Shown: positions 1 through 64,000 of the stretch, piece after piece
How the letters are laid out: the number at the start of each line of letters is the position of its first letter
How positions within the stretch are numbered: the first letter of the stretch is position 1
Origin: Pseudooceanicola atlanticus
Lineage (GTDB): Bacteria; Pseudomonadota; Alphaproteobacteria; Rhodobacterales; Rhodobacteraceae
Direction: 5' to 3'
NCBI RefSeq assembly: GCF_000768315.1
Contig: NZ_AQQX01000001.1
Coordinates: 248,001 to 312,000 of the forward strand
Length of the DNA: 64,000 nucleotides
Translations under genes and position numbers: made by a program
The notes under the pieces: model-generated
Databases searched by the model: none
What the model was told of the DNA's origin: nothing
Seen by the model: the letters and a program-made list of their open reading frames with translations, nothing else

Positions 1-733
1 ACCCCAGCCCCGAGATCATCTGCACCGCACCGATGCCCGCCCCGCTGAAACCGGTCAGCTGGCCAATCACCGGACCGACATAACCGATGGCGGAAAAGAT
101 CGCGGCAAAGGCCAGCATCGTAACCAGCAGGTAGCCGGTCGTCGGCCAGGACAGCACCGCAGAGAATGCGCCCTTGGGGGCAGGGGGCGGCGCAGGCACC
201 TTGGGGATTAAGACCAGCACCGCCAGGCAGGCCAATGCCGACAGGGCCGAGGCCAACCAGAAGCTTGCCCGCCATCCGAACGCCTCGCCCACGACCGATC
301 CCAGCGGAATGCCCGAGATGAAGGCCAGCGACACGCCGGCATAGACCACGGCCAGCGCCCGCGCCCGCCGCTCCGGCCCGACCAGCGCCACGGCGATGGT
401 CGACGCCATGGGCATGGTCAGCGCCCCGAACGCCCCGGCCAGCAACCGCGTCGTCAGCAACCCGCCATAGCCCGGCATGATCGAGGACAGCGCGTTCATC
501 ACCGCCAGGTAGGCCAGCGTCCCGACCAGCAATCCCTTGCGGCCGAACCGTCCGGTCAGGATCGCCAGGATCGGCCCGGCAATGGCGCAGGAAATGGCAA
601 AGACGGATTGCAATTGTCCCGCCGCCTCGACCCCGACGCCCAGGTCGGCAGCCAGTGGGTCAAGGACACCGGCAAAGACGAAAACGCCGGTCGTGAAGGC
701 CAGCGGGCACAGCATCAGGGCCAGGAAACGCAT
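1..733 (-). CDS. MFS transporter, DHA1-like (3' end outside window)
   Basis: Partial gene: the first 244 codons are present and the rest lies beyond base 1. The protein is a string of hydrophobic helices with short loops. The MFS loop 2-3 signature GRFGRK is at about residues 61-66 after the second helix, as in 12-helix drug/metabolite exporters of the AraJ type. It sits in the inner membrane; the substrate cannot be inferred. The ATG (731-733) lies 3 bp past the stop of the thioesterase gene, so the two are probably one transcript controlled by the divergent MarR regulator. That would fit efflux of a compound sensed by MarR, which is inference. Confidence 0.85.
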   Translation of the reverse strand, partial: MRFLALMLCPLAFTTGVFVFAGVLDPLAADLGVGVEAAGQLQSVFAISCAIAGPILAILTGRFGRKGLLVGTLAYLAVMNALSSIMPGYGGLLTTRLLAGAFGALTMPMASTIAVALVGPERRARALAVVYAGVSLAFISGIPLGSVVGEAFGWRASFWLASALSALACLAVLVLIPKVPAPPPAPKGAFSAVLSWPTTGYLLVTMLAFAAIFSAIGYVGPVIGQLTGFSGAGIGAVQMISGLG

Positions 734-736
734 CGC

Positions 737-1231
737 TCAGGCCGGGATCTGCTGGATGAAACAGGCCGAGGTCGCGGTGGCCAATATGCGGCCCTTCGCA
801 TCCTCGATGACACCGTCCGCCGTGGCGATGCGACGCCCGCGCGACTGCACCCGCCCGATGCAGCGCACCTGCCCGGTCTCGGCGGTGATCGCCCGGATGA
901 ACTTCACGTTGGTGTCGAGCGAGACAAAGCTTTCGCCCTTCGCCATCGTCGTATGCACCGCGCAGCCAAGCGCGGAATCCAGCAGGGTCATCGCCCAGCC
1001 GCCATGCACGATCCCCATCGGGTTCAGCACATCGGCGCTCGGTTCGCCCCGGAACTCCACTTCGCCCTCGGCGACATGGCTGATCCACTGCGTCATGTGC
1101 CGCGCGATGCTGGGGGCGGGCAGGCCGCTTTCCATGATCGACCGCATCAACTCCTCTCCGGTCTTTTCAAAGGCTTCGGAGATCGGGATCGCCCCGACAT
1201 TGAATTCCGGGATTGGCGCGGGCTCGAACAT
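737..1231 (-). CDS. PaaI/YdiI-type hotdog-fold acyl-CoA thioesterase
   Basis: 164-residue protein with the PaaI thioesterase core: the NPMGIVHGGWAMTLLD segment carries the HGG motif at about residues 76-78, followed by the long hotdog helix and a TNVKFIRAI strand. Such enzymes hydrolyse acyl- or aroyl-CoA in the cytoplasm. The start is set at the ATG preceded by AAGGAG with 7-nt spacing. An in-frame extension to 1282 runs through the MarR promoter palindrome and is not believed. It is the first gene of a probable operon with the MFS transporter and divergent from marR. Confidence 0.9.
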   Translation of the reverse strand: MFEPAPIPEFNVGAIPISEAFEKTGEELMRSIMESGLPAPSIARHMTQWISHVAEGEVEFRGEPSADVLNPMGIVHGGWAMTLLDSALGCAVHTTMAKGESFVSLDTNVKFIRAITAETGQVRCIGRVQSRGRRIATADGVIEDAKGRILATATSACFIQQIPA

Positions 1232-1268
1232 CGGATACTCCTTGAATAGATGCATACACATATTAATT

Positions 1269-1284
1269 CCATGCATATGCATGG
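1269..1284. promoter_or_regulatory. Perfect 16-bp palindrome, probable MarR operator
   Basis: CCATGCATATGCATGG reads identically on both strands. It lies 12 bp before the marR start codon and 37 bp before the thioesterase start, with a further TGCAT half-site at about 1250. MarR dimers bind 16-20 bp palindromes in divergent promoters, so autoregulation plus control of the thioesterase/MFS pair is likely. Confidence 0.6.
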
Positions 1285-1296
1285 AGTCAAGGAGCC

Positions 1297-1773
1297 ATGT
1301 CAGATTCCGTCCAAAATCCCGACAGCCCCGCCCTCGCGGAATTGCTCTCTGGTTCGTGCTATTGCCTGGCCACGCGCCGGGCCTCGCGGCGCATGATCCG
1401 TCGTTACGACGCGGCGCTGGCCCAACATGGCTTGACGATTTCGCAGCTGGCGACGCTTGCCTGGATCCGGTTCCTGCGCCGTCCTTCGGTGCAGCGGATC
1501 GCCGACCTGATGGAGATGGATCAATCCGCGCTGTCCCGTGGCCTCGGCCCGCTTCAGCGCGAAGACCTCATCACCCCCGACCCCGACCCCGAAGACAAGC
1601 GCAAGAAGATCCTCAGCCTCACCGACGCCGGAGAGGCCCGCCTGATCGCCGCCGCCGCCGACTGGCAGAAGGCGCAGCGCGAGGTCGAGGCAGAGCAGGA
1701 AAAGATCGGCAACGACGTCACCCGCATGATGGCTGAAATCAACGCGCTGGCAGCCCCGGACGAAGGGCCGTAG
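1297..1773 (+). CDS. MarR family transcriptional regulator
   Basis: 158 residues, the usual MarR length. The recognition helix region RIADLMEMDQSALSRGLGPL is at about 67-86 and the wing with DPEDKRKKILSLT at about 97-109, both typical of the MarR winged helix. A good AAGGAG lies 2-7 bp before the ATG. It is a cytoplasmic DNA-binding dimer, probably repressing itself and the divergent thioesterase and exporter genes until a phenolic or lipophilic ligand binds. The ligand is unknown. It converges with the acyl-CoA ligase at 1837. Confidence 0.92.
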   Translation: MSDSVQNPDSPALAELLSGSCYCLATRRASRRMIRRYDAALAQHGLTISQLATLAWIRFLRRPSVQRIADLMEMDQSALSRGLGPLQREDLITPDPDPEDKRKKILSLTDAGEARLIAAAADWQKAQREVEAEQEKIGNDVTRMMAEINALAAPDEGP

Positions 1774-1789
1774 GCGACCCAAAGAAAAA

Positions 1790-1813
1790 GGGCGCCGTTC
1801 GCCAACGACGCCC
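1790..1813. terminator. Bidirectional hairpin terminator
   Basis: Stem GGGCGCCGTT / AACGACGCCC with one mismatch and a CGCC loop, preceded on the left by AAAGAAAAA (a T-rich tract on the minus strand). It sits between the convergent marR and acyl-CoA ligase genes and can serve the ligase transcript. Confidence 0.6.
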
Positions 1814-1836
1814 CTCTTGCACCAATCAGGTCCGGA

Positions 1837-3480
1837 TCACGCGCTTTCGCGCAGCTCCGGGTGCTGGTAATCGGCCAGCTCCTTGCGCAGGTTCAGCTTG
1901 GAGAACTTGCCCGTCGCCGTCAGCGGGATCGCATCGACCCAGACGATGTCATCGGGCAGCTGCCACTTGGCAAACTCGCTGCTCAGGTGGTCGCGCATTT
2001 CCTCCAGCGTCGGTTTCTCCGCGCCCTCGGCGGCGACGGCCACGAGGATCGGGCGCTCGTCCCAGCGGGGATGCTTGACGCCGATCGCGGCGGCCTGGGC
2101 CACGGCGGGATGCGCCATCGCCAGGTTTTCCAGGTCGATCGAGGAAATCCATTCCCCGCCCGACTTGATCAGGTCCTTGGCGCGGTCCTGGATCGACAGG
2201 AACCCGTCCGGGTCGATCGAGGCAACGTCGCCGGTGCCGAACCAGCCATCCTTGTCCAGCGCCTTGGCACTGGCTTCCTCGTTCTTGAAATAGCCGGCGA
2301 CGACGGTGTTGCCGCGCACGAACAACTCGCCCACGGCCTTGCCGTCATGGGGCAGCTTGTTGCCGTCCTCGTCGACGATCTTCAGTTCGACCCCGAAACA
2401 GCGGCGGCCCTGCAGCGACTTGTAGTCGATGCGGGTTTCGAACGGTTCGTCTTCCATCCACTTGGGCATGATGCCATGGGTGCCGACCGGCGACATCTCG
2501 GTCATACCCCAGGCATGGCCGACGCCGACGCCCATGTTCTCGAAGGCCTCGATCATCGACCGCGGCGCGGCGGACCCGCCGACGACGACATCCTCGAACC
2601 CTTCGGGCTTGCGCCCCTGGGCCTTGATCTCGGCCAGCAGGCCCTGCCAGATCGTCGGCACGCCCCAGGCGGAATAGACCTTTTCCTCGTCCATCAGCTT
2701 GAACAGGCTTGGCCCGTCCATCGCCGGCCCGGGCATCACCATGTTCAGACCCGACAGCAGGCTGGAATAGGGCAGGCCCCAGGCGTTCACGTGGAACAGC
2801 GGCACCACCGGCAGGACGCTCGCGCCCTCCTTGAAGGTCGTCGACTGCATCACCGAGATCATCATCGCGTGCAGCACCGTCGACCGGTGGGAATAGAGCG
2901 CGCCCTTCGGATTGCCCGTCGTGCCCGAGGTGTAGCACAGGCCGCAGGCAGTATCCTCGTCGAAGACCGGCCATTCGATCTCGGTGGGCTGGCCCTCAAG
3001 GATGTCTTCGTAGCACAGCACCTCGAACGGGGCGTCGGGCATCTTGTCCTTGTCGGACATCACGACGAATGTCATGTCCTTGGGCAGGTGATCCTTCACC
3101 GCCGCGATCAGCGGAACGAAGGTCGTGTCGAGGAACAGGACCTTATCCTCGGCATGGTTCACGATGTAGATCAGCTGTTCGGCCGACAGGCGCGGGTTGA
3201 TCGTGTGGCAGATCGCGCCGATGCCGGAAATCGCGTAATACAGCTCCATGTGGCGGTAGCCGTTCCAGGCCAGCGTCGCCACGCGGTCACCCATCTCGAC
3301 GCCCAAGCCGCGCAGGGCATGGGCCAGCTGGATCGACCGTTCGCGCATCTGCACGAAGGTCTCGCGGTGAATGTCCCCCTCGGTGCGAACCGACACGATT
3401 TCGGCCCGCGGATAGGCGCCCGCACCGAATTCGAGAATTTCGCTCACCAGCAACGGCTGGTGCATCATCATGCCTTTCAT
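1837..3480 (-). CDS. Fatty-acyl-CoA ligase (AMP-forming)
   Basis: 547 residues, full length for the long/medium-chain acyl-CoA synthetase group. The phosphate-binding motif [11 protein letters not shown] is at about 183-193, the adenine-site motif WGMTEMSP lies mid-protein, GTGDVA and [15 protein letters not shown] mark the hinge, and a C-terminal TATGKFSK carries the catalytic lysine. It activates a carboxylic acid to its CoA thioester in the cytoplasm. GGAGGAG lies 8 bp before the ATG. It is divergent from the quinone oxidoreductase, across 246 bp that carry GCGGAA/TTCCGC half-sites also seen at the other acyl-CoA promoters. Chain length specificity cannot be read. Confidence 0.92.
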
Positions 3481-3726
3481 GGCGTTTCTCCTCCCTGACT
3501 GGTTCTGCGGAAGTTACCCCCTGACAGGTAGAGGTGGAAGGGAATTCCGCAACGCTTCACGCGGGGTTGTTTCGCAGGACGGAAAAAATTCTTCCACCAT
3601 GCGGAAATATCGTAAAAATCATGCAAAACGCATCTATTTTCAATGGTCTACCCTGCCAGATCAGGTAGGTTCAGGGTCAAAGCGGCGCCCCGAAAAGGGG
3701 TGCAGATTCGCATTGGGAGGACAAAG
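3481..3726. promoter_or_regulatory. Divergent promoter region, ligase / quinone oxidoreductase
   Basis: This 246-bp gap is less GC-rich than its neighbours. It contains GCGGAA (3497, 3601) and TTCCGC (about 3543) half-sites and an inverted repeat CTACC-CTG / CAG-GTAG at about 3648-3669 close to the oxidoreductase gene. It is probably the operator and promoter region for both genes; the exact promoters were not resolved. Confidence 0.4.
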
Positions 3727-4692
3727 ATGAAAGCGATCGTATGTGAAGAATTCGGCCCCCTGGACGACCTCGTCTACAAGGACGTGCCGGACCTCGAACC
3801 GGGCGACGGCCAGGTCCTGATCCGGACCGAGGCGGCGGGCGTGAACTACCCCGACGGCCTGCTGGTGCAGGGGCTGTACCAGTCCAAGCCCGATCGCCCC
3901 TTCACCCCCGGCAGCGAGGTCGCGGGCGAGGTCGTCAAGATCGGCGCCGGCGTCACCCGGTTCAAGCCGGGCGACCGCGTCGTCACCTATTGCTCAGGCG
4001 GCTATGCCGAACTGGCCGTGGGCAGCGAACAGACCTGTTTCGCGCTGCCCGACGGGATGGATGCCGCCGATGCCTGCGCGATGATCATCGCCTGGGGCAC
4101 CTCGCATCACGCGCTGAAACAGCGGGCCAACCTGCAACCGGGCGAAACGCTGGTGATCTTCGGGGCGGCCGGCGCGACCGGCACCGCCGCGATCCAGATC
4201 GGCAAGGTGATGGGCGCGACCGTGATCGCCGTCTGTTCGTCCGAAGAGAAGCGCAAGATCGCGCTGGAGCAGGGGGCGGATCACGCCATCGGCTATGACA
4301 ACCTCAAGGACGAGGTGAAGGGCCTGACCGGCGGCAAGGGCGCCGACGTGGTCTACGATTCCGTGGGCGGCGACGCCTTCGCCGCCGCCTCGCGTTTCAT
4401 GGCGCCGGGCGGGCGGCTGCTGGTCATCGGTTTCGCCAGCGGGGAAATTCCCAAGCTGCCGGTGAACCTGACCCTGGTGAAGGAATACGCGGTCGTCGGT
4501 GTATTCTGGGGCAACTGGACGCGCCGCGAACCCGCCGCCTACCTCGCCAATATGGACGAGCTGTTCGGCTGGTACACCGACGGCAAGATCAAGCCGCTGA
4601 TCGAAGGCCGCTATCCCCTGGCCGAGGCCGCGGATGTGCTGAAACGCGTGCTGGGCCGTGGTGCCGTGGGCAAGCTGGCCCTCGTGCCGTGA
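3727..4692 (+). CDS. Zinc-independent NADPH:quinone oxidoreductase (MDR superfamily)
   Basis: 321 residues. It has the N-terminal GroES-like fold with EAAGVNYPDGLLVQG and the nucleotide-binding GAAGATGTAAIQIGK in the Rossmann half, and lacks the catalytic and structural zinc cysteines of alcohol dehydrogenases, so it belongs to the Qor/zeta-crystallin branch. It reduces quinones or enoyl-type substrates with NADPH in the cytoplasm. The start is the ATG 4 bp after GGAGGACAA; a longer frame reaching back to 3643 lacks a ribosome site. It may belong to the adjacent acyl-CoA catabolic block, since several homologues act as enoyl/crotonyl-CoA reductases. Confidence 0.88.
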   Translation: MKAIVCEEFGPLDDLVYKDVPDLEPGDGQVLIRTEAAGVNYPDGLLVQGLYQSKPDRPFTPGSEVAGEVVKIGAGVTRFKPGDRVVTYCSGGYAELAVGSEQTCFALPDGMDAADACAMIIAWGTSHHALKQRANLQPGETLVIFGAAGATGTAAIQIGKVMGATVIAVCSSEEKRKIALEQGADHAIGYDNLKDEVKGLTGGKGADVVYDSVGGDAFAAASRFMAPGGRLLVIGFASGEIPKLPVNLTLVKEYAVVGVFWGNWTRREPAAYLANMDELFGWYTDGKIKPLIEGRYPLAEAADVLKRVLGRGAVGKLALVP

Positions 4693-4700
4693 TACCTGAC

Positions 4701-4724
4701 GTGGCCCTGCTTTGGCGGGGCCAC
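4701..4724 (+). terminator. Hairpin after quinone oxidoreductase
   Basis: Stem GTGGCCC / GGGGCCAC around a TTTGGC loop, 9 bp past the stop codon. No T-run follows directly; the next 80 bases hold the conserved 3' element described separately. Confidence 0.4.
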
Positions 4725-4761
4725 CCGGCGATCGGATGGCCGCGCCTTTGGCCGGTGTCGG

Positions 4762-4802
4762 ATGCCTCCGGCGGGAGTATTTTTGGCAAGATGAAGCAGG
4801 GG
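4762..4802 (+). repeat. Conserved 3' intergenic element, copy A
   Basis: A short CTCC/GGAG hairpin, then GAGTATTTTTGGCAAGATG and AAGCAGGGG. Five related copies occur in this window, all 3' of a gene and in the same orientation to it; here the gene is the quinone oxidoreductase. The hairpin followed by TATTTTT looks like an intrinsic terminator, but the conserved 18 bases beyond the T-run are unexplained. Confidence 0.7.
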
Positions 4803-4804
4803 CG

Positions 4805-5626
4805 TCAGTAGCCCACGCGGCTCACCATGTTGACCAGGTTCACCAGTTTGGGGCCCAGGTCGTTTTCCAGCCGGTCCTTGGTCAGCGAGAACCCGTAGCC
4901 GCCCAGGTTGAAGGCCAGCATCGGCGTGTCCGGCTGCTGGCTGCGATAGGGCACCGAAACGGCATGCACGTCGCGCTGCCAGCCCCCGATATTGCAATAG
5001 AAGCCGCGGGTGCGGACCTGTTCGCAGGCATCCTCGATCCCGTCGAGGATCTCCTGCAGGCGGTCGGGTTCGGTGCGTTCCCTGATGCGCTCGATGATCT
5101 CGGCGCGTTCGGCCTCGGTCGTGCCGGCGATATAGGCGCGCCCCATGGCCGACCGGGCCAGCGAGATGCGCGAGCCGACCGACAGCTGGAGCGAGATCAC
5201 GCCCTCGGACCGCGCCGCGGCGATATAGGTGATCGCCATGTCGTCGCGCCCGCCCAGGGCGACCAGGACGCCGTCGCCGGCTTCGTCCGCCAGTTCCTGC
5301 ATGTAGACCTGCGCGGTTTCCCGCACCTGCATCCCCGCCAGGCAGGCATAGCCCAGCGACAGGACCGGCACCCCCATACGGTAACGTCCGGTGCCTTCGT
5401 CATAGACGAGGTAGCCCGATTTGAGCAGCGTGAAGGTCAGGCGCGACACGGTGGAATTGGGCAGGCCGGTGCGTTCGGCCAGCTCGGAATTGCCCAGCCC
5501 GGCCTTGTCCGCGGGCCGGAAGGCGCGCAGGATTTCCAGCCCCCGATGCAACGAGGTCACGAACTGACGGTCGCCGTCAGATTTTTCGCTGCCCTGGCTG
5601 GCAGTATCGGTCACTCTTTTCCGCAC
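4805..5626 (-). CDS. IclR family transcriptional regulator
   Basis: 273 residues: an N-terminal winged helix (about 22-85, with GLGNSELAERTGLPNSTVSRLTFTL read in two parts as turn and recognition helix), then the IclR effector domain with the SLARSAMGRAYIAG and FCYN-like GFYCNIGGW segments. The start is GTG, preceded by AGGAAC. It lies at the promoter-distal end of the minus-strand acyl-CoA genes and is the obvious candidate to control them. The TTCCG-N5-CGGAA site at 9873 and half-sites near 3500 and 5697 are candidate operators. Confidence 0.92.
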   Translation of the reverse strand: MRKRVTDTASQGSEKSDGDRQFVTSLHRGLEILRAFRPADKAGLGNSELAERTGLPNSTVSRLTFTLLKSGYLVYDEGTGRYRMGVPVLSLGYACLAGMQVRETAQVYMQELADEAGDGVLVALGGRDDMAITYIAAARSEGVISLQLSVGSRISLARSAMGRAYIAGTTEAERAEIIERIRERTEPDRLQEILDGIEDACEQVRTRGFYCNIGGWQRDVHAVSVPYRSQQPDTPMLAFNLGGYGFSLTKDRLENDLGPKLVNLVNMVSRVGY

Positions 5627-5715
5627 GTGTCGTTCCTATCTTTATGACCGGCCGGGTTCCAATGCGCTTATGCGGGGGGGTGGGCATCGGTCAAGTTATT
5701 CCGCCTTTCGGGCGC

Positions 5716-7395
5716 TCAAGTTCCTGTCTTCGTGTCGTTTTGTGCGGCAGCTTTGGCCTCGGCCAGCTCCCGCCATTGCACCTTGCCGGATCCCGTCTTG
5801 GGCAGCGCGTCGACAAACACGACCTGGCGGGGGCATTTATAGGCCGCCATCGTCTCGTGACACCAGGCGATCACCTCGGCCTCGGTCGGGGTGGTGCCGG
5901 CGGCCGCGACCACGTAGGCCTTCACGGTCTCGCCGCGCCGCGCATCGGGGGCGCCGATCACGCAGGCCTCCTTGATCTGCGGGTGATGGTGCATCAGCGC
6001 CTCCACCTCGGCGGGCCAGACCTTGAAGCCGCTGGCATTGATCATCCGCTTCACCCGGTCGGTCATGTAGAAGTAGCCGTCCTTGTCGTAGCAGCCGATA
6101 TCGCCGGTGCGGAAAAACGGCTTGCCGTCCAGCTCGATGAAGGCCGCCTTGGTCGCTTCCGGGTTGCGCCAATAGCCTTCGAAGACCTGCGGCCCGTTCA
6201 TCACGATCTCGCCGGACTGGTCGGGGCCCAGTTCTTCGCCGCTCTCCAGGTCCAGCACCCGCGCATCGACATCGAACAGCGGAATGCCAAGGCATTGCAT
6301 CCGGGCTGCCTGTGGCGGGTTGATATGGGTGGCCGCGATGGTTTCGGACAACCCGTAGCCCTCGACGAAATTTAGCCCCGTGCGGTCCTTCAGCTTGGCC
6401 GCGATCGCCTCGGGCATGGCGGCACCGCCGCCGCCCATGGAGGTCAGCGAACTAAGATCGTAACTGTCGAAATCCGGCGCGTTCAGAATGTCGATCACCA
6501 TCGTCGTGATCGACCGGAACATGGTGACCTTGTGATGCGCGATCAGCCGCGCGGCAAGGTCCCGGTCCCAGCGGGTCATCAGCACGATGGTCGACCCGGC
6601 AAGGATCGGCGCGTTCATCGAATTCTGCATCCCCGTGACGTGGAAATAGGGCAGCACGCCCAGCAGGGTCACGTCCTCGGTGAAGGGGCTCCAATGGGCA
6701 TAGGCATGCACCGTCGCCTGCACCGACCGGTGCCGGTGGACACAGCCCTTGGGGTTGCCGGTGGTGCCCGAGGAATAGGGGATCACTGCCAGATCCTCGG
6801 CCCCCGCCAGATGCGGCGCGGGGCTGTGACCGGCGGCCAGCGCGTCGCGCCAGCGGGTCACGCCGGGGCCTGACAGGCCGGCATCGCTTTCGCCGGCCAG
6901 GGCGTCGGGCAGGCGGAAGGGGCTGGCGGGGTCGGTCATGTCGGCATAGGCCGCGCCCAGCACGTCGTCGATATCGCCCGAGGCGATCAGCGGCTGGATG
7001 TGGTCGACCAGTTCCGACCCCGCCAGCGCGATGCGCGCGCCGGTGTCGCGGGCCAGGTGCTCAAGCTCGGCCTGGCGGTTCATCGGGTTCACCGGGATCA
7101 CGGCGGCATCGGCCCGCAGGATCGCGTAATAGCCGATGATCCATTGCGGCGAGTTTTGCATGTACAGCAGCACCCGGTCGCCCCGCGCCGTGCCGCGCGA
7201 TTGCAGCCAGCCGGCCAGCCGCTCGACCGCGTCGTTCAGCTGGGCATAGGTGATCTGCGTGCCGTAATAGTGGATCGCCACCTTGCCGGGCAGGCGCGCG
7301 GCCGTATCCACAAGGTTCTGCGCCACCGATTGCGCGGGCACGTCGATGTGGTGCGGCAGGCCCGGGGGCCAGTGCTTGAAATGCAGATCGGTCAT
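5716..7395 (-). CDS. Acyl-CoA ligase (AMP-forming), class I adenylate-forming family
   Basis: 559 residues. Motifs: [18 protein letters not shown] (phosphate loop), GYGLSETIAATH (A5), GQVFEGYWRNPE-type segment, RTGDIGCYDKDGYFYMTDRVKRMINASGFKVWP (hinge) and a terminal PKTGSGKVQWREL with the catalytic lysine. It activates a carboxylate to an acyl-CoA. The start ATG overlaps the stop of the upstream dehydrogenase (TGATG), implying translational coupling. A frame open upstream to 7794 is only antisense-type read-through of the dehydrogenase. Substrate unknown; a short/medium-chain or aryl acid is plausible. Confidence 0.9.
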   Translation of the reverse strand: MTDLHFKHWPPGLPHHIDVPAQSVAQNLVDTAARLPGKVAIHYYGTQITYAQLNDAVERLAGWLQSRGTARGDRVLLYMQNSPQWIIGYYAILRADAAVIPVNPMNRQAELEHLARDTGARIALAGSELVDHIQPLIASGDIDDVLGAAYADMTDPASPFRLPDALAGESDAGLSGPGVTRWRDALAAGHSPAPHLAGAEDLAVIPYSSGTTGNPKGCVHRHRSVQATVHAYAHWSPFTEDVTLLGVLPYFHVTGMQNSMNAPILAGSTIVLMTRWDRDLAARLIAHHKVTMFRSITTMVIDILNAPDFDSYDLSSLTSMGGGGAAMPEAIAAKLKDRTGLNFVEGYGLSETIAATHINPPQAARMQCLGIPLFDVDARVLDLESGEELGPDQSGEIVMNGPQVFEGYWRNPEATKAAFIELDGKPFFRTGDIGCYDKDGYFYMTDRVKRMINASGFKVWPAEVEALMHHHPQIKEACVIGAPDARRGETVKAYVVAAAGTTPTEAEVIAWCHETMAAYKCPRQVVFVDALPKTGSGKVQWRELAEAKAAAQNDTKTGT

Positions 7396-8165
7396 CAGAC
7401 CTTCATCCCCGGCAGGTTGAGCGAGGCGGTGTTGCCCCCATCCACCGGCAGCGCCTGCCCGGTGATGTAGGACGCGTCGTCCGAGGCGAGAAAGCAGATC
7501 GCCGCCGCGATTTCCTCGGGCCGGCCATAGCGGCGCAGCTCGCAGCGGGATCCCAGCCGGTCTTCCTTGCCGGCGTCGCGGGCATAGTCGAAGACGGGCT
7601 TGGTCATGCCGGTTTCGATCAGGCCGGGGCAGACTGCGTTGACCCGCACGTTGTGGCCGCCCAGGTCGCAGGCCGCCGTCATGGTCAGGTTGATGACCCC
7701 GGCCTTTGAGGCGGAATAGGCATTGCCCCCCGCGCCCGACCGGATCCCCGCCACCGAGGCGGTGTTGACGATCGCACCGCTGCCCTGGTCGCACATGACC
7801 TGGCCCGCATGTTTGATGAAATGGGCCACGCCGATCAGGTTGACGCCCAGCACCTTGGTCCAGGTCGCCATGTCATTGCCGGTGATCGGTTCCTTGGAAC
7901 AGGCGATGCCCGCATTATTGGCCACTGCGTCGATCCGGCCCCACTTGGCCATGACCGCGTCGACCACGCCCTTCACCTGCGCCTCGTCCGAGACATCGCA
8001 GGTCATGGTGATGTGGTCGCCTTCGGGCAGGCTGTCCGCCAGCCCGGCCTCGTTCACGTCGACAAGGCAGACCTTGGCCCCTTCGCGCGCCATGCGTTGC
8101 GCCGTGGCGCGGCCGATGCCACTGCCGGCGCCGGTCACGATGGCGACCTTACCTTCATATCTCAC
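7395..8165 (-). CDS. Short-chain dehydrogenase/reductase (SDR)
   Basis: 256 residues with classical SDR motifs: TGAGSGIG for NAD(P) binding near the N-terminus, NNAG, then the active-site Ser and YSASK, and the C-terminal GQALPVDGG. GTG start chosen because GGGAGGAG stands 5 bp upstream; the next upstream ATG lacks one. An aspartate after the second strand (LVDVN) suggests NAD preference, as in 3-hydroxyacyl-CoA dehydrogenases. It lies between two acyl-CoA ligases in one operon, which fits oxidation of a hydroxyacyl intermediate, by inference. Confidence 0.9.
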   Translation of the reverse strand: MRYEGKVAIVTGAGSGIGRATAQRMAREGAKVCLVDVNEAGLADSLPEGDHITMTCDVSDEAQVKGVVDAVMAKWGRIDAVANNAGIACSKEPITGNDMATWTKVLGVNLIGVAHFIKHAGQVMCDQGSGAIVNTASVAGIRSGAGGNAYSASKAGVINLTMTAACDLGGHNVRVNAVCPGLIETGMTKPVFDYARDAGKEDRLGSRCELRRYGRPEEIAAAICFLASDDASYITGQALPVDGGNTASLNLPGMKV

Positions 8166-8246
8166 GGTTGCTCCTCCCGTCGGAAAACGATGCCATGTTT
8201 GCATCCTCCGATCAACAAATTTGGAATTAGGTTCTGCGATGCGGAT

Positions 8247-9803
8247 TTACGCCGCGCTGCCCTCCCAATAGGGCTCGCGCAGTTCACGCTTGAGGATCTT
8301 GCCGATCTCGCTGCGCGGCAGGTCGTCCCGGAATTCGACCGCCGACAGGCGCTGCGTCTTGCCCAGCTGGTCGTTGGCCCAGGACCGGATCGCCTCGGCA
8401 TCCGCCTCCGTATGGCGCGGCACGACAAGGCCCAGCGGCGTCTCGCCCCAGTCGCGGGACGGAATGGCGATGACCGCCACATCGGCCACGTCGGGATGCT
8501 TGCGCAGAACGGCCTCGAGGTCGGCGGCATAGATGTTGAACCCGCCCGAGATGATCATGTCCTTCTTGCGGTCCAGCAGGTGCAGGAACCCGTCCTCGTC
8601 GAAACGGCCCATATCGCCGGTGCGCACGAAATGCTCGCCTTCGGGGGACACCCAGGTCGCCTCGCGCGTCTTGTCGGGGTTGTTGTGATAGCCCGGCATC
8701 ATCGAGCCCGACCGGCCCACGACCTCCCCGTAGGAGCCATAGGGCAATTCGTTGCCATCCTCGTCGATCACCCGCATATCTGCGCCCGGCTGGGGCTGGC
8801 CGACCGTGTCCCACTTGTCCGGGTGTGCAGCGCAGTCCAGCACCGTGGCCGGGCCGCCTTCGGTCATGCCGTAGAACTCCATGATGTTGCCCGGCCAGCG
8901 TGCCATGCAGCGTTCGATCACGATCCCCGGCAGCGGGGCCGAGGTCGACATCTTGCACTGGTAGGCCGACAGGTCGAACTCGTCGAAGCGCGGCTCGTCC
9001 ATCAGGCGCATGTATTGCACCGGCACCAGCATCGCATGGGTGGCGCGGTGTTTTTCGGACAGTTCCAGGAACGGCACCGTCTTGAACTTGGCCATCGACA
9101 CCACCGTCGCGCCCCGCACCAGGCAGGCCAGGATCGCCACCAGCGTCGTGTTGGAATAAAGCGGCGTCGACATCATCAGCACGCCGTTCTCGTCCAGCCC
9201 GTAGGCCGAGGTGCGCGAGAATTGCCGCGACCGGAACAGGTGGTCATGCACGATGCCCTTGGGCGTGCCGGTCGTGCCACTGGAATAGATCATGTCAAAC
9301 AGGTCGTTCAGCGGAACCGCCTCTGGCTCCACCGCCGGGGCATCGCCGATCCAGGCGTCCAGCTCGGCCAGGTCGACGATCTGCTCCGCGCCCAGCTTGT
9401 CCGCCGTGTCACGGTACATCTGCGTGGTGAACAGCAGCGACGCCCCGCAATCCGACCGCATCTTCACCAGCGCGGCTTCGGTTGCGGAAAAGGGCAGGGG
9501 CACCATGCAGGCCCCCGACGCGACGACGCCCGCATACATGATGACATTCGCCGCCGAGTTTTCGGCCAGCGAGGCAACCATGCTGCCCGGGCCGATGCCC
9601 ATGGCCTTCAGTCGTCCGACAACGCGGGCCACCTTGTCGCCGAACTCCGCCCAGGTGACGGTGGTCGTCTCGTCGATCACGCAGGGCTTGTCCCCCATGC
9701 GCGCGGCGTTCTCCATCATCCGCGGGCCAAAGCTCAGCAGCTCTTCGTCGGGGATCACTTTCGGGATCAGGCGCTCCACGCCCTGTGATTGGCTCTCACT
9801 CAT
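8247..9803 (-). CDS. Acyl-CoA ligase (AMP-forming)
   Basis: 518 residues, third adenylate-forming ligase of the block. YSSGTTGTPKGIVHDH is the phosphate loop, FYGMTEGGPAT the A5 motif, RTGDMGRFDEDGFLHLLDRKKDMIISGG the hinge, and LPRSEIGKILKREL carries the catalytic lysine. The start is the ATG 8 bp after GGAGAG; six residues upstream is another ATG without proper spacing. First gene of the minus-strand operon, facing the acyl-CoA dehydrogenase across a 154-bp promoter region. Confidence 0.9.
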   Translation of the reverse strand: MSESQSQGVERLIPKVIPDEELLSFGPRMMENAARMGDKPCVIDETTTVTWAEFGDKVARVVGRLKAMGIGPGSMVASLAENSAANVIMYAGVVASGACMVPLPFSATEAALVKMRSDCGASLLFTTQMYRDTADKLGAEQIVDLAELDAWIGDAPAVEPEAVPLNDLFDMIYSSGTTGTPKGIVHDHLFRSRQFSRTSAYGLDENGVLMMSTPLYSNTTLVAILACLVRGATVVSMAKFKTVPFLELSEKHRATHAMLVPVQYMRLMDEPRFDEFDLSAYQCKMSTSAPLPGIVIERCMARWPGNIMEFYGMTEGGPATVLDCAAHPDKWDTVGQPQPGADMRVIDEDGNELPYGSYGEVVGRSGSMMPGYHNNPDKTREATWVSPEGEHFVRTGDMGRFDEDGFLHLLDRKKDMIISGGFNIYAADLEAVLRKHPDVADVAVIAIPSRDWGETPLGLVVPRHTEADAEAIRSWANDQLGKTQRLSAVEFRDDLPRSEIGKILKRELREPYWEGSAA

Positions 9804-9872
9804 TCTGGCCCTCTCCTCCATCGGTCCGAACGGTCATGCGCTAACTTACCCGCGGGAAAGATAGGGTCAATA

Positions 9873-9887
9873 TTCCGCTTATCGGAA
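9873..9887. promoter_or_regulatory. Inverted repeat TTCCG-N5-CGGAA, candidate IclR operator
   Basis: A perfect 5-bp inverted repeat with a 5-bp spacer, followed 20 bp later (9893) by another TTCCGC half-site. It lies in the divergent promoter of the acyl-CoA ligase and acyl-CoA dehydrogenase genes. Similar half-sites (TTCCGCCTTTCGG at about 5697, GCGGAA at 3497 and 3601) occur at the other promoters of the block. The IclR product encoded at 4805-5626 is the likely ligand. Confidence 0.45.
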
Positions 9888-9957
9888 AATTGTTCCGCAT
9901 TATTGACTCGGCTCTGAAAGGGGTGTCCATTACGCCCGACCAGGAGGAGAACCAGCG

Positions 9958-11178
9958 ATGTACGACCATTTTCCGATCTCGGATCACGCCAAGAAAATGC
10001 GGGAAAAGCTCCTGCAATTCATGGAAGATCACATCTATCCGGCCGAAAAGATCTACTACCAGCAGGTCGAGGAAGGCGGGCGCTGGTGCGTCCCCCCGAT
10101 CATGGAAGAGCTCAAGGCCAAGGGCAAGGAATCGGGCCTTTGGAACATGTTCCTGCCCCACGATGCGGGTGAATACAAAGGCGCGGGCCTGACCAATCTC
10201 GAATACGGTACCCTGTGCGAGATCATGGGCCGGTCCTCCATCGGGTCGGAACCGTTCAACTGCTCCGCCCCCGATACCGGCAACATGGAGACGATCTTCA
10301 TGTACGGCACGGAAGAGCATAAGGCAAAATGGCTCAAGCCGCTTCTGGACGGCGAAATCCGCTCCTGCTTCGCGATGACCGAACCCTCCGTCGCCTCCTC
10401 CGACGCGACGAATATCGAAACCCGGATCGAACGCGACGGCGACGAATATGTCATCAACGGCACCAAGTGGTGGTCCTCGGGCGCAATGGACCCGCGCTGC
10501 AAGATCGCCATCCTGATGGGCAAGACCGACCCCGATGCGCAGACCCACAAGCAGCAGTCGATGATCCTAGTGCCCTTCGACAGCCCCGGCGTCACCGTCG
10601 ACCGCCACCTGTCGGTGATCGGCTACGACCACGCGCCCCATGGCCATGCCGAAGTGACCTACAAGGACGTGCGCGTGCCGGTGACGAACATCCTGCTTGG
10701 CGAAGGCCGCGGGTTCGAGATCGCCCAGGGCCGCCTCGGGCCGGGCCGCATCCACCACGCCATGCGCTCGGTCGGGCAGGCGGAACGCGCGCTTGAAATG
10801 ATGTGCCAGCGCGGCATGGACCGCACCGCCTTTGGCAAGCGCATTGCCGATATGGGCGTGACCAAGCACTGGATCGCCGAAAGCCGTTGCGAGATCGAAC
10901 AGGCCCGCCTGCTCGTGCTGCACGCCGCCTACATGATGGACACCGTCGGCAACAAGGTCGCCCGGAAAGAGATCGCGATGATCAAGGTCGTGGCCGCCAA
11001 CATGGTCCAGCGCGTGGTCGACCGCGCCATGCAGGTCCACGGCGCGCAGGGCGTGTCGCAGGACACCACGCTGGCCTCGGCCTTCGCCAATGCGCGCACG
11101 ATGCGCCTGGTCGACGGCCCGGACGAGGTGCACCGCGAAACCATCGCCAAGCTCGAACTCAAGCAGTACAGGAACTGA
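9958..11178 (+). CDS. Acyl-CoA dehydrogenase
   Basis: 406 residues, the normal length. [19 protein letters not shown] is the FAD/substrate signature region and [15 protein letters not shown] the C-terminal one. It introduces a trans-2 double bond in acyl-CoA, passing electrons to ETF. The catalytic base appears to be in the C-terminal helical domain, at [12 protein letters not shown], typical of the ACAD10/11-like or long-chain branch. Strong AGGAGGAG before the ATG. It is followed 4 bp later by an SDR gene, forming a plus-strand two-gene operon divergent from the ligase operon. Confidence 0.93.
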
Positions 11179-11182
11179 TGCC

Positions 11183-11947
11183 ATGTCGGACTTGCTGCAA
11201 CTGAAGGACAAGGTCGTCCTGATCACCGGCTCTTCGCGCGGCATCGGCCGCGCGATGGCCGAAATGTTCGCCGAAGCCGGGGCCAAGGTCGTCGTCTCCT
11301 CGCGCAAGGCCGAAGCCTGCGAGCCGGTGGCCGAGGCGATCCGCGCCAAGGGCGGAGAGGCGCTCGTCGTGCCCGCCCATATCGGCAATACCGAGGACCT
11401 GCAGAACCTCGTCGACCAGACCATCGCCAAATGGGGTCGCATCGACGTGCTGGTCCCCAATGCGGCGATCAACCCGGTTTACGGCCCGATGCAGGACCTG
11501 CCCGACGAAGCCTTCGACAAGATGCTGACGACCAATGTCCGCTGCATGGTGTCGCTGGCCAAGATGGTGCTGCCCGGCATGGCCGAAAATGGTGGCGGGT
11601 CGATGGTCATCATCTCGTCGGTCGCCGCGATCAAGGGGTCGACGACGCTCGGCGCCTATGGGGTGACCAAGGCCGCCGATGCCGCCGTCGCCCGCGCGCT
11701 GGCGCTGGAATGGGGTCCGAAGAACATTCGCGTCAACGCGATCGGGCCGGGCCTCATCAAGACCGATTTTGCCCGCGCCCTCTGGGAAGACCCCGAGCGG
11801 ATCGAGCGGATCAACAACGCCAACCCGATGCGCCGCATGGGCACCGTCGACGAAATCGCCGGCACCGCGCTGTGGCTCGCCTCGCCGATGTCGGGCTACG
11901 TGAACGGCCAGCTCATCATCGCCGATGGGGGCCAGACACTGGCCTGA
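11183..11947 (+). CDS. Short-chain dehydrogenase/reductase (SDR)
   Basis: 254 residues. TGSSRGIGRAMAEMFAEAG (cofactor loop), PNAA in place of NNAG, the catalytic Ser in IISSVAA, YGVTK as the YxxxK variant, and GQLIIADGG near the C-terminus. An arginine after strand 2 (SSRKAEA) points to NADP preference. The ATG lies 4 bp past the acyl-CoA dehydrogenase stop, so the two are cotranscribed. Role in the same degradation pathway is inferred from position only. Confidence 0.9.
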   Translation: MSDLLQLKDKVVLITGSSRGIGRAMAEMFAEAGAKVVVSSRKAEACEPVAEAIRAKGGEALVVPAHIGNTEDLQNLVDQTIAKWGRIDVLVPNAAINPVYGPMQDLPDEAFDKMLTTNVRCMVSLAKMVLPGMAENGGGSMVIISSVAAIKGSTTLGAYGVTKAADAAVARALALEWGPKNIRVNAIGPGLIKTDFARALWEDPERIERINNANPMRRMGTVDEIAGTALWLASPMSGYVNGQLIIADGGQTLA

Positions 11948-12117
11948 TCCTCGGCCTCAAATCTCCGGCGTGGCGCGGCTGATTCCGCGCCCGCCACCCC
12001 AACCGACGCTGCGTCGGCACCCGCCCCGCATCCGGCCGATCACGCCGGCCTCGCGTCCGCCTCCCCAAGACCCTCTCCGGAAAACAGCGCGCCACATTAG
12101 ATGCAAGTACGCACGCG

Positions 12118-12174
12118 CCCCCTTTCATCTGGCCGAAAAATATCCTCGGGGGTCCGGGGGCAGACGCCCCCGGC
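12118..12174 (-). repeat. Conserved 3' intergenic element, copy B (variant)
   Basis: Read on the minus strand: a strong hairpin CCGGGGGC-GTCT-GCCCCCGG, then GAGGATATTTTTCGGCCAGATG and AAAGGGG. It lies 41 bp downstream of the rlmH stop and is the likely terminator of the rsfS-rlmH transcript. It belongs to the variant sub-family with GGCCAGATGAAA rather than GGCAAGATGAAG. Confidence 0.65.
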
Positions 12175-12215
12175 GACCTGCCACCCCGCGCCCCGCTATC
12201 GGCAGGGCGCCAATG

Positions 12216-12686
12216 TCATTCGCGGTGATAGGGCGATCCGGCCAGGATCGTGGTGGCGCGGTAGATCTGCTCGGCCAGCATGACGCGGGCCAGCATGTGC
12301 GGCCAGACCATCTTGCCGAACGACAGCTTGTGATCGGCCCGCGCCCGCAGGCCGGGGTCGATCCCGTCCGCGCCCCCGATGACAAAGGCCACGTCCTGCG
12401 CGCCATCATCGCGGTGACGCGCCAGCAGGTCGGCAAATTCGGGGGAGGTCATGACGCGGCCGCGCTCGTCCAGCGCGATCACCACGGCGCGGTCGGGCAG
12501 GGCGCGGTCCAGCAATCCGGCCTCGCCGGCCATCCCGCCACCCTTCTTGTCCTCGACCTCGGTCACGGAAACCGGACCCAGACCAAGGGCACGGCCCGTG
12601 CGGTCCGCACGGGTCAGGTAGTCGTCGATCAGGCTCGCTTCGGGCCCCTTGCGCAGGCGCCCGACGGCGCAGATCGTCAGTCGCAC
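12216..12686 (-). CDS. rlmH: 23S rRNA (pseudouridine1915-N3)-methyltransferase
   Basis: 156 residues, the RlmH/SPOUT length. ALDERG (about 71-76) and FVIGGADG (about 101-108) form the knotted SAM site, and the C-terminal KMVWPHMLARVMLAEQIYRATTI helix plus terminal tyrosine-containing SPYH is the family hallmark. It methylates pseudouridine 1915 in helix 69 of assembled 70S ribosomes. GTG start, 7 bp after the rsfS stop: rsfS-rlmH is a conserved bacterial pair. Confidence 0.97.
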   Translation of the reverse strand: MRLTICAVGRLRKGPEASLIDDYLTRADRTGRALGLGPVSVTEVEDKKGGGMAGEAGLLDRALPDRAVVIALDERGRVMTSPEFADLLARHRDDGAQDVAFVIGGADGIDPGLRARADHKLSFGKMVWPHMLARVMLAEQIYRATTILAGSPYHRE

Positions 12687-12692
12687 GTCAGG

Positions 12693-13154
12693 TCAGGCGT
12701 GCGTTTTCTCGGTCGCGGCGGGCATCCACATCTTCTCAAGCTGGTAGAAGTCGCGGACCTCGGGGCGGAACACGTGAACCACCACGTCGCCGGTGTCGAT
12801 CAGGACCCAGTCACCGGTATCCTTGCCCTCGACCTTGGCGGTAAAGCCGTAGGTCGTCTTGATCTTCTCGACCAGCTTTTCCGACAGCGCCGCAACCTGG
12901 CGGCTGGACCGGCCCGAGCAGATCACCATGTGATCGCCCATGGACGAACGACCGCGCAGATCGATCTGCACGATGTCTTCGGCCTTTTCGGAGTCGAGGG
13001 TCTCGAGGATCAGGGCGAGAATCGCGTCACTGATATCCGTCGTTTGGGCGGCGCTCATGCCGGCCCCGTTTTGTGCGGTTTCAACCGCGGCAGTGTCAAA
13101 AGACAGGACATCGTCCTCCTTGCTGCGCGCCGTCAGAGCCCCGGCGCTGGACAT
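12693..13154 (-). CDS. rsfS: Ribosomal silencing factor RsfS
   Basis: The RsfS/Iojap domain occupies about residues 40-148: LEDIVQIDLRGRSSMGDHMVICSGRSSRQV-like core (here read as AEDIVQIDLRGRS then MGDHMVICSGRSSRQ), GDWVLIDTGDVVVHVF and RDFYQLEKMW. It binds L14 and blocks subunit joining during starvation. The first 33 residues are extra compared with most homologues, and translation could begin at the internal ATG (13058, MSAAQTT). Neither start has a clear Shine-Dalgarno, so the N-terminus is uncertain. Confidence 0.93.
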   Translation of the reverse strand: MSSAGALTARSKEDDVLSFDTAAVETAQNGAGMSAAQTTDISDAILALILETLDSEKAEDIVQIDLRGRSSMGDHMVICSGRSSRQVAALSEKLVEKIKTTYGFTAKVEGKDTGDWVLIDTGDVVVHVFRPEVRDFYQLEKMWMPAATEKTHA

Positions 13155-13305
13155 GTTTCAAAGATAACAACAGCAGCGTGTCGTTTCAATGAAACTGCTT
13201 GTCCCCGGCGTCACGGGCCGGGGATTGGCGGGGTTTGGCGCATTTCCATGGCATTTCGGCCTCACATCGGGGCCGGATCGCCCCCAGATGGCACCCATGG
13301 CGGGA

Positions 13306-14649
13306 TCAATCAAGGGCCTTGCCGGTTGGAGTTTCCGGCTGTCCGGGGCCGTCGCCCAGCATCCGCACCTCGCGCTGCGGGAAGGGGATCGAGATGCCGT
13401 TGGCCTGGAACGCGTCCCACAGCGCCAGGTAGACATTGCCCCGGATATTGGTCAGCCCGCCGGTCGGATCGGTGATCCAGAACCGCAGGATGTAATCGAC
13501 CGAGCTGTCGCCGAACCCCACGATATGGCAGACCGGCGGCTTGTGGGTCAGCACCCGCTCCACCGCCATGGCGGCCTCGATGGCGATCTTGCGCACCTTG
13601 TGCGGATCGTCCCCGTAGGCGGTGCCGAAATAGATATCCAGCCGGACGAAATCGTTGGAATGGGACCAGTTGACCACCTGCGTTGTGATCAGGTCCTCGT
13701 TCGGGATCAGGTATTCCTTGCCGTCCCGCGTGGTGATCGAAACGTACCGCGCGCCCAGCGAGTTGATCCAGCCGAAGGTCTCGCCCACGGAAATCACGTC
13801 GCCGGGCTTCACCGACTTGTCCAGCAGGATGATGATGCCCGACACCAGGTTCGACACCACCTTCTGCAGGCCGAAGCCCAGGCCCACACCGATTGCCCCC
13901 GACAGCACCGCCAGCCCCGTCAGGTCCACGCCCACCGACTTCAAGCCGATGAACAGTGCCAGGCCATACAGCAGCAATTGCAGGAACTTCACCATCAGCA
14001 CCCGCATCGAGGGGCTGATATCCTCCACCCGGCTGATATTCGCGGCCGAGGCATGGGACAGGAACCGCGCCAGCGTGAACAGCCCCGTCAGCAGGACCAG
14101 CGCCTGCAACAGCGTCCACAGCGTCAGCCGGGTTTCCCCGATGGCCAGCCCGATGCCCTCCAGCAGGGACTGCACCTCTTCGGTCAGGCCCAGGATCACC
14201 AGCGTCACCCACAGCCAGCCCGCCATCCGCACGATGCCGCGCAGCGCGTTGTTGGCGATGAACCGCGACACCAGCGAGATCACCACCCAAGCAAAGGCGA
14301 TCGACCCGATCACCCCCAGCAGGTAGGACCGCGACGGCCACGTGACCTCCCGCATGATCCAGATCACCGGCCACAGCAGCACCACGAAGATCATCAGTCG
14401 CATCTGCCTGTGGATCACCAGCGCGAAGCGCAGCCGCCATTTCGGCCAGCCATCCCGCCCCCGCAGCCATTCGTGATAGCGCGGCGCGATCAGCCGGGCG
14501 ATCAGCGTTGCCAGAACCAGCACACCAAGCGCGATCAGCAGCTGATAGGCGTTCCAGGGGCGCAGCAGCCCGGTCACGAAAGATTCGAATTGCCCCCAAA
14601 GCGACAGGGCAATCTGCTGGACCAGTTCGACCGGTTCTTGTGTTTCCAT
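13306..14649 (-). CDS. Small-conductance mechanosensitive channel (MscS family)
   Basis: 447 residues. Four to five N-terminal membrane helices precede the MscS core: pore helix LSGAIGVGLGFGLQKVVSN followed by LLDKSVKPGDVISVGETFGWI and the beta domain ISTRDGKEYLIPNED-like segment (here SITTRDGKEYLIPNE). It opens under membrane tension to release solutes during osmotic downshock. The start is the ATG preceded by GGAGGAG; an in-frame ATG 17 codons earlier lacks a ribosome site. Longer than E. coli MscS (286) because of the extra N-terminal helices, as in YbdG/YnaI-type channels. Confidence 0.93.
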   Translation of the reverse strand: METQEPVELVQQIALSLWGQFESFVTGLLRPWNAYQLLIALGVLVLATLIARLIAPRYHEWLRGRDGWPKWRLRFALVIHRQMRLMIFVVLLWPVIWIMREVTWPSRSYLLGVIGSIAFAWVVISLVSRFIANNALRGIVRMAGWLWVTLVILGLTEEVQSLLEGIGLAIGETRLTLWTLLQALVLLTGLFTLARFLSHASAANISRVEDISPSMRVLMVKFLQLLLYGLALFIGLKSVGVDLTGLAVLSGAIGVGLGFGLQKVVSNLVSGIIILLDKSVKPGDVISVGETFGWINSLGARYVSITTRDGKEYLIPNEDLITTQVVNWSHSNDFVRLDIYFGTAYGDDPHKVRKIAIEAAMAVERVLTHKPPVCHIVGFGDSSVDYILRFWITDPTGGLTNIRGNVYLALWDAFQANGISIPFPQREVRMLGDGPGQPETPTGKALD

Positions 14650-14990
14650 GCGCGCGGCTCTCCTCCGGGCCAGTCTCGCGCGGGTCGGCGCGTCAGACAA
14701 TAGGGTCTATGCCCTTGATCTGCCTTATATACGGCCCGGAACCCGCGCCGGATCGTTCTGCGACGCAGCATGCTCGCCTCTTGCGAGACGGCCAGAGGGG
14801 TAGTATCTGCCATGCCATGAAACGGGTTTTCGACATGGATGATCGCGCGCGCCTGCCCTGGCGCTTCTTCGGCGCGACGATGACGGTCCTCGCACGGCTA
14901 TGACCGCCGGGGCGCCTTTCGGCGTGCCCGCTTCCTTGACCCGCGCGTCGCCGCACGACGCGACCATCCAATCACCAAAAGGATAATTCC
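14650..14990 (+). other. Upstream region of leuC
   Basis: 341 bp without a confident gene. It holds a possible 28-codon leader ORF (14817-14903), then a GGGCGCC / GGCGTGCCC hairpin at about 14906-14928, then the leuC ribosome site AAAAGGA. The order leader-hairpin-gene resembles an attenuator, but the leader has only three scattered leucines. No clear -35/-10 was recognised. Confidence 0.4.
14817..14903 (+). CDS. Possible 28-residue leader peptide upstream of leuC
   Basis: ATG to TGA encoding 28 residues, beginning MKRVFDMDD and ending TVLARL, with CTA, a rare leucine codon in this GC-rich sequence, as the last sense codon. AGAGGGG lies about 18 bp upstream, which is far for a ribosome site. 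Leucine is at positions 14, 25 and 28. It could be a regulatory leader for leuC or chance. Confidence 0.25.
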   Translation: MKRVFDMDDRARLPWRFFGATMTVLARL

Positions 14991-16394
<1,404 letters not shown>

Positions 16395-16404
16395 GGAATG
16401 GCGG

Positions 16405-16461
16405 CGGTGGGACATCCCGCAAACGGCCCTGTACGCGGCCTTGCGACCGGATGCCCCACCG
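16405..16461 (+). repeat. Long inverted repeat between leuC and leuD
   Basis: Bases 16405-16417 pair with 16449-16461 (one mismatch), 16418-16422 with 16441-16445 and 16425-16428 with 16437-16440, leaving an 8-nt loop: 21 base pairs in one hairpin. It starts 11 bp after the leuC stop and is not followed by a T-run. It may protect the leuC 3' end or separate leuC and leuD expression. Confidence 0.6.
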
Positions 16462-16482
16462 TACGCTCACACAAAATTAACC

Positions 16483-16497
16483 TTAACCATTCGTTAG
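16483..16497 (+). promoter_or_regulatory. CtrA-like site TTAA-N7-TTAG upstream of leuD
   Basis: TTAACCATTCGTTAG, with a second TTAACC 6 bp upstream, matches the alphaproteobacterial CtrA consensus TTAA-N7-TTAA except for the last base. It is AT-rich within GC-rich DNA, as promoters here tend to be. Function inferred from motif only. Confidence 0.35.
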
Positions 16498-16513
16498 GAT
16501 TCGGAGACCTGCA

Positions 16514-16568
16514 GGCCGACAAGGCACCGACGTAATACCGACGTTGTACCGACGTGTTACCGATGCGG
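16514..16568 (+). repeat. 11-bp tandem repeat array R1, upstream of leuD
   Basis: Five consecutive 11-mers: one degenerate (16514-16524), then CACCGACGTAA, TACCGACGTTG, TACCGACGTGT and TACCGATGCGG. Consensus TACCGACGTNN. The last unit ends 25 bp before the leuD ATG, so the array lies just before the ribosome site, in the leuD promoter or leader. Units run in the direction of leuD. Three further arrays occur in this window. Confidence 0.85.
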
Positions 16569-16593
16569 TTTTCCGTGGTCAGGAAGGACCAAG

Positions 16594-17199
16594 ATGGAAA
16601 AGTTCGAAAAACTCACCGGGGTGGCGGCACCGATGCCGCTGGTCAACATCGACACCGACATGATCATCCCCAAAGTGTTCCTGAAGACGATCAAGCGGTC
16701 GGGCCTGGGCGTGAACCTCTTCGACGAGATGCGCTATGATCGCCAAGGCAACGAGATCCCCGATTTCGTCCTGAACAAGCCCCAGTACCGCGAGGCGGAA
16801 ATCCTTGTCGCCGGCGACAATTTCGGCTGCGGCTCGTCCCGGGAACATGCCCCCTGGGCGATCAAGGATTTCGGCATCCGCTGCGTGATCTCCACCAGCT
16901 TCGCCGACATCTTCTACAACAACTGCTTCAAGAACGGCATCCTGCCGATCGTCCTGCCGGAAGAGCAGCGCGACATCCTGATGAAGGATGCCGAGAAGGG
17001 CTCCAATGCCCGGATCGAGGTCGACCTGGAATCCCAGACCGTCACCTCCTCCGACGGTGAGGTCTTCCATTTCGAGGTCGATCCCTTCCGCAAGCACTGC
17101 CTGCTCGAAGGGCTGGACGACATCGGTCTGACGCTGGAAAAATCCGCCTCCATCGACGCGTTCGAGGCCCAGGCGGCACAGTCCCGGCCCTGGGTCTGA
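16594..17199 (+). CDS. leuD: 3-isopropylmalate dehydratase small subunit
   Basis: 201 residues. [23 protein letters not shown] and [17 protein letters not shown] are the swivel-domain signatures of LeuD, and [19 protein letters not shown] follows as expected. It forms the heterodimer with LeuC. AGGAAGG lies 7 bp before the ATG. Its leader carries the 11-bp repeat array R1. A strong terminator follows at 17249. Confidence 0.97.
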
Positions 17200-17248
17200 C
17201 CGGATCGGCGGCCTATGGCCGCTTATTCCAAAAACAACACAATCTAGT

Positions 17249-17273
17249 AAAAGGGGAGGCATTCTCCCCTTTT
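17249..17273 (+). terminator. Intrinsic terminator after leuD
   Basis: AAAAGGGGAG-GCATT-CTCCCCTTTT: a 10-bp stem, the A/T edge doubling as T-run. It lies 50 bp past the leuD stop. Confidence 0.8.
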
Positions 17274-17472
17274 GCGTGCACAAATTGATGCAAAGAGGCA
17301 CCAGTTCGGGCAAGGAATCGCCCTAATTCTCTGGTCTTATGAACGTGCGTCTTGAGCCATGGGCGAAAAGGCGGCACGATTGAGGCAAGAATGAGGCACC
17401 GCAAATGCGGCATCAAGTTGGGACACAGAGGCGGCAAAGAATCGCTTCGGACCAGTTTGAAGGGAAAGAGCA

Positions 17473-18315
17473 GTGATCGTCCGACTCACAGGCGCGTTTT
17501 TGCGCGGGTTACTGATCGCTTTGGCGATCCTGACACCGTCACTTCTGCTCCCCGATGTGGGATCGGACGTGGCTCAGGTGGTCGTGCTCGTGGCGCTTCT
17601 CGCCGGTGGCTTCACCTTCATCGAATATTACAGCCAGGTCCCCTCGATCCTGGAATTCCGCTTCGCACCGCCGGTCAATCGCCTGCGGTATTTCACCATG
17701 TTCGGGATGGTGTTGCTGATGACGGTCTACTTCTCCGGCAGCTCCCTGAACTCCCCGATCGCGACGCTTCTGGGGACGCTGGGCAGCCTGATGGCCAGCG
17801 CGGTGGATTTCCCCTATTCGCCAGTGCGCCTCGTCATCCTGGCCCTGCCTGCAGGCAGCACCGCAGAAACCATTGCGGCGGTCCGTGACGCCGCCGGCAT
17901 CGCCTATGTCGTGGCGCTCTGCGGTCTCGTCAGCTTCGGCATCATGGTCCGCATCTACGGCTGGCCCGTCCGCCACGGCGCCTTCAACGTCTGGATCAAC
18001 CTTCCGCTCTTCGATCCGACCGGCGGCGGCGACGTTCTGGCCCGTCTGAAGCGGGATTCGATCATTAACGTGGTGTTAGGCTTCCTTCTGCCATTCTTGA
18101 TGCCAGCGGTCGTGAAACTGGCCGCTCCGTTGCTGGAAATGAACGCGCTGACGGAACCGCACACGTTGATCTGGGTGATGACCCTATGGGCCTTCCTGCC
18201 TGCCAACCTGATCATCCGGGGCGTCGCCCTGAACCGGGTTGCGGATATCATCGAGGAAAAGCGCCGCCGCACCTATGCAGAGGCGCGCTCCGAAGAAAGC
18301 CTGCAAACCGCCTGA
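17473..18315 (+). CDS. Integral membrane protein, unknown function
   Basis: 280 residues with about six hydrophobic stretches: 8-28, 33-50, 70-88, about 127-145 region and two strongly hydrophobic helices around 195-215 and 230-250; charged tail RVADIIEEKRRRTYAEARSEES is cytoplasmic. No enzyme motif was recognised. GTG start with AAGGGAAAG upstream. The following phosphodiesterase-like gene begins at or across its stop codon, so the two are coupled. It looks like a conserved roseobacter protein of unknown role; it may anchor or partner the exported protein encoded next. Confidence 0.8.
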   Translation: MIVRLTGAFLRGLLIALAILTPSLLLPDVGSDVAQVVVLVALLAGGFTFIEYYSQVPSILEFRFAPPVNRLRYFTMFGMVLLMTVYFSGSSLNSPIATLLGTLGSLMASAVDFPYSPVRLVILALPAGSTAETIAAVRDAAGIAYVVALCGLVSFGIMVRIYGWPVRHGAFNVWINLPLFDPTGGGDVLARLKRDSIINVVLGFLLPFLMPAVVKLAAPLLEMNALTEPHTLIWVMTLWAFLPANLIIRGVALNRVADIIEEKRRRTYAEARSEESLQTA

Positions 18316-19328
18316 TCGGTCTGATCGGCGGGATTGTCCTGCTGTTCCTTGCCGTTGCCCCCGTTCGCGCCGACACGCTGCGCCTTGCCTTCTGGCACAC
18401 GGAGCTGTTTCGCGACGGCCCCGGCCTGCTGCTCCGCGATATCCTGAAGGGCGAGGATCAGGTGACGGCGGTGGTCTCCGGGCTCGCCACGATCCGCGCC
18501 GATGTGCTGGTGCTGGCCTCCATCGACTACGACCACGACCGCGCCGCGCTGCGCGCGTTACGCGAGGCCATCGCACGGGCCGGCGGGCCCGACTACCCAC
18601 ATCTTTTCACCGCCCTGCCAAATACCGGCCTGCCGACGGGGCTGGACCTTGATGACGATGGTCGTTTGGGCGGCCCCGGCGATGCGCAGGGTTATGGCCG
18701 ATTTGCCGGGCAGGGCGGTTTGGCGATCCTGTCCCTTCATCCCTTGACGTTGATCGAGGATCACTCTGCCCGGCTGTGGCGCGACATTCCCGACACCCTG
18801 CTCGTCGACGCGCAAGGCCGGGTCGGTGCGCAGGCGACAGGCGCTGACATTCAGCGCCTGTCCACCACCGCCCATTGGGAGGTCGGGATGCAGCCCCCCA
18901 CGGGGCCGGAGCTTCGGATCATGACCTTTCATGCCACCCCGCCGGTTTTCGACGGGCCTGAGGATCGCAATGGCCGCCGCAACCATGACGAGGTGCTGTT
19001 CTGGGCGCATCGCCTCGACGGTCGGATCGGCGCCGCGCCCGCTGGCCCCTTCGTCATCATGGGCGCCGCGAACCTTCCGCCGGACGGAGGCGATGGCCGG
19101 ACGGAGGCGATCCGCCGCCTGCTGGCGCATCCCCGCTTCCAGGACGCGCCCGATCTGCACGGCAAACCCACCGTCAACTGGCCCGATCCGGGGCCGGGCA
19201 AGCTGCGCGTGGATTACGTTTTGCCCTCCGCCGACCTGACGATCCGCGGCGCTCAGCTCATGGCGGCCGACCCGAAGGCCAGCCGCCATGTTCCTGTCAT
19301 CGTCGATCTCGACTGGCCGCCGCCCTGA
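18312..19328 (+). CDS. Exported endonuclease/exonuclease/phosphatase-fold protein
   Basis: About 338 residues. A signal peptide GLIGGIVLLFLAVAPVRA precedes a domain with DVLVLASIDYDHD, a short GLDLDDDGRLGGPGDAQGYGRFAGQGGLAILS segment, FVIMGAANLPPDGGDG and a terminal LRVDYVLPSADL followed by SRHVPVIVDLDWP; this order matches secreted DNase I/EEP-like proteins of roseobacters. It probably cleaves a phosphodiester or phosphomonoester in the periplasm. No ATG or GTG start fits: the likely start is CTG at 18312 or 18321, overlapping the previous stop. Start uncertain, family call moderately sure. Confidence 0.72.
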   Translation: MIGLIGGIVLLFLAVAPVRADTLRLAFWHTELFRDGPGLLLRDILKGEDQVTAVVSGLATIRADVLVLASIDYDHDRAALRALREAIARAGGPDYPHLFTALPNTGLPTGLDLDDDGRLGGPGDAQGYGRFAGQGGLAILSLHPLTLIEDHSARLWRDIPDTLLVDAQGRVGAQATGADIQRLSTTAHWEVGMQPPTGPELRIMTFHATPPVFDGPEDRNGRRNHDEVLFWAHRLDGRIGAAPAGPFVIMGAANLPPDGGDGRTEAIRRLLAHPRFQDAPDLHGKPTVNWPDPGPGKLRVDYVLPSADLTIRGAQLMAADPKASRHVPVIVDLDWPPP

Positions 19329-19333
19329 CGCGA

Positions 19334-20245
19334 TCAGGCCGGGGCGGGCAGAAAGTTGGGCTCTGCCAACTCCTCAACGCCCATGCCGACGCGCAGGCCG
19401 GTCGCCAATGGGGTCGGGCGGAAGTCGGGGCATAGCTCGGCCAGCCGCGCACCGTCCAGGTGATGCGGTAGATCCCAGAGGTAGCGCATCTCGAACACGC
19501 CTTTCAGCACCGGCATGAACGGACGGGCCAGGTGCAGCGGCAGCCAGCTCATCCGCCGCAGTTTCAGGTCGCGGCCCAGGGCCTCGCTGGCGGCGCGGGT
19601 CAGCTCCCGCGCGGTCAGGGTGTAGCCGGTAAAGGGCACATCCTCGAACCGGGCCAGACGGTCCCGACGCTCGGCCAGCATCACCGCGGCGCGGGCGGCA
19701 TCGGGTAGGTAGGCCCAGGCATGCGGCGCGTCGAAATCGCCGGGATAGCTGACCCGCCCCTTGCTGGCGGCGCCGGCCATCACGAAACGGCGGAACCAGG
19801 TCTCGGTCGGCTCGTCATCCAGGAAGTCGCCCATCCGCAGCACGATGGTCTGCACATCCGCCGCGCGGTAGAGCTCTTCCTGCGCGATCCGCAATTGGCC
19901 CAGCCGGTTCGTCGCCAGGTGCGGCGTCTCGGGGCCCCAGCCCCGCGGTGCATCAGGGCCGAAATTGTAGACGTTGCCGGGCAGGATTACCGTCACGTCA
20001 TGCCCCTGCGCCGCGGCCAGGAACCTGCGGTGCATCGACAGCAGGTCGCGCTCCCACATTTCGTAGCTGGGCGGGTGCCAGCCCATCACCACCACGTCGG
20101 CGGCGGCAATGGCGCGATCCAGCGAATCGTGGGCGCGGTCGAAGGCGATCACCTCCCATCCGCGGGCGGCGAAGGCCTGGGCGCAATGGCGGCCGAACTT
20201 GCCGTTCGGGCCGAGGATCAGGGCGGTCTGGCGGTTCTGTGTCAT
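19334..20245 (-). CDS. NAD-dependent epimerase/dehydratase family protein
   Basis: 303 residues, extended SDR. GPNGKFGRHCAQAF is the Rossmann glycine loop in a variant form, LPGNVYNFGPD follows the fourth strand, and DFLDDE and DAPHAWAYLPDAARAAVML match the NAD-epimerase fold. The catalytic YxxxK is not obvious, so it may bind NADP as a redox sensor or a reductase of atypical kind, like NmrA relatives. It is divergent from, and presumably controlled by, the LysR regulator at 20342. Confidence 0.85.
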   Translation of the reverse strand: MTQNRQTALILGPNGKFGRHCAQAFAARGWEVIAFDRAHDSLDRAIAAADVVVMGWHPPSYEMWERDLLSMHRRFLAAAQGHDVTVILPGNVYNFGPDAPRGWGPETPHLATNRLGQLRIAQEELYRAADVQTIVLRMGDFLDDEPTETWFRRFVMAGAASKGRVSYPGDFDAPHAWAYLPDAARAAVMLAERRDRLARFEDVPFTGYTLTARELTRAASEALGRDLKLRRMSWLPLHLARPFMPVLKGVFEMRYLWDLPHHLDGARLAELCPDFRPTPLATGLRVGMGVEELAEPNFLPAPA

Positions 20246-20280
20246 CTTGGAACTCCGTGTTCGATCTGTCTGCCCCGATA

Positions 20281-20300
20281 TTCACCTGTTCCGAAGTGAA
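20281..20300. promoter_or_regulatory. LysR-type inverted repeat TTCAC-N10-GTGAA
   Basis: TTCAC at 20281 and GTGAA at 20296 form an interrupted dyad in the 96-bp divergent promoter of the LysR and epimerase genes, resembling the T-N11-A sites of LysR proteins. Confidence 0.45.
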
Positions 20301-20329
20301 CGGAAATTGCCTGAAATTGAAAATCGTGT

Positions 20330-20343
20330 ATTCAATATTGAAT
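20330..20343. promoter_or_regulatory. Palindrome overlapping the lysR start codon
   Basis: ATTCAATATTGAAT is a perfect 14-bp palindrome whose right arm contains the A and T of the ATG of the LysR gene. Binding there would block lysR expression directly. Confidence 0.45.
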
Positions 20344-21250
20344 GGATAGCCATCTCGAACATCTGGACTGGTCCCTGTTGCAGGTTTTCGTCGCCGTGGC
20401 CGATGGGGGGTCATTGTCCGAAGCGGCGCGAAGGCTGGGCCAGTCGCAACCCACGATCGGCCGCCAGGTCCGGCGGTTGGAGGAGGAAAGCGGGCTGGAC
20501 CTTTTCCAGCGTCAGCCGCGCGGCCTGGCCCTGACGGAACAGGGGCAGGCCATCCTGCCCGCCGCCCGGCGCATGGCCGCCGCCGTCGGAGAGATCGCAC
20601 TCGCCGCCGCCGGGGAGGATCGGGGCCTGGGGGGGACACTTCGCCTGACCGCGTCGGAAATGGTGGCCTTTCACCATCTGCCGCCGATCCTGTCCCGGAT
20701 GCGGCGCGACGTGCCCGAGATGCAGATCGTGCTGATCCCCTCCGACCGGTCCGAGAACCTTCTGTTCCGCGAGGCCGACCTGGCCGTCCGGATGTACCGC
20801 TCCGAACAGCTGGACGTGGTGACGCGGCGGATCGGATGGCTCTCCATCGGCGCCTTCGCCGCGAAGGATTACCTGGATCGCAAGGGGCGTCCGACCAGCA
20901 TTGCCGATGTCGCGGGTCATGACCTGATCGGCTATGACCGGTCCGACCTGATCCTGCGCGGCATGCGTCAGATGGGCCTGTCCATCGGACGGGAGGATTT
21001 CGCCACCCGCTGCGATGACCAGGTCACCTATTGGCAATTGGTGCGCGCCGGCTGCGGAATCGGGTTCGGGCAGGTCGCCTTCGGATCACAGGATCCGGCC
21101 CTGGAACGCATCCTGCCGGAGTTGCGGATCCCCGCCCTGCCGGTCTGGCTGGCCGCACACGAGGCGGTGCGCAAGACGCCCCGCGTCGCCCTGGCCTGGC
21201 GGATGCTGGAGGAGGGTCTGGCCCCCATCCTGTCGCAATCCGAGGCGTGA
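20342..21250 (+). CDS. LysR family transcriptional regulator
   Basis: 302 residues. The N-terminal winged helix reads LLQVFVAVADGGSLSEAARRLGQSQP, then TIGRQVRRLEEESGLDLFQR (about 13-57); the rest is the periplasmic-binding-like effector domain. Divergent from the epimerase gene, which it probably activates. No Shine-Dalgarno was seen before the ATG, and a perfect palindrome overlaps the start codon, so it may be leaderless or tightly autoregulated. Confidence 0.93.
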   Translation: MDSHLEHLDWSLLQVFVAVADGGSLSEAARRLGQSQPTIGRQVRRLEEESGLDLFQRQPRGLALTEQGQAILPAARRMAAAVGEIALAAAGEDRGLGGTLRLTASEMVAFHHLPPILSRMRRDVPEMQIVLIPSDRSENLLFREADLAVRMYRSEQLDVVTRRIGWLSIGAFAAKDYLDRKGRPTSIADVAGHDLIGYDRSDLILRGMRQMGLSIGREDFATRCDDQVTYWQLVRAGCGIGFGQVAFGSQDPALERILPELRIPALPVWLAAHEAVRKTPRVALAWRMLEEGLAPILSQSEA

Positions 21251-21259
21251 CCGACAGGC

Positions 21260-22600
21260 TCAGGCGGCGCGGAACCCGTTCAGGAACCGGGCGACCTCGC
21301 TGTTCAGCACATCGCTTTGCTGGGTCAGTTCCCGCGCGGCAATGATCACCTCGTCTGAGGTGCTGCTGGCGTCGCGGATGACGGTGCCGACGGCCTCGAT
21401 ATTCTGGGTGATCACCTCGGTCTCGCCGGCGGTGGTGGTGGCGTGGGTGGCAATATCCTGCGTCGCCTGGCGCTGTTCCTCGACCGAGACGGCGATGGCC
21501 GATGAAATCGCGGCCAGCTTGTGGATCGTGCCGGCGATCTGACCGATCGCGGTCACCGCCTGTGTGGTATCCGCCGCCATCTGGGAAATCTTCCGTCCGA
21601 TATCTTCCGTGGCCTCGGAGATGCGCAGCGACAATTGCTTCACCTCGCCGGCGACCACCGCGAACCCCTTGCCGGCCTCACCGGCGCGGGCGGCTTCGAC
21701 GCTGGCATTCAGCGCCAGCAGGTTGGTCTGGGAGGCCACGTCCGAAATCAGCTCGACCACGCCGTTGATCTCGTCGCCCGAGGTTTTCAGCGCCTGCACC
21801 AGCGCATCGGTTTCCGCCGCATGGCGCGCGCCCAGTTCCGAGATCGCCTGCGCCTCCCTCACCTGGTCCGAGATCGAGTGGATCGAGGCGCGCAATTCGT
21901 CCGCCGCCGCCGAGACCGACATCAGGTTCGACGCCGCCTGCCCGATCGAGGACACGGCATTGTCGGACCGGGACATGGCGTTGCGGGTGTTGCCCTGCAT
22001 ACCCTCAGCGGTGTGGGACAATTGCTGCGCCGCGGTCGACACGGTCTGCGTGACCGACCCGATTTCCGTCCGGAAGGCATCGGCCAGGGTCTTCAGGTGG
22101 TCCGCGAAATCCCGTTTCTGCGCCAGCATCATGGTGGTGATGGTCAGTTCGGTATCCATGTTCTTGGCGCGGGTGAAGGCGTCCAGCATGGCGATCACAT
22201 GATCCGCCCTGAACCGTCCCAGCCGCGATTGGCCGGAGGTGATCAGGATGCGCTGCAGCTGGCTTTCGAACCAGGAATAGACCGCGACATAGCTGCTGGG
22301 GTCCAGTCCGATCCGATGGTGAACCTCGCCGATCTGCACCGTCGCATCCATGTAGCCTTGGTCGAAATCGCCCGAGAAAAGTCGCGTCCAATGGGCGATC
22401 TGCGCCTTGCGCGCGCGGCCCATCATCTCGTCATCCTTGAAGTGACCCGACATCGCCGAATTGGCGCGAACCTGATCGTAGAACCCGTCCAGAACACGGT
22501 CGAGATGCGGCACGATCACCTCACCGGCCTGGCGTAGCGCCTGCCGCACGTCGCCGGTGAGCCCGTGCAGGTCGAGTCGTTCGTCGGTCGTGAGTGACAT
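21260..22600 (-). CDS. Globin-coupled methyl-accepting chemotaxis protein (HemAT type)
   Basis: 446 residues, no membrane helix. The N-terminal protoglobin domain (about 10-165) has [15 protein letters not shown], where His94 fits the proximal haem ligand of globin-coupled sensors (IGxxHxRIGL). The C-terminal MCP domain has the signalling hairpin [20 protein letters not shown] and [15 protein letters not shown]. It is a cytoplasmic oxygen or gas sensor signalling to CheA for aerotaxis. ATG chosen with GAGGAA 6 bp upstream. It converges with the LysR gene; no other chemotaxis gene is in the window. Confidence 0.93.
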
Positions 22601-22772
22601 GGGCTGTTCCTCTTCGTCTCGGCGGGGCAGGGGCCGTATAGGCCACACCCGTTACCGAATGCTTGATCTGCCCCGGATCGCCGCCCTTTCTTGACCCCGG
22701 ACGCGCCCCGGTTTACCCGATACCGCAACGCCGCCGCCTGCGCGCGCATCCAACAGACAAAGGACGACGCCC

Positions 22773-23876
<1,104 letters not shown>

Positions 23877-23897
23877 TCCACCTCTGATCCAGACAGG

Positions 23898-23928
23898 AAC
23901 GGCGCGGTCCCCGGGGGCCGCGCCGTTC
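23898..23928. terminator. Bidirectional terminator, leuB / TPMT
   Basis: GAACGGCGCGG / CCGCGCCGTTC stem with a GC loop, between convergent genes; short T-tracts are weak on both sides. Confidence 0.65.
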
Positions 23929-23948
23929 TGCGTTTCAATGGGCTTGGT

Positions 23949-24590
23949 TCAGACCTTTGGCAGCAAGTGCCAGACCACGTCATGGGCGGCATTGTCGCCC
24001 TTCAGCTCTCCGTCGATCTCTTCATCCAGCAGCAGGTCGGCGGTATAGCTCTCGCCATGGACCCGCGCGACTTCTGCCCGGTCGACAGAGAAGGGCGGGC
24101 CTTTCTCCTCTCCGACGGAATGTTCGAAACACAGCAGCAATTGCGGCGCCGTCCCGGTGATCCCGGCCAGGTGGGCCCCGTAGCGCGGCCGCATGTCATG
24201 TGGCAGGGCGACCAGCGCGGCCCGGTCATAGATCGCATCGACAGGCCCCAGCACCGGCGCGGACAGCTCGAAGATATCGCCGACGAAGATGTCGATCCTC
24301 TTGCCGCTGAACCGGGTCAGCGTGCCGTGCTCCGTGATCTCGGGTGTCTCCCCCAGTTCATCGAACAACTGTTCGATGGCCATGCGGCTCAGCTCTGCCC
24401 CGGCGACGCGAAAACCCTGGTCGCGCAGCCAGGCAATGTCCCGGGTCTTGCCACAAAGCGGCAGGAACACCCGCGCCCCCGGCGCCAGCCCGAGCACCGA
24501 AAGGAACCGCACCAGCAGCGGATTGACCGAGGCTCGGTGAAACCCGATCTGGTTGTCTTCCCACTTCTTGTGCCAGAAATCGCTGTCCAT
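23949..24590 (-). CDS. Thiopurine S-methyltransferase family protein
   Basis: 213 residues, the bacterial TPMT length. FWHKKWEDNQIGFHRASVNPLL at the N-terminus, VFLPLCGKTRDIAWLRDQGF as SAM motif I, GAELSRMAIEQLF and YDRAALVALPHDMRPRY (substrate arginine region) are family hallmarks. Bacterial members methylate selenium or tellurium species or thiols with SAM. It converges with leuB. It may be cotranscribed with the panE-like gene 80 bp upstream. Confidence 0.92.
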   Translation of the reverse strand: MDSDFWHKKWEDNQIGFHRASVNPLLVRFLSVLGLAPGARVFLPLCGKTRDIAWLRDQGFRVAGAELSRMAIEQLFDELGETPEITEHGTLTRFSGKRIDIFVGDIFELSAPVLGPVDAIYDRAALVALPHDMRPRYGAHLAGITGTAPQLLLCFEHSVGEEKGPPFSVDRAEVARVHGESYTADLLLDEEIDGELKGDNAAHDVVWHLLPKV

Positions 24591-24670
24591 CGTCGCCTCT
24601 TCGGTTGCTGCCGTCGTCAGGTAGGCCCTGCACCGGCCCCGGCCAGGGTCATCCAGGGGGTGTCGCAGGG

Positions 24671-25603
24671 TCAGCCGGCGTCGGCTTCCAGCTGGTCCGC
24701 GATCGGCTTCAGCGCCGCGTAAAGCACCGAATGGATCGGTGTCGGCACACCGTGCCGTTCGCCCAGTCGCACGACATCGCCGCTGAGATACTCGTGCTCG
24801 ATCGGCTTGCCGCGCCTGCGGTCGTCCAGCATCGAGGCATGCATGGTCGGCGGCAACCGCGCGACGAAGGCCCAGTCGCGCTCCAGCATGTCGTCGGGCA
24901 GGCCGGGAACGATGGCGCGGGCCAGGGTTTCGGTCTCGATGATCGCGTCCTTGAACAACTTCATGGATACCGGGTTGTCCCGCAGCGGACCCACGTCCAG
25001 CCCGGTAAGCGTCGTGAGCGATGCCAGCGCCGCCTGGCTGCAGAATTTCGACCACAGCTCGTGCAGGATATTGTCCGGCACCATGGGAGAGGTCCCGGCC
25101 GCCTCCAATGCCGCGCGCAGCGCCTCCACCCGGTCCGAGGGGCGACCATCCGCTTCGCCGAAGATCAGGGTATCCATCGGGGCCGTGTGCCGGATCACGC
25201 CGGGGGCTGAGACCTCTCCGGGGATGCGGGCAACACCGGGCACGACATGCTGCGCGCCGATCACCTGCGACAGGCGTTCCCAGGCGGTGACACCGTTCTG
25301 GCAGGTCACAACCATCGTGTCCGGGCCCAGCATCGGCCTGATCTGTTCGCCTGCCGGTTCGACATCGCGATTCTTGACCATGAACAGCACCACATCGACC
25401 GGCCCCACATCGGCGGGGTCATGCGTCGCCTGGACCGGGTTGATATGCATGTCGCCCAGCGGGCTTTCGACCCGCAGCCCTTTGGCCTGCATCGCCTCAA
25501 GATGCGCGCCGCGGGCGATGAACCAGATATCATGCCCGGCCTCGGCCAGCCGCGCGCCGAAATATCCGCCAAGCGCGCCGGCTCCCATGATCGCAATCCG
25601 CAT
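24671..25603 (-). CDS. panE: 2-dehydropantoate 2-reductase
   Basis: 310 residues. GAGALGGYFGARLAEAG is the NADP glycine loop (about 7-23); KNRDVEPAG follows the LFMVK strand; the catalytic Lys is in the SKFCSQAAL region (LWSKFCSQ) and the ADGRPSD/GKPIEHEYLSGDVVRLG C-terminal segment matches ApbA/PanE. It reduces ketopantoate to pantoate in CoA synthesis. Many genomes hold several ApbA paralogues with other ketoacid substrates, so the pantothenate role is likely but not certain. Confidence 0.88.
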   Translation of the reverse strand: MRIAIMGAGALGGYFGARLAEAGHDIWFIARGAHLEAMQAKGLRVESPLGDMHINPVQATHDPADVGPVDVVLFMVKNRDVEPAGEQIRPMLGPDTMVVTCQNGVTAWERLSQVIGAQHVVPGVARIPGEVSAPGVIRHTAPMDTLIFGEADGRPSDRVEALRAALEAAGTSPMVPDNILHELWSKFCSQAALASLTTLTGLDVGPLRDNPVSMKLFKDAIIETETLARAIVPGLPDDMLERDWAFVARLPPTMHASMLDDRRRGKPIEHEYLSGDVVRLGERHGVPTPIHSVLYAALKPIADQLEADAG

Positions 25604-25774
25604 CCGCTTTCTCCCTGCTGTCAGTCCCGACCATCTTTGCGCCTGCCACAGGCCAGCGCAATTGCTTTACGGGCCAGCCCTTGGGCCATTCATCACCGGC
25701 CCGAGAATCGTCGTCGGAAGTCGAAATCGGGCTTGCCAAGTCCCGGCAAAAGGTCTACCCCGCAGCCTCACGGT

Positions 25775-25851
25775 CGGAGTGTAGCTCAGCCTGGTAGAGC
25801 ACTGTCTTCGGGAGGCAGGGGTCGTGAGTTCGAATCTCGCCACTCCGACCA
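25775..25851 (+). tRNA. tRNA-Pro (anticodon CGG)
   Basis: 77 nt including an encoded CCA. Acceptor stem CGGAGTG / CACTCCG, D-arm TAGCTCAGCCTGGTAGAGCA, anticodon stem CTGTC/GGCAG around TTCGGGA (anticodon CGG), T-arm GTGAG TTCGAAT CTCGC. An intrinsic terminator follows 8 bp later. Confidence 0.97.
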
Positions 25852-25858
25852 ATGAAAC

Positions 25859-25883
25859 AAGGCGTCCTTCGGGGCGCCTTTTT
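25859..25883 (+). terminator. Intrinsic terminator after tRNA-Pro
   Basis: AAGGCGTCC-TTCG-GGGCGCCTT followed by TTT: a stable UUCG tetraloop hairpin with T-run. Confidence 0.85.
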
Positions 25884-25910
25884 CGTTTTCCGGCCCGACC
25901 GATCCAGCAA

Positions 25911-26891
25911 TCACGCCGCCGTTCCACGCCCCTCGGCCAGGAACCTCGTGCGGTATTCGGTGGGGGTCAGGCCGATGCGGTTGCGGAAATGGTGGCGCAG
26001 GGCATGGGCGCTGCCGAACCCGACCGCCCCGGCCACCGTCTCGATGCTCAGATCGGCCTCGCAGAGCAGCGCCTTCGCCGCCTCGATCCGCTCATCGGTC
26101 AGCCATTCGCCGGGGGTCGTGCCCGTCGCCTCCTGGAAGCGGCGCAGGAAGGTCCGCAGGCTCATCCGGACCTCGCCGGCCATGCGTTCGCTGGTCCAGG
26201 GCGCGTCAGGGCGTTCGCGGATCCGGTCCAGCAGCGGCGCGATCTCTCCGCTGGCGCGCGCGGGGACGGGGCGTTCCAGGAACTGCGCCTGCCCGCCGGA
26301 CCGATGCGCCGGCACGACCAGCCGCCGGGCCACGGAATTCGCCGCCGCGGCGCCGAAATCCTGGCGCACGATCTCGATCAGCAGGTCGATCCCCGCGGCA
26401 CTGCCCGCCGAGGTCCAGATCCCGTCCCGCCCCCGATAGAGCGAACGCGCATCCACTGCGATGCCCGGATGCCGCTGGCCCAGCTTGTCCGCGTAGCGCC
26501 AATGGGTCGTCGCATCGCCCCCGTCCAGCAGACCGGTCGCCGCCAGCACGAAGGCACCCGAGCAGATCGACACCAGGCGCGCGCCCCGCGCATGGGCCCG
26601 GCGCAGCGCCGCGCACAGAGCCTCCGGTACCGGATGATCCGCGCCCTTCCAGCCGGGCACGACGATGATGTCGGCCTCTTCGATCAGTTCGGGTCCGTGA
26701 TCGGGTGTGATCGTCAGCCCGCCATGGGCGCGCAGCGGACCGTCCCCGATCCCGCAACTTGCAAAGCGGTACCAGCCCGGCCCCATCTCGGGACGGTCCA
26801 GGCCGAACACCTCGGCCGCGACGCCAAATTCGAAGGTGCAAAGCCCGTCATAGACAAGGGCGACGGCCAGCGGCCCGGTGGTGTCTGGCAT
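25911..26891 (-). CDS. ftrA: GlxA/FtrA-type AraC transcriptional regulator
   Basis: 326 residues. The N-terminal DJ-1/PfpI-like domain (about 8-185) contains LVSICSGAFVLAATGLLDG with the nucleophile-elbow cysteine; the C-terminal AraC domain has MSLRTFLRRFQEATGTTPGEW and ETVAGAVGFGSAHALRHHFR. The divergent rhodanese gene is the classic partner of FtrA, and it probably regulates that gene. In-frame ATGs up to 26957 exist; this start was taken because homologues begin just before LAVALVYDG. No good ribosome site distinguishes them. Confidence 0.88.
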   Translation of the reverse strand: MPDTTGPLAVALVYDGLCTFEFGVAAEVFGLDRPEMGPGWYRFASCGIGDGPLRAHGGLTITPDHGPELIEEADIIVVPGWKGADHPVPEALCAALRRAHARGARLVSICSGAFVLAATGLLDGGDATTHWRYADKLGQRHPGIAVDARSLYRGRDGIWTSAGSAAGIDLLIEIVRQDFGAAAANSVARRLVVPAHRSGGQAQFLERPVPARASGEIAPLLDRIRERPDAPWTSERMAGEVRMSLRTFLRRFQEATGTTPGEWLTDERIEAAKALLCEADLSIETVAGAVGFGSAHALRHHFRNRIGLTPTEYRTRFLAEGRGTAA

Positions 26892-27016
26892 GATTTGACC
26901 CATTACATGACTCATTGGCAGTTTTTTTACGTATATTGTCATTCCTGCCAATTGCAAGCACAGCGCCTCCGCGCCAGAACAGGGTCACAGATCACATCCA
27001 GCCAAGGATCACGCCC

Positions 27017-27418
27017 ATGCCCAGCCCTGTCGCCGCCATTCCCGCCGCCGCCCCCGAAGACGCGATTGCCCATTTCGCGGCCGAGTTCACCTTCGAAACC
27101 GATTGCTGGGATGTGCATGCCTCCCTCGACAGCGGGGCCGGGGATTTCGTGCTGCTGGACGTGCGCGGACCGGACCTCTTTGCCAAAGGACACGTGCCCG
27201 GCGCGATCAACCTGCCCCATGGCAAGATCATCCGCTCCAAGATGGCCGCCTGGCCCGAGGATACGCTCTTCGTCACCTATTGCGCCGGGCCCCATTGCAA
27301 CGGCGCGGCCCGCGGTGCGCTGCGGCTGGCGCAGCTGGGCCGCCCGGTCAAGATCATGGCCGGCGGCGTCACCGGCTGGATCGACGAGGGCTTTGCCCTC
27401 GCCACCGGCCCCGAATGA
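27017..27418 (+). CDS. Rhodanese-like sulfurtransferase
   Basis: 133 residues, one rhodanese domain. FVLLDVRGPDLFAKGHVPGAINLPHGKI is the fold signature, and the active-site loop reads YCAGPHCNGAARGAL with the catalytic Cys as the first cysteine. The sulfur acceptor is unknown. AAGGAT stands 8 bp before the ATG. It is divergent from ftrA, with 125 bp of fairly AT-rich promoter DNA between them. Confidence 0.92.
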   Translation: MPSPVAAIPAAAPEDAIAHFAAEFTFETDCWDVHASLDSGAGDFVLLDVRGPDLFAKGHVPGAINLPHGKIIRSKMAAWPEDTLFVTYCAGPHCNGAARGALRLAQLGRPVKIMAGGVTGWIDEGFALATGPE

Positions 27419-27437
27419 CGGGTCTCATACTGACGGA

Positions 27438-28202
27438 TCAGAGGATCGCGACAGGCCGGCACCAGCCGGCGCTCGCCCCCTTGATCTTGACCGGGAAGCA
27501 CTGGACCTGGAACCCGGTCGCGGGCAATTGGTCGAGGTTGGCCAGCTTCTCCATGTGGCAATAGCCGCGCACCACGCCGGCGCGGTGGCCCTCCCAGATC
27601 AGATCGGCATCGCCGGTTTCCGCCACTCGCTTGGCCGTATGCACGAAGGGCGCGTCCCAGCTCCAGGCATCGGTGCCACAGACGCGCATCCCCCGCTCGG
27701 TCATCCAGCAGGTCGCCTCGTGCCCGATGCCGCAGCCGGTGGCGACATACCCCGGCTTGCCATAGGCGGCGCCCGCTGCGGTGTTCACCAGGACGATATC
27801 GCCGGGCTGTAGCTCATGCCCGATCCGGTCGAACTCCGCCGCGACCTCCTCGGCGCTGACGACATGGCCGTCGGGCAGGTGGCGGAAATCCAGCTTCACC
27901 CCAGGCCCGATGCACCACTCCAGCGGCACCTCGTCGATGGTGATCGCCCGCTGCCCGCCATCCATCGTGGAATGGTAGTGATAAGGCGCATCCAGATGCG
28001 TGCCGTTATGGGTCGAGATCGCAACCCGTTCCACCGCCCAGCCCTCGCCACCGGGCAGCTGGTCGCGCGCCACGCCGGGGAAGAAGGCCAGGATCTGCTC
28101 CGCCGTGTCGTCATGGGCGAAATAGGTGATTTCGGGCGCCAGGCCGGGCGGATCCGCATAGGTCGTGTTTTCCAGCGGACGGGCGAGGTCGATCAGTTTC
28201 AT
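27438..28202 (-). CDS. Cyclase family protein (kynurenine-formamidase-like hydrolase)
   Basis: 254 residues. The metal motif HxGTHxDxPxH appears as HNGTHLDAPYHYH at about residues 66-78, and QPGDIVLVNT and YVATGCGIGHEATCWMTERGM follow in the family order. Members hydrolyse cyclic or N-formyl amides with a bound divalent metal; the true substrate here is not evident. It faces an MFS transporter gene at 28299 across 96 bp, suggesting uptake or export of the same compound. Confidence 0.88.
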   Translation of the reverse strand: MKLIDLARPLENTTYADPPGLAPEITYFAHDDTAEQILAFFPGVARDQLPGGEGWAVERVAISTHNGTHLDAPYHYHSTMDGGQRAITIDEVPLEWCIGPGVKLDFRHLPDGHVVSAEEVAAEFDRIGHELQPGDIVLVNTAAGAAYGKPGYVATGCGIGHEATCWMTERGMRVCGTDAWSWDAPFVHTAKRVAETGDADLIWEGHRAGVVRGYCHMEKLANLDQLPATGFQVQCFPVKIKGASAGWCRPVAIL

Positions 28203-28298
28203 GGGGGTCCTCCTTTTCGCCGGAGCCTATCCGCAATGGCGCCTCTGCACAGCGCTTTTGCGCTTGTGAGGGCGTAACCCCGCCCTTACCGTCCGCGC

Positions 28299-29528
28299 AT
28301 GACTGCCATCGACCCCCAAAGCGCCGACGTCCTGGACAGCGGCTATGCCTGGCGACGCCTCGCGCTGTCGCTGTCGCTGGCGGTCGTCGGCAATGTGGGC
28401 ATGTGGGCGGTGATCGTCGTGCTGCCCTCGCTGCAGGCCGAGTTCGGGCTGGACCGTGCCGATGCGACGCTGCCCTACACGCTGACAATGGTGGGCTTCG
28501 CCCTGGGCAATGGGCTGATCGGCCGCGCGGTCGACCGCTATGGCATCACCCTCGCCCTGGCCGGGGCGGCGCTGCTGGAAGGGGCGGGTTTCCTGCTGGC
28601 CGCGGCAATCCCCAGTTTCCTGACGGTGACGGTGCTGCACCTCGCCATCGGCTTCGGCACGGCGGCCTGTTTCGCGCCGCTGATCGCCGATGTGTCGCTC
28701 TGGTTCCTGCGCCGCCGGGGCATCGCCGTGGCGATCACGGCCAGCGGCAATTACCTCTCCGGTGCGATCTGGCCGCTGGTCCTGTCGGGGGTGCTCAGCT
28801 CCGGCGGCTGGCGGGCGGTCTACGGCATCCTTGGGCTGATGATCATCGGGGTGATCGTGCCCGGCTCTCTCGTGCTGCGCCGCCGCCTGCCGCTGCTGGC
28901 CGCCGCCCGCTCGGACGAGGCCAGCGCGGCCCGCGCCCGCTCCTCCGGCTTCTCGCCGCTGGGGCTGACGGTGCTGCTGGGCCTGGCGGGGATCGGCTGC
29001 TGCGTGGCCATGTCGATGCCGCAGGTCCATATCGTCGCCTTCTGCGTCGACCTCGGCTACGGCCCGGCGGTCGGTGGGCAGATGCTGTCGCTGATGCTGA
29101 TGGGCGGGGTCGCCTCCCGGATCGTGTCGGGCATGCTGGCCGACCGGATCGGCGGCGTGCCGACGCTGCTGATCGGCTCGACCCTGCAGACGCTGGCGCT
29201 GATGCTCTACATCCCCTCGGGCGGCCTGACATCGCTCTACGTGGTCAGCCTTGTCTTCGGCCTGTCCCAGGGCGGCATCGTGCCCTCCTACGCGGTGATC
29301 GTGCGCGAATACCTCCCCGCACGCGAGGCCGGCGCCCGCGTCGGCTTCGTCATCATGACCACGATCTTCGGCATGGCGATCGGCGGCTGGATGGCGGGCT
29401 GGATCTACGACATGTCCGGCAGCTACTTCCTCGCCTTCGTCAACGGCATCGCCTGGAACCTGCTGAACGTGGGCATCATGCTGATGATCCTGCTGCGGAC
29501 CCGCCGCTCCGGCGCACTGCCCGCCTGA
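28299..29528 (+). CDS. MFS transporter (monocarboxylate/oxalate-formate antiporter type)
   Basis: 409 residues with 12 predicted helices. It has the A-like loop NGLIGRAVDRYG after helix 2 and the second-half repeat SRIVSGMLADRIGG after helix 8, giving the two-fold repeat. The arrangement and the GFSPLGLTVLLG mid-loop resemble monocarboxylate/OFA-type transporters. Inner membrane; substrate unknown. No clear Shine-Dalgarno precedes the ATG. It is divergent from the cyclase gene. Confidence 0.88.
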   Translation: MTAIDPQSADVLDSGYAWRRLALSLSLAVVGNVGMWAVIVVLPSLQAEFGLDRADATLPYTLTMVGFALGNGLIGRAVDRYGITLALAGAALLEGAGFLLAAAIPSFLTVTVLHLAIGFGTAACFAPLIADVSLWFLRRRGIAVAITASGNYLSGAIWPLVLSGVLSSGGWRAVYGILGLMIIGVIVPGSLVLRRRLPLLAAARSDEASAARARSSGFSPLGLTVLLGLAGIGCCVAMSMPQVHIVAFCVDLGYGPAVGGQMLSLMLMGGVASRIVSGMLADRIGGVPTLLIGSTLQTLALMLYIPSGGLTSLYVVSLVFGLSQGGIVPSYAVIVREYLPAREAGARVGFVIMTTIFGMAIGGWMAGWIYDMSGSYFLAFVNGIAWNLLNVGIMLMILLRTRRSGALPA

Positions 29529-29552
29529 GCCGCGCGCCCCTTGCCAACGGCG

Positions 29553-29612
29553 CCGGAGGGCCAGCCCTCCGGACCTCCCGGGATATTGACCGGCCAGATG
29601 AAAGGGGGGCGG
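29553..29612 (+). repeat. Conserved 3' intergenic element, copy C (variant)
   Basis: CCGGAGGG-CCA-GCCCTCCGG hairpin, then CCTCCCGGGATATTGACCGG and CCAGATGAAAGGGG. It starts 25 bp after the MFS stop and is oriented as its 3' element; variant sub-family with GGCCAGATGAAA. Confidence 0.6.
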
Positions 29613-29684
29613 GGCACAAGGTATGTCGCCGCCGCGCCGCGTGGCCCGGGCTGCCGGGGGCAACGGGCCTCAACAGGTGCTGGT

Positions 29685-29760
29685 CCCCTGCTTCATCTTG
29701 CCCAAAATACTCCGGGGTAGCCCCCAAAGCGCAGCTTTGGGGGCAAGGGGCAGAGCCCCT
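29685..29760 (-). repeat. Conserved 3' intergenic element, copy D
   Basis: Read on the minus strand: GCCCCCAAAGCTGCGCTTTGGGGGC hairpin, a spacer, CCCCGGAGTATTTTGGGC and AAGATGAAGCAGGGG. It lies 40 bp past the trhO stop and is the probable end of that transcript. Confidence 0.65.
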
Positions 29761-29799
29761 TTCCGCACTCTCAGCCAGAGCCGCCCGCCGACGATCGCC

Positions 29800-30702
29800 T
29801 CAACGGCCCAGATGCGCTTCGCCCCGCGCGGTGGCCAGGGCGATCTGCTTCTGACGTTCGCGGAACCGGGCCTTGTCGGCCTCGCTGGTCTCGTCGATGC
29901 AATGGTGGCAGGACACGCCATGCTCATAGGAAGGGTGCTCGCGGTCGCCGGGCAGGATCGGGCGGCGGCAGGCATGGCAGAGCTCATGCGGCCCTTCCTT
30001 CAGCCCGTGCCCGACCGATACGCGCCCGTCGAAGACAAAGCATTCGCCCTGCCAGGTGCTGTCATCCTCCGGCACCTCTTCGAGGTATTTCAGGATGCCG
30101 CCCTTCAGGTGATAGACGTTTTCCACCCCCTGGCCCAGCAGGTAATTCGTCGATTTCTCGCAGCGGATGCCGCCGGTGCAGAACATCGCGATCCGCTTGT
30201 TGTGGAACCGGTCCTTGTTGGCCTCCCACCAGGCGGGGAAGTCGCGGAACGAGGCCGTCTGCGGATCGACCGCGCCCTCGAACGTGCCGATGGCCACCTC
30301 GTAATCGTTGCGGGTGTCGATCACGGCGACATCCTCCGACCGGATCAGCGCGTTCCAGTCGGCGGGGTCGACATAGTGGCCGACCAGGGCGCGCGGATCG
30401 ACATCCGGCTGGCCCATCGTCACGATTTCCTTCCTCAGGCGCACTTTCATGCGGCCGAAGGGCTGGTCCGTGGCGCTGCTTTCCTTCCACTCCAGGTCGG
30501 CACAGCCGGGCAGGGCGCGGATATGGGCCAGCGCGGCATCGATCCCGGCGCGGGAGCCGGCGATGGTGCCGTTGATCCCCTCCTGCGCCAGCAGCAGCGA
30601 TCCGGTCACACCCTGCGCAAGGCACAGGTCAAGCAGCGGCCCCCGCAGTGCAGCGGGATCCTCGAACCGGGTGAAGTGATACAGGGCGGCAATCGTGTAC
30701 AT
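29800..30702 (-). CDS. trhO: tRNA uridine(34) hydroxylase (rhodanese-related)
   Basis: 300 residues. The N-terminal acylphosphatase-like part has SLLLAQEGINGTIAGS; the rhodanese domain carries AMFCTGGIRCEKSTN with Cys175 as the catalytic residue and Cys181 six residues on; a C-terminal zinc-like C-x2-C pair (CHACRRPI, CHHCIDE) is typical of TrhO/YceA. It makes 5-hydroxyuridine at wobble position 34 of tRNA using oxygen. Monocistronic, ending in copy D of the 3' element. Confidence 0.95.
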   Translation of the reverse strand: MYTIAALYHFTRFEDPAALRGPLLDLCLAQGVTGSLLLAQEGINGTIAGSRAGIDAALAHIRALPGCADLEWKESSATDQPFGRMKVRLRKEIVTMGQPDVDPRALVGHYVDPADWNALIRSEDVAVIDTRNDYEVAIGTFEGAVDPQTASFRDFPAWWEANKDRFHNKRIAMFCTGGIRCEKSTNYLLGQGVENVYHLKGGILKYLEEVPEDDSTWQGECFVFDGRVSVGHGLKEGPHELCHACRRPILPGDREHPSYEHGVSCHHCIDETSEADKARFRERQKQIALATARGEAHLGR

Positions 30703-30775
30703 GGCCGCGATCTACGCCCGTTGCGCCCGCCGGGCAAGGGACAGGCGGTCGCGGGGCGCAGGTCTGGCGGCGGGC

Positions 30776-31315
30776 TCAGCCCTTCCGGCGGATCGCCTCG
30801 GCCAGGCGTTCCAGCTGACCGGCCAGGAAATCGCGGGTATCGGCATCGACGATCTTGCCCGTCTCGACCTTTTCGCCGCTGCGGATGATCGCGATCTCGG
30901 GCCCGGTGATCAGCTCTGCGCCGGTGACCGACAGGACCTGTCGCAGGTGGTAATTCGACAGGATCCCACCCAGGGCGCCGGGCGATTGCGTGGCGATCAG
31001 CGTCGGCTTGCCCGAAAGCGGCCGGTCGGGTTCCTTGGACACCCAGTCGATGGCATTCTTGATCACGGCGGGCGTCGAGCGGTTGTATTCCGGCGACCCG
31101 ACGATCAGCCCATCCGCCGCCGCGATGGCATCGGCCAGGCGGCGTGGGTCTTCGGGGGTGCCATCGGCTTTCAGATCCTCGTTGTAGAAGGGCAGGTGGT
31201 CGATCTGCGCCATGGTGATCTCCATCCCGTCGGGGGCAAGCTCCGGCAGGGTTTCCATGATCTGGCGGGTCAGCGACCCCGCCCGAAGCGATCCGATCAG
31301 TCCGACGATCTTCAT
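30776..31315 (-). CDS. NADPH-dependent FMN reductase
   Basis: 179 residues, flavodoxin-like. GSLRAGSLTRQIM (phosphate-binding loop) at the N-terminus, LIVGSPEYNRSTPAVIKNAIDWVS and ATQSPGALGG are the FMN-reductase/azoreductase signatures. It transfers hydride from NAD(P)H to FMN or quinones in the cytoplasm. Start chosen at the ATG 8 bp after GGAG; an ATG two codons upstream is too close. It is divergent from pncA. Confidence 0.92.
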   Translation of the reverse strand: MKIVGLIGSLRAGSLTRQIMETLPELAPDGMEITMAQIDHLPFYNEDLKADGTPEDPRRLADAIAAADGLIVGSPEYNRSTPAVIKNAIDWVSKEPDRPLSGKPTLIATQSPGALGGILSNYHLRQVLSVTGAELITGPEIAIIRSGEKVETGKIVDADTRDFLAGQLERLAEAIRRKG

Positions 31316-31505
31316 GCGCATATCTCCGTTGTTCCGGTCCTTGGGCCGCGACAGGTCTGGGCGTCGGGCCGTCATCAGGTCAAATGGGGCGCAATCCGCC
31401 CCCGTCCAGCCCCTTTGAGCCCCCGTGGCACCGGCCCCGGGCCGGGCGCGATTGACCCCCGGCGGCACGCTGCTACGCTCCGCGCAGAAGCAACAGGAGA
31501 CCCCG

Positions 31506-32102
31506 ATGACCCGCGCCCTGATCGTGATCGACGTCCAGAACGATTTCTGCCCCGGTGGTGCCCTCGCCGTGGCCGAGGGTGACCGGATCGTGCCCGGCAT
31601 CAACGCGCTGATGGCCGATTACGACGCGGTGGTCCTGACGCAGGACTGGCACCCGGCCGGCCATTCCTCCTTTGCCTCCTCGCATCCCGGCAAGGCCCCG
31701 ATGGAGATGACGGACATGCCCTACGGCCCGCAGGTGCTCTGGCCGGATCATTGCGTGCAGGGATCGCATGGCGCGGCCTTCCACGCCGATCTTGCCACCG
31801 ATCCGGCCGATTTGGTGATCCGCAAGGGCTACAACCCCGCCATCGACAGCTATTCCGCCTTCTTCGAAAACGACCACACGACCCCAACGGGGCTGGAGGG
31901 GTACCTGCGCAGCCGCGGGATCACGACGCTGACCATGGTCGGCCTCGCCACGGATTTCTGCGTGAATTTCTCGGCGGTCGACGCGGCGAAACTGGGCTTC
32001 GACGTCACCGTCGACACGGCGCTCTGCCGAGGTATCGACCTGGACGGATCGCTTGCCGCGTCGCTCGAAGGCATGAAACAGGCCGGTGTGAAGGTCGTCT
32101 GA
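31506..32102 (+). CDS. pncA: Nicotinamidase
   Basis: 198 residues. The catalytic triad is readable: Asp9 (VIDVQNDF), Lys107 (VIRKGYNP) and Cys152 (LATDFCVNFSA); Asp47/His49 of QDWHP are metal ligands. It hydrolyses nicotinamide to nicotinate for NAD salvage. AGGAGA lies 6 bp before the ATG. pncB, which uses the product, is the next plus-strand gene, separated by one minus-strand gene. Confidence 0.96.
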   Translation: MTRALIVIDVQNDFCPGGALAVAEGDRIVPGINALMADYDAVVLTQDWHPAGHSSFASSHPGKAPMEMTDMPYGPQVLWPDHCVQGSHGAAFHADLATDPADLVIRKGYNPAIDSYSAFFENDHTTPTGLEGYLRSRGITTLTMVGLATDFCVNFSAVDAAKLGFDVTVDTALCRGIDLDGSLAASLEGMKQAGVKVV

Positions 32103-32107
32103 GCGGG

Positions 32108-32707
32108 TCAGAAATCGCTGGTCGCGGCGTCGAAATCACCGACGAGCACGCGCAGGAAGGTGGTCATGCCACCATCGCCGATGCCCACGGCCTGCAGCCC
32201 GTAATTGATCAGCAGGAAGAATACGACCGCCACGAAGAGATGCGGCGCCACCCGTGACATGAAGGCGTTGCGCAGCGGGGCCAGCTGGGTGGCCAGGGAG
32301 GTCGGCGCCTTCTTCAGCCCCTTGGCGGTCGCAATAGACCCGATCGGCACCGCCCGGTCCAGGTGGTCCAGGAATTCGTCCAGGTCGAACCCGCCCCAAT
32401 CCATGCGTTTGCTGGCCGGGCCGAGGTCATGCAGGTTTTCGGCCAGCAGGTTCACCGCCATCAGGCGGGCATCGTCATCCATGGCAGGATAGGTGTCGGG
32501 TTCCAGGTCGCTCTGATGCGTGGTCAGGCCGAAGCCCGAGTCGCGGAACAGATCCTGCACCTCGGGATCGGCCCGCTGAAGGGACTTTGCGACTTCGGGG
32601 TCGCGCCATAGCGCAACCTGCTCGGACAAGCTGCCCGGGCCGTGATCCAGATCCCCGGTCCTAAGGGATTCCGGGATCACATAGACCATGTCAAAGTCGT
32701 ATCTCAT
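32108..32707 (-). CDS. Hypothetical protein with one C-terminal membrane helix
   Basis: 199 residues. Mostly acidic and soluble, rich in Asp/Glu (for example DPEVQDLFRDSGFGL), then a single hydrophobic segment APHLFVAVVFFLLINYGLQA near residues 160-180. No domain was recognised. The start may be this ATG or one 5 codons upstream. Convergent with pncA (stop codons 6 bp apart) and divergent from pncB. It may be a tail-anchored protein; role unknown. Confidence 0.7.
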   Translation of the reverse strand: MRYDFDMVYVIPESLRTGDLDHGPGSLSEQVALWRDPEVAKSLQRADPEVQDLFRDSGFGLTTHQSDLEPDTYPAMDDDARLMAVNLLAENLHDLGPASKRMDWGGFDLDEFLDHLDRAVPIGSIATAKGLKKAPTSLATQLAPLRNAFMSRVAPHLFVAVVFFLLINYGLQAVGIGDGGMTTFLRVLVGDFDAATSDF

Positions 32708-32948
32708 CCGGCTTTCCGCCATTATTATCCCAGTGTGGACAATGCCCCCTGCTTGTGTCCGGATTGGGGCGAATATGGGAATTAACCATGGTTTCGGACC
32801 GGGTGCCGTAACGCCAATTGCCAAGAAATCGCCAATTTCCCGCGCCGGGCTGACCCCCTGAAGCCCGTCCCGCAAAAAGGCCCCGCGCTGGACAACCGCA
32901 GGGCCAGTTGGTTTAACCATCCGGGCACCTAAAGGGGAAAGCCCGCCG

Positions 32949-34241
32949 ATGACTGATCTCGCCACCCGCGTCTGGAACCACCGCTGGAAAATCGACCCCA
33001 TCGTGCGGTCGCTGATCGACACGGATTTCTACAAGCTGCTGATGTGCCAGTCGGTTTTTCGCAACAAGCCCCAGACCCAGGTCACCTTTTCGCTGATCAA
33101 CCGGTCCAAGCATGTCCCCCTGGCCAAGCTCATCGACGAGGGAGAGCTGCGCGAACAGCTCGACCATGTGCGCTCCCTTTCCCTCACCCGGGGCGAGTCG
33201 ACCTGGATGCGCGGTAACACCTTCTACGGCAAGCGCCAGATGTTCCGCCCCGATTTCATGGAATGGTTCGAGAACCTGCGCCTGCCCCCCTACCACCTGG
33301 AACGCAAGGGCGACCAGTACGAGCTGACCTTCGAAGGCAACTGGCCCGAGGTCATGCTGTGGGAAATCCCCGCCCTCGCCATCCTGATGGAGCTGCGCGG
33401 CCGTGCCATCCTCGACCGGATGGGCCGGTTCGAGCTTCAGGTGCTCTATGCCCGCGCGATGACCAAGATCTGGGAAAAGATCACTGATCTGCGCGACCTC
33501 GACGGGCTGCGCATCGCCGATTTCGGCACGCGGCGGCGGCATTCCCACCTCTGGCAGGACTGGTGCGTGCAGGCCATGGTCGAAGGGCTGGGCGACAAGT
33601 TCACCGGCACGTCCAACTGCCTGATCGCCATGAAGCGCGACCTCGAGGCCGTGGGCACCAACGCGCACGAACTTCCCATGGTCTATTCCGCCCTGGCGTC
33701 GGACGATGCCGCCCTGGCCCGCGCCCCCTATGACGTGCTCGCCGACTGGCACGAGGAGCATTCCGGCAACCTGCGCATCATCCTGCCCGACACCTACGGG
33801 ACCAAGGGCTTCCTCGACCGCGCGCCCGACTGGCTGGCCGGCTGGACCGGCATCCGCATCGATTCAGGCGACCCCGCCACCGGGGCCGAGACCGCCATCA
33901 ACTGGTGGAAATCCCGCGGAGAGGACCCGCGCGAAAAGCTCGTCATCTTCTCCGACGGCCTCGACGTCGCCAAGATCGAGGAGCTGCACCGCCAGTTCTC
34001 CGGCCGCGTCCGCGTGTCCTTCGGCTGGGGGACGCTGCTGACCAACGACTTCCGCGGGCTGGTCGAGGACGACGCCCTGGCGCCGTTCTCCCTGGTCTGC
34101 AAGGCCGTCGCCGCGGACGGAAAGCCGACCGTCAAGCTGTCCGACAACCCCGAGAAGGCCATGGGGCCGGAAGACGAGATCGCCCGGTACAAGCGGGTGT
34201 TCGGGGTCGGGGAGCAGGAGGCGATGGAGGTTGTGGTTTAG
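32949..34241 (+). CDS. pncB: Nicotinate phosphoribosyltransferase
   Basis: 430 residues, the PncB length. SLIDTDFYKLLMCQSVF near the N-terminus, FGTRRRHSHL for phosphate binding, and GTNAHE with His240 as the phosphohistidine that couples ATP hydrolysis to catalysis. It makes nicotinate mononucleotide from nicotinate and PRPP. AAAGGGGAAAG precedes the ATG. The leader contains a GGCCC hairpin (about 32883-32905) close upstream, which could regulate translation. Its end abuts an AT-rich foreign cassette. Confidence 0.96.
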   Translation: MTDLATRVWNHRWKIDPIVRSLIDTDFYKLLMCQSVFRNKPQTQVTFSLINRSKHVPLAKLIDEGELREQLDHVRSLSLTRGESTWMRGNTFYGKRQMFRPDFMEWFENLRLPPYHLERKGDQYELTFEGNWPEVMLWEIPALAILMELRGRAILDRMGRFELQVLYARAMTKIWEKITDLRDLDGLRIADFGTRRRHSHLWQDWCVQAMVEGLGDKFTGTSNCLIAMKRDLEAVGTNAHELPMVYSALASDDAALARAPYDVLADWHEEHSGNLRIILPDTYGTKGFLDRAPDWLAGWTGIRIDSGDPATGAETAINWWKSRGEDPREKLVIFSDGLDVAKIEELHRQFSGRVRVSFGWGTLLTNDFRGLVEDDALAPFSLVCKAVAADGKPTVKLSDNPEKAMGPEDEIARYKRVFGVGEQEAMEVVV

Positions 34242-34254
34242 GCTTTCGATTTAT

Positions 34255-35052
34255 TCAGTCTTTCTGTTTTAGGGGTTTTGAAAGCTTGCAATAGAAACTC
34301 CCTTCTCTAGTGCGAGGGTTTCTAGAGAAAGTGAACTCATTCAGCTTGCAATTCTCAAAGCCGCTCAAGCGCAAAGAAATTTCTTTCAAAGCGCTCTCCT
34401 CTACAAGCATTTTCTGCTTCGTCAGTCCAATGATCTTGTCCTTGTGAAAAATTTCAGCTGATGATGGTTCGGAATCGACTGTAATCCAAATTTTGGCCGT
34501 TCTGCCTAGGGAGGAAAGCAAGGCTGCAGCCGTTATCTCGCTGTTTGAATATTCTGGCCGAAGTAGATCTTGGGGTGTTATAGGAAAATATCGTTCATCG
34601 GATTGTGGGGGGAGTTGTGGGCCCGGCTGGAGTACCATTTCTTCTAGCGATTCCCACGCTGATAACTGTGTAGGTTCTATTACAACTGAATTTGCGAAAA
34701 GTGGGCCATAGCCTTCAATCTCGGCGGTATATACCGGTTCGCCAGAAAGTCGGTCGACAGCTAAGCCGGTGAGGCGTCCGACGTGCGCGACGTCACGCTC
34801 ATCAGTAACAGATACTTCAATATTGGAACTTGCAAAAAAATCCGACGAAATGTTCGGCGTGCAGCCATATATACTGATTATGGCATCCGTCAGAGATATA
34901 TCATTTTCAAAGATGACAATTGGCTCAGCCCGTCGTTCTGCCATTTCGATTTGGAGGGGTGAACAAATCTCCTCCTGTGCGGTGGCTGCTGACGTTAGAG
35001 GGAATAAAAAGAAGTGTGTTATTATAGCGGATGTTCTCAATGAGTTTGCCAT
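34255..35052 (-). CDS. Exported protein with PEGA-like C-terminal domain
   Basis: 265 residues with a signal peptide (about 1-26, ending TSAATAQ). The central part is not recognised. The C-terminal 195-250 region ITVDSEPSSAEIFHKDK followed by GLTKQKMLVEESALKEISL and LSGFENC fits the pattern of PEGA repeats (V.S.P..A.....d...G.t........g...i.l...Gy) found on secreted surface or sensor proteins. Base composition is far AT-richer than all neighbours and codon choice is unlike them, so it was probably acquired. The ATG is 3 bp after the stop of the membrane protein gene. Confidence 0.75.
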   Translation of the reverse strand: MANSLRTSAIITHFFLFPLTSAATAQEEICSPLQIEMAERRAEPIVIFENDISLTDAIISIYGCTPNISSDFFASSNIEVSVTDERDVAHVGRLTGLAVDRLSGEPVYTAEIEGYGPLFANSVVIEPTQLSAWESLEEMVLQPGPQLPPQSDERYFPITPQDLLRPEYSNSEITAAALLSSLGRTAKIWITVDSEPSSAEIFHKDKIIGLTKQKMLVEESALKEISLRLSGFENCKLNEFTFSRNPRTREGSFYCKLSKPLKQKD

Positions 35053-35055
35053 ACT

Positions 35056-35532
35056 TCACCCCCTTTTCTTCAGTGCTTCAAGGCTGAGTGTTGTTCCGAG
35101 CGCAAAGGCTATATTGAGCGCTAAAGCTTGCTTGGAAATTGCCTGCACAACACTATTCATGTCCAGGGTCGAGTAGGTCATCCAGTCTAGTGCGATCATT
35201 CTTGATCGGAACCCTAAATAAAGCGACCATGCAGACGTCAGGACAAATGCTACACCAATTAGAGCGATCCACCAGTTAATGACTTGCCGCTCCTTGATAA
35301 GGTGATTGGTCAAAAAACTAACCGCAACACACAGCGCAAATGTAAGATTCATGAGAAATGAAATTGTATCGGTTAAAGCTGAAATCTTTGTGCCTATGTC
35401 AATTTTGTCTTGCGATGCGACCACGACAGATGGTGTTACGAGTAAACAGTTCGAGAGCGGAACAATGCATAGGCACAATAAGCCCACCACAACCGGGTAG
35501 ATGATTTGGAGAAATTTTTTTACGCATCCCAT
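35056..35532 (-). CDS. Four-helix membrane protein, unknown, AT-rich
   Basis: 158 residues from this ATG (an ATG at 35571 would add 13). Four hydrophobic helices: FLQIIYPVVVGLLCLCIVPL, ISFLMNLTFALCVAVSFL, WIALIGVAFVLTSAWSLYLG and ALALNIAFALGTTLSL. No similarity recognised. It forms one operon with the exported PEGA-like protein, and both share AT-rich composition. A membrane scaffold plus exported partner is a reasonable reading, but the function is unknown. Confidence 0.65.
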   Translation of the reverse strand: MGCVKKFLQIIYPVVVGLLCLCIVPLSNCLLVTPSVVVASQDKIDIGTKISALTDTISFLMNLTFALCVAVSFLTNHLIKERQVINWWIALIGVAFVLTSAWSLYLGFRSRMIALDWMTYSTLDMNSVVQAISKQALALNIAFALGTTLSLEALKKRG

Positions 35533-35592
35533 TCGCTCTACGTTAGATGCTGTTAATTGTACGTGCAACATTTCATCGGCGCTGTTTGGGGT

Positions 35593-36006
35593 CTACCTCT
35601 CCCACCCACGCCCTTCCTTCACCTCACTCCTGGCCTTCTTCGCCTCCACCCGCTTGCGCTTCTGGTTGGCCGAGACCTTCGTGGGGATCCGACGCTTGGG
35701 TTTCACCGTCGCCTTGCGGATCAGCTCGGCCAGGCGTTCGCGGGCGATCTCGCGGTTGCGGGCCTGGGAGCGTTCCGACGACACCTGCAGCACCAGCGCC
35801 CCGTCCTTGGTCCAGCGCCGTCCGGCCAGCCGACGCAGCCGGCGTTTGACCGGATCGGGGAGCGAGGGGGACCGCTCCGCCTCGAAGCGCAGCTCCACGG
35901 CGGTGTTCACCTTGTTCACGTTCTGCCCGCCGGGGCCGCCCGAGCGGATGAATTGCTCGGTGATCTCCCAGTCCTGGATGGTGATCTGATCGGTGATCTG
36001 CAGCAT
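35593..36006 (-). CDS. arfB: Alternative ribosome-rescue factor ArfB (peptidyl-tRNA hydrolase)
   Basis: 137 residues. GGQ at positions 26-28 in RSGGPGGQNVNKVNTAV, and a basic disordered tail KPKRRIPTKVSANQKRKRVEAKKARSEVK that enters the empty mRNA channel of stalled ribosomes. It releases peptides from non-stop complexes. Both parts match ArfB (YaeJ). The 11-bp repeat array R2 lies about 114 bp upstream of its start. The AT-rich cassette follows 21 bp or more downstream. Confidence 0.95.
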   Translation of the reverse strand: MLQITDQITIQDWEITEQFIRSGGPGGQNVNKVNTAVELRFEAERSPSLPDPVKRRLRRLAGRRWTKDGALVLQVSSERSQARNREIARERLAELIRKATVKPKRRIPTKVSANQKRKRVEAKKARSEVKEGRGWER

Positions 36007-36106
36007 GTGATCTCTTGGCTCTGGTTCTGGCTCTGGCGGTTGCGGGGCCGGTTACGGTGCCGGGGGCGGCGCGGTGGTCGGGGCCGGTGCGTGACCCGGT
36101 TTCGGG

Positions 36107-36128
36107 GCGTCGGTTTTCGCACCGACGC
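36107..36128. repeat. Hairpin at the edge of array R2
   Basis: GCGTCGGT-TTTCGC-ACCGACGC: an 8-bp stem whose right arm is the first repeat unit and whose left arm is an inverted copy of it. Only array R2 has such an inverted unit. Confidence 0.6.
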
Positions 36129-36163
36129 GATACCGACGTGATACCGATGTAATACCGACGTGC
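36120..36163 (+). repeat. 11-bp tandem repeat array R2
   Basis: Four units: CACCGACGCGA, TACCGACGTGA, TACCGATGTAA, TACCGACGTGC. The nearest gene with this region upstream is arfB (minus strand, 114 bp away), so units run against the gene here, unlike at leuD and dapD. Confidence 0.8.
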
Positions 36164-36220
36164 CGTTCGGTCCATTCATCCGCCCGTTTCGGGCCGGGAG
36201 TCGCAGACGGATCCGGGCAA

Positions 36221-36253
36221 AGGAAAGGCCCGTCCGATCGGATCGGACGGGCC
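36221..36253 (-). terminator. Intrinsic terminator, minus strand
   Basis: GGCCCGTCCGATC / GATCGGACGGGCC (36227-36239 with 36241-36253), a nearly loop-less 13-bp stem that would form with a short loop, followed on the minus strand by TTTCCTTT. It terminates the micro-ORF region. Confidence 0.7.
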
Positions 36254-36278
36254 CCTCGAGTCTGGGAGGTGGGGCCGG

Positions 36279-36353
36279 TTAGGCTGCCACCAATTTGGTC
36301 GTCAACACCCCAAGGGCTGCCTCAGGATGCTTCCTTCCAAACTGTTCCGACAC
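36279..36353 (-). CDS. Micro-ORF 2, 24 residues
   Basis: GTG start, GGAG 4 bp upstream, ending EAALGVLTTKLVAA. The amphipathic, alanine/leucine-rich tail does not look random. It overlaps micro-ORF 1 in the +1 frame. If the two are joined by a +1 shift, a 32-residue peptide results. No homologue is known to me. Confidence 0.3.
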   Translation of the reverse strand: MSEQFGRKHPEAALGVLTTKLVAA

Positions 36354-36378
36354 CTCTCTCCAATACCTCAATAGACAC
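36322..36378 (-). CDS. Micro-ORF 1, 18 residues
   Basis: MSIEVLERGVGTVWKEAS, GTG start with AAAGGAGGTG 6 bp upstream, the best ribosome site in the region. It lies downstream of the yhhQ-type transporter and upstream of a terminator. It could be a leader, a small protein, or the head of a frameshifted gene. Confidence 0.35.
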   Translation of the reverse strand: MSIEVLERGVGTVWKEAS

Positions 36379-36437
36379 TAGAGCACCTCCTTTCATCTGT
36401 TTCCGATGTCTTCAGGGTGCCATAGATTTCGCGTCTG

Positions 36438-36474
36438 TCAAAACTTTTCACGCAAGGTCTGGTGAAAGTTTTGA
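36438..36474 (-). repeat. Stem-loop at the end of the transporter gene
   Basis: TCAAAACTTTTCAC pairs with GTGAAAGTTTTGA across a 10-nt loop (one bulge). It spans the stop codon of the transporter gene (36448). It could be a weak terminator or an RNA-stability element. Confidence 0.5.
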
Positions 36475-37071
36475 AACAATTGCCCGAAAAGGTATCAAAG
36501 CGATCAGCGCCAGGCTCAGCTTGACCAGCCAGTCGGCGACGGCCAGCGACACCCAGAGCGGCACCATCGGGCCTGCGCCCAGCAGCGGCAGCGCCTCGTT
36601 CGCCCAGGATACGTCGTTGCCCGGCTCGATGAAGACAAGTGCTTGGGAAAACGCGATAAAGAAGAAGATCGCGGTGTCCAGCGACGACCCCACCAGGGTC
36701 GAGGCGAGCGGCGCTTTCCACCAGTTCCCCTCGCGCAGCCGGTCGAAGATCGCCACGTCGATCATCTGTGCCGTCAGGAAGGCCAGCCCCGACCCGATCG
36801 CGACGCGCCAGGTGACCAGGGGGCCGTATTCGCCCATGATCTGCGTGCCGATCAGCGAACAGGCGACGCCGACGAGAAAGCCAATGAAAACAACGCGCCG
36901 GGCCGGTCCGACGCCATAGACGCGGTTCATCACATCGGTGACGAGGAAGGCCAGCGGATAGGTGAACGCCCCCCAGGTCAGCCATTGGCCGAACAGGAAC
37001 TGGACGAGGATGTTGGAGGCCACGACGATGGCGGCCATGGCAAGAATGCCAGGAAGATAAGTGCGGGTCAT
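36448..37071 (-). CDS. yhhQ: Queuosine precursor transporter (YhhQ/DUF165)
   Basis: 207 residues, six hydrophobic helices, with the family segments LAFLVTDVMNRVYG and ARRVVFIGFLVG, and SSLDTAIFFFIAFS in the last third. It imports preQ0/preQ1 or queuine for tRNA modification. The ATG lies 7 bp after the A-rich tail of a preQ1-I-like aptamer, which supports the substrate. The ribosome site is poor (ACGG), and the aptamer pairing would cover it. Confidence 0.93.
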   Translation of the reverse strand: MTRTYLPGILAMAAIVVASNILVQFLFGQWLTWGAFTYPLAFLVTDVMNRVYGVGPARRVVFIGFLVGVACSLIGTQIMGEYGPLVTWRVAIGSGLAFLTAQMIDVAIFDRLREGNWWKAPLASTLVGSSLDTAIFFFIAFSQALVFIEPGNDVSWANEALPLLGAGPMVPLWVSLAVADWLVKLSLALIALIPFRAIVSKLSPDLA

Positions 37072-37078
37072 GATCTGT

Positions 37079-37110
37079 ACCGTTTTTTAGACAAGGTCGC
37101 GGAGACTTGT
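37079..37110 (-). promoter_or_regulatory. preQ1-I riboswitch candidate
   Basis: On the minus strand: ACAAG (37110-37106) pairs with CTTGT (37095-37091) as P1; the loop is TCTCCGCGAC, and the tail CTAAAAAACGG ends in CGG complementary to loop CCG, giving the H-type pseudoknot. The cytosine after CCG and the AAAAAA tail are as in class I preQ1 aptamers. It lies 8 bp from the ATG of the queuosine precursor transporter. Tail pairing would mask the ribosome site, so preQ1 would shut down translation. Confidence 0.75.
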
Positions 37111-37137
37111 GCCCCGATGGCCGGGGACCCGCGGCAC

Positions 37138-38001
37138 CTAACGGCTCTCGCCCAGTCTGGCAAGGGAAATCTCCAGCAGGGAGGTCGGCACGAAGCTGAA
37201 GAAATTGTTGTCCGACACCAGCGTCAGCCGGGTGTTGCCCGCCGCGTCCGTCCAGGCCGACAGCCCCTCGTAATTCAGGGTGGAGCCGGTGGGAGAGGTG
37301 TAGACGACCTCTCCCTCGTCCTCGGGATCGAAGATGTCGAAGCGGCGGATGCGGGCGAAGAAGGCGAAATCGAACTTCCGCTCCAGCAGGTAGAACGTGC
37401 CATCCGGGGCGAAATCCGCGCCGACGGGCAGGAAATCATCCCGGCGCGGAAGGTTGCGCAGGCGCGTCCACCGGGTGCCGTTATGCAACCAGATCGGGAA
37501 GGGGCGCGCCTTGTGGCCAGAGCGTTCGGGCAGGGTCAGGATGCGGCCGTCATCGGTCACGGCCACGGCCTCGTAGCGCGAATTCTCGTGAAGTTCATTG
37601 GGGTCCGGCGGAGCGGGCAGGCGGGTCGGAGAGCCCTCGGGCGGGACGATCCACACATTCTCGTCCCCTTCGAAGGACAGGATCATGCGGCCATCCGGGG
37701 CGATCGCGATCCCCTCGGAATCGACGGAGGCCGGGCGGATCGGTCCCTCAGGCCCGACCAAGTCTCCGGAGGAGGTGACGCGCGCACCGGTCAGCCGGCC
37801 CCCTTCGCGGATCAGGTCACCGCGGACCAGCAGGCCCCGGTCCGACACGGCCACGAAATGCAGTCCGTCTTCCGTGATCTCGACCCCAGACAGGCCGCCC
37901 ACGTCGTGCCCGTTCAGGGACAGACGCACCGGCTCCTGGGCCGAGGCGCCTGTCGGGCCAAGGGCCAGGAGCGCTGCGATAAGCGCGGATTTCAGTGTCA
38001 A
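37138..38001 (-). CDS. Exported esterase-like/phytase-like beta-propeller protein
   Basis: 287 residues with a signal peptide (about 1-22, ending GASAQ). Segments GGLSGVEITEDGLHFVAVSDRG and SVDSEGIAIAPDGRMILSFEGDENVW, repeated as blade-like motifs, match the family called esterase-like activity of phytase. It is periplasmic. Substrate not evident. It precedes the riboswitch-controlled transporter on the same strand and could be cotranscribed upstream of it. Homologues are common in roseobacters. Confidence 0.82.
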   Translation of the reverse strand: MTLKSALIAALLALGPTGASAQEPVRLSLNGHDVGGLSGVEITEDGLHFVAVSDRGLLVRGDLIREGGRLTGARVTSSGDLVGPEGPIRPASVDSEGIAIAPDGRMILSFEGDENVWIVPPEGSPTRLPAPPDPNELHENSRYEAVAVTDDGRILTLPERSGHKARPFPIWLHNGTRWTRLRNLPRRDDFLPVGADFAPDGTFYLLERKFDFAFFARIRRFDIFDPEDEGEVVYTSPTGSTLNYEGLSAWTDAAGNTRLTLVSDNNFFSFVPTSLLEISLARLGESR

Positions 38002-38002
38002 A

Positions 38003-38908
38003 TCAGTTGCTTTGCAGGACGTTCACGCATTGGCCGGGCAGGTCGGCCATGGTCAGTTCGCGGCGCGGCTTGGGCTTGGGCGCGTTCGGATCGGGCGGCG
38101 GCGGGTTCAGGATATCACGCACCCAACGGTCCGCATCGGCGCAGCCATCCCCGGCCGGGGGCGGCGCCTGGTTCACGCAGCCCCGCGCGCCCTTGGGGCA
38201 GGAGAGGCGAACGTGGAAATGGTAGTGATGGCCCCACCAGGGCCGGATCTTGCGCAGCCAGCTGCGGTCACCCTTCTCGTCGTTGCACATCTGCACCTTG
38301 GCGCCGGGGAAGACGAAGATCCGGGCGACGCGCGGGTCGGAGGCCGCAGCCTTCAGCAGTTCATGATGCTGACGCGTCCACTTGTCGTTGGTGTAGGCGC
38401 CGTTCGCCCGACGCAGCGAAACGGAGGAGATGTTCTCTCGTTCGCTGCGCGACAGGGACAGGGATTTCGGGGCAAGCATCCAGATATCGGCATCCAGCCC
38501 GCTCTGATGCGACCGGTGGCCCGAGGTCATCGGCCCGCCCTTGGGCTGCGACATGTCCCCGACATAGAGCCCTTTCCATCCCGGAAGAGCGGCGGCCTTG
38601 CGGCTGAGGTCCTGAACGAAATCAACGGTTTCCGGATGCGCCCAATTGCGGTTGCGCGACAGGCGCATCGCCTGCCAGGTCGGCCCGGTTTCGGCCAGTT
38701 GGACCGATCCGTCGGCACAGCCCTTGGCATAGCCGCCGAACGGCTGCGGGCGGTTGCTGGTGCCTCGTTGCTGGGCGCCGAACAGCTGCCGAGCTTCCTT
38801 GCCGCGCATCGACGCGGGGATTTCCTGCTTGGACGACACCTGAACATCGTCCCCGCCGCAAGCGGCCAGGAGACAGGTGATCAGGAGGGCTGGGACGAAG
38901 CGGACCAT
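38003..38908 (-). CDS. mepA: Penicillin-insensitive murein endopeptidase, lipoprotein
   Basis: 301 residues. A lipobox LLAAC with Cys17 makes it an outer-membrane or periplasmic lipoprotein, unlike E. coli MepA. Metal-site motifs: MTSGHRSHQSGLDADIWM and WWGHHYHFHVRLSC. It cleaves D-Ala-meso-DAP crosslinks in peptidoglycan. The start overlaps the end of the upstream MFS gene by 28 bp, so the two form an operon. The C-terminus has a proline-rich extension. Confidence 0.92.
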   Translation of the reverse strand: MVRFVPALLITCLLAACGGDDVQVSSKQEIPASMRGKEARQLFGAQQRGTSNRPQPFGGYAKGCADGSVQLAETGPTWQAMRLSRNRNWAHPETVDFVQDLSRKAAALPGWKGLYVGDMSQPKGGPMTSGHRSHQSGLDADIWMLAPKSLSLSRSERENISSVSLRRANGAYTNDKWTRQHHELLKAAASDPRVARIFVFPGAKVQMCNDEKGDRSWLRKIRPWWGHHYHFHVRLSCPKGARGCVNQAPPPAGDGCADADRWVRDILNPPPPDPNAPKPKPRRELTMADLPGQCVNVLQSN

Positions 38909-40233
38909 TCTGTGCTGTCTCCTTCCGGTTTGACCCATCGTAGCAGGATCAGGCCGATGAGGAAGAGCAAGATCAGCGGCGATACTCCGATCTGCTGGCT
39001 TCCGCTGATTGCGGTCGCGATGCCGATCATGGTCGGCGCCAGGAAGGACGTCGCCTTGCCCGCAAGGGCATAGAGCCCGAACGCCTCGGTCATCCGGTCG
39101 GGGTTGGCCTGACGGACCATCATCGTGCGGCTGGCCGCCTGGATGACACCGCCTGCCGCGCCGATCACGGCGCCGAACAGGAAGAAGACGATATCGGGCA
39201 GCGACGAGTCGGCCGCCACCGGGATGCCGTAGACCGACGTGCGCGACACGAACACGATGGAAATCGCGACGAAGCCCAGCAGCAGGATGCAGACGGTGAT
39301 GACCGGTTTGGGGCCGAATTTCTCGTCCGCGCGGCCGCCGATCACGGCAAAGATCGCGCCGGCGATGATCGCCACGATGCCGAAGACGCCGATATTGACC
39401 ACCGACCAGCCCAGCACGCCCGAGGCATAGATGCCGCCGAACACATACATGCCGTTCAGCGCGTCGCGGTAGAACATCGACGAGGTGAGATAGGCGAAAA
39501 GCGACTTGGTTTTCGGCAGGTTGCGCACCGTCGCGGCCAGGCCCGTCAGGGCCGCCCGCACCGCGCCATTGGGCGGCCGCGACGGTTTGGGATCGCGCAC
39601 GAAAAGGAAGAAGGGGATCATGAAGACCGCGAACCACAACGCGGTCAACGGCCCGACAAATCGGGTGCCCTCGCGCTGCGCGGGGTCCAGCCCGAGAATC
39701 GGTTCGATGCCGATCAGCGTGGTTCCGGTTTCGGCGTTTTCGGCAAAGAGCGTCAGCATCATCACCAGTGCGACCAGCCCGCCCAGGTATCCGAAGGCCC
39801 AACCGTTGCCGGAGATGCGGCCGATTTCTTCCTTGGGCCCCAGATCGGGGAGCATCGAATTGGTGAAGATCGTCGCGAACTCCATCCCGATCATGCCGAT
39901 CCCGAAGAAAAACAACGTGGTGTAGAGGTTGAAGCTATCCGGCGCGGCGAACCACAACATGCCGGAGCCGACGACGTAGAACACCGAGAAGAGCCAGATC
40001 CAGCGCAGCCGGTTGCCCGACACGTCCGAGATCGCCCCGAGCACCGGGGCGAGGATCGCGATGACGAAGCCGGTCAGCCCGATGCCGAAGCCCCAGGCCG
40101 ATTGGGCGCGGGCGCCGTCGCCCATCAACTCCTTGACGTAAGGGGCAAAAATGAAGGTGATGAGAAGGGTGTTATAGGGCTGGCTGGCCCAGTCGAAGAA
40201 AAACCAACCCCAGATACGCTTGCGCAATTCCAT
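38881..40233 (-). CDS. MFS transporter, UMF1/Atg22-like
   Basis: 450 residues, 12 helices. The N-terminal WGWFFFDWASQPYNTLLITFIFAPY is the signature of the UMF1/Atg22 family (Vacuole effluxer Atg22 like). SRTMMVRQANPDRMTEAFGLYALAGKA marks the second half. Substrate unknown. First gene of an operon with mepA; the start is divergent from the thioesterase-like gene's end only by 80 bp of spacer. Confidence 0.9.
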   Translation of the reverse strand: MELRKRIWGWFFFDWASQPYNTLLITFIFAPYVKELMGDGARAQSAWGFGIGLTGFVIAILAPVLGAISDVSGNRLRWIWLFSVFYVVGSGMLWFAAPDSFNLYTTLFFFGIGMIGMEFATIFTNSMLPDLGPKEEIGRISGNGWAFGYLGGLVALVMMLTLFAENAETGTTLIGIEPILGLDPAQREGTRFVGPLTALWFAVFMIPFFLFVRDPKPSRPPNGAVRAALTGLAATVRNLPKTKSLFAYLTSSMFYRDALNGMYVFGGIYASGVLGWSVVNIGVFGIVAIIAGAIFAVIGGRADEKFGPKPVITVCILLLGFVAISIVFVSRTSVYGIPVAADSSLPDIVFFLFGAVIGAAGGVIQAASRTMMVRQANPDRMTEAFGLYALAGKATSFLAPTMIGIATAISGSQQIGVSPLILLFLIGLILLRWVKPEGDSTEWSASSQPS

Positions 40234-40314
40234 GTCCCATCCCCTGTTTCGCAGGGATATGAGCCGGAATGCCCCATCAGGGCAAGAAAATCCTTTGTAA
40301 CAGCGGGGATGAGG

Positions 40315-40851
40315 TCAGATGCGCTCCGGTGGCCAGGGCCGCGTATCATCGGCGGCAAAAAGCGCGGCGACCCAATCGGGCAGGTCGCGGGGATCGTCGC
40401 CCGCGCCCAGCTCCTGCCGGACGGTGTCGGTGGGCACCATCTTGCCCTTGCCGACGATCGCGGTGCGGAAGATGCCGTGATTGGCGCAGGTGCCGTCCCG
40501 GGTCCACATGCTCTGTTCGATGTAGATGAAGCGGTCGTCCCAGCCCAGAAGTCGCGATTGCATCTCGATTTTCTCGAGGTTGGTCAGGCGCTTGCGATAC
40601 CGGACGATGCTGCCCGCCACGGTCAGCCCCCACTTGTTCCTGCGCAGCGCCCGGAACAGGCCGGCGCGCATGGCAAAGGGGATGCGGCCCAGGTCGAAGA
40701 TCGAGAGCGTCCGGCCGTTGTTCAGCTCGGACATCATGTCGAGGTCCCAGGGCCAGATCCGGTGATGCGAGACATGCACGTCCCAGGTGCCGAGGGCAGG
40801 GGCGTTGCGGTACTTGATCAGCTCTTTGGCCAGGCGGATGAAAGGATACAT
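40315..40851 (-). CDS. Acyl-CoA thioesterase (4HBT-like superfamily)
   Basis: 178 residues, hotdog fold of the 4HBT_2 type: SHHRIWPWDLDMMSELNNGRTLSIFDLGRIPFAMRAG is the core with the catalytic Asp, as in the THEM6/YbgC relatives. Hydrolysis of acyl-CoA is inferred from the family only. AGGAGG lies 6 bp before the ATG. Array R3 lies about 180 bp upstream, in the same direction as this gene. Confidence 0.85.
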   Translation of the reverse strand: MYPFIRLAKELIKYRNAPALGTWDVHVSHHRIWPWDLDMMSELNNGRTLSIFDLGRIPFAMRAGLFRALRRNKWGLTVAGSIVRYRKRLTNLEKIEMQSRLLGWDDRFIYIEQSMWTRDGTCANHGIFRTAIVGKGKMVPTDTVRQELGAGDDPRDLPDWVAALFAADDTRPWPPERI

Positions 40852-41154
40852 GGCGGGCCTCCTGTGGCGGAGATCGTGCAGGGTGACGGGGACGTCAACC
40901 AGGACCCTGCGTCAGATCCCCCGGGTCCCACGCTGCGGAAAGCGGGCTGCCGGTTAACGGGGCGGATGGGCGATGGTGCGGTTGCCGCCGGGTTCTGCAC
41001 CGGGCCTTGCCAGTCGGAATTTCGGGCATCTGTACCGCGTCGGTATCACGTCGGTATTGTGTCGGTGCCTGCGGTGCTTGGTCGGGGGCGCGGGGCTTGC
41101 TCTTTGAGCGTGCCGCTCTTACCTAAGGTTCGGCCAGATAGGAGACAGACCCAG
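40852..41154. other. Divergent region with array R3
   Basis: 303 bp between the minus-strand thioesterase gene and the plus-strand yggT. It holds the 11-bp array R3 (41035-41067) and a GC-rich stretch next to it. No clear -35/-10 was recognised on either side. Confidence 0.45.
41035..41067 (-). repeat. 11-bp tandem repeat array R3
   Basis: Three clear units on the minus strand: CACCGACACAA, TACCGACGTGA, TACCGACGCGG, then a degenerate TACAGATGCCC. It sits 87 bp before the yggT ATG and 184 bp before the thioesterase ATG, between divergent genes. Confidence 0.8.
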
Positions 41155-41442
41155 ATGCAATCGCTTTTCCAGATCCTGATGCTGATCCTCGACGTCGTCT
41201 GGTTCATCGTGATCGCTCATGTGATCATGTCCTGGCTGATCAATTTCCAGGTGCTCAACGTCCGTCAGCAACTGGTCGGCCAGATCTGGTATGGTCTGAA
41301 CCGCCTGCTCGAGCCGCTCTATGGCCCGATCCGCCGCCTGCTGCCGCCGATGGGCGGGCTGGACCTGGCGCCGCTGATCGTCCTGCTGGCCGTGCTGGCC
41401 CTGCGGATCGTGCTGCAGAACAACATCGCCGCCTTCTACTGA
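41155..41442 (+). CDS. YggT family membrane protein
   Basis: 95 residues, two to three hydrophobic helices (LILDVVWFIVIAHVIMSWLI and LAPLIVLLAVLALRIVLQN) with LLEPLYGPIRRLLPPMGGLD between them, the YggT signature. Linked to cell division or osmotic shock in other bacteria; role here not certain. AGGAGACA precedes the ATG. Monocistronic. Confidence 0.93.
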   Translation: MQSLFQILMLILDVVWFIVIAHVIMSWLINFQVLNVRQQLVGQIWYGLNRLLEPLYGPIRRLLPPMGGLDLAPLIVLLAVLALRIVLQNNIAAFY

Positions 41443-41562
41443 CCCGCCGTCTTCTGATCCGTCGCGACCGGACCCAATTGCGCGCTGCCGCGCATTCCCG
41501 GTCCTGATATCTGGATCGCGACGCGCTGTCCCGGCGAGGCGCCGGGTCGGGGCGTTGCGTCG

Positions 41563-41592
41563 TGAGTATTTTTGGCAAGATGAAGCAAGGGG
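41563..41592 (+). repeat. Conserved 3' intergenic element, copy E
   Basis: TGAGTATTTTTGGCAAGATG, then AAGCAAGGGG, in the direction of yggT, 120 bp after its stop. The hairpin before it is weak (GGCGAGGCGCC upstream). Same sub-family as A, D and F. Confidence 0.65.
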
Positions 41593-41696
41593 CACTGGAT
41601 GAGCTGTCTCTCTTGAAGAAACCCCCCAGATTTTGGTTTACTGCGTCTTAAGGGCCCCAGGGGCCAAATAAGAGCAGTTCAGGATCAGGAGGGGGC

Positions 41697-43739
41697 ATGA
41701 CCGATCCGTCATCCCTGTTGCGCGAGGTTTTCGGGTTCGACGATTTCCGTCCGGGCCAGGGCGAGATCGTGGAGGCCGTGACGGCGGGCCGTGACGTGCT
41801 GGCGATCATGCCGACGGGCGGGGGGAAGTCGCTGTGTTACCAGCTGCCCGCGTTGCTGCGGTCGGGGGTGACGGTGGTGATCTCTCCGCTCATTGCGCTG
41901 ATGCGGGACCAGGTCCGGGCCTTGCGCGCCGCGGGGGTGGAGGCCGGGGCGCTGACCTCGGGCAATACCGAGGAAGAGACGGATGCGGTCTGGAACGCGA
42001 TCCATGAAGGGCGGCTGAAGCTTTTGTACCTGGCGCCGGAGCGTTTGGCCGCGGGCGGGACGATGGACATGCTGGGCCGGATCGGCGTGTCTCTGATCGC
42101 CGTGGACGAGGCGCATTGCGTCAGCCAATGGGGCCATGATTTCCGCCCCGATTACCTGCGCATCGGCGAATTGCGGTCGATGCTGGACGTGCCGGTGGCG
42201 GCCTTTACCGCCACCGCCGATGCCGAGACGCGGGAAGAGATCATCGCGCGGCTGTTCCCGGGGCGGTCGCCAGAGCAATTCCTGCGCGGCTTCGACCGGC
42301 CCAATATCCACCTGGCCTTCGCCGCGAAGGATAGCCCGCGGCGCCAGATCATGGAGTTTGCTGCCGCGCGGAAGGGGCAGTCCGGGATCGTCTATTGCGG
42401 CACCCGCGCCAAGACCGAGACGCTGGCCCAGGCCCTGCGGGAGGCCGGTCATGCGGCGATCCATTACCATGGCGGGATGGAGGCCGATGCGCGGCGCGGG
42501 GCCGAGACCCGGTTTCAGCAGGAGGACGGCTTGATCGTGGTGGCGACGGTGGCCTTCGGGATGGGGGTCGACAAGCCCGATATCCGCTGGGTCGCCCATG
42601 CCGACCTGCCCAAGTCGATCGAGGCCTATTACCAGGAGATCGGCCGCGCCGGCCGCGACGGCGCCCCGGCCGAGACGCTGACGCTGTTCGGGCCGGATGA
42701 CATCCGCTTGCGCCGCTCGCAGATCGACGAGGGTTTGGCCCCGCCGGAGCGGCGCATGGCGGATCACGGCCGGCTGAATGCGCTTCTGGGCCTGGCGGAG
42801 GCGCTTGAATGTCGTCGGTCGACCCTGTTGCGCTATTTCGGTGAGAGCGAGATCAGCTGCGGCCGGTGTGATCTTTGCGACAAGCCGGCAGAGGTGTTCG
42901 ACGGGACCGAAGCCGTGCGCAAGGCGCTGTCGGCGATCCTGCGGACCGAGGAATGGTTCGGCGCGGGCCATCTGATCGACATCCTGACCGGCAACGAGAC
43001 CGAGAAGGTGCGGGCGCGGGGGCATGAGGGCCTGCCGACCTTCGGCGTGGGGCGGGATCTGAAACGGCCGGAATGGCAGGCCGTGTTCCGCCAGATGATG
43101 GGGCATGACCTGATCCGGCCCAATCCCGATCGCCACGGCGCCCTGACCATGACCGAACGCGCCCGCCCGATCCTGCGCGGTGAGGAGGCGATCACCCTGC
43201 GCAAGGACAGTATCGCGGCCTCGAAGGCGCGGCGCCCGGCGGTCAAGACGCTGGTCAACGAGGAGGACGAGCCGCTGCTGTCGGCGTTGAAGGCGAAGCG
43301 GCGCGAGCTGGCCGAGGCGCAGGGCGTGCCCGCCTATATCATCTTCAACGATCGCACCCTGATCGAGATGGCCGAGGCTCGTCCGACCGACCTGGACGGC
43401 ATGGCGCGGATCAGCGGGGTGGGCGCCAAGAAGCTGGACACCTACGGGGCGATCTTCCTGTCCGTGCTGACGGGCGAGACCGAGGAGATGCATCCCAAGC
43501 GGCGGCGCCTGGCGGGGCGCGAGGGGGGCGACCTGTATGATCGGTTGATGCAGGTGCAGGGCGATCTGCAGCGCGGGGCGGATGGGACGGAAAAGCCGCT
43601 ATCCTGTTCGTCATCGCTGATCTCGCGGGTGGTCGAGTTTCGGCCCAGGGACCAGGAGGGCATGGCCCGCATCCTCGGCGATCGGCGGGCGGACAGATTC
43701 GGCGCGGCCTTTCTGGACGCCATCGAGGCGACGGGCTAA
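41697..43739 (+). CDS. recQ: ATP-dependent DNA helicase RecQ
   Basis: 680 residues. Walker A MPTGGGKS (38-45), DEAH box in AVDEAHCVSQWGHDFRP, helicase motif VI EIGRAGRDG, a zinc-binding CRRSTLL...CGRCDLC set in the RecQ-Ct domain, and a C-terminal HRDC-type segment. It unwinds DNA forks in repair and recombination. AGGAGGGGG lies before the ATG. yaaA follows 9 bp later, probably cotranscribed. Confidence 0.96.
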   Translation: MTDPSSLLREVFGFDDFRPGQGEIVEAVTAGRDVLAIMPTGGGKSLCYQLPALLRSGVTVVISPLIALMRDQVRALRAAGVEAGALTSGNTEEETDAVWNAIHEGRLKLLYLAPERLAAGGTMDMLGRIGVSLIAVDEAHCVSQWGHDFRPDYLRIGELRSMLDVPVAAFTATADAETREEIIARLFPGRSPEQFLRGFDRPNIHLAFAAKDSPRRQIMEFAAARKGQSGIVYCGTRAKTETLAQALREAGHAAIHYHGGMEADARRGAETRFQQEDGLIVVATVAFGMGVDKPDIRWVAHADLPKSIEAYYQEIGRAGRDGAPAETLTLFGPDDIRLRRSQIDEGLAPPERRMADHGRLNALLGLAEALECRRSTLLRYFGESEISCGRCDLCDKPAEVFDGTEAVRKALSAILRTEEWFGAGHLIDILTGNETEKVRARGHEGLPTFGVGRDLKRPEWQAVFRQMMGHDLIRPNPDRHGALTMTERARPILRGEEAITLRKDSIAASKARRPAVKTLVNEEDEPLLSALKAKRRELAEAQGVPAYIIFNDRTLIEMAEARPTDLDGMARISGVGAKKLDTYGAIFLSVLTGETEEMHPKRRRLAGREGGDLYDRLMQVQGDLQRGADGTEKPLSCSSSLISRVVEFRPRDQEGMARILGDRRADRFGAAFLDAIEATG

Positions 43740-43748
43740 ATCCCCCTC

Positions 43749-44534
43749 ATGCTGATCGTGATCTCTCCTGCCAAGCGTCTGGATTGGGGGCAGCAAGCCG
43801 CCGACCTGACAGAGCCCGAATTCCTGACCGAGGCCAATGCGCTCGCCCGGACGATGCGCAACCGGACCTTGGGCGACATCCGCGACATGATGAGCCTGTC
43901 GGATGACCTGGCCCGTCTGAACCGCGACCGGTTCAAGGCCTTCGCGGCCGAACCGGACACGGAGGCGCTGCGCCCCGCCGCGCTGGCCTTTGCCGGGGAC
44001 ACCTACCAGGGGCTGGAGGCCGGAACGCTCGACCCCGACGAGATGGCCTGGGCGCAGGATCACCTGCGAATCCTTTCGGGGCTCTACGGGGTGTTGCGCC
44101 CGCTGGACGGGATCCAGCCCTACCGGTTGGAAATGGGCACGCGGCTGAAGACGCGGCGCGGCAAGTCGCTGTATGATTACTGGCGCGACCTTCCGGCGCA
44201 GGCGCTGAAAGCGCAGGCCGAGGCCGTGGGCACCGATACCCTGATAAATTGCGCGAGCCAGGAATATTTTGGTGCGGTCGACCTGGACCGTCTGGGCCTG
44301 CGGGTGATCACGCCGACCTTCCTGGACGAAAAGAACGGACAGGCCAAGGTCGTGTCGTTCTTTGCAAAACGCGCCCGCGGGGCGATGGCGCGCTTCGTGG
44401 TGACCCGCCGTCTGACCGATCCCGAGGGGCTGAAGGATTTCGACCTGGGCGGGTATCGCTATGCACCGGATCGGTCCGAAGAGGGCACACCGGTCTTCCT
44501 GCGCACGGCCGAGGCGGCTGCTGCTGCGGGCTAG
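43749..44534 (+). CDS. yaaA: Peroxide stress protein YaaA (DUF328)
   Basis: 261 residues. MLIVISPAKRLDW at the N-terminus, TYQGLEAGTLDPDEMAWAQDHLRILSGLYGVLRPLDGIQPYRLEMGT and NCASQEYF, then AKVVSFFAKRARGAMARF match the YaaA family, which lowers free iron and limits oxidative DNA damage. The ATG is 9 bp past the recQ stop. An inverted repeat ATTGCTGCG/CGCAGCAAT follows the gene. Confidence 0.95.
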   Translation: MLIVISPAKRLDWGQQAADLTEPEFLTEANALARTMRNRTLGDIRDMMSLSDDLARLNRDRFKAFAAEPDTEALRPAALAFAGDTYQGLEAGTLDPDEMAWAQDHLRILSGLYGVLRPLDGIQPYRLEMGTRLKTRRGKSLYDYWRDLPAQALKAQAEAVGTDTLINCASQEYFGAVDLDRLGLRVITPTFLDEKNGQAKVVSFFAKRARGAMARFVVTRRLTDPEGLKDFDLGGYRYAPDRSEEGTPVFLRTAEAAAAAG

Positions 44535-44569
44535 ATTGCTGCGCATGCGAGTGGCGGAAACGCAGCAAT
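44535..44569 (+). terminator. Inverted repeat after yaaA
   Basis: ATTGCTGCG (44535-44543) and CGCAGCAAT (44561-44569) with a 17-nt loop, directly after the stop codon. No T-run follows, so termination is uncertain. Confidence 0.4.
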
Positions 44570-44649
44570 ATTGCTCATTCGTGAATTCCGGTCTTCCTAG
44601 ATCGGGTCCCTGCCGGTAGAAGACGGAAAGACCCAAAACGGGGGCACGA

Positions 44650-45777
44650 GTGGACAAGAAGCATAATTTCCTGCGTATCGGCCTGCTTTGCGCGACGATA
44701 TTCCTGACCGCATGTGGCAACCTGCCGCGAGGCGCCGGGCTTCAGAACGAGGTTCTGAAGGTCAAACAGGACGAAGAATACATCGCCGATTCCTTTGCCG
44801 TGGCAGAGGTGACCCGCGCATTGCTGCCGGTCTATGCCGAATGGCCCCGGGTCAACGATTATCACTACAGCTGGATCAAGCGGCAGAAGCAGCCCGCCAA
44901 TCGGATCATCGCGCCGGGCGATACCGTGTCGGTGGTAATCTGGGCGAATGAAGAGAACGGGCTTCTGACCTCGGGGGCCGAGCGTTCGGTCGCGATGCCG
45001 GACCTGCGGGTTTCTTCCGGAGGACGGATTTTCCTGCCCTATATCGACGAAGTGAAAATATCGGGGATGAGCCCTGAACATGCACGCGAAATCATACAGG
45101 AGAAATATGAGACGGTGACGCCCGCCGCGCAGGTTCAGCTGAGCCTTGTCGAGGGACGCGCCCGCGAGGTCAGTTTGGTAGGTGGCGTCGGATCGCCTGG
45201 CACCTTCCCGCTGCCGGACCAGGATTACACGGTGCTGTCGCTGTTATCTGCGGGTGGCGGTGTCGATGACGGGCTGGAGAACCCTCAGATCCGTCTGCAT
45301 CGCAGTGGCAAGATTTATGGCACCTCGGTGTCGCGACTGTACGATACGCCCAGCCTCGACACGACGCTGCGGGGCGGTGACAAGGTCATAGTGCAGGGCG
45401 ATAGCCGATATTTCCTGTCGCTTGGCGCGACAGGCACCGAAGCCCGCCACGTCTTTCCCAAGGATCACCTGACCGCGATCGAGGCGATGTCCATCATTGG
45501 CGGTGTGTCCGATTCTCGCGCCGACCCGAAGGGCATCCTCGTGCTGCGCCAATATCCTGCGAAGTATGTAGATCCGCTCAAGGCAGGGCCGCCAAATGCG
45601 CGCATGGTCTTTACCATCGACCTGACCACCGCGGACGGGCTGTTCAGCGCCGGGCAATTCCGGATCCAGCCGGGCGACCTGGTCTATGGCACCGAAAGCC
45701 CGGTGACCAAGGCGCGGACCATCTTTGGCCTGATCGGCAGTGCCTTCGGTGTGGTGAATACGGCCGCGGCGCTCTGA
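44650..45777 (+). CDS. Polysaccharide export outer-membrane lipoprotein (Wza/OPX family)
   Basis: 375 residues. GTG start, lipobox IFLTACG with Cys22. The polysaccharide export domain includes NRIIAPGDTVSVVIWANEENGLL and SGGRIFLPYIDEVKISGMS; two SLBB-type segments follow (REVSLVGGVGSPGTFPLPD and RYFLSLGATGTEARHVFP). It would form the outer-membrane channel of a capsule exporter. No wzc, wzb, or glycosyltransferase gene is adjacent, so it is an orphan here. Ends in a strong terminator. Confidence 0.9.
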   Translation: MDKKHNFLRIGLLCATIFLTACGNLPRGAGLQNEVLKVKQDEEYIADSFAVAEVTRALLPVYAEWPRVNDYHYSWIKRQKQPANRIIAPGDTVSVVIWANEENGLLTSGAERSVAMPDLRVSSGGRIFLPYIDEVKISGMSPEHAREIIQEKYETVTPAAQVQLSLVEGRAREVSLVGGVGSPGTFPLPDQDYTVLSLLSAGGGVDDGLENPQIRLHRSGKIYGTSVSRLYDTPSLDTTLRGGDKVIVQGDSRYFLSLGATGTEARHVFPKDHLTAIEAMSIIGGVSDSRADPKGILVLRQYPAKYVDPLKAGPPNARMVFTIDLTTADGLFSAGQFRIQPGDLVYGTESPVTKARTIFGLIGSAFGVVNTAAAL

Positions 45778-45809
45778 TCCCACCCGCGCTACCGACAGCG
45801 TTGAAATCG

Positions 45810-45842
45810 AACCGGCGGCTGGGTTTCAGCCGCCGGTTTTCG
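45810..45842 (+). terminator. Intrinsic terminator after the OPX gene
   Basis: AACCGGCGGCT-GGGTTTC-AGCCGCCGGTT followed by TT: an 11-bp stem with T-run. Confidence 0.8.
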
Positions 45843-45863
45843 TTTGGCCGCTTGGATAATTTT

Positions 45864-45896
45864 CGGAACAATTCGTGGATTGTGTTCCGTTATAAT
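45864..45896 (+). promoter_or_regulatory. Promoter with inverted repeat before the SnoaL-like gene
   Basis: CGGAACA (45864-45870) and TGTTCCG (45883-45889) form a 7-bp dyad, immediately followed by TATAAT (45891-45896), a perfect -10 box. The dyad would cover the -35 region, so a repressor could act here. The regulator is unknown. Confidence 0.45.
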
Positions 45897-45979
45897 CAAC
45901 ATTTTCAGGATAAAAGGCGGGTCCTATCTTTGGGTCATCGCATCGAAGGATGCAGGATAAACCAAAGGAACTAACTGAT

Positions 45980-46534
45980 ATGAAACGCCTTTCCATCTCC
46001 GCCCTCGCGCTTGTCGCGCTGTCCGCCCCTGCCTTTGCCGACGAGAATGCGGCCGCCGCTGCAGCCCTGGCCGAACTGGCGAAACTGCAGGCCGAACAGG
46101 CGCGGATCGAACAGAACCTCGAAACCTTCGACACGCTCGATTTCGAGGTCTTCACCAACCAGGAATGGGACCGCCTGCACGAAAGCCATGCCGATGACAT
46201 CGTCGTGCATTGGCCCGACGGCCGCACTGTCGTGGGGCTCGACCAGCATATCGAGGACCTGTCGGCCTTCTTCGTCTTCGCCCCCGACACCCGCATCGAA
46301 ACCCACCCGATCCGCATCGGGCAGGGCGAGTGGACCGGCGTGGTCGGCGTGATCGAAGGCACCTTTTCGGAACCCATGCCGATCGGCGACGGGCAGGTCA
46401 TCGAACCGACCGGGCAGAGCTACAAGCTGACCATGGCGACGGTCGGCCATTGGACCGAGGACGGCGTGATGGACGAGGAATACCTGTTCTGGGACAACAA
46501 CGCCTTCTACCGGCAGATCGGCCTGATCGAGTGA
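45980..46534 (+). CDS. Exported SnoaL-like (nuclear-transport-factor-2 fold) protein
   Basis: 184 residues with a signal peptide (1-20, ending SAPAFA). An alanine-rich coil AAAAAALAELAKLQAEQARI precedes a SnoaL/ester-cyclase-like domain with DDIVVHWPDGRTVVGLDQHI and HWTEDGVMDEEYLFWDN. Function unknown; such exported proteins may bind or isomerise small molecules. AAAGGAAC lies 10 bp before the ATG. Single gene, with a dyad-controlled promoter. Confidence 0.78.
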   Translation: MKRLSISALALVALSAPAFADENAAAAAALAELAKLQAEQARIEQNLETFDTLDFEVFTNQEWDRLHESHADDIVVHWPDGRTVVGLDQHIEDLSAFFVFAPDTRIETHPIRIGQGEWTGVVGVIEGTFSEPMPIGDGQVIEPTGQSYKLTMATVGHWTEDGVMDEEYLFWDNNAFYRQIGLIE

Positions 46535-46550
46535 TCCGACCCGTCTGACC

Positions 46551-46588
46551 GAAAAGCGCCGCCCCCGGGCTTCGGGGGGCGGCGTTTA
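46551..46588. terminator. Bidirectional terminator, SnoaL-like gene / rnr
   Basis: AAGCGCCGCCCCC / GGGGGGCGGCGTTT hairpin between convergent genes, with A/T edges on both sides. Confidence 0.7.
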
Positions 46589-46608
46589 CATGTCCTGCAA
46601 GTCCGGGG

Positions 46609-48888
46609 TCAGCGACCTCTGCGGGTCAGCTTCTTCTTGGTCTTGGCGTCCTTGCGCTTGGCCTTGACCAGCTTGCGCTTGGCGGCCGGGCCCTTGCCCT
46701 TGGATCTGCCACGGCCGAACCCGCGCCCGCCGGGGCGTTGCTTGACCGTCTCGCCCTCGTGTTCGATCAGTTCCAGCTGCAACCCGCCGGTCACCGGCGC
46801 GGCCTCGGCCAGTTTGACGGTGACGCGCTGGCCGGGCTGGACGATCATGCCGCTATCGGCGCCCATCAGCGTCGCGCCTTCGCGGTCGAAATGGAAATAT
46901 TCGCCGCCCAGGGACCGGATCGGGATCAGCCCGTCGGCGCCGGTTTCATCCAGCCGCACGAAGGCCCCGAACCGCGCGACGCCGCTGATCCGCCCGGTCA
47001 GTTCGGTGCCGACTCGTTCCGACAGGTAGGCGGCGAGGTAGCGGTCGGTCGTGTCACGTTCGGCGGTCATGGAGCGCCGCTCGGTTTCCGAGATATGTGC
47101 GGCGACATGTTCCAGATCGGCGATCTGGTCGGGGTCCAGCCCGTCCTTGCCCCAGCCATGTGACGAGATCAGCGCGCGGTGCACGATCAGGTCCGAATAC
47201 CGGCGGATGGGCGAGGTGAAATGCGCGTAATTGGCCAGCGCCAGCCCGAAATGGCCGAAATTCTGCGGCGAGTAATAGGCCTGCGTCATCGACCGAAGGG
47301 TCGACATGTTGATCAGCTCCGCATGGTCGGTGCCGGCGGCGGCGTTCAGCAATGCGTTCAGGTGCCGGGTCTGCATGACCTGACCCTTGGCCAGGGTGAA
47401 GCCGGCGGATTCCGCGGTTTCCCGCAGGCTGTCGATCTTTTCGACCGGCGGTTCCTCGTGCACGCGGAAGAGCAGGGGGGATTTCTTGGCGTTCAGCGTC
47501 TCGGCGGCGGCCACGTTGGCCAGCACCATGAATTCCTCGATCAGCTTGTGCGCATCCAGCCGGTCGCGGAACTTGACCGAGGTGACCTCTCCGGCATCGC
47601 TCAGCTCGATCTTGCGCTCGGGCAGGTCGAGGTCGAGCGGCTGCCGGTCCGCACGTGCGGCTTTCAGCGCGGCATAGGCGGCGTAGAGCGGCTTGATGAC
47701 GTCGTCCAGCAGTGGGCCGGTCTTGTCGTTGGGGGCGCCGTCGATGGCCTGCTGCACCTCTTCGTAATGCAGCGACGCGGCCGAGCGCATCAGCCCGCGA
47801 TGGAAGGAATGGCCGATCTTCACGCCATTGGGTGCCAGGCGCATCCGCACGGCGATACAGGGGCGCGGCACGCCCTCGTGCAGAGAACACAGGTCCCCGG
47901 ACAGCCGGTCGGGCAGCATCGGGACCACACGGTCGGGGAAATAGGTGGAATTGCCCCGGTTGCGCGCCTCGCGGTCCAGTGCGGTGCCGGGGCGGACGTA
48001 ATGGGCCACATCGGCGATGGCCACCCAGACGACATGGCCGCCTTCGTTCTTCGGGTCGTCATCGGGATGGGCGTAGCAGGCATCGTCATGGTCGCGCGCA
48101 TCCGAAGGGTCGATGGTGACGAGGGGCATGTCGCGCATGTCCTCGCGCCCCGACAGGCCCACCGGCTTGGCGGCGTCGGCCTCTGCGATCACGTCATCGG
48201 GGAAGGCATCGGGGATGCCGTGCTGGTGGATCGCGATCAGCGACACGGCCTTGGGGGCCGAGGGATCGCCCAGCCGGTCGACGACGCGGGCGCGGGGCAG
48301 GCCCATCCGGGCCTTGGGTCCGGCCTGTTCAGCCTCGACCAGTTCCCCGTCCTTCGCACCATGGGTGGCCCCGGCGGGGACCATCCATTCCAGGTCGGAG
48401 CCCTTGTCGATCGGCACGACGCGGCCGCCTTCGGCCCCGGCGCGGAAGATACCGAGGATGCGCTTGGGGTTATGTCCGATGCGCCGGATCAGGCGGCCCT
48501 CGTAATCGGGGCCATGGTCGATCAGCTGCAACCGTGCGAGGATGCGGTCGCCGGCACCAATGGCCGGGTCCGCGGCGCGCAGGATCAGGTGCACGACGGG
48601 TTCTGCGCCTTCGCCCTGCCATTCCAGCGGCTTCGCGGTCAGATCGCCATCGGGGCCGGGTTCGTTGACCTGCAGGACCGAAACCGGGGGCAGCCGGTCC
48701 GGGTCGCGATAGGTCTTCTTGCGCTTTTCCAGGTGACCCTCGTTCTCAAGCTCCCGCAGGACCTGTTTCAGGTCGATCCGGGCGGCGCCCTTGATGCCGA
48801 ACGCCTTGGCGATGTCACGCTTGGCGCTTTGGCCGGGGTTGTCCGAGATCCATTGCAGGATCTCTTCCTTCGAGGGGATCTGTGTCAT
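46609..48888 (-). CDS. rnr: Ribonuclease R
   Basis: 759 residues. The N-terminal helix-turn-helix region (SAKRDIAKAFGIKGAARIDLKQVL) is followed by cold-shock-type domains, the RNB catalytic domain with IDPSDARDHDDACYA (acidic residues for the two metals), then an S1 domain GRISGVARFGAFVRLDETGADGLI and a basic lysine-rich tail. It is a 3'-5' exoribonuclease of structured RNA, active in rRNA quality control and trans-translation. A start at the ATG ahead of TQIPSKEEILQW is used; longer frames would extend into unrelated sequence. Confidence 0.96.
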   Translation of the reverse strand: MTQIPSKEEILQWISDNPGQSAKRDIAKAFGIKGAARIDLKQVLRELENEGHLEKRKKTYRDPDRLPPVSVLQVNEPGPDGDLTAKPLEWQGEGAEPVVHLILRAADPAIGAGDRILARLQLIDHGPDYEGRLIRRIGHNPKRILGIFRAGAEGGRVVPIDKGSDLEWMVPAGATHGAKDGELVEAEQAGPKARMGLPRARVVDRLGDPSAPKAVSLIAIHQHGIPDAFPDDVIAEADAAKPVGLSGREDMRDMPLVTIDPSDARDHDDACYAHPDDDPKNEGGHVVWVAIADVAHYVRPGTALDREARNRGNSTYFPDRVVPMLPDRLSGDLCSLHEGVPRPCIAVRMRLAPNGVKIGHSFHRGLMRSAASLHYEEVQQAIDGAPNDKTGPLLDDVIKPLYAAYAALKAARADRQPLDLDLPERKIELSDAGEVTSVKFRDRLDAHKLIEEFMVLANVAAAETLNAKKSPLLFRVHEEPPVEKIDSLRETAESAGFTLAKGQVMQTRHLNALLNAAAGTDHAELINMSTLRSMTQAYYSPQNFGHFGLALANYAHFTSPIRRYSDLIVHRALISSHGWGKDGLDPDQIADLEHVAAHISETERRSMTAERDTTDRYLAAYLSERVGTELTGRISGVARFGAFVRLDETGADGLIPIRSLGGEYFHFDREGATLMGADSGMIVQPGQRVTVKLAEAAPVTGGLQLELIEHEGETVKQRPGGRGFGRGRSKGKGPAAKRKLVKAKRKDAKTKKKLTRRGR

Positions 48889-48983
48889 GCTCTTGGCGTA
48901 GCACGGGGCCGCGGCGCCGTCACATCGAAAAGCTGTGGGTGGAGCGCGTGCCGCAGCGGCGCTTGGTGGTCCGGGAACAGCTG

Positions 48984-49571
48984 CTAGCGACGGAGGTCGG
49001 CGGCCTCGTCCACGTCGTCGAGCATGTCGATCTGCGCGACGCTCAGCCCCCTCAGGCCCGCAAGTGTATCGGTCAGGGCATGTTCGGTGGACCAGCGGAC
49101 ATCTGTGAACAGCGTCCCGGGAGGCGTGGCGGGGCGTTTCAGCCCGATCAGCCAATACCCCCCGTCAGAGGCCGGCCCCAGCACCGCGTCATGCGACCCG
49201 AGCGCGGCAAGTGCGCGGTCTATATGGGCCGGCGTGATCGCCGGGATATCGGCGCCAATGATGCAGATCGGCCCGCGATGGTGCTGCGCGCCCGTGACGA
49301 AGGCCCGCCGCATCCGGTCCCCCAGATCGCCGCCGCCCTGCGCCATGCGCGGCAAATCGGCGGGCCAGGCGGGGCTGGCCAGGGCGGTGTCGGGCGCGAC
49401 GGCCAGAACCAACCGCCATTTCGGGTTGCGCAGCCGCCGCAGAAGCCGCGCAACCTGGTGGCGCATCCACCAAGCCGCGGTGACATGGCCGATCTCGCGA
49501 CCCAAGCGGGTCTTGACCCGGCCGGGCCGTGGCTCCTTCACCATGACGACAAGCGTCGGGCGCGGGGCCAT
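48984..49571 (-). CDS. Glycosyltransferase-like protein, DUF2064/TIGR04282
   Basis: 195 residues with a nucleotide-sugar-type fold: LVVMVKEPRPGRVKTRLGREIG at the N-terminus, CIIGADIPAITPAHIDRALAAL and GPASDGGYWLIGL, as in TIGR04282 (arsenosugar-type glycosyltransferase/kinase-like). Its ATG overlaps the dapE stop (TGATG), so it is translationally coupled to dapE, but its link to lysine biosynthesis is unclear. Confidence 0.85.
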   Translation of the reverse strand: MAPRPTLVVMVKEPRPGRVKTRLGREIGHVTAAWWMRHQVARLLRRLRNPKWRLVLAVAPDTALASPAWPADLPRMAQGGGDLGDRMRRAFVTGAQHHRGPICIIGADIPAITPAHIDRALAALGSHDAVLGPASDGGYWLIGLKRPATPPGTLFTDVRWSTEHALTDTLAGLRGLSVAQIDMLDDVDEAADLRR

Positions 49572-50713
49572 CAGGCGAAGTAGTCGCGCAGGATCCGCCC
49601 GTAGATCGCCTTGAGCTGGCGGATCTGGTCGATCTCGACCCGTTCGTCCACCGCATGCATCGTCTTGCCCACGAGGCCGAATTCGACCACCGGGCAGTGA
49701 TCCTTGACGAACCGCGCATCCGAGGTGCCGCCCGAGGTCGACAATTCCGGCGCCACCCCGGTTTCCGCCTGCACCGATTTCGCCACGAGGTCGGAGAGCG
49801 GCCCCGGCGGGGTCAGGAAGCTTTCGCCCGAGATGGACACCTTCACCGCGATATCGACGTTGAAGAGCTTGGCGACGATCTCGGCCTCTTCGCGCAGCCA
49901 GTCGGACAGGCTGTCCCCGGTATGGGCGTCGGAAAACCGGATATTCACCCCGGCCCGGCAGGCGGCGGGGATCACGTTCGTCGCCGGGTTGCCGGTGTCG
50001 ATGGTCACGATGGCGAGGGTGGAGGCGTCGAAATGTTCGGTGCCGGTATCCAGTTCGTGGCTGGCCAGGCGGTCCATCAGGCGGGCCATGGCGGGCAGGG
50101 GATTGCGCGCCCGGTGGGGATAGGCGGAATGGCCCTGGATGCCGGTCACCTCGAAGGTGGCGTTCATCGACCCGCGACGGCCGATCTTCATCATTTCGCC
50201 CATGTGGTTGGGGCTGGTGGGTTCGCCGACCAGGCAATCGGTCATCGCCTCGCCATTTTCGGCCATCCAGTCCAGCAGGGCGACGGTGCCGTCCTTGGCG
50301 GGGCCTTCCTCGTCCCCGGTGATGGTCAGGATGATCGCCCCGTCGGGCGGCGTGTCGCGGACGAAATCGATCGCGGCGGCGGCAAAGGCCGCGACCCCGG
50401 ATTTCATATCGGTCGATCCGCGCCCCCAGAGGTAGCCATCCTTTTCCACCGCGCCGAAGGGCGGCACCGTCCAGGCGCTTTCGTCGCCGACGGGCACCAC
50501 GTCGGTATGGCCATTGAACCCGAAGGAGCGGTTGGCCCCGCGACGCCCCCAGCGGGCAAAGAGGTTCGAGGTGCCGTTGCGGTCGACGCGGGTGCAGTCG
50601 AACCCGGCCCCGGAGAGCAGGTTTTCCAGCAGGACCAGCGCACCCCCTTCTTCGGGCGTGACCGAGGGACAGCGGACAAGATCGGCGGTGAGGGCGACGG
50701 GATCGGTTTCCAA
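49571..50713 (-). CDS. dapE: Succinyl-diaminopimelate desuccinylase
   Basis: 380 residues, the DapE length. M20 peptidase metal ligands: His69 (FNGHTDVVP), Asp102 (GSTDMKSG) and Glu136 with catalytic Glu135 (TGDEEGP). It hydrolyses N-succinyl-LL-diaminopimelate to LL-DAP and succinate. TTG start at 50713, preceded by AGGAGCCCGCC; the open frame to 50845 has no ribosome site. dapD, an earlier pathway step, is about 3 kb away on the same strand. Confidence 0.95.
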
Positions 50714-50944
50714 GGCGGGCTCCTGACTTGACGTTGGCCCATGGCTAGACCGCCGCGCGGAAAAGCGCAAACTGCTCGAATGCGGCGAAGCTGACAGACT
50801 GTGTTGATCGGTTTGGAATTTCTGGTCTAAGTGACAGAAAGCCATCTACAAAGTGGAGAAGGGCGTGCACGTGCAGGACCAGGTCGAGCCTTGGGCGACC
50901 CGGCAGAAGTCGGGTCTTTGCCCCGTATCGGGGCAGGTCTGACC

Positions 50945-52057
50945 ATGGGCTGGTTCGCCGTATCCCCCCTGCGCAGGGAAGGCGCGCCGCCGCCCGGCAA
51001 TGCGGCGCTGCGGGATGCGCTGACCCGTGTATCGCATGTGCCAGACCTGCTCGAGCGCGGGACGCTGCTGATCGAGCTGAACTGCACGATCCCCAACCGC
51101 CCGGTGCGCCTGTTCGACCTTGAATACAGCCATCCCCGCCCCGGCCGCCTGACGTTGAGCCTGGTGCCCGGCGATGCGGTGATGGCCGTCCAGCAGCAGG
51201 GGCAGGGCCAGGAGGCGCAGCACATGCTGGTGAACTACGCCCGGTCGACGCAGCCGCAGGTTCTGCGGGTGACGCTGACCTGGGATTGCAGCATCGGCTT
51301 CGCGCGGCTCTGGGCCGAAACGCCGGACCAGGATGCCGCGCCGCAATGGGCCGATCTGAAGGACCCCGCGGCGCTGCCGCGCGACGGGCTGGCCCTGGCC
51401 GTCGCTTCGCCCGAGGTCGGGTGCTGGGCGGATGAGCTGGATTTCGTCGCCGTCTCGGACCGGGTCGAGCCGATTGGCCCGCAGCCCGGCCTGTCGGGCA
51501 TGTCGCCCATCGAGACGCCCGACGGGGTGCGCCGCGTCGACGAGATCCTGCCCGGCGACGAGGTGATCGCGGTCAACGGGGCCGGGCGCCGGGTCGCGGT
51601 GCCGGTCCTGTCGGTGATCGAACATGTGCTGCCGGCGCGCGGATCGTTCCGCCCCGTGCAGTTGCGCGCGCCCTATTTCGGCCTGCGCGCCGATCTGCGG
51701 GCCGCCGCCAACCAGCGGATGGTGCTGGGCGGGTCGGATGTCGAATACATGTTCGCCAGCGAAAAGGTCCTGGTGCCGGTGCAATACCTCATCAGTGACC
51801 GCACGGGGCGCTACCTTGACGGGGCAGAGCTGATCGCCTGGTATCACCTGCTGCTGCCGGAACAGGAGGCGCTGCAGGTTTCGGGCGTGGCATTGGAAAG
51901 CATGCATGTCGGCAGGATGCGCCGGTCGGTGGACACGCATATGTCGAGCCACCTTGTCCGATTGCTGCGCCGCGACCTGCCGCATCACGCGATGAGCGCC
52001 CATCCAATCCTGAGGGGATACGAGGCGACGATGCTGGCCTCGCAACGCTCGCTCTGA
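50945..52057 (+). CDS. Hint-domain protein, roseobacter type
   Basis: 370 residues. The N-terminal part (MGWFAVSPLRREG) is a beta-rich domain; the C-terminal Hint (hedgehog/intein-like) domain begins at GMSPIETPDGVRRVDEILPGDEVIAV and continues through QLRAPYFGLRADLRAAANQRMVL. The nucleophilic Cys at the usual position (before the SPIETPDG-like motif) is absent. It may be a non-splicing remnant involved in surface or secreted proteins. GGGGCAGG lies 8 bp before the ATG. Divergent from dapE. Confidence 0.8.
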   Translation: MGWFAVSPLRREGAPPPGNAALRDALTRVSHVPDLLERGTLLIELNCTIPNRPVRLFDLEYSHPRPGRLTLSLVPGDAVMAVQQQGQGQEAQHMLVNYARSTQPQVLRVTLTWDCSIGFARLWAETPDQDAAPQWADLKDPAALPRDGLALAVASPEVGCWADELDFVAVSDRVEPIGPQPGLSGMSPIETPDGVRRVDEILPGDEVIAVNGAGRRVAVPVLSVIEHVLPARGSFRPVQLRAPYFGLRADLRAAANQRMVLGGSDVEYMFASEKVLVPVQYLISDRTGRYLDGAELIAWYHLLLPEQEALQVSGVALESMHVGRMRRSVDTHMSSHLVRLLRRDLPHHAMSAHPILRGYEATMLASQRSL

Positions 52058-52070
52058 GCCGCCTGGCCGG

Positions 52071-52427
52071 TCAGTGCAGGGTGTCGCCGTCCTTGTCGTA
52101 GAACGGGGTGACCTGGGCGACGATGACGGAGTTTTCCTCAAGCGCGCGGGTCATCAACTCCTGTTCCTCGTCGGGGATGTCGTGGCCCTCGGCCAGCCGT
52201 TCCTCGAGCGTGCCGTAGCCCGACACGTCCAGCGGCGCCATGTCCGCCTGCTTCAGGATCGCGACGGTTTCACGCACCGCCTCGGCCTCGTCCACGCCGG
52301 AGGCATAGCAGACCAGCGCCGCGCCGGTGCTGTCGGCGGGCAGGCCGTCGCCCTTGGCGCGGCCCAGTTCGACGAGAAGGGTAAAGACCTTCTGCTTGTT
52401 CGGGGTTTTCGCCTTGTCCTTTGCCAC
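52071..52427 (-). CDS. Conserved hypothetical acidic protein
   Basis: 118 residues from GTG at 52427, AAGGTG 7 bp upstream. Soluble, acidic, with ALVCYASGVDEAEAVRETVAILKQADMAPLDVSGYGTLEERL; no catalytic motif recognised. It resembles short roseobacter proteins of unknown function. Longer in-frame translations up to 52730 are not supported by a ribosome site. Convergent with the Hint gene and divergent from the rhodanese gene. Confidence 0.68.
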   Translation of the reverse strand: MAKDKAKTPNKQKVFTLLVELGRAKGDGLPADSTGAALVCYASGVDEAEAVRETVAILKQADMAPLDVSGYGTLEERLAEGHDIPDEEQELMTRALEENSVIVAQVTPFYDKDGDTLH

Positions 52428-52568
52428 CTGTCGCACCTTTCTGCCGGGTCGCGGCACGGGTCTCAGAATCCCGGCAGCAAGTAAAGGGGCAAGGTGGGGC
52501 GCATCGGGGTGTTTACCTTTCCGCCCCATGGGTGTCTCTTGCCCCTGCATGCTTACAGGAGGACCGAG

Positions 52569-52967
52569 ATGAAGCGGATCAAGGATATGGTGGCCGAGGC
52601 GAACGAGGTCGTGGACCACGCCCCCGCCACCGAGATGATGGCCAAGCACGGGGCTGAGGGCGTGACCTTCGTCGACCTGCGCGACCCTCGGGAACTGGAG
52701 CGTGATGGCATGATCCCCGGCGCCTTCCACTGCCCGCGCGGCATGCTGGAATTCTGGATCGATCCGGAAAGCCCCTATGCCAAGGAGAAATTCCAGAGCG
52801 GTGACCAGTTCGTCTTCTACTGCGCCTCCGGCTGGCGGTCAGCCCTGTCGGCCCGCACCGCGCAGGAGATGGGGTTGGAAAATGTCAGCCACATCACCGA
52901 CGGCTTCGGTGGCTGGAAGAAGGCCGGCGGCCCGGTCGGCGAAAAGCCGGTGAAGGCGAAGAAGTAA
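52569..52967 (+). CDS. Rhodanese-like domain protein
   Basis: 132 residues. VTFVDLRDPRELERDGMIPGAFHCPRGML and the active-site loop YCASGWRSALSA with the catalytic Cys are those of a single-domain rhodanese. It transfers sulfur, or acts as a stress-response sulfurtransferase. AGGAGGACCGAG precedes the ATG. Ends at a strong bidirectional terminator. Confidence 0.92.
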   Translation: MKRIKDMVAEANEVVDHAPATEMMAKHGAEGVTFVDLRDPRELERDGMIPGAFHCPRGMLEFWIDPESPYAKEKFQSGDQFVFYCASGWRSALSARTAQEMGLENVSHITDGFGGWKKAGGPVGEKPVKAKK

Positions 52968-52990
52968 GCCTCATCGACGTCTGAAACGCA

Positions 52991-53020
52991 AAACGGCCGG
53001 GCTGCTGCGCCCGGCCGTTT
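52991..53020. terminator. Bidirectional terminator
   Basis: AAACGGCCGGGC / GCCCGGCCGTTT with a 6-nt loop, followed by CTTTTC on the plus strand. It separates the convergent rhodanese and GlsB genes. Confidence 0.8.
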
Positions 53021-53047
53021 CTTTTCAGTATCACGCAGTCGCGCGGG

Positions 53048-53299
53048 TCAGGCCCGGCGCAGGGCGCGATAGCCACCGATCAGGATGCAGGCCCCGATCA
53101 CGCCGATGATCAGCTGGCCGATCCAGCCGCCCAGCGTTGCGCCCACCAGCGCCATCAGGATGAAGTTCAGCACCAGCGCACCCAGGATCCCCAGCACGAT
53201 GTTGGTGAGCAGACCGTGATCCGCCTTCATCAGTTTCTCCGCGATCCAGCCGGCGAGTGCGCCGACGATGATGGCCGCGATCCAGCCCAGTCCTTCCAT
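53048..53299 (-). CDS. GlsB/YeaQ/YmgE family (transglycosylase-associated) stress protein
   Basis: 83 residues, small glycine-rich membrane protein with three hydrophobic helices: GLGWIAAIIVGALAGWIAEKL, TNIVLGILGALVLNFILMALV and LGGWIGQLIIGVIGACILIGGY. Typical of stress-induced inner-membrane proteins (YeaQ/YmgE). AAGGAGAGG lies 4 bp before the ATG; the upstream ATG (53317) has no such site. Confidence 0.92.
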   Translation of the reverse strand: MEGLGWIAAIIVGALAGWIAEKLMKADHGLLTNIVLGILGALVLNFILMALVGATLGGWIGQLIIGVIGACILIGGYRALRRA

Positions 53300-53500
53300 G
53301 GGACCTCTCCTTTTCATGTCGTCTTGTCAAAGCGTTGACAGGCCAACACTCCAAACGCGTCCGGGGTTCCCTTATCGGGGCCAATCAGGTCGCGGACCTT
53401 GGGTCAGGCATGTGGGGAAAGGTCTGGGCGGGACGCTTGCCCCGGTGCCGTCCCCCGCGCAGGGGAACGGCAGGGCCGGACCGGGTCCGGCAATAGTGGA

Positions 53501-54328
53501 TCAGTCGCGCAGAAGCTCGTTCACGCCGGTCTTTGAGCGGGTCTTCTCGTCCACGCGCTTCACGATGACGGCGCAGTAGAGGTTGACGCCGTTCTTCGAG
53601 GGCATGGAGCCCGAGACGACCACGGAATAGGGCGGGACCTCGCCATACATGACCTCGCCGGTTTCGCGGTCGACGATCTTGGTGGACTGACCGATATAGA
53701 CACCCATCCCCAGGACAGAGCCTTCGCGGACGATCACGCCCTCGACGACCTCGGACCGGGCACCGATGAAGCAATTGTCCTCGATGATGGTGGGGCCGGC
53801 CTGCATGGGTTCCAGCACGCCGCCGATACCGACACCGCCCGACAGGTGCACGTCCTTGCCGATCTGCGCGCAGGAGCCGACGGTGGCCCAGGTATCGACC
53901 ATCGTGCCGCTGTCGACATAGGCGCCCAGGTTCACGAAGGACGGCATCAGCACGACGCCCGGCGCGACATAGGCGGATTTGCGGACGATACAGTTCTGCA
54001 CAGCGCGGAAGCCCGCGGCCTTCCACTGGTTTTCACCCCAGCCGGCGAACTTGCTGTCCACCTTGTCCCACCAGCCGCCGCCCTGCGGGCCGCCCGACTG
54101 GATTTCCATGTCCTTCAGGCGGAAGCCCAGCAGAACCGCCTTCTTGGCCCACTGGTTCACGTGCCAGGACCCGTCCGACTGCTTCTCGGCGACGCGGAGA
54201 GACCCGCTGTCGAGCGCGTTCAGCGTGTCCTCGATCGCCTCGCGGGTTTCACCTGTCGTGGCGGGGGTGATCTGGTCGCGCGCCTCCCAGGCGGCTTCGA
54301 TCGCGGTTTCAAGCTGGGCGTTGGACAT
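53501..54328 (-). CDS. dapD: 2,3,4,5-tetrahydropyridine-2,6-dicarboxylate N-succinyltransferase
   Basis: 275 residues, the DapD length. The left-handed beta-helix (hexapeptide) domain shows in [55 protein letters not shown], and [18 protein letters not shown] continues it. It succinylates tetrahydrodipicolinate in the lysine/DAP pathway. AAGGGACC precedes the ATG, and 18 bp upstream lies the repeat array R4. Confidence 0.97.
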
Positions 54329-54346
54329 GGGCAGGGTCCCTTTTTT

Positions 54347-54401
54347 CTACGTCGGTCTTGCGTCGGTTCCACGTCGGTATGACGTCGGTGCGATATCGGG
54401 G
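54347..54401 (-). repeat. 11-bp tandem repeat array R4, upstream of dapD
   Basis: On the minus strand: a degenerate unit, then CACCGACGTCA, TACCGACGTGG, AACCGACGCAA and GACCGACGTAG. The last unit ends 18 bp before the dapD ATG. Orientation to the gene and proximity to the ribosome site are as in R1 at leuD. Confidence 0.85.
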
Positions 54402-54569
54402 CAGGGCCTGATGGGTCGGGCCCGGTGCAATCTGGCAGGGCTTAGACACCAAACGCGCGCGTCGCGCAATCCACCACCCTCCACGAATGCGCTGGCCATG
54501 GCGGCGGGCCCGGCATCGCGCTACACCGGTGCAGACACTGGCCGCCGCGCCGGCCCAGAAGGAGAGACC

Positions 54570-55415
54570 ATGACCGAAGACCGCCATTCGCCGTTCCGCG
54601 ATGCCCATTCCGACATCGAAACCGCGCATCACGTCCCCGACACGCCACAGACCCGCGCCCCGGCCTATCGCCTGGCCTTTGCCGATGACGATTTCCTCTG
54701 CCGGGACGAGTTGCGCCCCGTCCGCTTGCAGCTGGAACTGCTGAAGCCGCAGATGGTCATGGATGAACGCGGGATCGAGTCGACGGTCGTCCTGTTCGGC
54801 GGCGCGCGGATCCCCGAACCCGCCCGCAAGGACGAGGCCCGGACCGAAACCCTGGCGGATCTTACGAAATACTACGAAGAGGCCCGCAGCTTCGCCCGCG
54901 AGATCACGCGCCGGTCCCTGGACAGCTATGGCCGCGAATGGGTCGTGACCACCGGCGGCGGTCCCGGCGTGATGGAGGCCGGCAATCGCGGGGCCGACGA
55001 TGCGGGTGGGCAATCCATCGGTCTGAACATCGTGCTGCCCCATGAACAGGCCCCCAACGAATGGGTCACCCCGGATCTGTGCTTCAACTTCCACTATTTC
55101 GCGATCCGCAAGATGCATTTCCTGATGCGCGCCCGTGCGGTCTGCGTCTTCCCCGGCGGCTTCGGCACCCTGGACGAGATGTTCGAGGCCCTGACCCTGA
55201 TCCAGACCGGCCGGATGCAGCGCGTGCCCTTCCTGCTCTTCGGGCGCGATTTCTGGGAAAGGATCATCAACTGGGAGGCCCTGGCCGAGGCCGGCACCAT
55301 TGCCCGCGATGACCTCGACCTCTTCCGTTTCGTGGAAACCGCCGAAGAGGCGATCGCGGCCATCGACGACTGGGACGGTGCGGGCGAAAAGCGCAGCGAT
55401 ATCCCGGGCCGTTAG
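54570..55415 (+). CDS. LOG family protein (TIGR00730-like)
   Basis: 281 residues. GGGPGVMEAGNRGA and PGGFGTLDEMFEALT are the LOG/cytokinin riboside 5'-monophosphate phosphoribohydrolase signatures. The N-terminal 80 residues are an extension seen in the longer bacterial LOG proteins. It may hydrolyse nucleoside 5'-monophosphates. GGAGAGACC lies 4 bp before the ATG. It is divergent from dapD; a conserved 3' element (copy F) lies beyond its end. Confidence 0.88.
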   Translation: MTEDRHSPFRDAHSDIETAHHVPDTPQTRAPAYRLAFADDDFLCRDELRPVRLQLELLKPQMVMDERGIESTVVLFGGARIPEPARKDEARTETLADLTKYYEEARSFAREITRRSLDSYGREWVVTTGGGPGVMEAGNRGADDAGGQSIGLNIVLPHEQAPNEWVTPDLCFNFHYFAIRKMHFLMRARAVCVFPGGFGTLDEMFEALTLIQTGRMQRVPFLLFGRDFWERIINWEALAEAGTIARDDLDLFRFVETAEEAIAAIDDWDGAGEKRSDIPGR

Positions 55416-55446
55416 ACCCCGGCCGCGCCGCCGGACAGGGGCGCAT

Positions 55447-55486
55447 CCCCCTGCTTCATCTTGCCGAAAATACTCCCGCCGGAGGC
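55447..55486 (-). repeat. Conserved 3' intergenic element, copy F
   Basis: On the minus strand: GCCTCCGGCGGGAGTATTTT hairpin region with T-run, then CGGCAAGATGAAGCAGGGGG. It lies 77 bp past the permease stop, at 3' of that gene, not of the plus-strand LOG gene. Confidence 0.7.
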
Positions 55487-55562
55487 AAAAAAGGGGCGGC
55501 CCGGAGGGGCCGCCCCAATCAAATGGTGTGCGCCGCAGGCGCGCCTTTGGGTCACGCCCGGA

Positions 55563-56918
55563 TCAATCCAGGTCCTCCGGCAGGACCAGGTTAAGCAGGA
55601 TCGACAGCCCCGCCGCGGGCAGCAGGCCCGAGGTCAGCAGGATCTGCAACGTGTCGGGCAGGTGCTGCAGCGCCGTCGGCTCCAGCTGCAGGCCGAATCC
55701 GACCGACAGGGAGATCGCGAAGATCACCATGTTGCGGCGGCTCCAGCTGACCTCGGACAGCATGGTCACGCCGGCGGCAGCCACCATGCCGAACATCACG
55801 ATCACTGCGCCGCCCAGCACGTTGATCGGTATGGTCGACACCAGCGCGCCGAACTTGGGCACCAGGCCGCAGACGATCAGGAAGATCGCGCCGATGGTCA
55901 CGACACCGCGGCTCATCACCTTGGTCATCGAGATCAGGCCGACATTCTGGCTGAACGAGGTGTTGGGCAGCCCGCCGAAGATACCGGCAATCGCCGTGCC
56001 CGCCCCATCGGCGAAGGTCGCGCCCGAGATTTCCTTGTCCGTGGCTTCGCGGCCCGCGCCGCCCTTGGTGATGCCCGACACGTCGCCCACCGTCTCGATC
56101 GCCGAGATGATGGCCATGAAGCACATGCCGAGGATGATCGCTGCGTTGAAATCCACGCCCCATTTGAACGGCGTGGGGATATCGAAGATCGCGGCGCGCC
56201 CGACATTGCCAAAGCTCACCTGGCCCATCATCAGCGCCACCAGGTAGCCCGCGACGAGGCCCACCAGGACGGCGGCCACCGACAGGAGCCCCTTGGCGAA
56301 GAAGCTGAGGGCGAGCGACACGACGATCACCACCAGCGCCGGGAACCACATGGCCAGCGATCCGAATTCCGGCTTGCCCAGCAGCGGCACACCGCCCGCG
56401 GCGTACTGGATGCCGACCTTGAGCAGCGCCAGCCCGATCATCAGCACGATCAACCCGGTCACCAGCGGCGGCAGGGCAAAGCGCAGCTTGCCGATGAAGG
56501 TCCCGATGCAGAAATGGAAGATGCCGCCGATCACCACGCCGGTCATCAGCCCGCCCATGGCCTCGGGGCCGCCACCCGCCACGGCGGGGATCATCACCGG
56601 CAGGAACGCAAAGGACGTACCCTGCACGATGGGCAGCCGCGCCCCCACCGGGCCCACGCCGATCGACTGGAAGAGCGTGGCGATCCCGGCGAAAAGCATC
56701 GCCATCTGGATCATGTAGGTCATGTCCGGAAAGCCGAGCGCCCCCTGGTCCGACCCGAACCCGAACCCGGCCGCGCCGGCCACGATGATCGACGGCGTCA
56801 CGTTGGAGGCAAACATCGCCAGCACGTGCTGGATGCCCAGCGGTACGGCCTTGCCGATGGGGGGCATGTAATTGGGATCCCGGAGCTGTTCCGGTGTCCC
56901 GAGCGAAGTATCTGTCAT
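55563..56918 (-). CDS. Nucleobase:cation symporter-2 (xanthine/uracil/urate permease)
   Basis: 451 residues, about 12-14 helices, NCS2 family. QHVLAMFASNVTPSIIVAGAAG at the N-terminus and FGGLPNTSFSQNVGLISMTKV with the family signature in the middle; the conserved acidic residue in EISGATFADGAGT contributes to substrate binding. It imports a purine base or urate with a cation. It heads the purine-degradation gene cluster on the minus strand and probably supplies urate, xanthine or uracil. Confidence 0.92.
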   Translation of the reverse strand: MTDTSLGTPEQLRDPNYMPPIGKAVPLGIQHVLAMFASNVTPSIIVAGAAGFGFGSDQGALGFPDMTYMIQMAMLFAGIATLFQSIGVGPVGARLPIVQGTSFAFLPVMIPAVAGGGPEAMGGLMTGVVIGGIFHFCIGTFIGKLRFALPPLVTGLIVLMIGLALLKVGIQYAAGGVPLLGKPEFGSLAMWFPALVVIVVSLALSFFAKGLLSVAAVLVGLVAGYLVALMMGQVSFGNVGRAAIFDIPTPFKWGVDFNAAIILGMCFMAIISAIETVGDVSGITKGGAGREATDKEISGATFADGAGTAIAGIFGGLPNTSFSQNVGLISMTKVMSRGVVTIGAIFLIVCGLVPKFGALVSTIPINVLGGAVIVMFGMVAAAGVTMLSEVSWSRRNMVIFAISLSVGFGLQLEPTALQHLPDTLQILLTSGLLPAAGLSILLNLVLPEDLD

Positions 56919-56991
56919 AGTCCCGTTCCCTTGCTTTTATCCTTGGCTGCCCGGCCCCTGCCATGTCCCTGGCTTCGGGCGGGTGGCTGCC

Positions 56992-57480
56992 TCAGGAGGC
57001 TAGCAGGAAAGGATCGCTCAGGAAGTGTTCTTCGAGGTTCGGGGTGTCGCCGATACGGTCGATCACCGCGAAGAGGCCCGGTTCTGCCAAAGGCGTAAGC
57101 ACTCCGTGCCAGGTATTCCGCAGAAAATTGACGCCCTGGCCCGGTGCGGGGGCAAAGGCGCGGGGCGTTCCGGGCACGCCGCCCGCATCCGGGGCGACGA
57201 TGATGCGCCAGGGCGCTTCGGACATCGGGATGAAGGCCTGCGACCCTTCCGGGTGCCGTTCCAGCAGGTCGCAGGTATAGGGCAGGGCGCGGGCACGGGC
57301 GCGGAAGATGCTGATGCCCGCGCGCCCCGCCGGCCCGAAATCGAGCCGTGCGCGATCGTGGAACCGGTCGCACATGCCCGCATTGATGACCTTGTCGACC
57401 GCACCCGAACAGTCCAGCACGTCGCCGAAGGGCGCAAAGGCCCGGGCGGTGAGGGGTTCGGAATGGATCGTCAGGGTCAT
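56992..57480 (-). CDS. allA: Ureidoglycolate lyase
   Basis: 162 residues, the AllA length. EPLTARAFAPFGDVLDC at the N-terminus, RHPEGSQAFIPMSEAPWRIIVAPDA and GQGVNFLRNTWHGVLTPL in the cupin barrel match ureidoglycolate lyase. It splits ureidoglycolate into glyoxylate and urea, the last step of this pathway. It lies 18 bp from the alc stop, cotranscribed with it. Confidence 0.95.
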   Translation of the reverse strand: MTLTIHSEPLTARAFAPFGDVLDCSGAVDKVINAGMCDRFHDRARLDFGPAGRAGISIFRARARALPYTCDLLERHPEGSQAFIPMSEAPWRIIVAPDAGGVPGTPRAFAPAPGQGVNFLRNTWHGVLTPLAEPGLFAVIDRIGDTPNLEEHFLSDPFLLAS

Positions 57481-57498
57481 CGTGTCAGCCGGTCCGGG

Positions 57499-58524
57499 TC
57501 AGCCGCGCCATTCCGGCTTGCCGAAGAGCCGCAGTCGCGACACCCCGCCATCGGGATGGATGTTGAACCGCACATGGGTGACCGGCCCCAGATCGGCGAG
57601 GTCGTCGAACTCGTGCACCTCGTGGCCCTTCAGGTACTTCCGGGGCAGCAATTCGTCCCAGAACATCGAGGACGTCACCAGCGCGTCGGTCAGCCCGTCG
57701 CCGAAGGACGACAGGTCGGCCGCCTGGATCGTGCAGCTGTCGGGGTAGTTGCCCTTGAACAGATGGGTGTCCACCACGGCGCGGTCGATGGTGCCGCGTG
57801 CGCCAAGCGCCACGATCAGCCAGTCATAGCCCGGTTCGCGGCGGCGGCGGGTTTCCCAGCCATCGGCCATGTTGATACCGCGGCCCGGTGCCAGCAGGCG
57901 GCGGAAATCCCCGTAATGGGCATCGGAAAATGCCAGCACGCGACCGCCGTTCAGCGCCGCGGCGAGGTCGATTTCGCTGGTGCCTTCGTCCGACGGGTCA
58001 AGCTCCGGCACGCCATAGGCGCGCAGGCGGGCGACCCCGCCATCGGGGTAGATGTGGATGCGCAGATGCGTCCAGCTTTCGTAGCTTTCGCAGCGGAAAT
58101 AGTGATGCGCAGAGGGACCGAGCGGACGGTTGGGCAGGATTTCCACCCAGCGTTTGTCGGGCGCGGGGACCTCGCTTGAGCTATGGCAGGCCTCGATCTT
58201 GACGGCGGGGGCGTAGTTGCCGGTGAAATGCGAGGTATCGACGTCGAAGCCCAGAAGACGCCCGGCAGTGGCCAGCTTGATGACCGCGTGGTCATGGCCG
58301 CTGCCCCGGCGGCGGCGGGTTTCCCAGCCGTCCATCCATTTGCCGTTATCGTCGAAACGGTCGGGGTAGAAGATCGCGGGATCGTCATCCAGCATCCGTT
58401 CGAGCGGCGCGAAGAATTCGTCCGTTGCCGAGATCGCCTTGGCGCCGAGACCGGCGGAGGCAAGGTTGATCCCGCTGCGAACGAAGAGCGGAACATCAGG
58501 GTCGAGTTTGTCGATAGTCGTCAT
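57499..58524 (-). CDS. alc: Allantoicase
   Basis: 341 residues. Two tandem repeats of the allantoicase fold are visible, each with WETRRRR (MDGWETRRRRGSGHD at about 66 and MADGWETRRRREPGYD at about 220) and HLFKGNYPDSCTI-like halves. It hydrolyses allantoate to ureidoglycolate and urea. ATG overlapping the stop of the upstream fusion gene (TGATG) shows translational coupling; a TTG one codon upstream is possible. Confidence 0.96.
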   Translation of the reverse strand: MTTIDKLDPDVPLFVRSGINLASAGLGAKAISATDEFFAPLERMLDDDPAIFYPDRFDDNGKWMDGWETRRRRGSGHDHAVIKLATAGRLLGFDVDTSHFTGNYAPAVKIEACHSSSEVPAPDKRWVEILPNRPLGPSAHHYFRCESYESWTHLRIHIYPDGGVARLRAYGVPELDPSDEGTSEIDLAAALNGGRVLAFSDAHYGDFRRLLAPGRGINMADGWETRRRREPGYDWLIVALGARGTIDRAVVDTHLFKGNYPDSCTIQAADLSSFGDGLTDALVTSSMFWDELLPRKYLKGHEVHEFDDLADLGPVTHVRFNIHPDGGVSRLRLFGKPEWRG

Positions 58525-59951
58525 CAATTATCCGGTAGCAGGGCCGCCAGACGGTGATACGCGATGCGTTCGACCTGTCGGCAGGCCTCGTTGAATTCTG
58601 AGGGTGTATCCTGGGCGAGCCTTTTCTCGAAAGCCGCGAGGATCGTTGCTTTGGTATTCTCTTTTACCGCGATGATAAAGGGGAAACCGTGTTTGTCGGT
58701 ATAAGCGGTGTTGAGTTTCTGAAACGTTTCCCGCTCTTCATCGGTCAGCGCGTCCAGCCCGGCAGAGGCCTGTTCCGCCGTGCTTTCCGCCGTCAACCTT
58801 TTGGCCGCGGCCAGTTTTCCGGCGAGGTCGGGGTGTGCAGTCAGCACGCCCATCCGTTCGCCTTCGGTCGCGGTGCGGAAGACCCGCGCCAGCGCATGGG
58901 CCAGCCCCTTGGCGCGGTCATGGACCGGTCCGAGCTCAAGTTCGAAGGCGCGGTCGGCGATCCAGGGGGAATGTTCGTAGATGCCGCCGAAGGCCTGGGT
59001 AAAGGCCGCGCGATCCATCTGCGACGGCACCAGGTCGGGCGTGCTGGGGGGATGCGCGAATTCCCAGTGCTGGGCGATGTCGATGCGGCGAGCGAACCAG
59101 ACGTCCTCGTGGCTTTGGGCATAGTCGATGAAGCGACGCAGCCCCTCGATCCGGCCCGGACGGCCCAGCAGGCGGCAATGCATGCCGATCGACATCATCT
59201 TGGCTGCGCCGGCCTGGCCTTCACGGTAGAGCGCGTCGAAACTGTCCTTGAGATAGGTGAAGAACTGGTCGCCCTCGCTGAACCCTGCGGGTACGGCAAA
59301 GCGCATGTCGTTCGCGTCCATCGTGTAGGGGATGACCAGCTGATGCCGGTCCGTACCCTCGACCGCGCGCCAGTAGGGCAGGTCGTCGTCGATCGTGTCG
59401 GACACCCAGTCGAAACCCATCTCGGAGGCGATCCGCACCGTGTTCATGGAGCAGCGCCCGGTATACCAGCCGGTGGGGCGTTCGCCGGTCAATTCCACAT
59501 GCAGGCGGACGGCTTCCTCCATCTGGGCGCGTTCCTCGGCCTCGTCCATGTCCTTGTGTTCGATCCATTTCAGCCCGTGGGAGGCGACCTCCCACCCGGC
59601 CTCCTGCATCGCCCAGAGCTGTTCGGGTCCGCGCGCCAACGCCGTTGTCACGCCGTAGACGGTCAGCGGGATGCCCGCGCCGGTGAACAGCCGATGCAGG
59701 CGCCAGAACCCGGCGCGGGCGCCGTATTCATAGACGGATTCCATGTTCCAGTGCCGCTGGCCGGGCCACGGGGCGGCGCCGATGATTTCGGACAGGAACG
59801 CCTCTGATGCCGCATCGCCGTGCAGGATGTTGTTCTCTCCGCCTTCCTCGTAGTTCAGCACGAAGGAGATGGCGATTTTCGCGCCGCCGGGCCATTTGGC
59901 GTCGGGCGGATTGGGGCCATATCCGATCATGTCACGGGGATAGCGGTTCAT
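58524..59951 (-). CDS. Allantoinase PuuE fused to OHCU decarboxylase
   Basis: 475 residues. The first about 310 are a polysaccharide-deacetylase-type allantoinase (PuuE): GWEVASHGLKWIEHKDMDEAEE and NTVRIASEMGFDWVSDTIDDDLPYW. The last about 165 are 2-oxo-4-hydroxy-4-carboxy-5-ureidoimidazoline decarboxylase (UraD): FQKLNTAYTDKHGFPFIIAVKENTKATILAAFEKRL. One polypeptide thus does consecutive steps: decarboxylation to S-allantoin and its hydrolysis to allantoate. AGGAGACAAGACA before the ATG. Divergent from uraH. Confidence 0.94.
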   Translation of the reverse strand: MNRYPRDMIGYGPNPPDAKWPGGAKIAISFVLNYEEGGENNILHGDAASEAFLSEIIGAAPWPGQRHWNMESVYEYGARAGFWRLHRLFTGAGIPLTVYGVTTALARGPEQLWAMQEAGWEVASHGLKWIEHKDMDEAEERAQMEEAVRLHVELTGERPTGWYTGRCSMNTVRIASEMGFDWVSDTIDDDLPYWRAVEGTDRHQLVIPYTMDANDMRFAVPAGFSEGDQFFTYLKDSFDALYREGQAGAAKMMSIGMHCRLLGRPGRIEGLRRFIDYAQSHEDVWFARRIDIAQHWEFAHPPSTPDLVPSQMDRAAFTQAFGGIYEHSPWIADRAFELELGPVHDRAKGLAHALARVFRTATEGERMGVLTAHPDLAGKLAAAKRLTAESTAEQASAGLDALTDEERETFQKLNTAYTDKHGFPFIIAVKENTKATILAAFEKRLAQDTPSEFNEACRQVERIAYHRLAALLPDN

Positions 59952-60028
59952 TGTCTTGTCTCCTGTGGCGGGGCGGGGCAATCTCACGACGCGCATCGCG
60001 ATGTTTCAAGCCCTAAACGGAGTTGCCC

Positions 60029-60388
60029 ATGCCCGAAGGATACCTGACCACACACATCCTGGACACGGCCCGTGGCTGCCCGGCAGAGGGCGTGAAGATC
60101 GCGCTGTACAGGGTTTCGGGCAATTCCCACAAGAAGATCACCGAGACGGTGACCAATTCGGATGGCCGCACGGACAGCCCGATCCTTGGTCAGGATGCCT
60201 TCAAAACAGGCACATACGAATTGATCTTTTTCACCGGCGATTACCTGCGGGAGACGGGACAGGCGACAGAGGACCCGCTGTTCCTGGACCAGATCCCGAT
60301 CCGGTTCGGCATGGCGGACGAGGCCGCGCATTACCATGTGCCGCTGCTGCTGTCGCCCTACGGCTATTCGACCTACCGGGGCAGCTGA
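60029..60388 (+). CDS. uraH: 5-hydroxyisourate hydrolase (transthyretin-like)
   Basis: 119 residues. [21 protein letters not shown] near the N-terminus, a central HIxD-type core, and the C-terminal [18 protein letters not shown] tetrapeptide YRGS are HIUase signatures. It hydrolyses 5-hydroxyisourate to OHCU, the substrate of the UraD domain encoded divergently. CGGAG lies 5 bp before the ATG. Urate oxidase itself is not found in this window. Confidence 0.96.
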
Positions 60389-60438
60389 CTGGATCGCGCC
60401 CTCGGGGCCGCAGGTCTGAAACGGAAAGCTCTGGAACG

Positions 60439-60472
60439 AAAAACACCCCGCGCCGGGCGCGGGGTGTTTTCT
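60439..60472. terminator. Bidirectional terminator, uraH / OmpA-like gene
   Basis: AAACACCCCGCG-CCGG-GCGCGGGGTGTTTT: 12-bp stem, A/T edges on both sides, between convergent genes. Confidence 0.85.
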
Positions 60473-60514
60473 GTTTCTCGGTGATCGCCCGTGTCGGGCG
60501 TCCGATGCCGGGCG

Positions 60515-61198
60515 TTACGCCTGGGTCGGCAGGATCACGATTTCCACGCGGCGGTTCTGCTGACGGCCTTCGGGGGTCAGGTTGGTCGCCTTGGGCTGGT
60601 CCTCGCCACGGCCGAAGGACTGGATCCGGCCGGAGGAGACGCCATTGCTGACCAGGACACCGGACACGGTTTGTGCACGACGCGCCGAGAGCTGCTGGTT
60701 GTAGGCGGCGGCCCCGGTGTTGTCGGTATGGCCAATCACCTGCACGGTGGTCTGAGGGTATTCGTTCAGGCTGCGCGCAACGGCGACCAGATCGGATTGC
60801 AGATCGGGGCGCAGGGTGGCGCTGTCGGTGGCGAACAGGATGTCCTGCGGCAGCGTGACGATCAGGCGGTCGCCGGTGTTGACGATCTGGACATTGCTGC
60901 CGAGGTCCTGGCGCAGGGCCGCTTCCTGGCGGTCGAGGTAATCACCGTAGGCGGCCCCGGCAATGGCACCGGCCGCGGCACCGATGGCCGCGCCACGGGC
61001 CGTGTTGCCACCCGAAACGGCCGCGCCCAGGATACCGCCGAAGGCGGCGCCGGCGGCGGCCCCGGTGCGGGTGTTCTGGCGGGCGGGGTCCATGTCTGCG
61101 CAGGCGCTGGTCAGAACCAGGGCCGACGCGGCCATGGCCAGCATCGGACGGGAAAGGAAAGAGCGAGCGGGCACTGCCTGGGTCGCGGTACGGGTCAT
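60515..61198 (-). CDS. OmpA-family lipoprotein (YiaD-like)
   Basis: 227 residues. Lipobox LTSAC with Cys33. A glycine-zipper region GAAAGAAFGGILGAAVSGG (and AAIGAAAGAIAGAAYG) precedes the OmpA-C peptidoglycan-binding domain: NTGDRLIVTLPQDILFATDSATL, VIGHTDNTGAAAYNQQLSARRAQTV, and GRGEDQPKATNLTPEGRQQNRRVEI. It anchors the outer membrane to peptidoglycan. Monocistronic, ending in a strong terminator. Confidence 0.95.
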   Translation of the reverse strand: MTRTATQAVPARSFLSRPMLAMAASALVLTSACADMDPARQNTRTGAAAGAAFGGILGAAVSGGNTARGAAIGAAAGAIAGAAYGDYLDRQEAALRQDLGSNVQIVNTGDRLIVTLPQDILFATDSATLRPDLQSDLVAVARSLNEYPQTTVQVIGHTDNTGAAAYNQQLSARRAQTVSGVLVSNGVSSGRIQSFGRGEDQPKATNLTPEGRQQNRRVEIVILPTQA

Positions 61199-61338
61199 GA
61201 ATGGCCTCTAACTTTCGTACAATCAGGATCGCAGGAACGATGATCCCCGCGGTGTAGTCAAAACCATTCAGGTCACGAAAAAGTTCCGGCGGCAATTCGC
61301 TTATTTTAACTCGGCGCCTTGGCGCGCATGCCGCAGGG

Positions 61339-62184
61339 TCAGGGCGCGCTGTCGGCGCGGGCGGCTTCGAAGGCCAGCATGGCGCGCTTGATCGGCATGC
61401 CCCAATGGTAGCCGCCCAGCCCGCCGGTGGCGCGGATGGCGCGGTGGCAGGGGATCAGCCAGCTGACCGGGTTGCGGCCCACGGCGGTGCCGACGGCGCG
61501 CACCGCGCGGGGCGATCCGATGGCGCGGGCGATCTCTCCGTAGGTGGTGACGTGGCCCGAGGGGATGCGCAGCAGCGCCTCCCACACCTTGATCTGGAAA
61601 GGTGCGCCGATCATGTGCAGCCGCGCCTCGCCTGTCCGGCCGAAAGCGGCCTCGGCCCAGGGGGTGAGGGCCTGCGGGTCTTCGACGAACTCCGCTGCGG
61701 GCCAGCGCGAGGTCAGATCGGTCCAGGTCTGGTCATGGCCCAGTTCCTCGGAAAAGCCGATACCGCAGAGGCCGCGATCCGTGCCCATCACCAGTGCCTC
61801 GCCGAAGGGGGTGTCGAGCCAGCCGTAGCGGATCGTCAGCCCGGCCCCGCCGCGGGCGAAATCGCCGGGGCGCATTGCCTCCCACCTCAGGAACAGGTCG
61901 TGCAGGCGACCGCCGCCCGACAGGCCCGCACCGGCGGCGGCCTCGAGCGTGGAGAACCGTTCGGTCAGCAGCGCCTTGGCATGGCCGAGGGCGAGATATT
62001 GCTGGAACCGCTTGGGGCTGACACCGACCCAGTTGGAAAAGGTGCGCTGAAAATGCGCCGGGCTCATCCCCATCCGCGCGGCCAGATCGTCGAGCGACAA
62101 AGGGGTATCGGCGGCGTCGATCTCTTCGATCGCGCGGCGGATCACCTGGTAGTGGTAGCCCTGTTCGATATCTGTTTGCAGCAT
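61339..62184 (-). CDS. Ada-like AraC/methylated-DNA-cysteine S-methyltransferase
   Basis: 281 residues. The first about 110 form the AraC-type HTH domain (PLSLDDLAARMGMSPAHFQRTFSNWVGVSPKRFQQYLALGHAK), and the remainder the AGT domain with active-site IPCHR (Cys246) and TYGEIARAIGSPRAVRAVG. No N-terminal Ada zinc domain is present. It repairs O6-alkylguanine and probably responds to alkylation; without the Ada N-terminus it cannot sense phosphotriesters. ATG start; the divergent nth is also a repair gene. Confidence 0.93.
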   Translation of the reverse strand: MLQTDIEQGYHYQVIRRAIEEIDAADTPLSLDDLAARMGMSPAHFQRTFSNWVGVSPKRFQQYLALGHAKALLTERFSTLEAAAGAGLSGGGRLHDLFLRWEAMRPGDFARGGAGLTIRYGWLDTPFGEALVMGTDRGLCGIGFSEELGHDQTWTDLTSRWPAAEFVEDPQALTPWAEAAFGRTGEARLHMIGAPFQIKVWEALLRIPSGHVTTYGEIARAIGSPRAVRAVGTAVGRNPVSWLIPCHRAIRATGGLGGYHWGMPIKRAMLAFEAARADSAP

Positions 62185-62300
62185 GGCGGCATCCTTTCGA
62201 TGCCCAATCTATGAGGCCCGCGTGCCTCAGGCGACCCGGAACCTGCGAAATCGGCCAAATCGCCTTGCCGCCCCTGTTCTGACAGGCAATAACCGCCGGG

Positions 62301-62945
62301 ATGGCCAAGCAACTGCCTTATATGGTGCTGAAGGAAATCTTCAGCCGCTTCCATGCCGCAGAGCCCGAACCCAAGGGCGAGCTGGAGCATGTGAACGCCT
62401 ATACCCTTGTCGTCGCCGTGGCGCTGTCGGCGCAGGCGACCGATGCCGGGGTGAACAAGGCCACGCGGGAATTGTTCAAGATCGCCGATACGCCGGAAAA
62501 GATGCTGGCCCTCGGGATCGAGGGACTGACCGAGCACATCAAGACCATCGGCCTGTTCCGCCAGAAGGCCAAGAACGTCATCAAGATGAGCCAGATCCTC
62601 GTCGATGTGTATGGCGGGGAGGTCCCGTCCTCCCGCGCGGCGCTGCAATCGCTGCCCGGCGTCGGACGCAAGACGGCGAACGTGGTTCTGAACATGTGGT
62701 GGCATTATCCGGCACAGGCGGTGGACACCCATATCTTCCGCCTCGGCAATCGCAGCGGCATCGCGCCGGGCAAGGATGTAAACGTCGTCGAACGGGCGAT
62801 CGAGGACAACGTGCCGGCGGAATACCAGCAGCATGCCCATCACTGGATGATCCTGCACGGGCGCTACACCTGCGTGGCAAGGAAACCGAAATGCGCGGCC
62901 TGCATCATCCGCGACCTATGTGAATTCGAGGAGAAGACCCTTTGA
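62301..62945 (+). CDS. nth: Endonuclease III
   Basis: 214 residues. Helix-hairpin-helix LPGVGRKTANVVL with Lys124, catalytic Asp142 (AVDTHIFRLGNR), and the [4Fe-4S] cysteines 191, 198, 201 and 207 (spacing C-x6-C-x2-C-x5-C) are all present. It is a bifunctional DNA glycosylase/AP lyase for oxidised pyrimidines. A TTG-started kinase gene overlaps its stop, so they are coupled. Confidence 0.97.
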   Translation: MAKQLPYMVLKEIFSRFHAAEPEPKGELEHVNAYTLVVAVALSAQATDAGVNKATRELFKIADTPEKMLALGIEGLTEHIKTIGLFRQKAKNVIKMSQILVDVYGGEVPSSRAALQSLPGVGRKTANVVLNMWWHYPAQAVDTHIFRLGNRSGIAPGKDVNVVERAIEDNVPAEYQQHAHHWMILHGRYTCVARKPKCAACIIRDLCEFEEKTL

Positions 62946-63925
62946 AGTATGACGTAATCGGCATCGGCAACGCCGTGATGGACATGATTGCCCCGGTGGA
63001 TGACTTCTTCCTGTCGGAAATGGCGATCCAGAAGGGCATCATGCAACTGATCGAGGCCGAGCGCGCCGATTTCCTGCATGGCGCCCTGCCGGATTACCAG
63101 GTGATCCCGGGCGGGTCGGTTGCAAACTCGGTCGCCGGGGTCGGCAATCTGGGCCTGAAGACCGCCTTCATCGGCAAGGTCAATGACGACGAGATCGGCC
63201 GCGCCTACGTGGATCAGACCCGCGCCGGCGGCACCGTCTGCCCCAATGACCCGGTCAAGGGCGGCGACCTGCCCTCGTCCCGGTCGATGATCCTTGTCAC
63301 CCCGGACGGGGAGCGGTCGATGAACACCTATCTCGGCATTTCCTCCGAGGTCGGGCCGCAGGACGTGCCGGAAGACGTGTGCAGCGAGGCGCGGATCCTG
63401 TTCCTTGAGGGCTACCTTTACGACAAGGACAAGGGCAAGCAGGCGTTCGAGACGGCGGCCAAGCTGACCCGCTCGGCCGGTGGGCAGGCGGGGATCGCTT
63501 TGTCCGACCCGTTCTGCGTCGACCGTCATCGCGACGACTTCCGCAAGCTGGTGAAGGAGCTCGACTACGTGATCGGCAACGAGCACGAGTGGAAATCGCT
63601 CTACCAGACCGACGATCTGTCGCTGGCGCTGGAAACCGCCGCCGGGGATAGCGGGCTGATCGTCTGTACCCGTTCGGGTCATGACGTGGTTCTGGTGCGC
63701 GGGTCGGAACAGGCCAGCGCCCCGGTGAAGGAGATCACGCCGGTCGACGCCACCGGCGCGGGCGACCAGTTCGCCGCCGGGTTCCTCTATGGCCTCGCGA
63801 CGGGCGCGGACCTTGCGACCTCGGGCCGGATGGGCTGTGTCGCGGCGGCAGAGGTGATTTCGCATTACGGTGCGCGCCCCGAAGCCGACCTGAAAGAGCT
63901 GTTCCGCAAGGAAGGCCTGATCTGA
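62942..63925 (+). CDS. PfkB family carbohydrate/nucleoside kinase (adenosine kinase-like)
   Basis: 327 residues. KYDVIGIGNAVMDMIA at the N-terminus, PGGSVANSVAGVGNLGLKTAFIGKVNDDEIG (substrate loop), and C-terminal DATGAGDQFAAGFLYG (269-284) with the catalytic Asp275 (GAGD) are the PfkB signatures. The sequence fits adenosine kinase best, with substrate not certain. TTG start at 62942 overlaps the nth stop, preceded by GAGGAGAAG. Confidence 0.92.
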   Translation: MKYDVIGIGNAVMDMIAPVDDFFLSEMAIQKGIMQLIEAERADFLHGALPDYQVIPGGSVANSVAGVGNLGLKTAFIGKVNDDEIGRAYVDQTRAGGTVCPNDPVKGGDLPSSRSMILVTPDGERSMNTYLGISSEVGPQDVPEDVCSEARILFLEGYLYDKDKGKQAFETAAKLTRSAGGQAGIALSDPFCVDRHRDDFRKLVKELDYVIGNEHEWKSLYQTDDLSLALETAAGDSGLIVCTRSGHDVVLVRGSEQASAPVKEITPVDATGAGDQFAAGFLYGLATGADLATSGRMGCVAAAEVISHYGARPEADLKELFRKEGLI

Positions 63926-64000
63926 AACGGTCCTGCGGTTGATCCCGCACAAGCGGAAACGCGCGATGCGGGCGGTAAAATCCGCCCGTGACGCAGCAAT
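63926..64000 (+). other. Downstream of the kinase gene, no gene seen
   Basis: 75 bp to the window end. It contains an imperfect hairpin GGGCGG-TAAAAT-CCGCCC at about 63970-63987 that could terminate the kinase transcript. Confidence 0.4.

Follow-up and report, generated by a model that had tools for sequence, protein, structure and literature searches.

Dispersed repeats, multimer-binding sites built from direct repeats and an 11-bp periodicity are all known. The BIME/REP elements of enterobacteria and pseudomonads, linked to gyrase, occur as many dispersed intergenic copies in operon gaps and at 3' ends, with a species-specific sequence, and their REP units are palindromes that alternate in orientation. 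Direct 11-bp iterons are wrapped into a nucleoprotein in the ParR/parC system of plasmid R1, which has one site per plasmid beside the par operon, and the MraZ and PhoB/OmpR boxes are tandem direct repeats of about 10-11 bp. At smeA, four protomers of Streptomyces BldC sit head-to-tail on four direct repeats one turn apart (PMC5859096), and RdfS of Mesorhizobium assembles as a tetramer that places one molecule on every 10 bp; both are reported to form filaments and to distort the DNA. For the TAACTGA repeats of Beggiatoaceae, 169 intergenic sets of 2-6 copies are reported, dispersed and with a patchy occurrence among species (PMC4679880).

The arrays described here were found in a window of 64,000 nucleotides (the whole stretch of DNA analysed) from Pseudooceanicola atlanticus and were followed through its 4.94-Mb genome (G000) and related genomes. 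Like BIME/REP, they have many intergenic copies (14 of 265 arrays run into a predicted gene), but they consist of direct repeats spaced exactly 11 bp apart and lack hairpins, genera that differ in unit sometimes have arrays at the same sites, and the DNA on one side carries a phased track. They differ from parC in occupying about 80 sites on the chromosome and in having no match among plasmids, and their core separates them from the MraZ and PhoB/OmpR boxes, which are promoter sites. The targets of BldC and RdfS are likewise direct repeats one turn apart for four protomers; as far as the accessible text goes, BldC sites differ in serving as operators at promoters, in having an AATT core and in varying in repeat number, RdfS works without a consensus, and a phased track is described for neither. 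The TAACTGA repeats have a 7-bp unit that is the same in distant lineages and lie close to start codons (PMC4679880). In open-access papers, we found no description of the repeat itself, of unit rewriting at persisting sites or of a one-sided, array-locked phase.

Arrays in the window and its genome

A de novo scan for periods 7-16 returns exactly four period-11 intergenic segments in the window, R1 to R4 (Table 1), besides one intergenic segment at period 12 and one at period 15. The four arrays that the first-pass annotation had listed in the 64 kb are thereby confirmed, all with a period of exactly 11 and with units of ACCGAYGY plus three bases. Their unit numbers, given as 3 to 5, needed revision: R1, reported as five units at 16514-16568, is a real array of four units preceded by a degenerate fifth at 16515, and R3 and R4 have four units each instead of three and five. 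The claim that all arrays are intergenic and upstream of genes describes the geometry of these four, except that R2, 114 nt from its RF-1-domain neighbor, is oriented opposite to that gene, and it is untrue genome-wide.

Table 1. Arrays of the window and their expected phased tracks; the tracks are projected from an aggregate of 264 arrays, and a single copy cannot show phase.
Feature	Coordinates	Strand	Description
R1 array	16526..16566	+	four 11-bp units, between leuC and leuD, 27 nt before leuD
R1 degenerate extra unit GCCGACAAGGC	16515-16525	+	
R2 array	36121..36161	+	four units; Vut_1-family gene (3' side) / RF-1-domain gene (5' side)
R3 array	41026..41066	-	four units, last degenerate; divergent gap, thioesterase-like gene / YGGT gene
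R4 array	54349..54389	-	four units; divergent gap, 20 nt before dapD-like gene (THDPS_N_2)
R1 expected phased track	16567..16746	+	last-unit start to ~+187, would enter leuD
R2 expected phased track	36162..36341	+	
R3 expected phased track	40846..41025	-	contains the window's only GTTAAC
R4 expected phased track	54169..54348	-	would enter dapD-like gene

The leuC and leuD genes flanking R1 match Pfam Aconitase and Aconitase_C. Comparison of leuC-leuD regions within the genus shows R1 in G000 alone, plus a degenerate remnant in G015; these spacers are highly diverged among the 21 same-genus genomes in which filled and empty sites were compared with target duplication in mind. The R2 site is common to two other same-genus genomes and degenerate in one of them. 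A G-rich degenerate 12/18-bp repeat (36037-36108) lies directly to the left of R2. In G010, a near relative of the array-bearing G016, the R2 site (L036) carries a decayed array with an interrupted lattice, and that genome is otherwise almost devoid of arrays, which would fit a recent loss of the system.

Allowing up to 2 mismatches, the pattern ACCGACGTN3ACCGACGT has 210 matches in G000, against 2 for the reversed control pattern, and these correspond to at least 80 distinct arrays. The number of units in the 80 arrays listed is four in 56, five in 21 (the fifth being mostly degenerate) and three in 3. Four is therefore the usual number, which speaks against the variable-number tandem repeat suggested at first. 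When 79 arrays are aligned on their first unit, A-C-C-G-A is nearly invariant in each unit, with an information content near 2 bits; ahead of the four units stands a weak half-unit whose last letters are GC, and A/T-rich steps come next at alignment positions 45-46 and 54-57. The flanks of copies within G000 are not alike beyond the motif. No hairpin was seen in R1-R4 (z from 0.05 to 0.31), and two further arrays scored z -3.06 and -0.18. A nucleoid-occlusion role of the Noc/SlmA type, with exclusion from the terminus, was considered and rejected: a 1.9-Mb stretch without arrays in the closed genome G015 was filled when a relaxed pattern was used (100 of 135 places listed).

A one-sided A/T phase

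The A/T content to the right of the arrays is phase-locked to them with a period of 11.2-11.4 bp (best period 11.4) over about 175 bp. On the right, each 44-bp window between +11 and +187 scores above every one of 300 jittered controls (n=258-264), and the phase fades from +165 on (p 0.11, then 0.35). It holds in G000 alone (n=77, above 400/400 controls) as well as in the remaining 176 arrays, and it persists where the sequence is coding from +50, at gene starts (n=40) and at gene ends (n=63), each above 400/400. Single small sets give p values of 0 to 0.0175 and periods of 10.8 to 12.0. The left side of the main set is weaker, with about half the right-hand amplitude (p=0.007 for -77 to -33; above 300/300 for -99 to -55). 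The control sets, 588 isolated units (p=0.43) and 1262 gene starts (p=0.14), show no phase.

Arrays built of other units behave in the same one-sided manner. With 29 such arrays, the right windows give p values of 0 to 0.033 out to +132 and 0.09-0.13 thereafter, and the left windows show no phase (p 0.47-0.86). In a test set beforehand on 30 arrays of G215, the right side is significant (p=0.0045; 0.05-0.07 in two shorter right windows) and the left is not (p=0.60), and removal of four re-used copies leaves p=0.001 on the right (n=24) and p=0.64 on the left (n=26). Further units to the right of the array were considered as a source of the signal and rejected: the unit score there is periodic (p<1/400), yet its mean in register is no higher than off register. 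The right-hand periodicity therefore reflects A/T content and not additional units.

An A/T periodicity of about 11 bp, the period seen here, is common in bacterial genomes generally and extends into coding sequence (PMC1242344, PMC4132750). Wrapping is therefore one reading of the period, and the unusual part is the phase lock: here the periodicity is tied in phase to one particular sequence and is found for the most part on a single side.

Fixed distances also separate the ACCGACG arrays from GTTAA or TTAAC, which accompany 85 of 263 arrays on the left, 82 on the right and 50 on both sides. Counted from the last unit, the right TTAA falls at +21, +32 or +43, and GANTC (GATTC/GAATC) follows in 46 of 76 right arms. 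Elsewhere GTTAAC is rare, with none in 120 kb of G009 and one in 100 kb of G002. The only GTTAAC of the window (40953-40958) stands in 11-bp register with R3, which could be chance. GTTAAC lies within 75 bp of only 2 of 34 other-unit arrays, yet is present at several G215 copies. None of the 43 arrays lying up to 60 nt before a gene start has both arms.

Distribution, shared sites and gene context

Among 100 relatives, 8 have any match to the ACCGACG pattern and 4 have ten or more; the array-rich genomes (at least 10 matches) are G000, G001, G015 and G016, all of the same genus, that is 4 of 22 same-genus genomes. A scan with one genome per species yields at least 108 matching stretches, and the 80 titled matches listed all belong to Rhodobacterales or unclassified relatives; the type strains Shimia haliotis and Pseudooceanicola antarcticus carry arrays. 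Out of 2.9 million viral contigs, one matches, and the consensus array matched no plasmid or phage record. All 53 matches in Pseudohalocynthiibacter (G100) are on the chromosome record.

A bare CCGA repeated four times at an 11-bp period occurs in 32 of 246 genomes (roughly one for each genus in the family) and reaches ten or more matches in 11 of them, several with other letters around CCGA. The consensus unit is TACCGACGYNR in G000 and genomes of its type, GTCCGAYRRRA in G218, KTCCGATRRNR in G215, GYCCGACRCNK in G056 and AGAGYTAYGRA in G022. In the copies read, the arrays of other units also have a period of exactly 11 bp and three to five units. The G022 unit was deduced from the leader of lpdA alone and then found 42 times in that genome, against 1 match for the control. 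Since G022 lacks CCGA arrays and has another unit, absence of a pattern means absence of that pattern only. Outside masked stretches, no hidden period-11 unit turned up in 240 kb of the array-free relatives G009 and G002.

In G215 the units follow a set order along the array, RAAAG first, AGAAT next and GGTTT or GGAAT after that, which makes the four positions non-equivalent. G253 has 34 matches to the reversed control (AGCC four times at 11 bp), perhaps another unit or one long repeat, and contigs C98 and C194 of G186 contain long perfect 11-bp tandem runs (CCGATGCTGGC and CCGACTGCGGC), unlike the four-unit arrays.

Certain sites are shared by genomes with different units. Upstream of lpdA, an array is present in 13 of 30 genomes (twelve judged by eye, G215 by coordinates), with at least three kinds of unit: the TACCGACG type in G000, G001, G015, G018, G100, G257 and G300, other CCGA types in G126, G180, G215, G218 and G227, and the AGAGYTAYGRA type in G022. 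The remaining 17 lpdA leaders, some from array-rich genomes, have no array. The rpoA-rplQ gap holds arrays of two unit kinds in 5 of 24 parsed genomes plus G000. Three of the four arrays sampled in G218 occupy loci where other genomes have ACCGACG arrays, namely lpdA, rpoA-rplQ and acetyltransferase-chorismate mutase. Of 13 arrays in G022, both flanks place 3 at shared loci and a single flank places 2 others there. The gene names at these loci (lpdA, rpoA, rplQ, acetyltransferase, chorismate mutase) are those we take the sequences to represent. Most array sites are not common to the genomes compared: sampled arrays fall on G000 array loci in 5 of 20 cases for G016 and in at most 1-2 of 20 for G001. 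The picture is one of long-lived sites with high turnover. The arrays are thus neither confined to one strain nor randomly placed, some sites being shared between genera; yet 3' regions are common among their positions.

The gene context was examined for 265 distinct arrays from several species, with genes called by our own codon-usage script and not by a standard caller. Apart from those overlapping a gene, 24 arrays were too near a contig or locus end, and 227 could be placed between two genes. Their orientation is with both flanking genes in 82 cases and against them in 60 (142 co-directional gaps), and 58 lie in convergent and 27 in divergent gaps. The 817 background gaps of at least 80 bp at the same loci comprise 466 co-directional, 205 divergent and 146 convergent gaps. 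Convergent gaps are therefore preferred and divergent gaps avoided, and neither a promoter-specific upstream element nor the promoter-like role first suggested is upheld. The nearest gene is closer on the right of the array than on the left, both in G000 (medians 48.5 vs 113, p=0.004) and in the other genomes (68 vs 125, p=2e-7). Among arrays with a gene no more than 60 nt from their right side, 69 face a 3' end there and 43 a 5' end. RNA from the array would therefore often be antisense there, and the proposal of a 5' UTR element does not agree with these positions. The gene lists examined reveal no common function among array-adjacent genes. The gene about 91 nt after the L256 array, which we take to be lexA, is the only regulator in the G000 list with an array at its 5' side.

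A proposed wrapped anchor and its alternatives

We give about even chances to a reading in which the arrays are head-to-tail sites for a lineage-evolving protein and anchor a one-sided, wrapped structure of about 200 bp. This builds on the suggestion, made from the window, of helically phased sites for a multimeric factor, with which the exact 11-bp lattice, the four units and the phase-locked A/T content beyond the array agree. Its head would be the 44-bp array, with four direct-repeat half-sites, one per helical turn, and we infer that a sequence-specific DNA-binding protein occupies it as a cooperative head-to-tail multimer. From this anchor, about 175 bp to the right would be wrapped or bent along A/T-rich steps spaced 11.2-11.4 bp in the register of the array, in a track that would often run into the start or end of the neighboring gene. 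A period above 10.5 bp suits right-handed wrapping. It is this period, the head-to-tail direct repeats of BldC and RdfS and the BIME-like positions that lead us to the proposal. The specificity of the protein would drift between lineages and the arrays of a genome would drift along with it, so that the unit would be rewritten everywhere while some sites stay. In this view the element would mark operons and gene ends topologically or architecturally, like the BIMEs of E. coli, more than it would switch promoters. What the computation establishes is the arrays, their dispersal, their constant period and unit number, the bias in gene context, the sharing of sites by different units and the one-sided phase lock; protein binding, multimerization, wrapping and the role are proposed to explain these.

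The arrays might instead be strong sites for gyrase or another topoisomerase, array and track being the wrapped DNA itself without a dedicated protein, as in BIME-2 or the Mu strong gyrase site. In E. coli, gyrase sites are 130 bp long, contain two 47-bp regions in which G/C content is phased, and show enrichment in BIME-2, one such site lying between suc genes (PMC6379681). The arrays are likewise phased, are 44 bp long, lie between operon genes and at gene ends, and precede lpdA at one shared site, although the lpdA/suc coincidence is anecdotal. We consider this reading unlikely: each genome conserves its unit down to single letters and the lineages have different units, a pattern not to be expected from a conserved enzyme that recognizes a degenerate motif. 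In place of symmetric 47-bp arms within about 130 bp, the track is longer than 130 bp and one-sided, with a phase that lies mainly on the right and reaches about +187.

Unlikely, too, is that the arrays are ordinary transcription-factor operators, or roadblocks by which transcription is stopped or reduced within operons and at the ends of genes. Head-to-tail binding on direct repeats one turn apart is known from BldC (PMC5859096), 19 of the 22 G000 rows with an array within 50 nt of a gene start are co-oriented, and the gene-end and convergent positions fit a roadblock. For operators, however, one would not expect enrichment in convergent and depletion in divergent gaps or, in the gene lists examined, neighbors without common function, and 175 bp of phased coding DNA is not needed.

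A selfish or mobile REP-like family, kept uniform within each genome by copying and differing in unit through drift of the copied family, is improbable. It would account for the species-specific consensus, the patchy occurrence within the genus, the intergenic bias and the high turnover of sites, and REP families are reported to co-vary with their transposase (PMC2817692). Against it stand the different units at the same locus, the dissimilar flanks, a structural phase that enters coding sequence, and the absence of hairpins in R1-R4, although one of the two other arrays did score about -3.1. Least probable by far is a leader or trailer element acting at the RNA level and bound by a protein or sRNA: R1, R4 and the lpdA-leader arrays do lie just before the ribosome-binding region, and the TAACTGA direct repeats near start codons have been so read in Beggiatoaceae (PMC4679880), but the arrays occur in both orientations and at 3' ends, R1-R4 lack structure, and the sole Rfam match in the window is a tRNA.

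Returning to the wrapped anchor, we suggest, more tentatively, that the arrays are a bacterial positioning code, in which a lineage-specific protein may read the four-turn array and organize about 175 bp in one direction into a right-handed wrapped particle or a polar filament, strongly enough for coding DNA downstream to carry the phase. Co-evolution of protein and arrays throughout the family would rewrite the code while some sites persist. If true, this would be a genome-scale case of DNA-binding specificity and dispersed sites changing together, with the old sites still visible, and the purpose of the bacterial 11-bp A/T periodicity would become testable, its phase being tied to a defined anchor.
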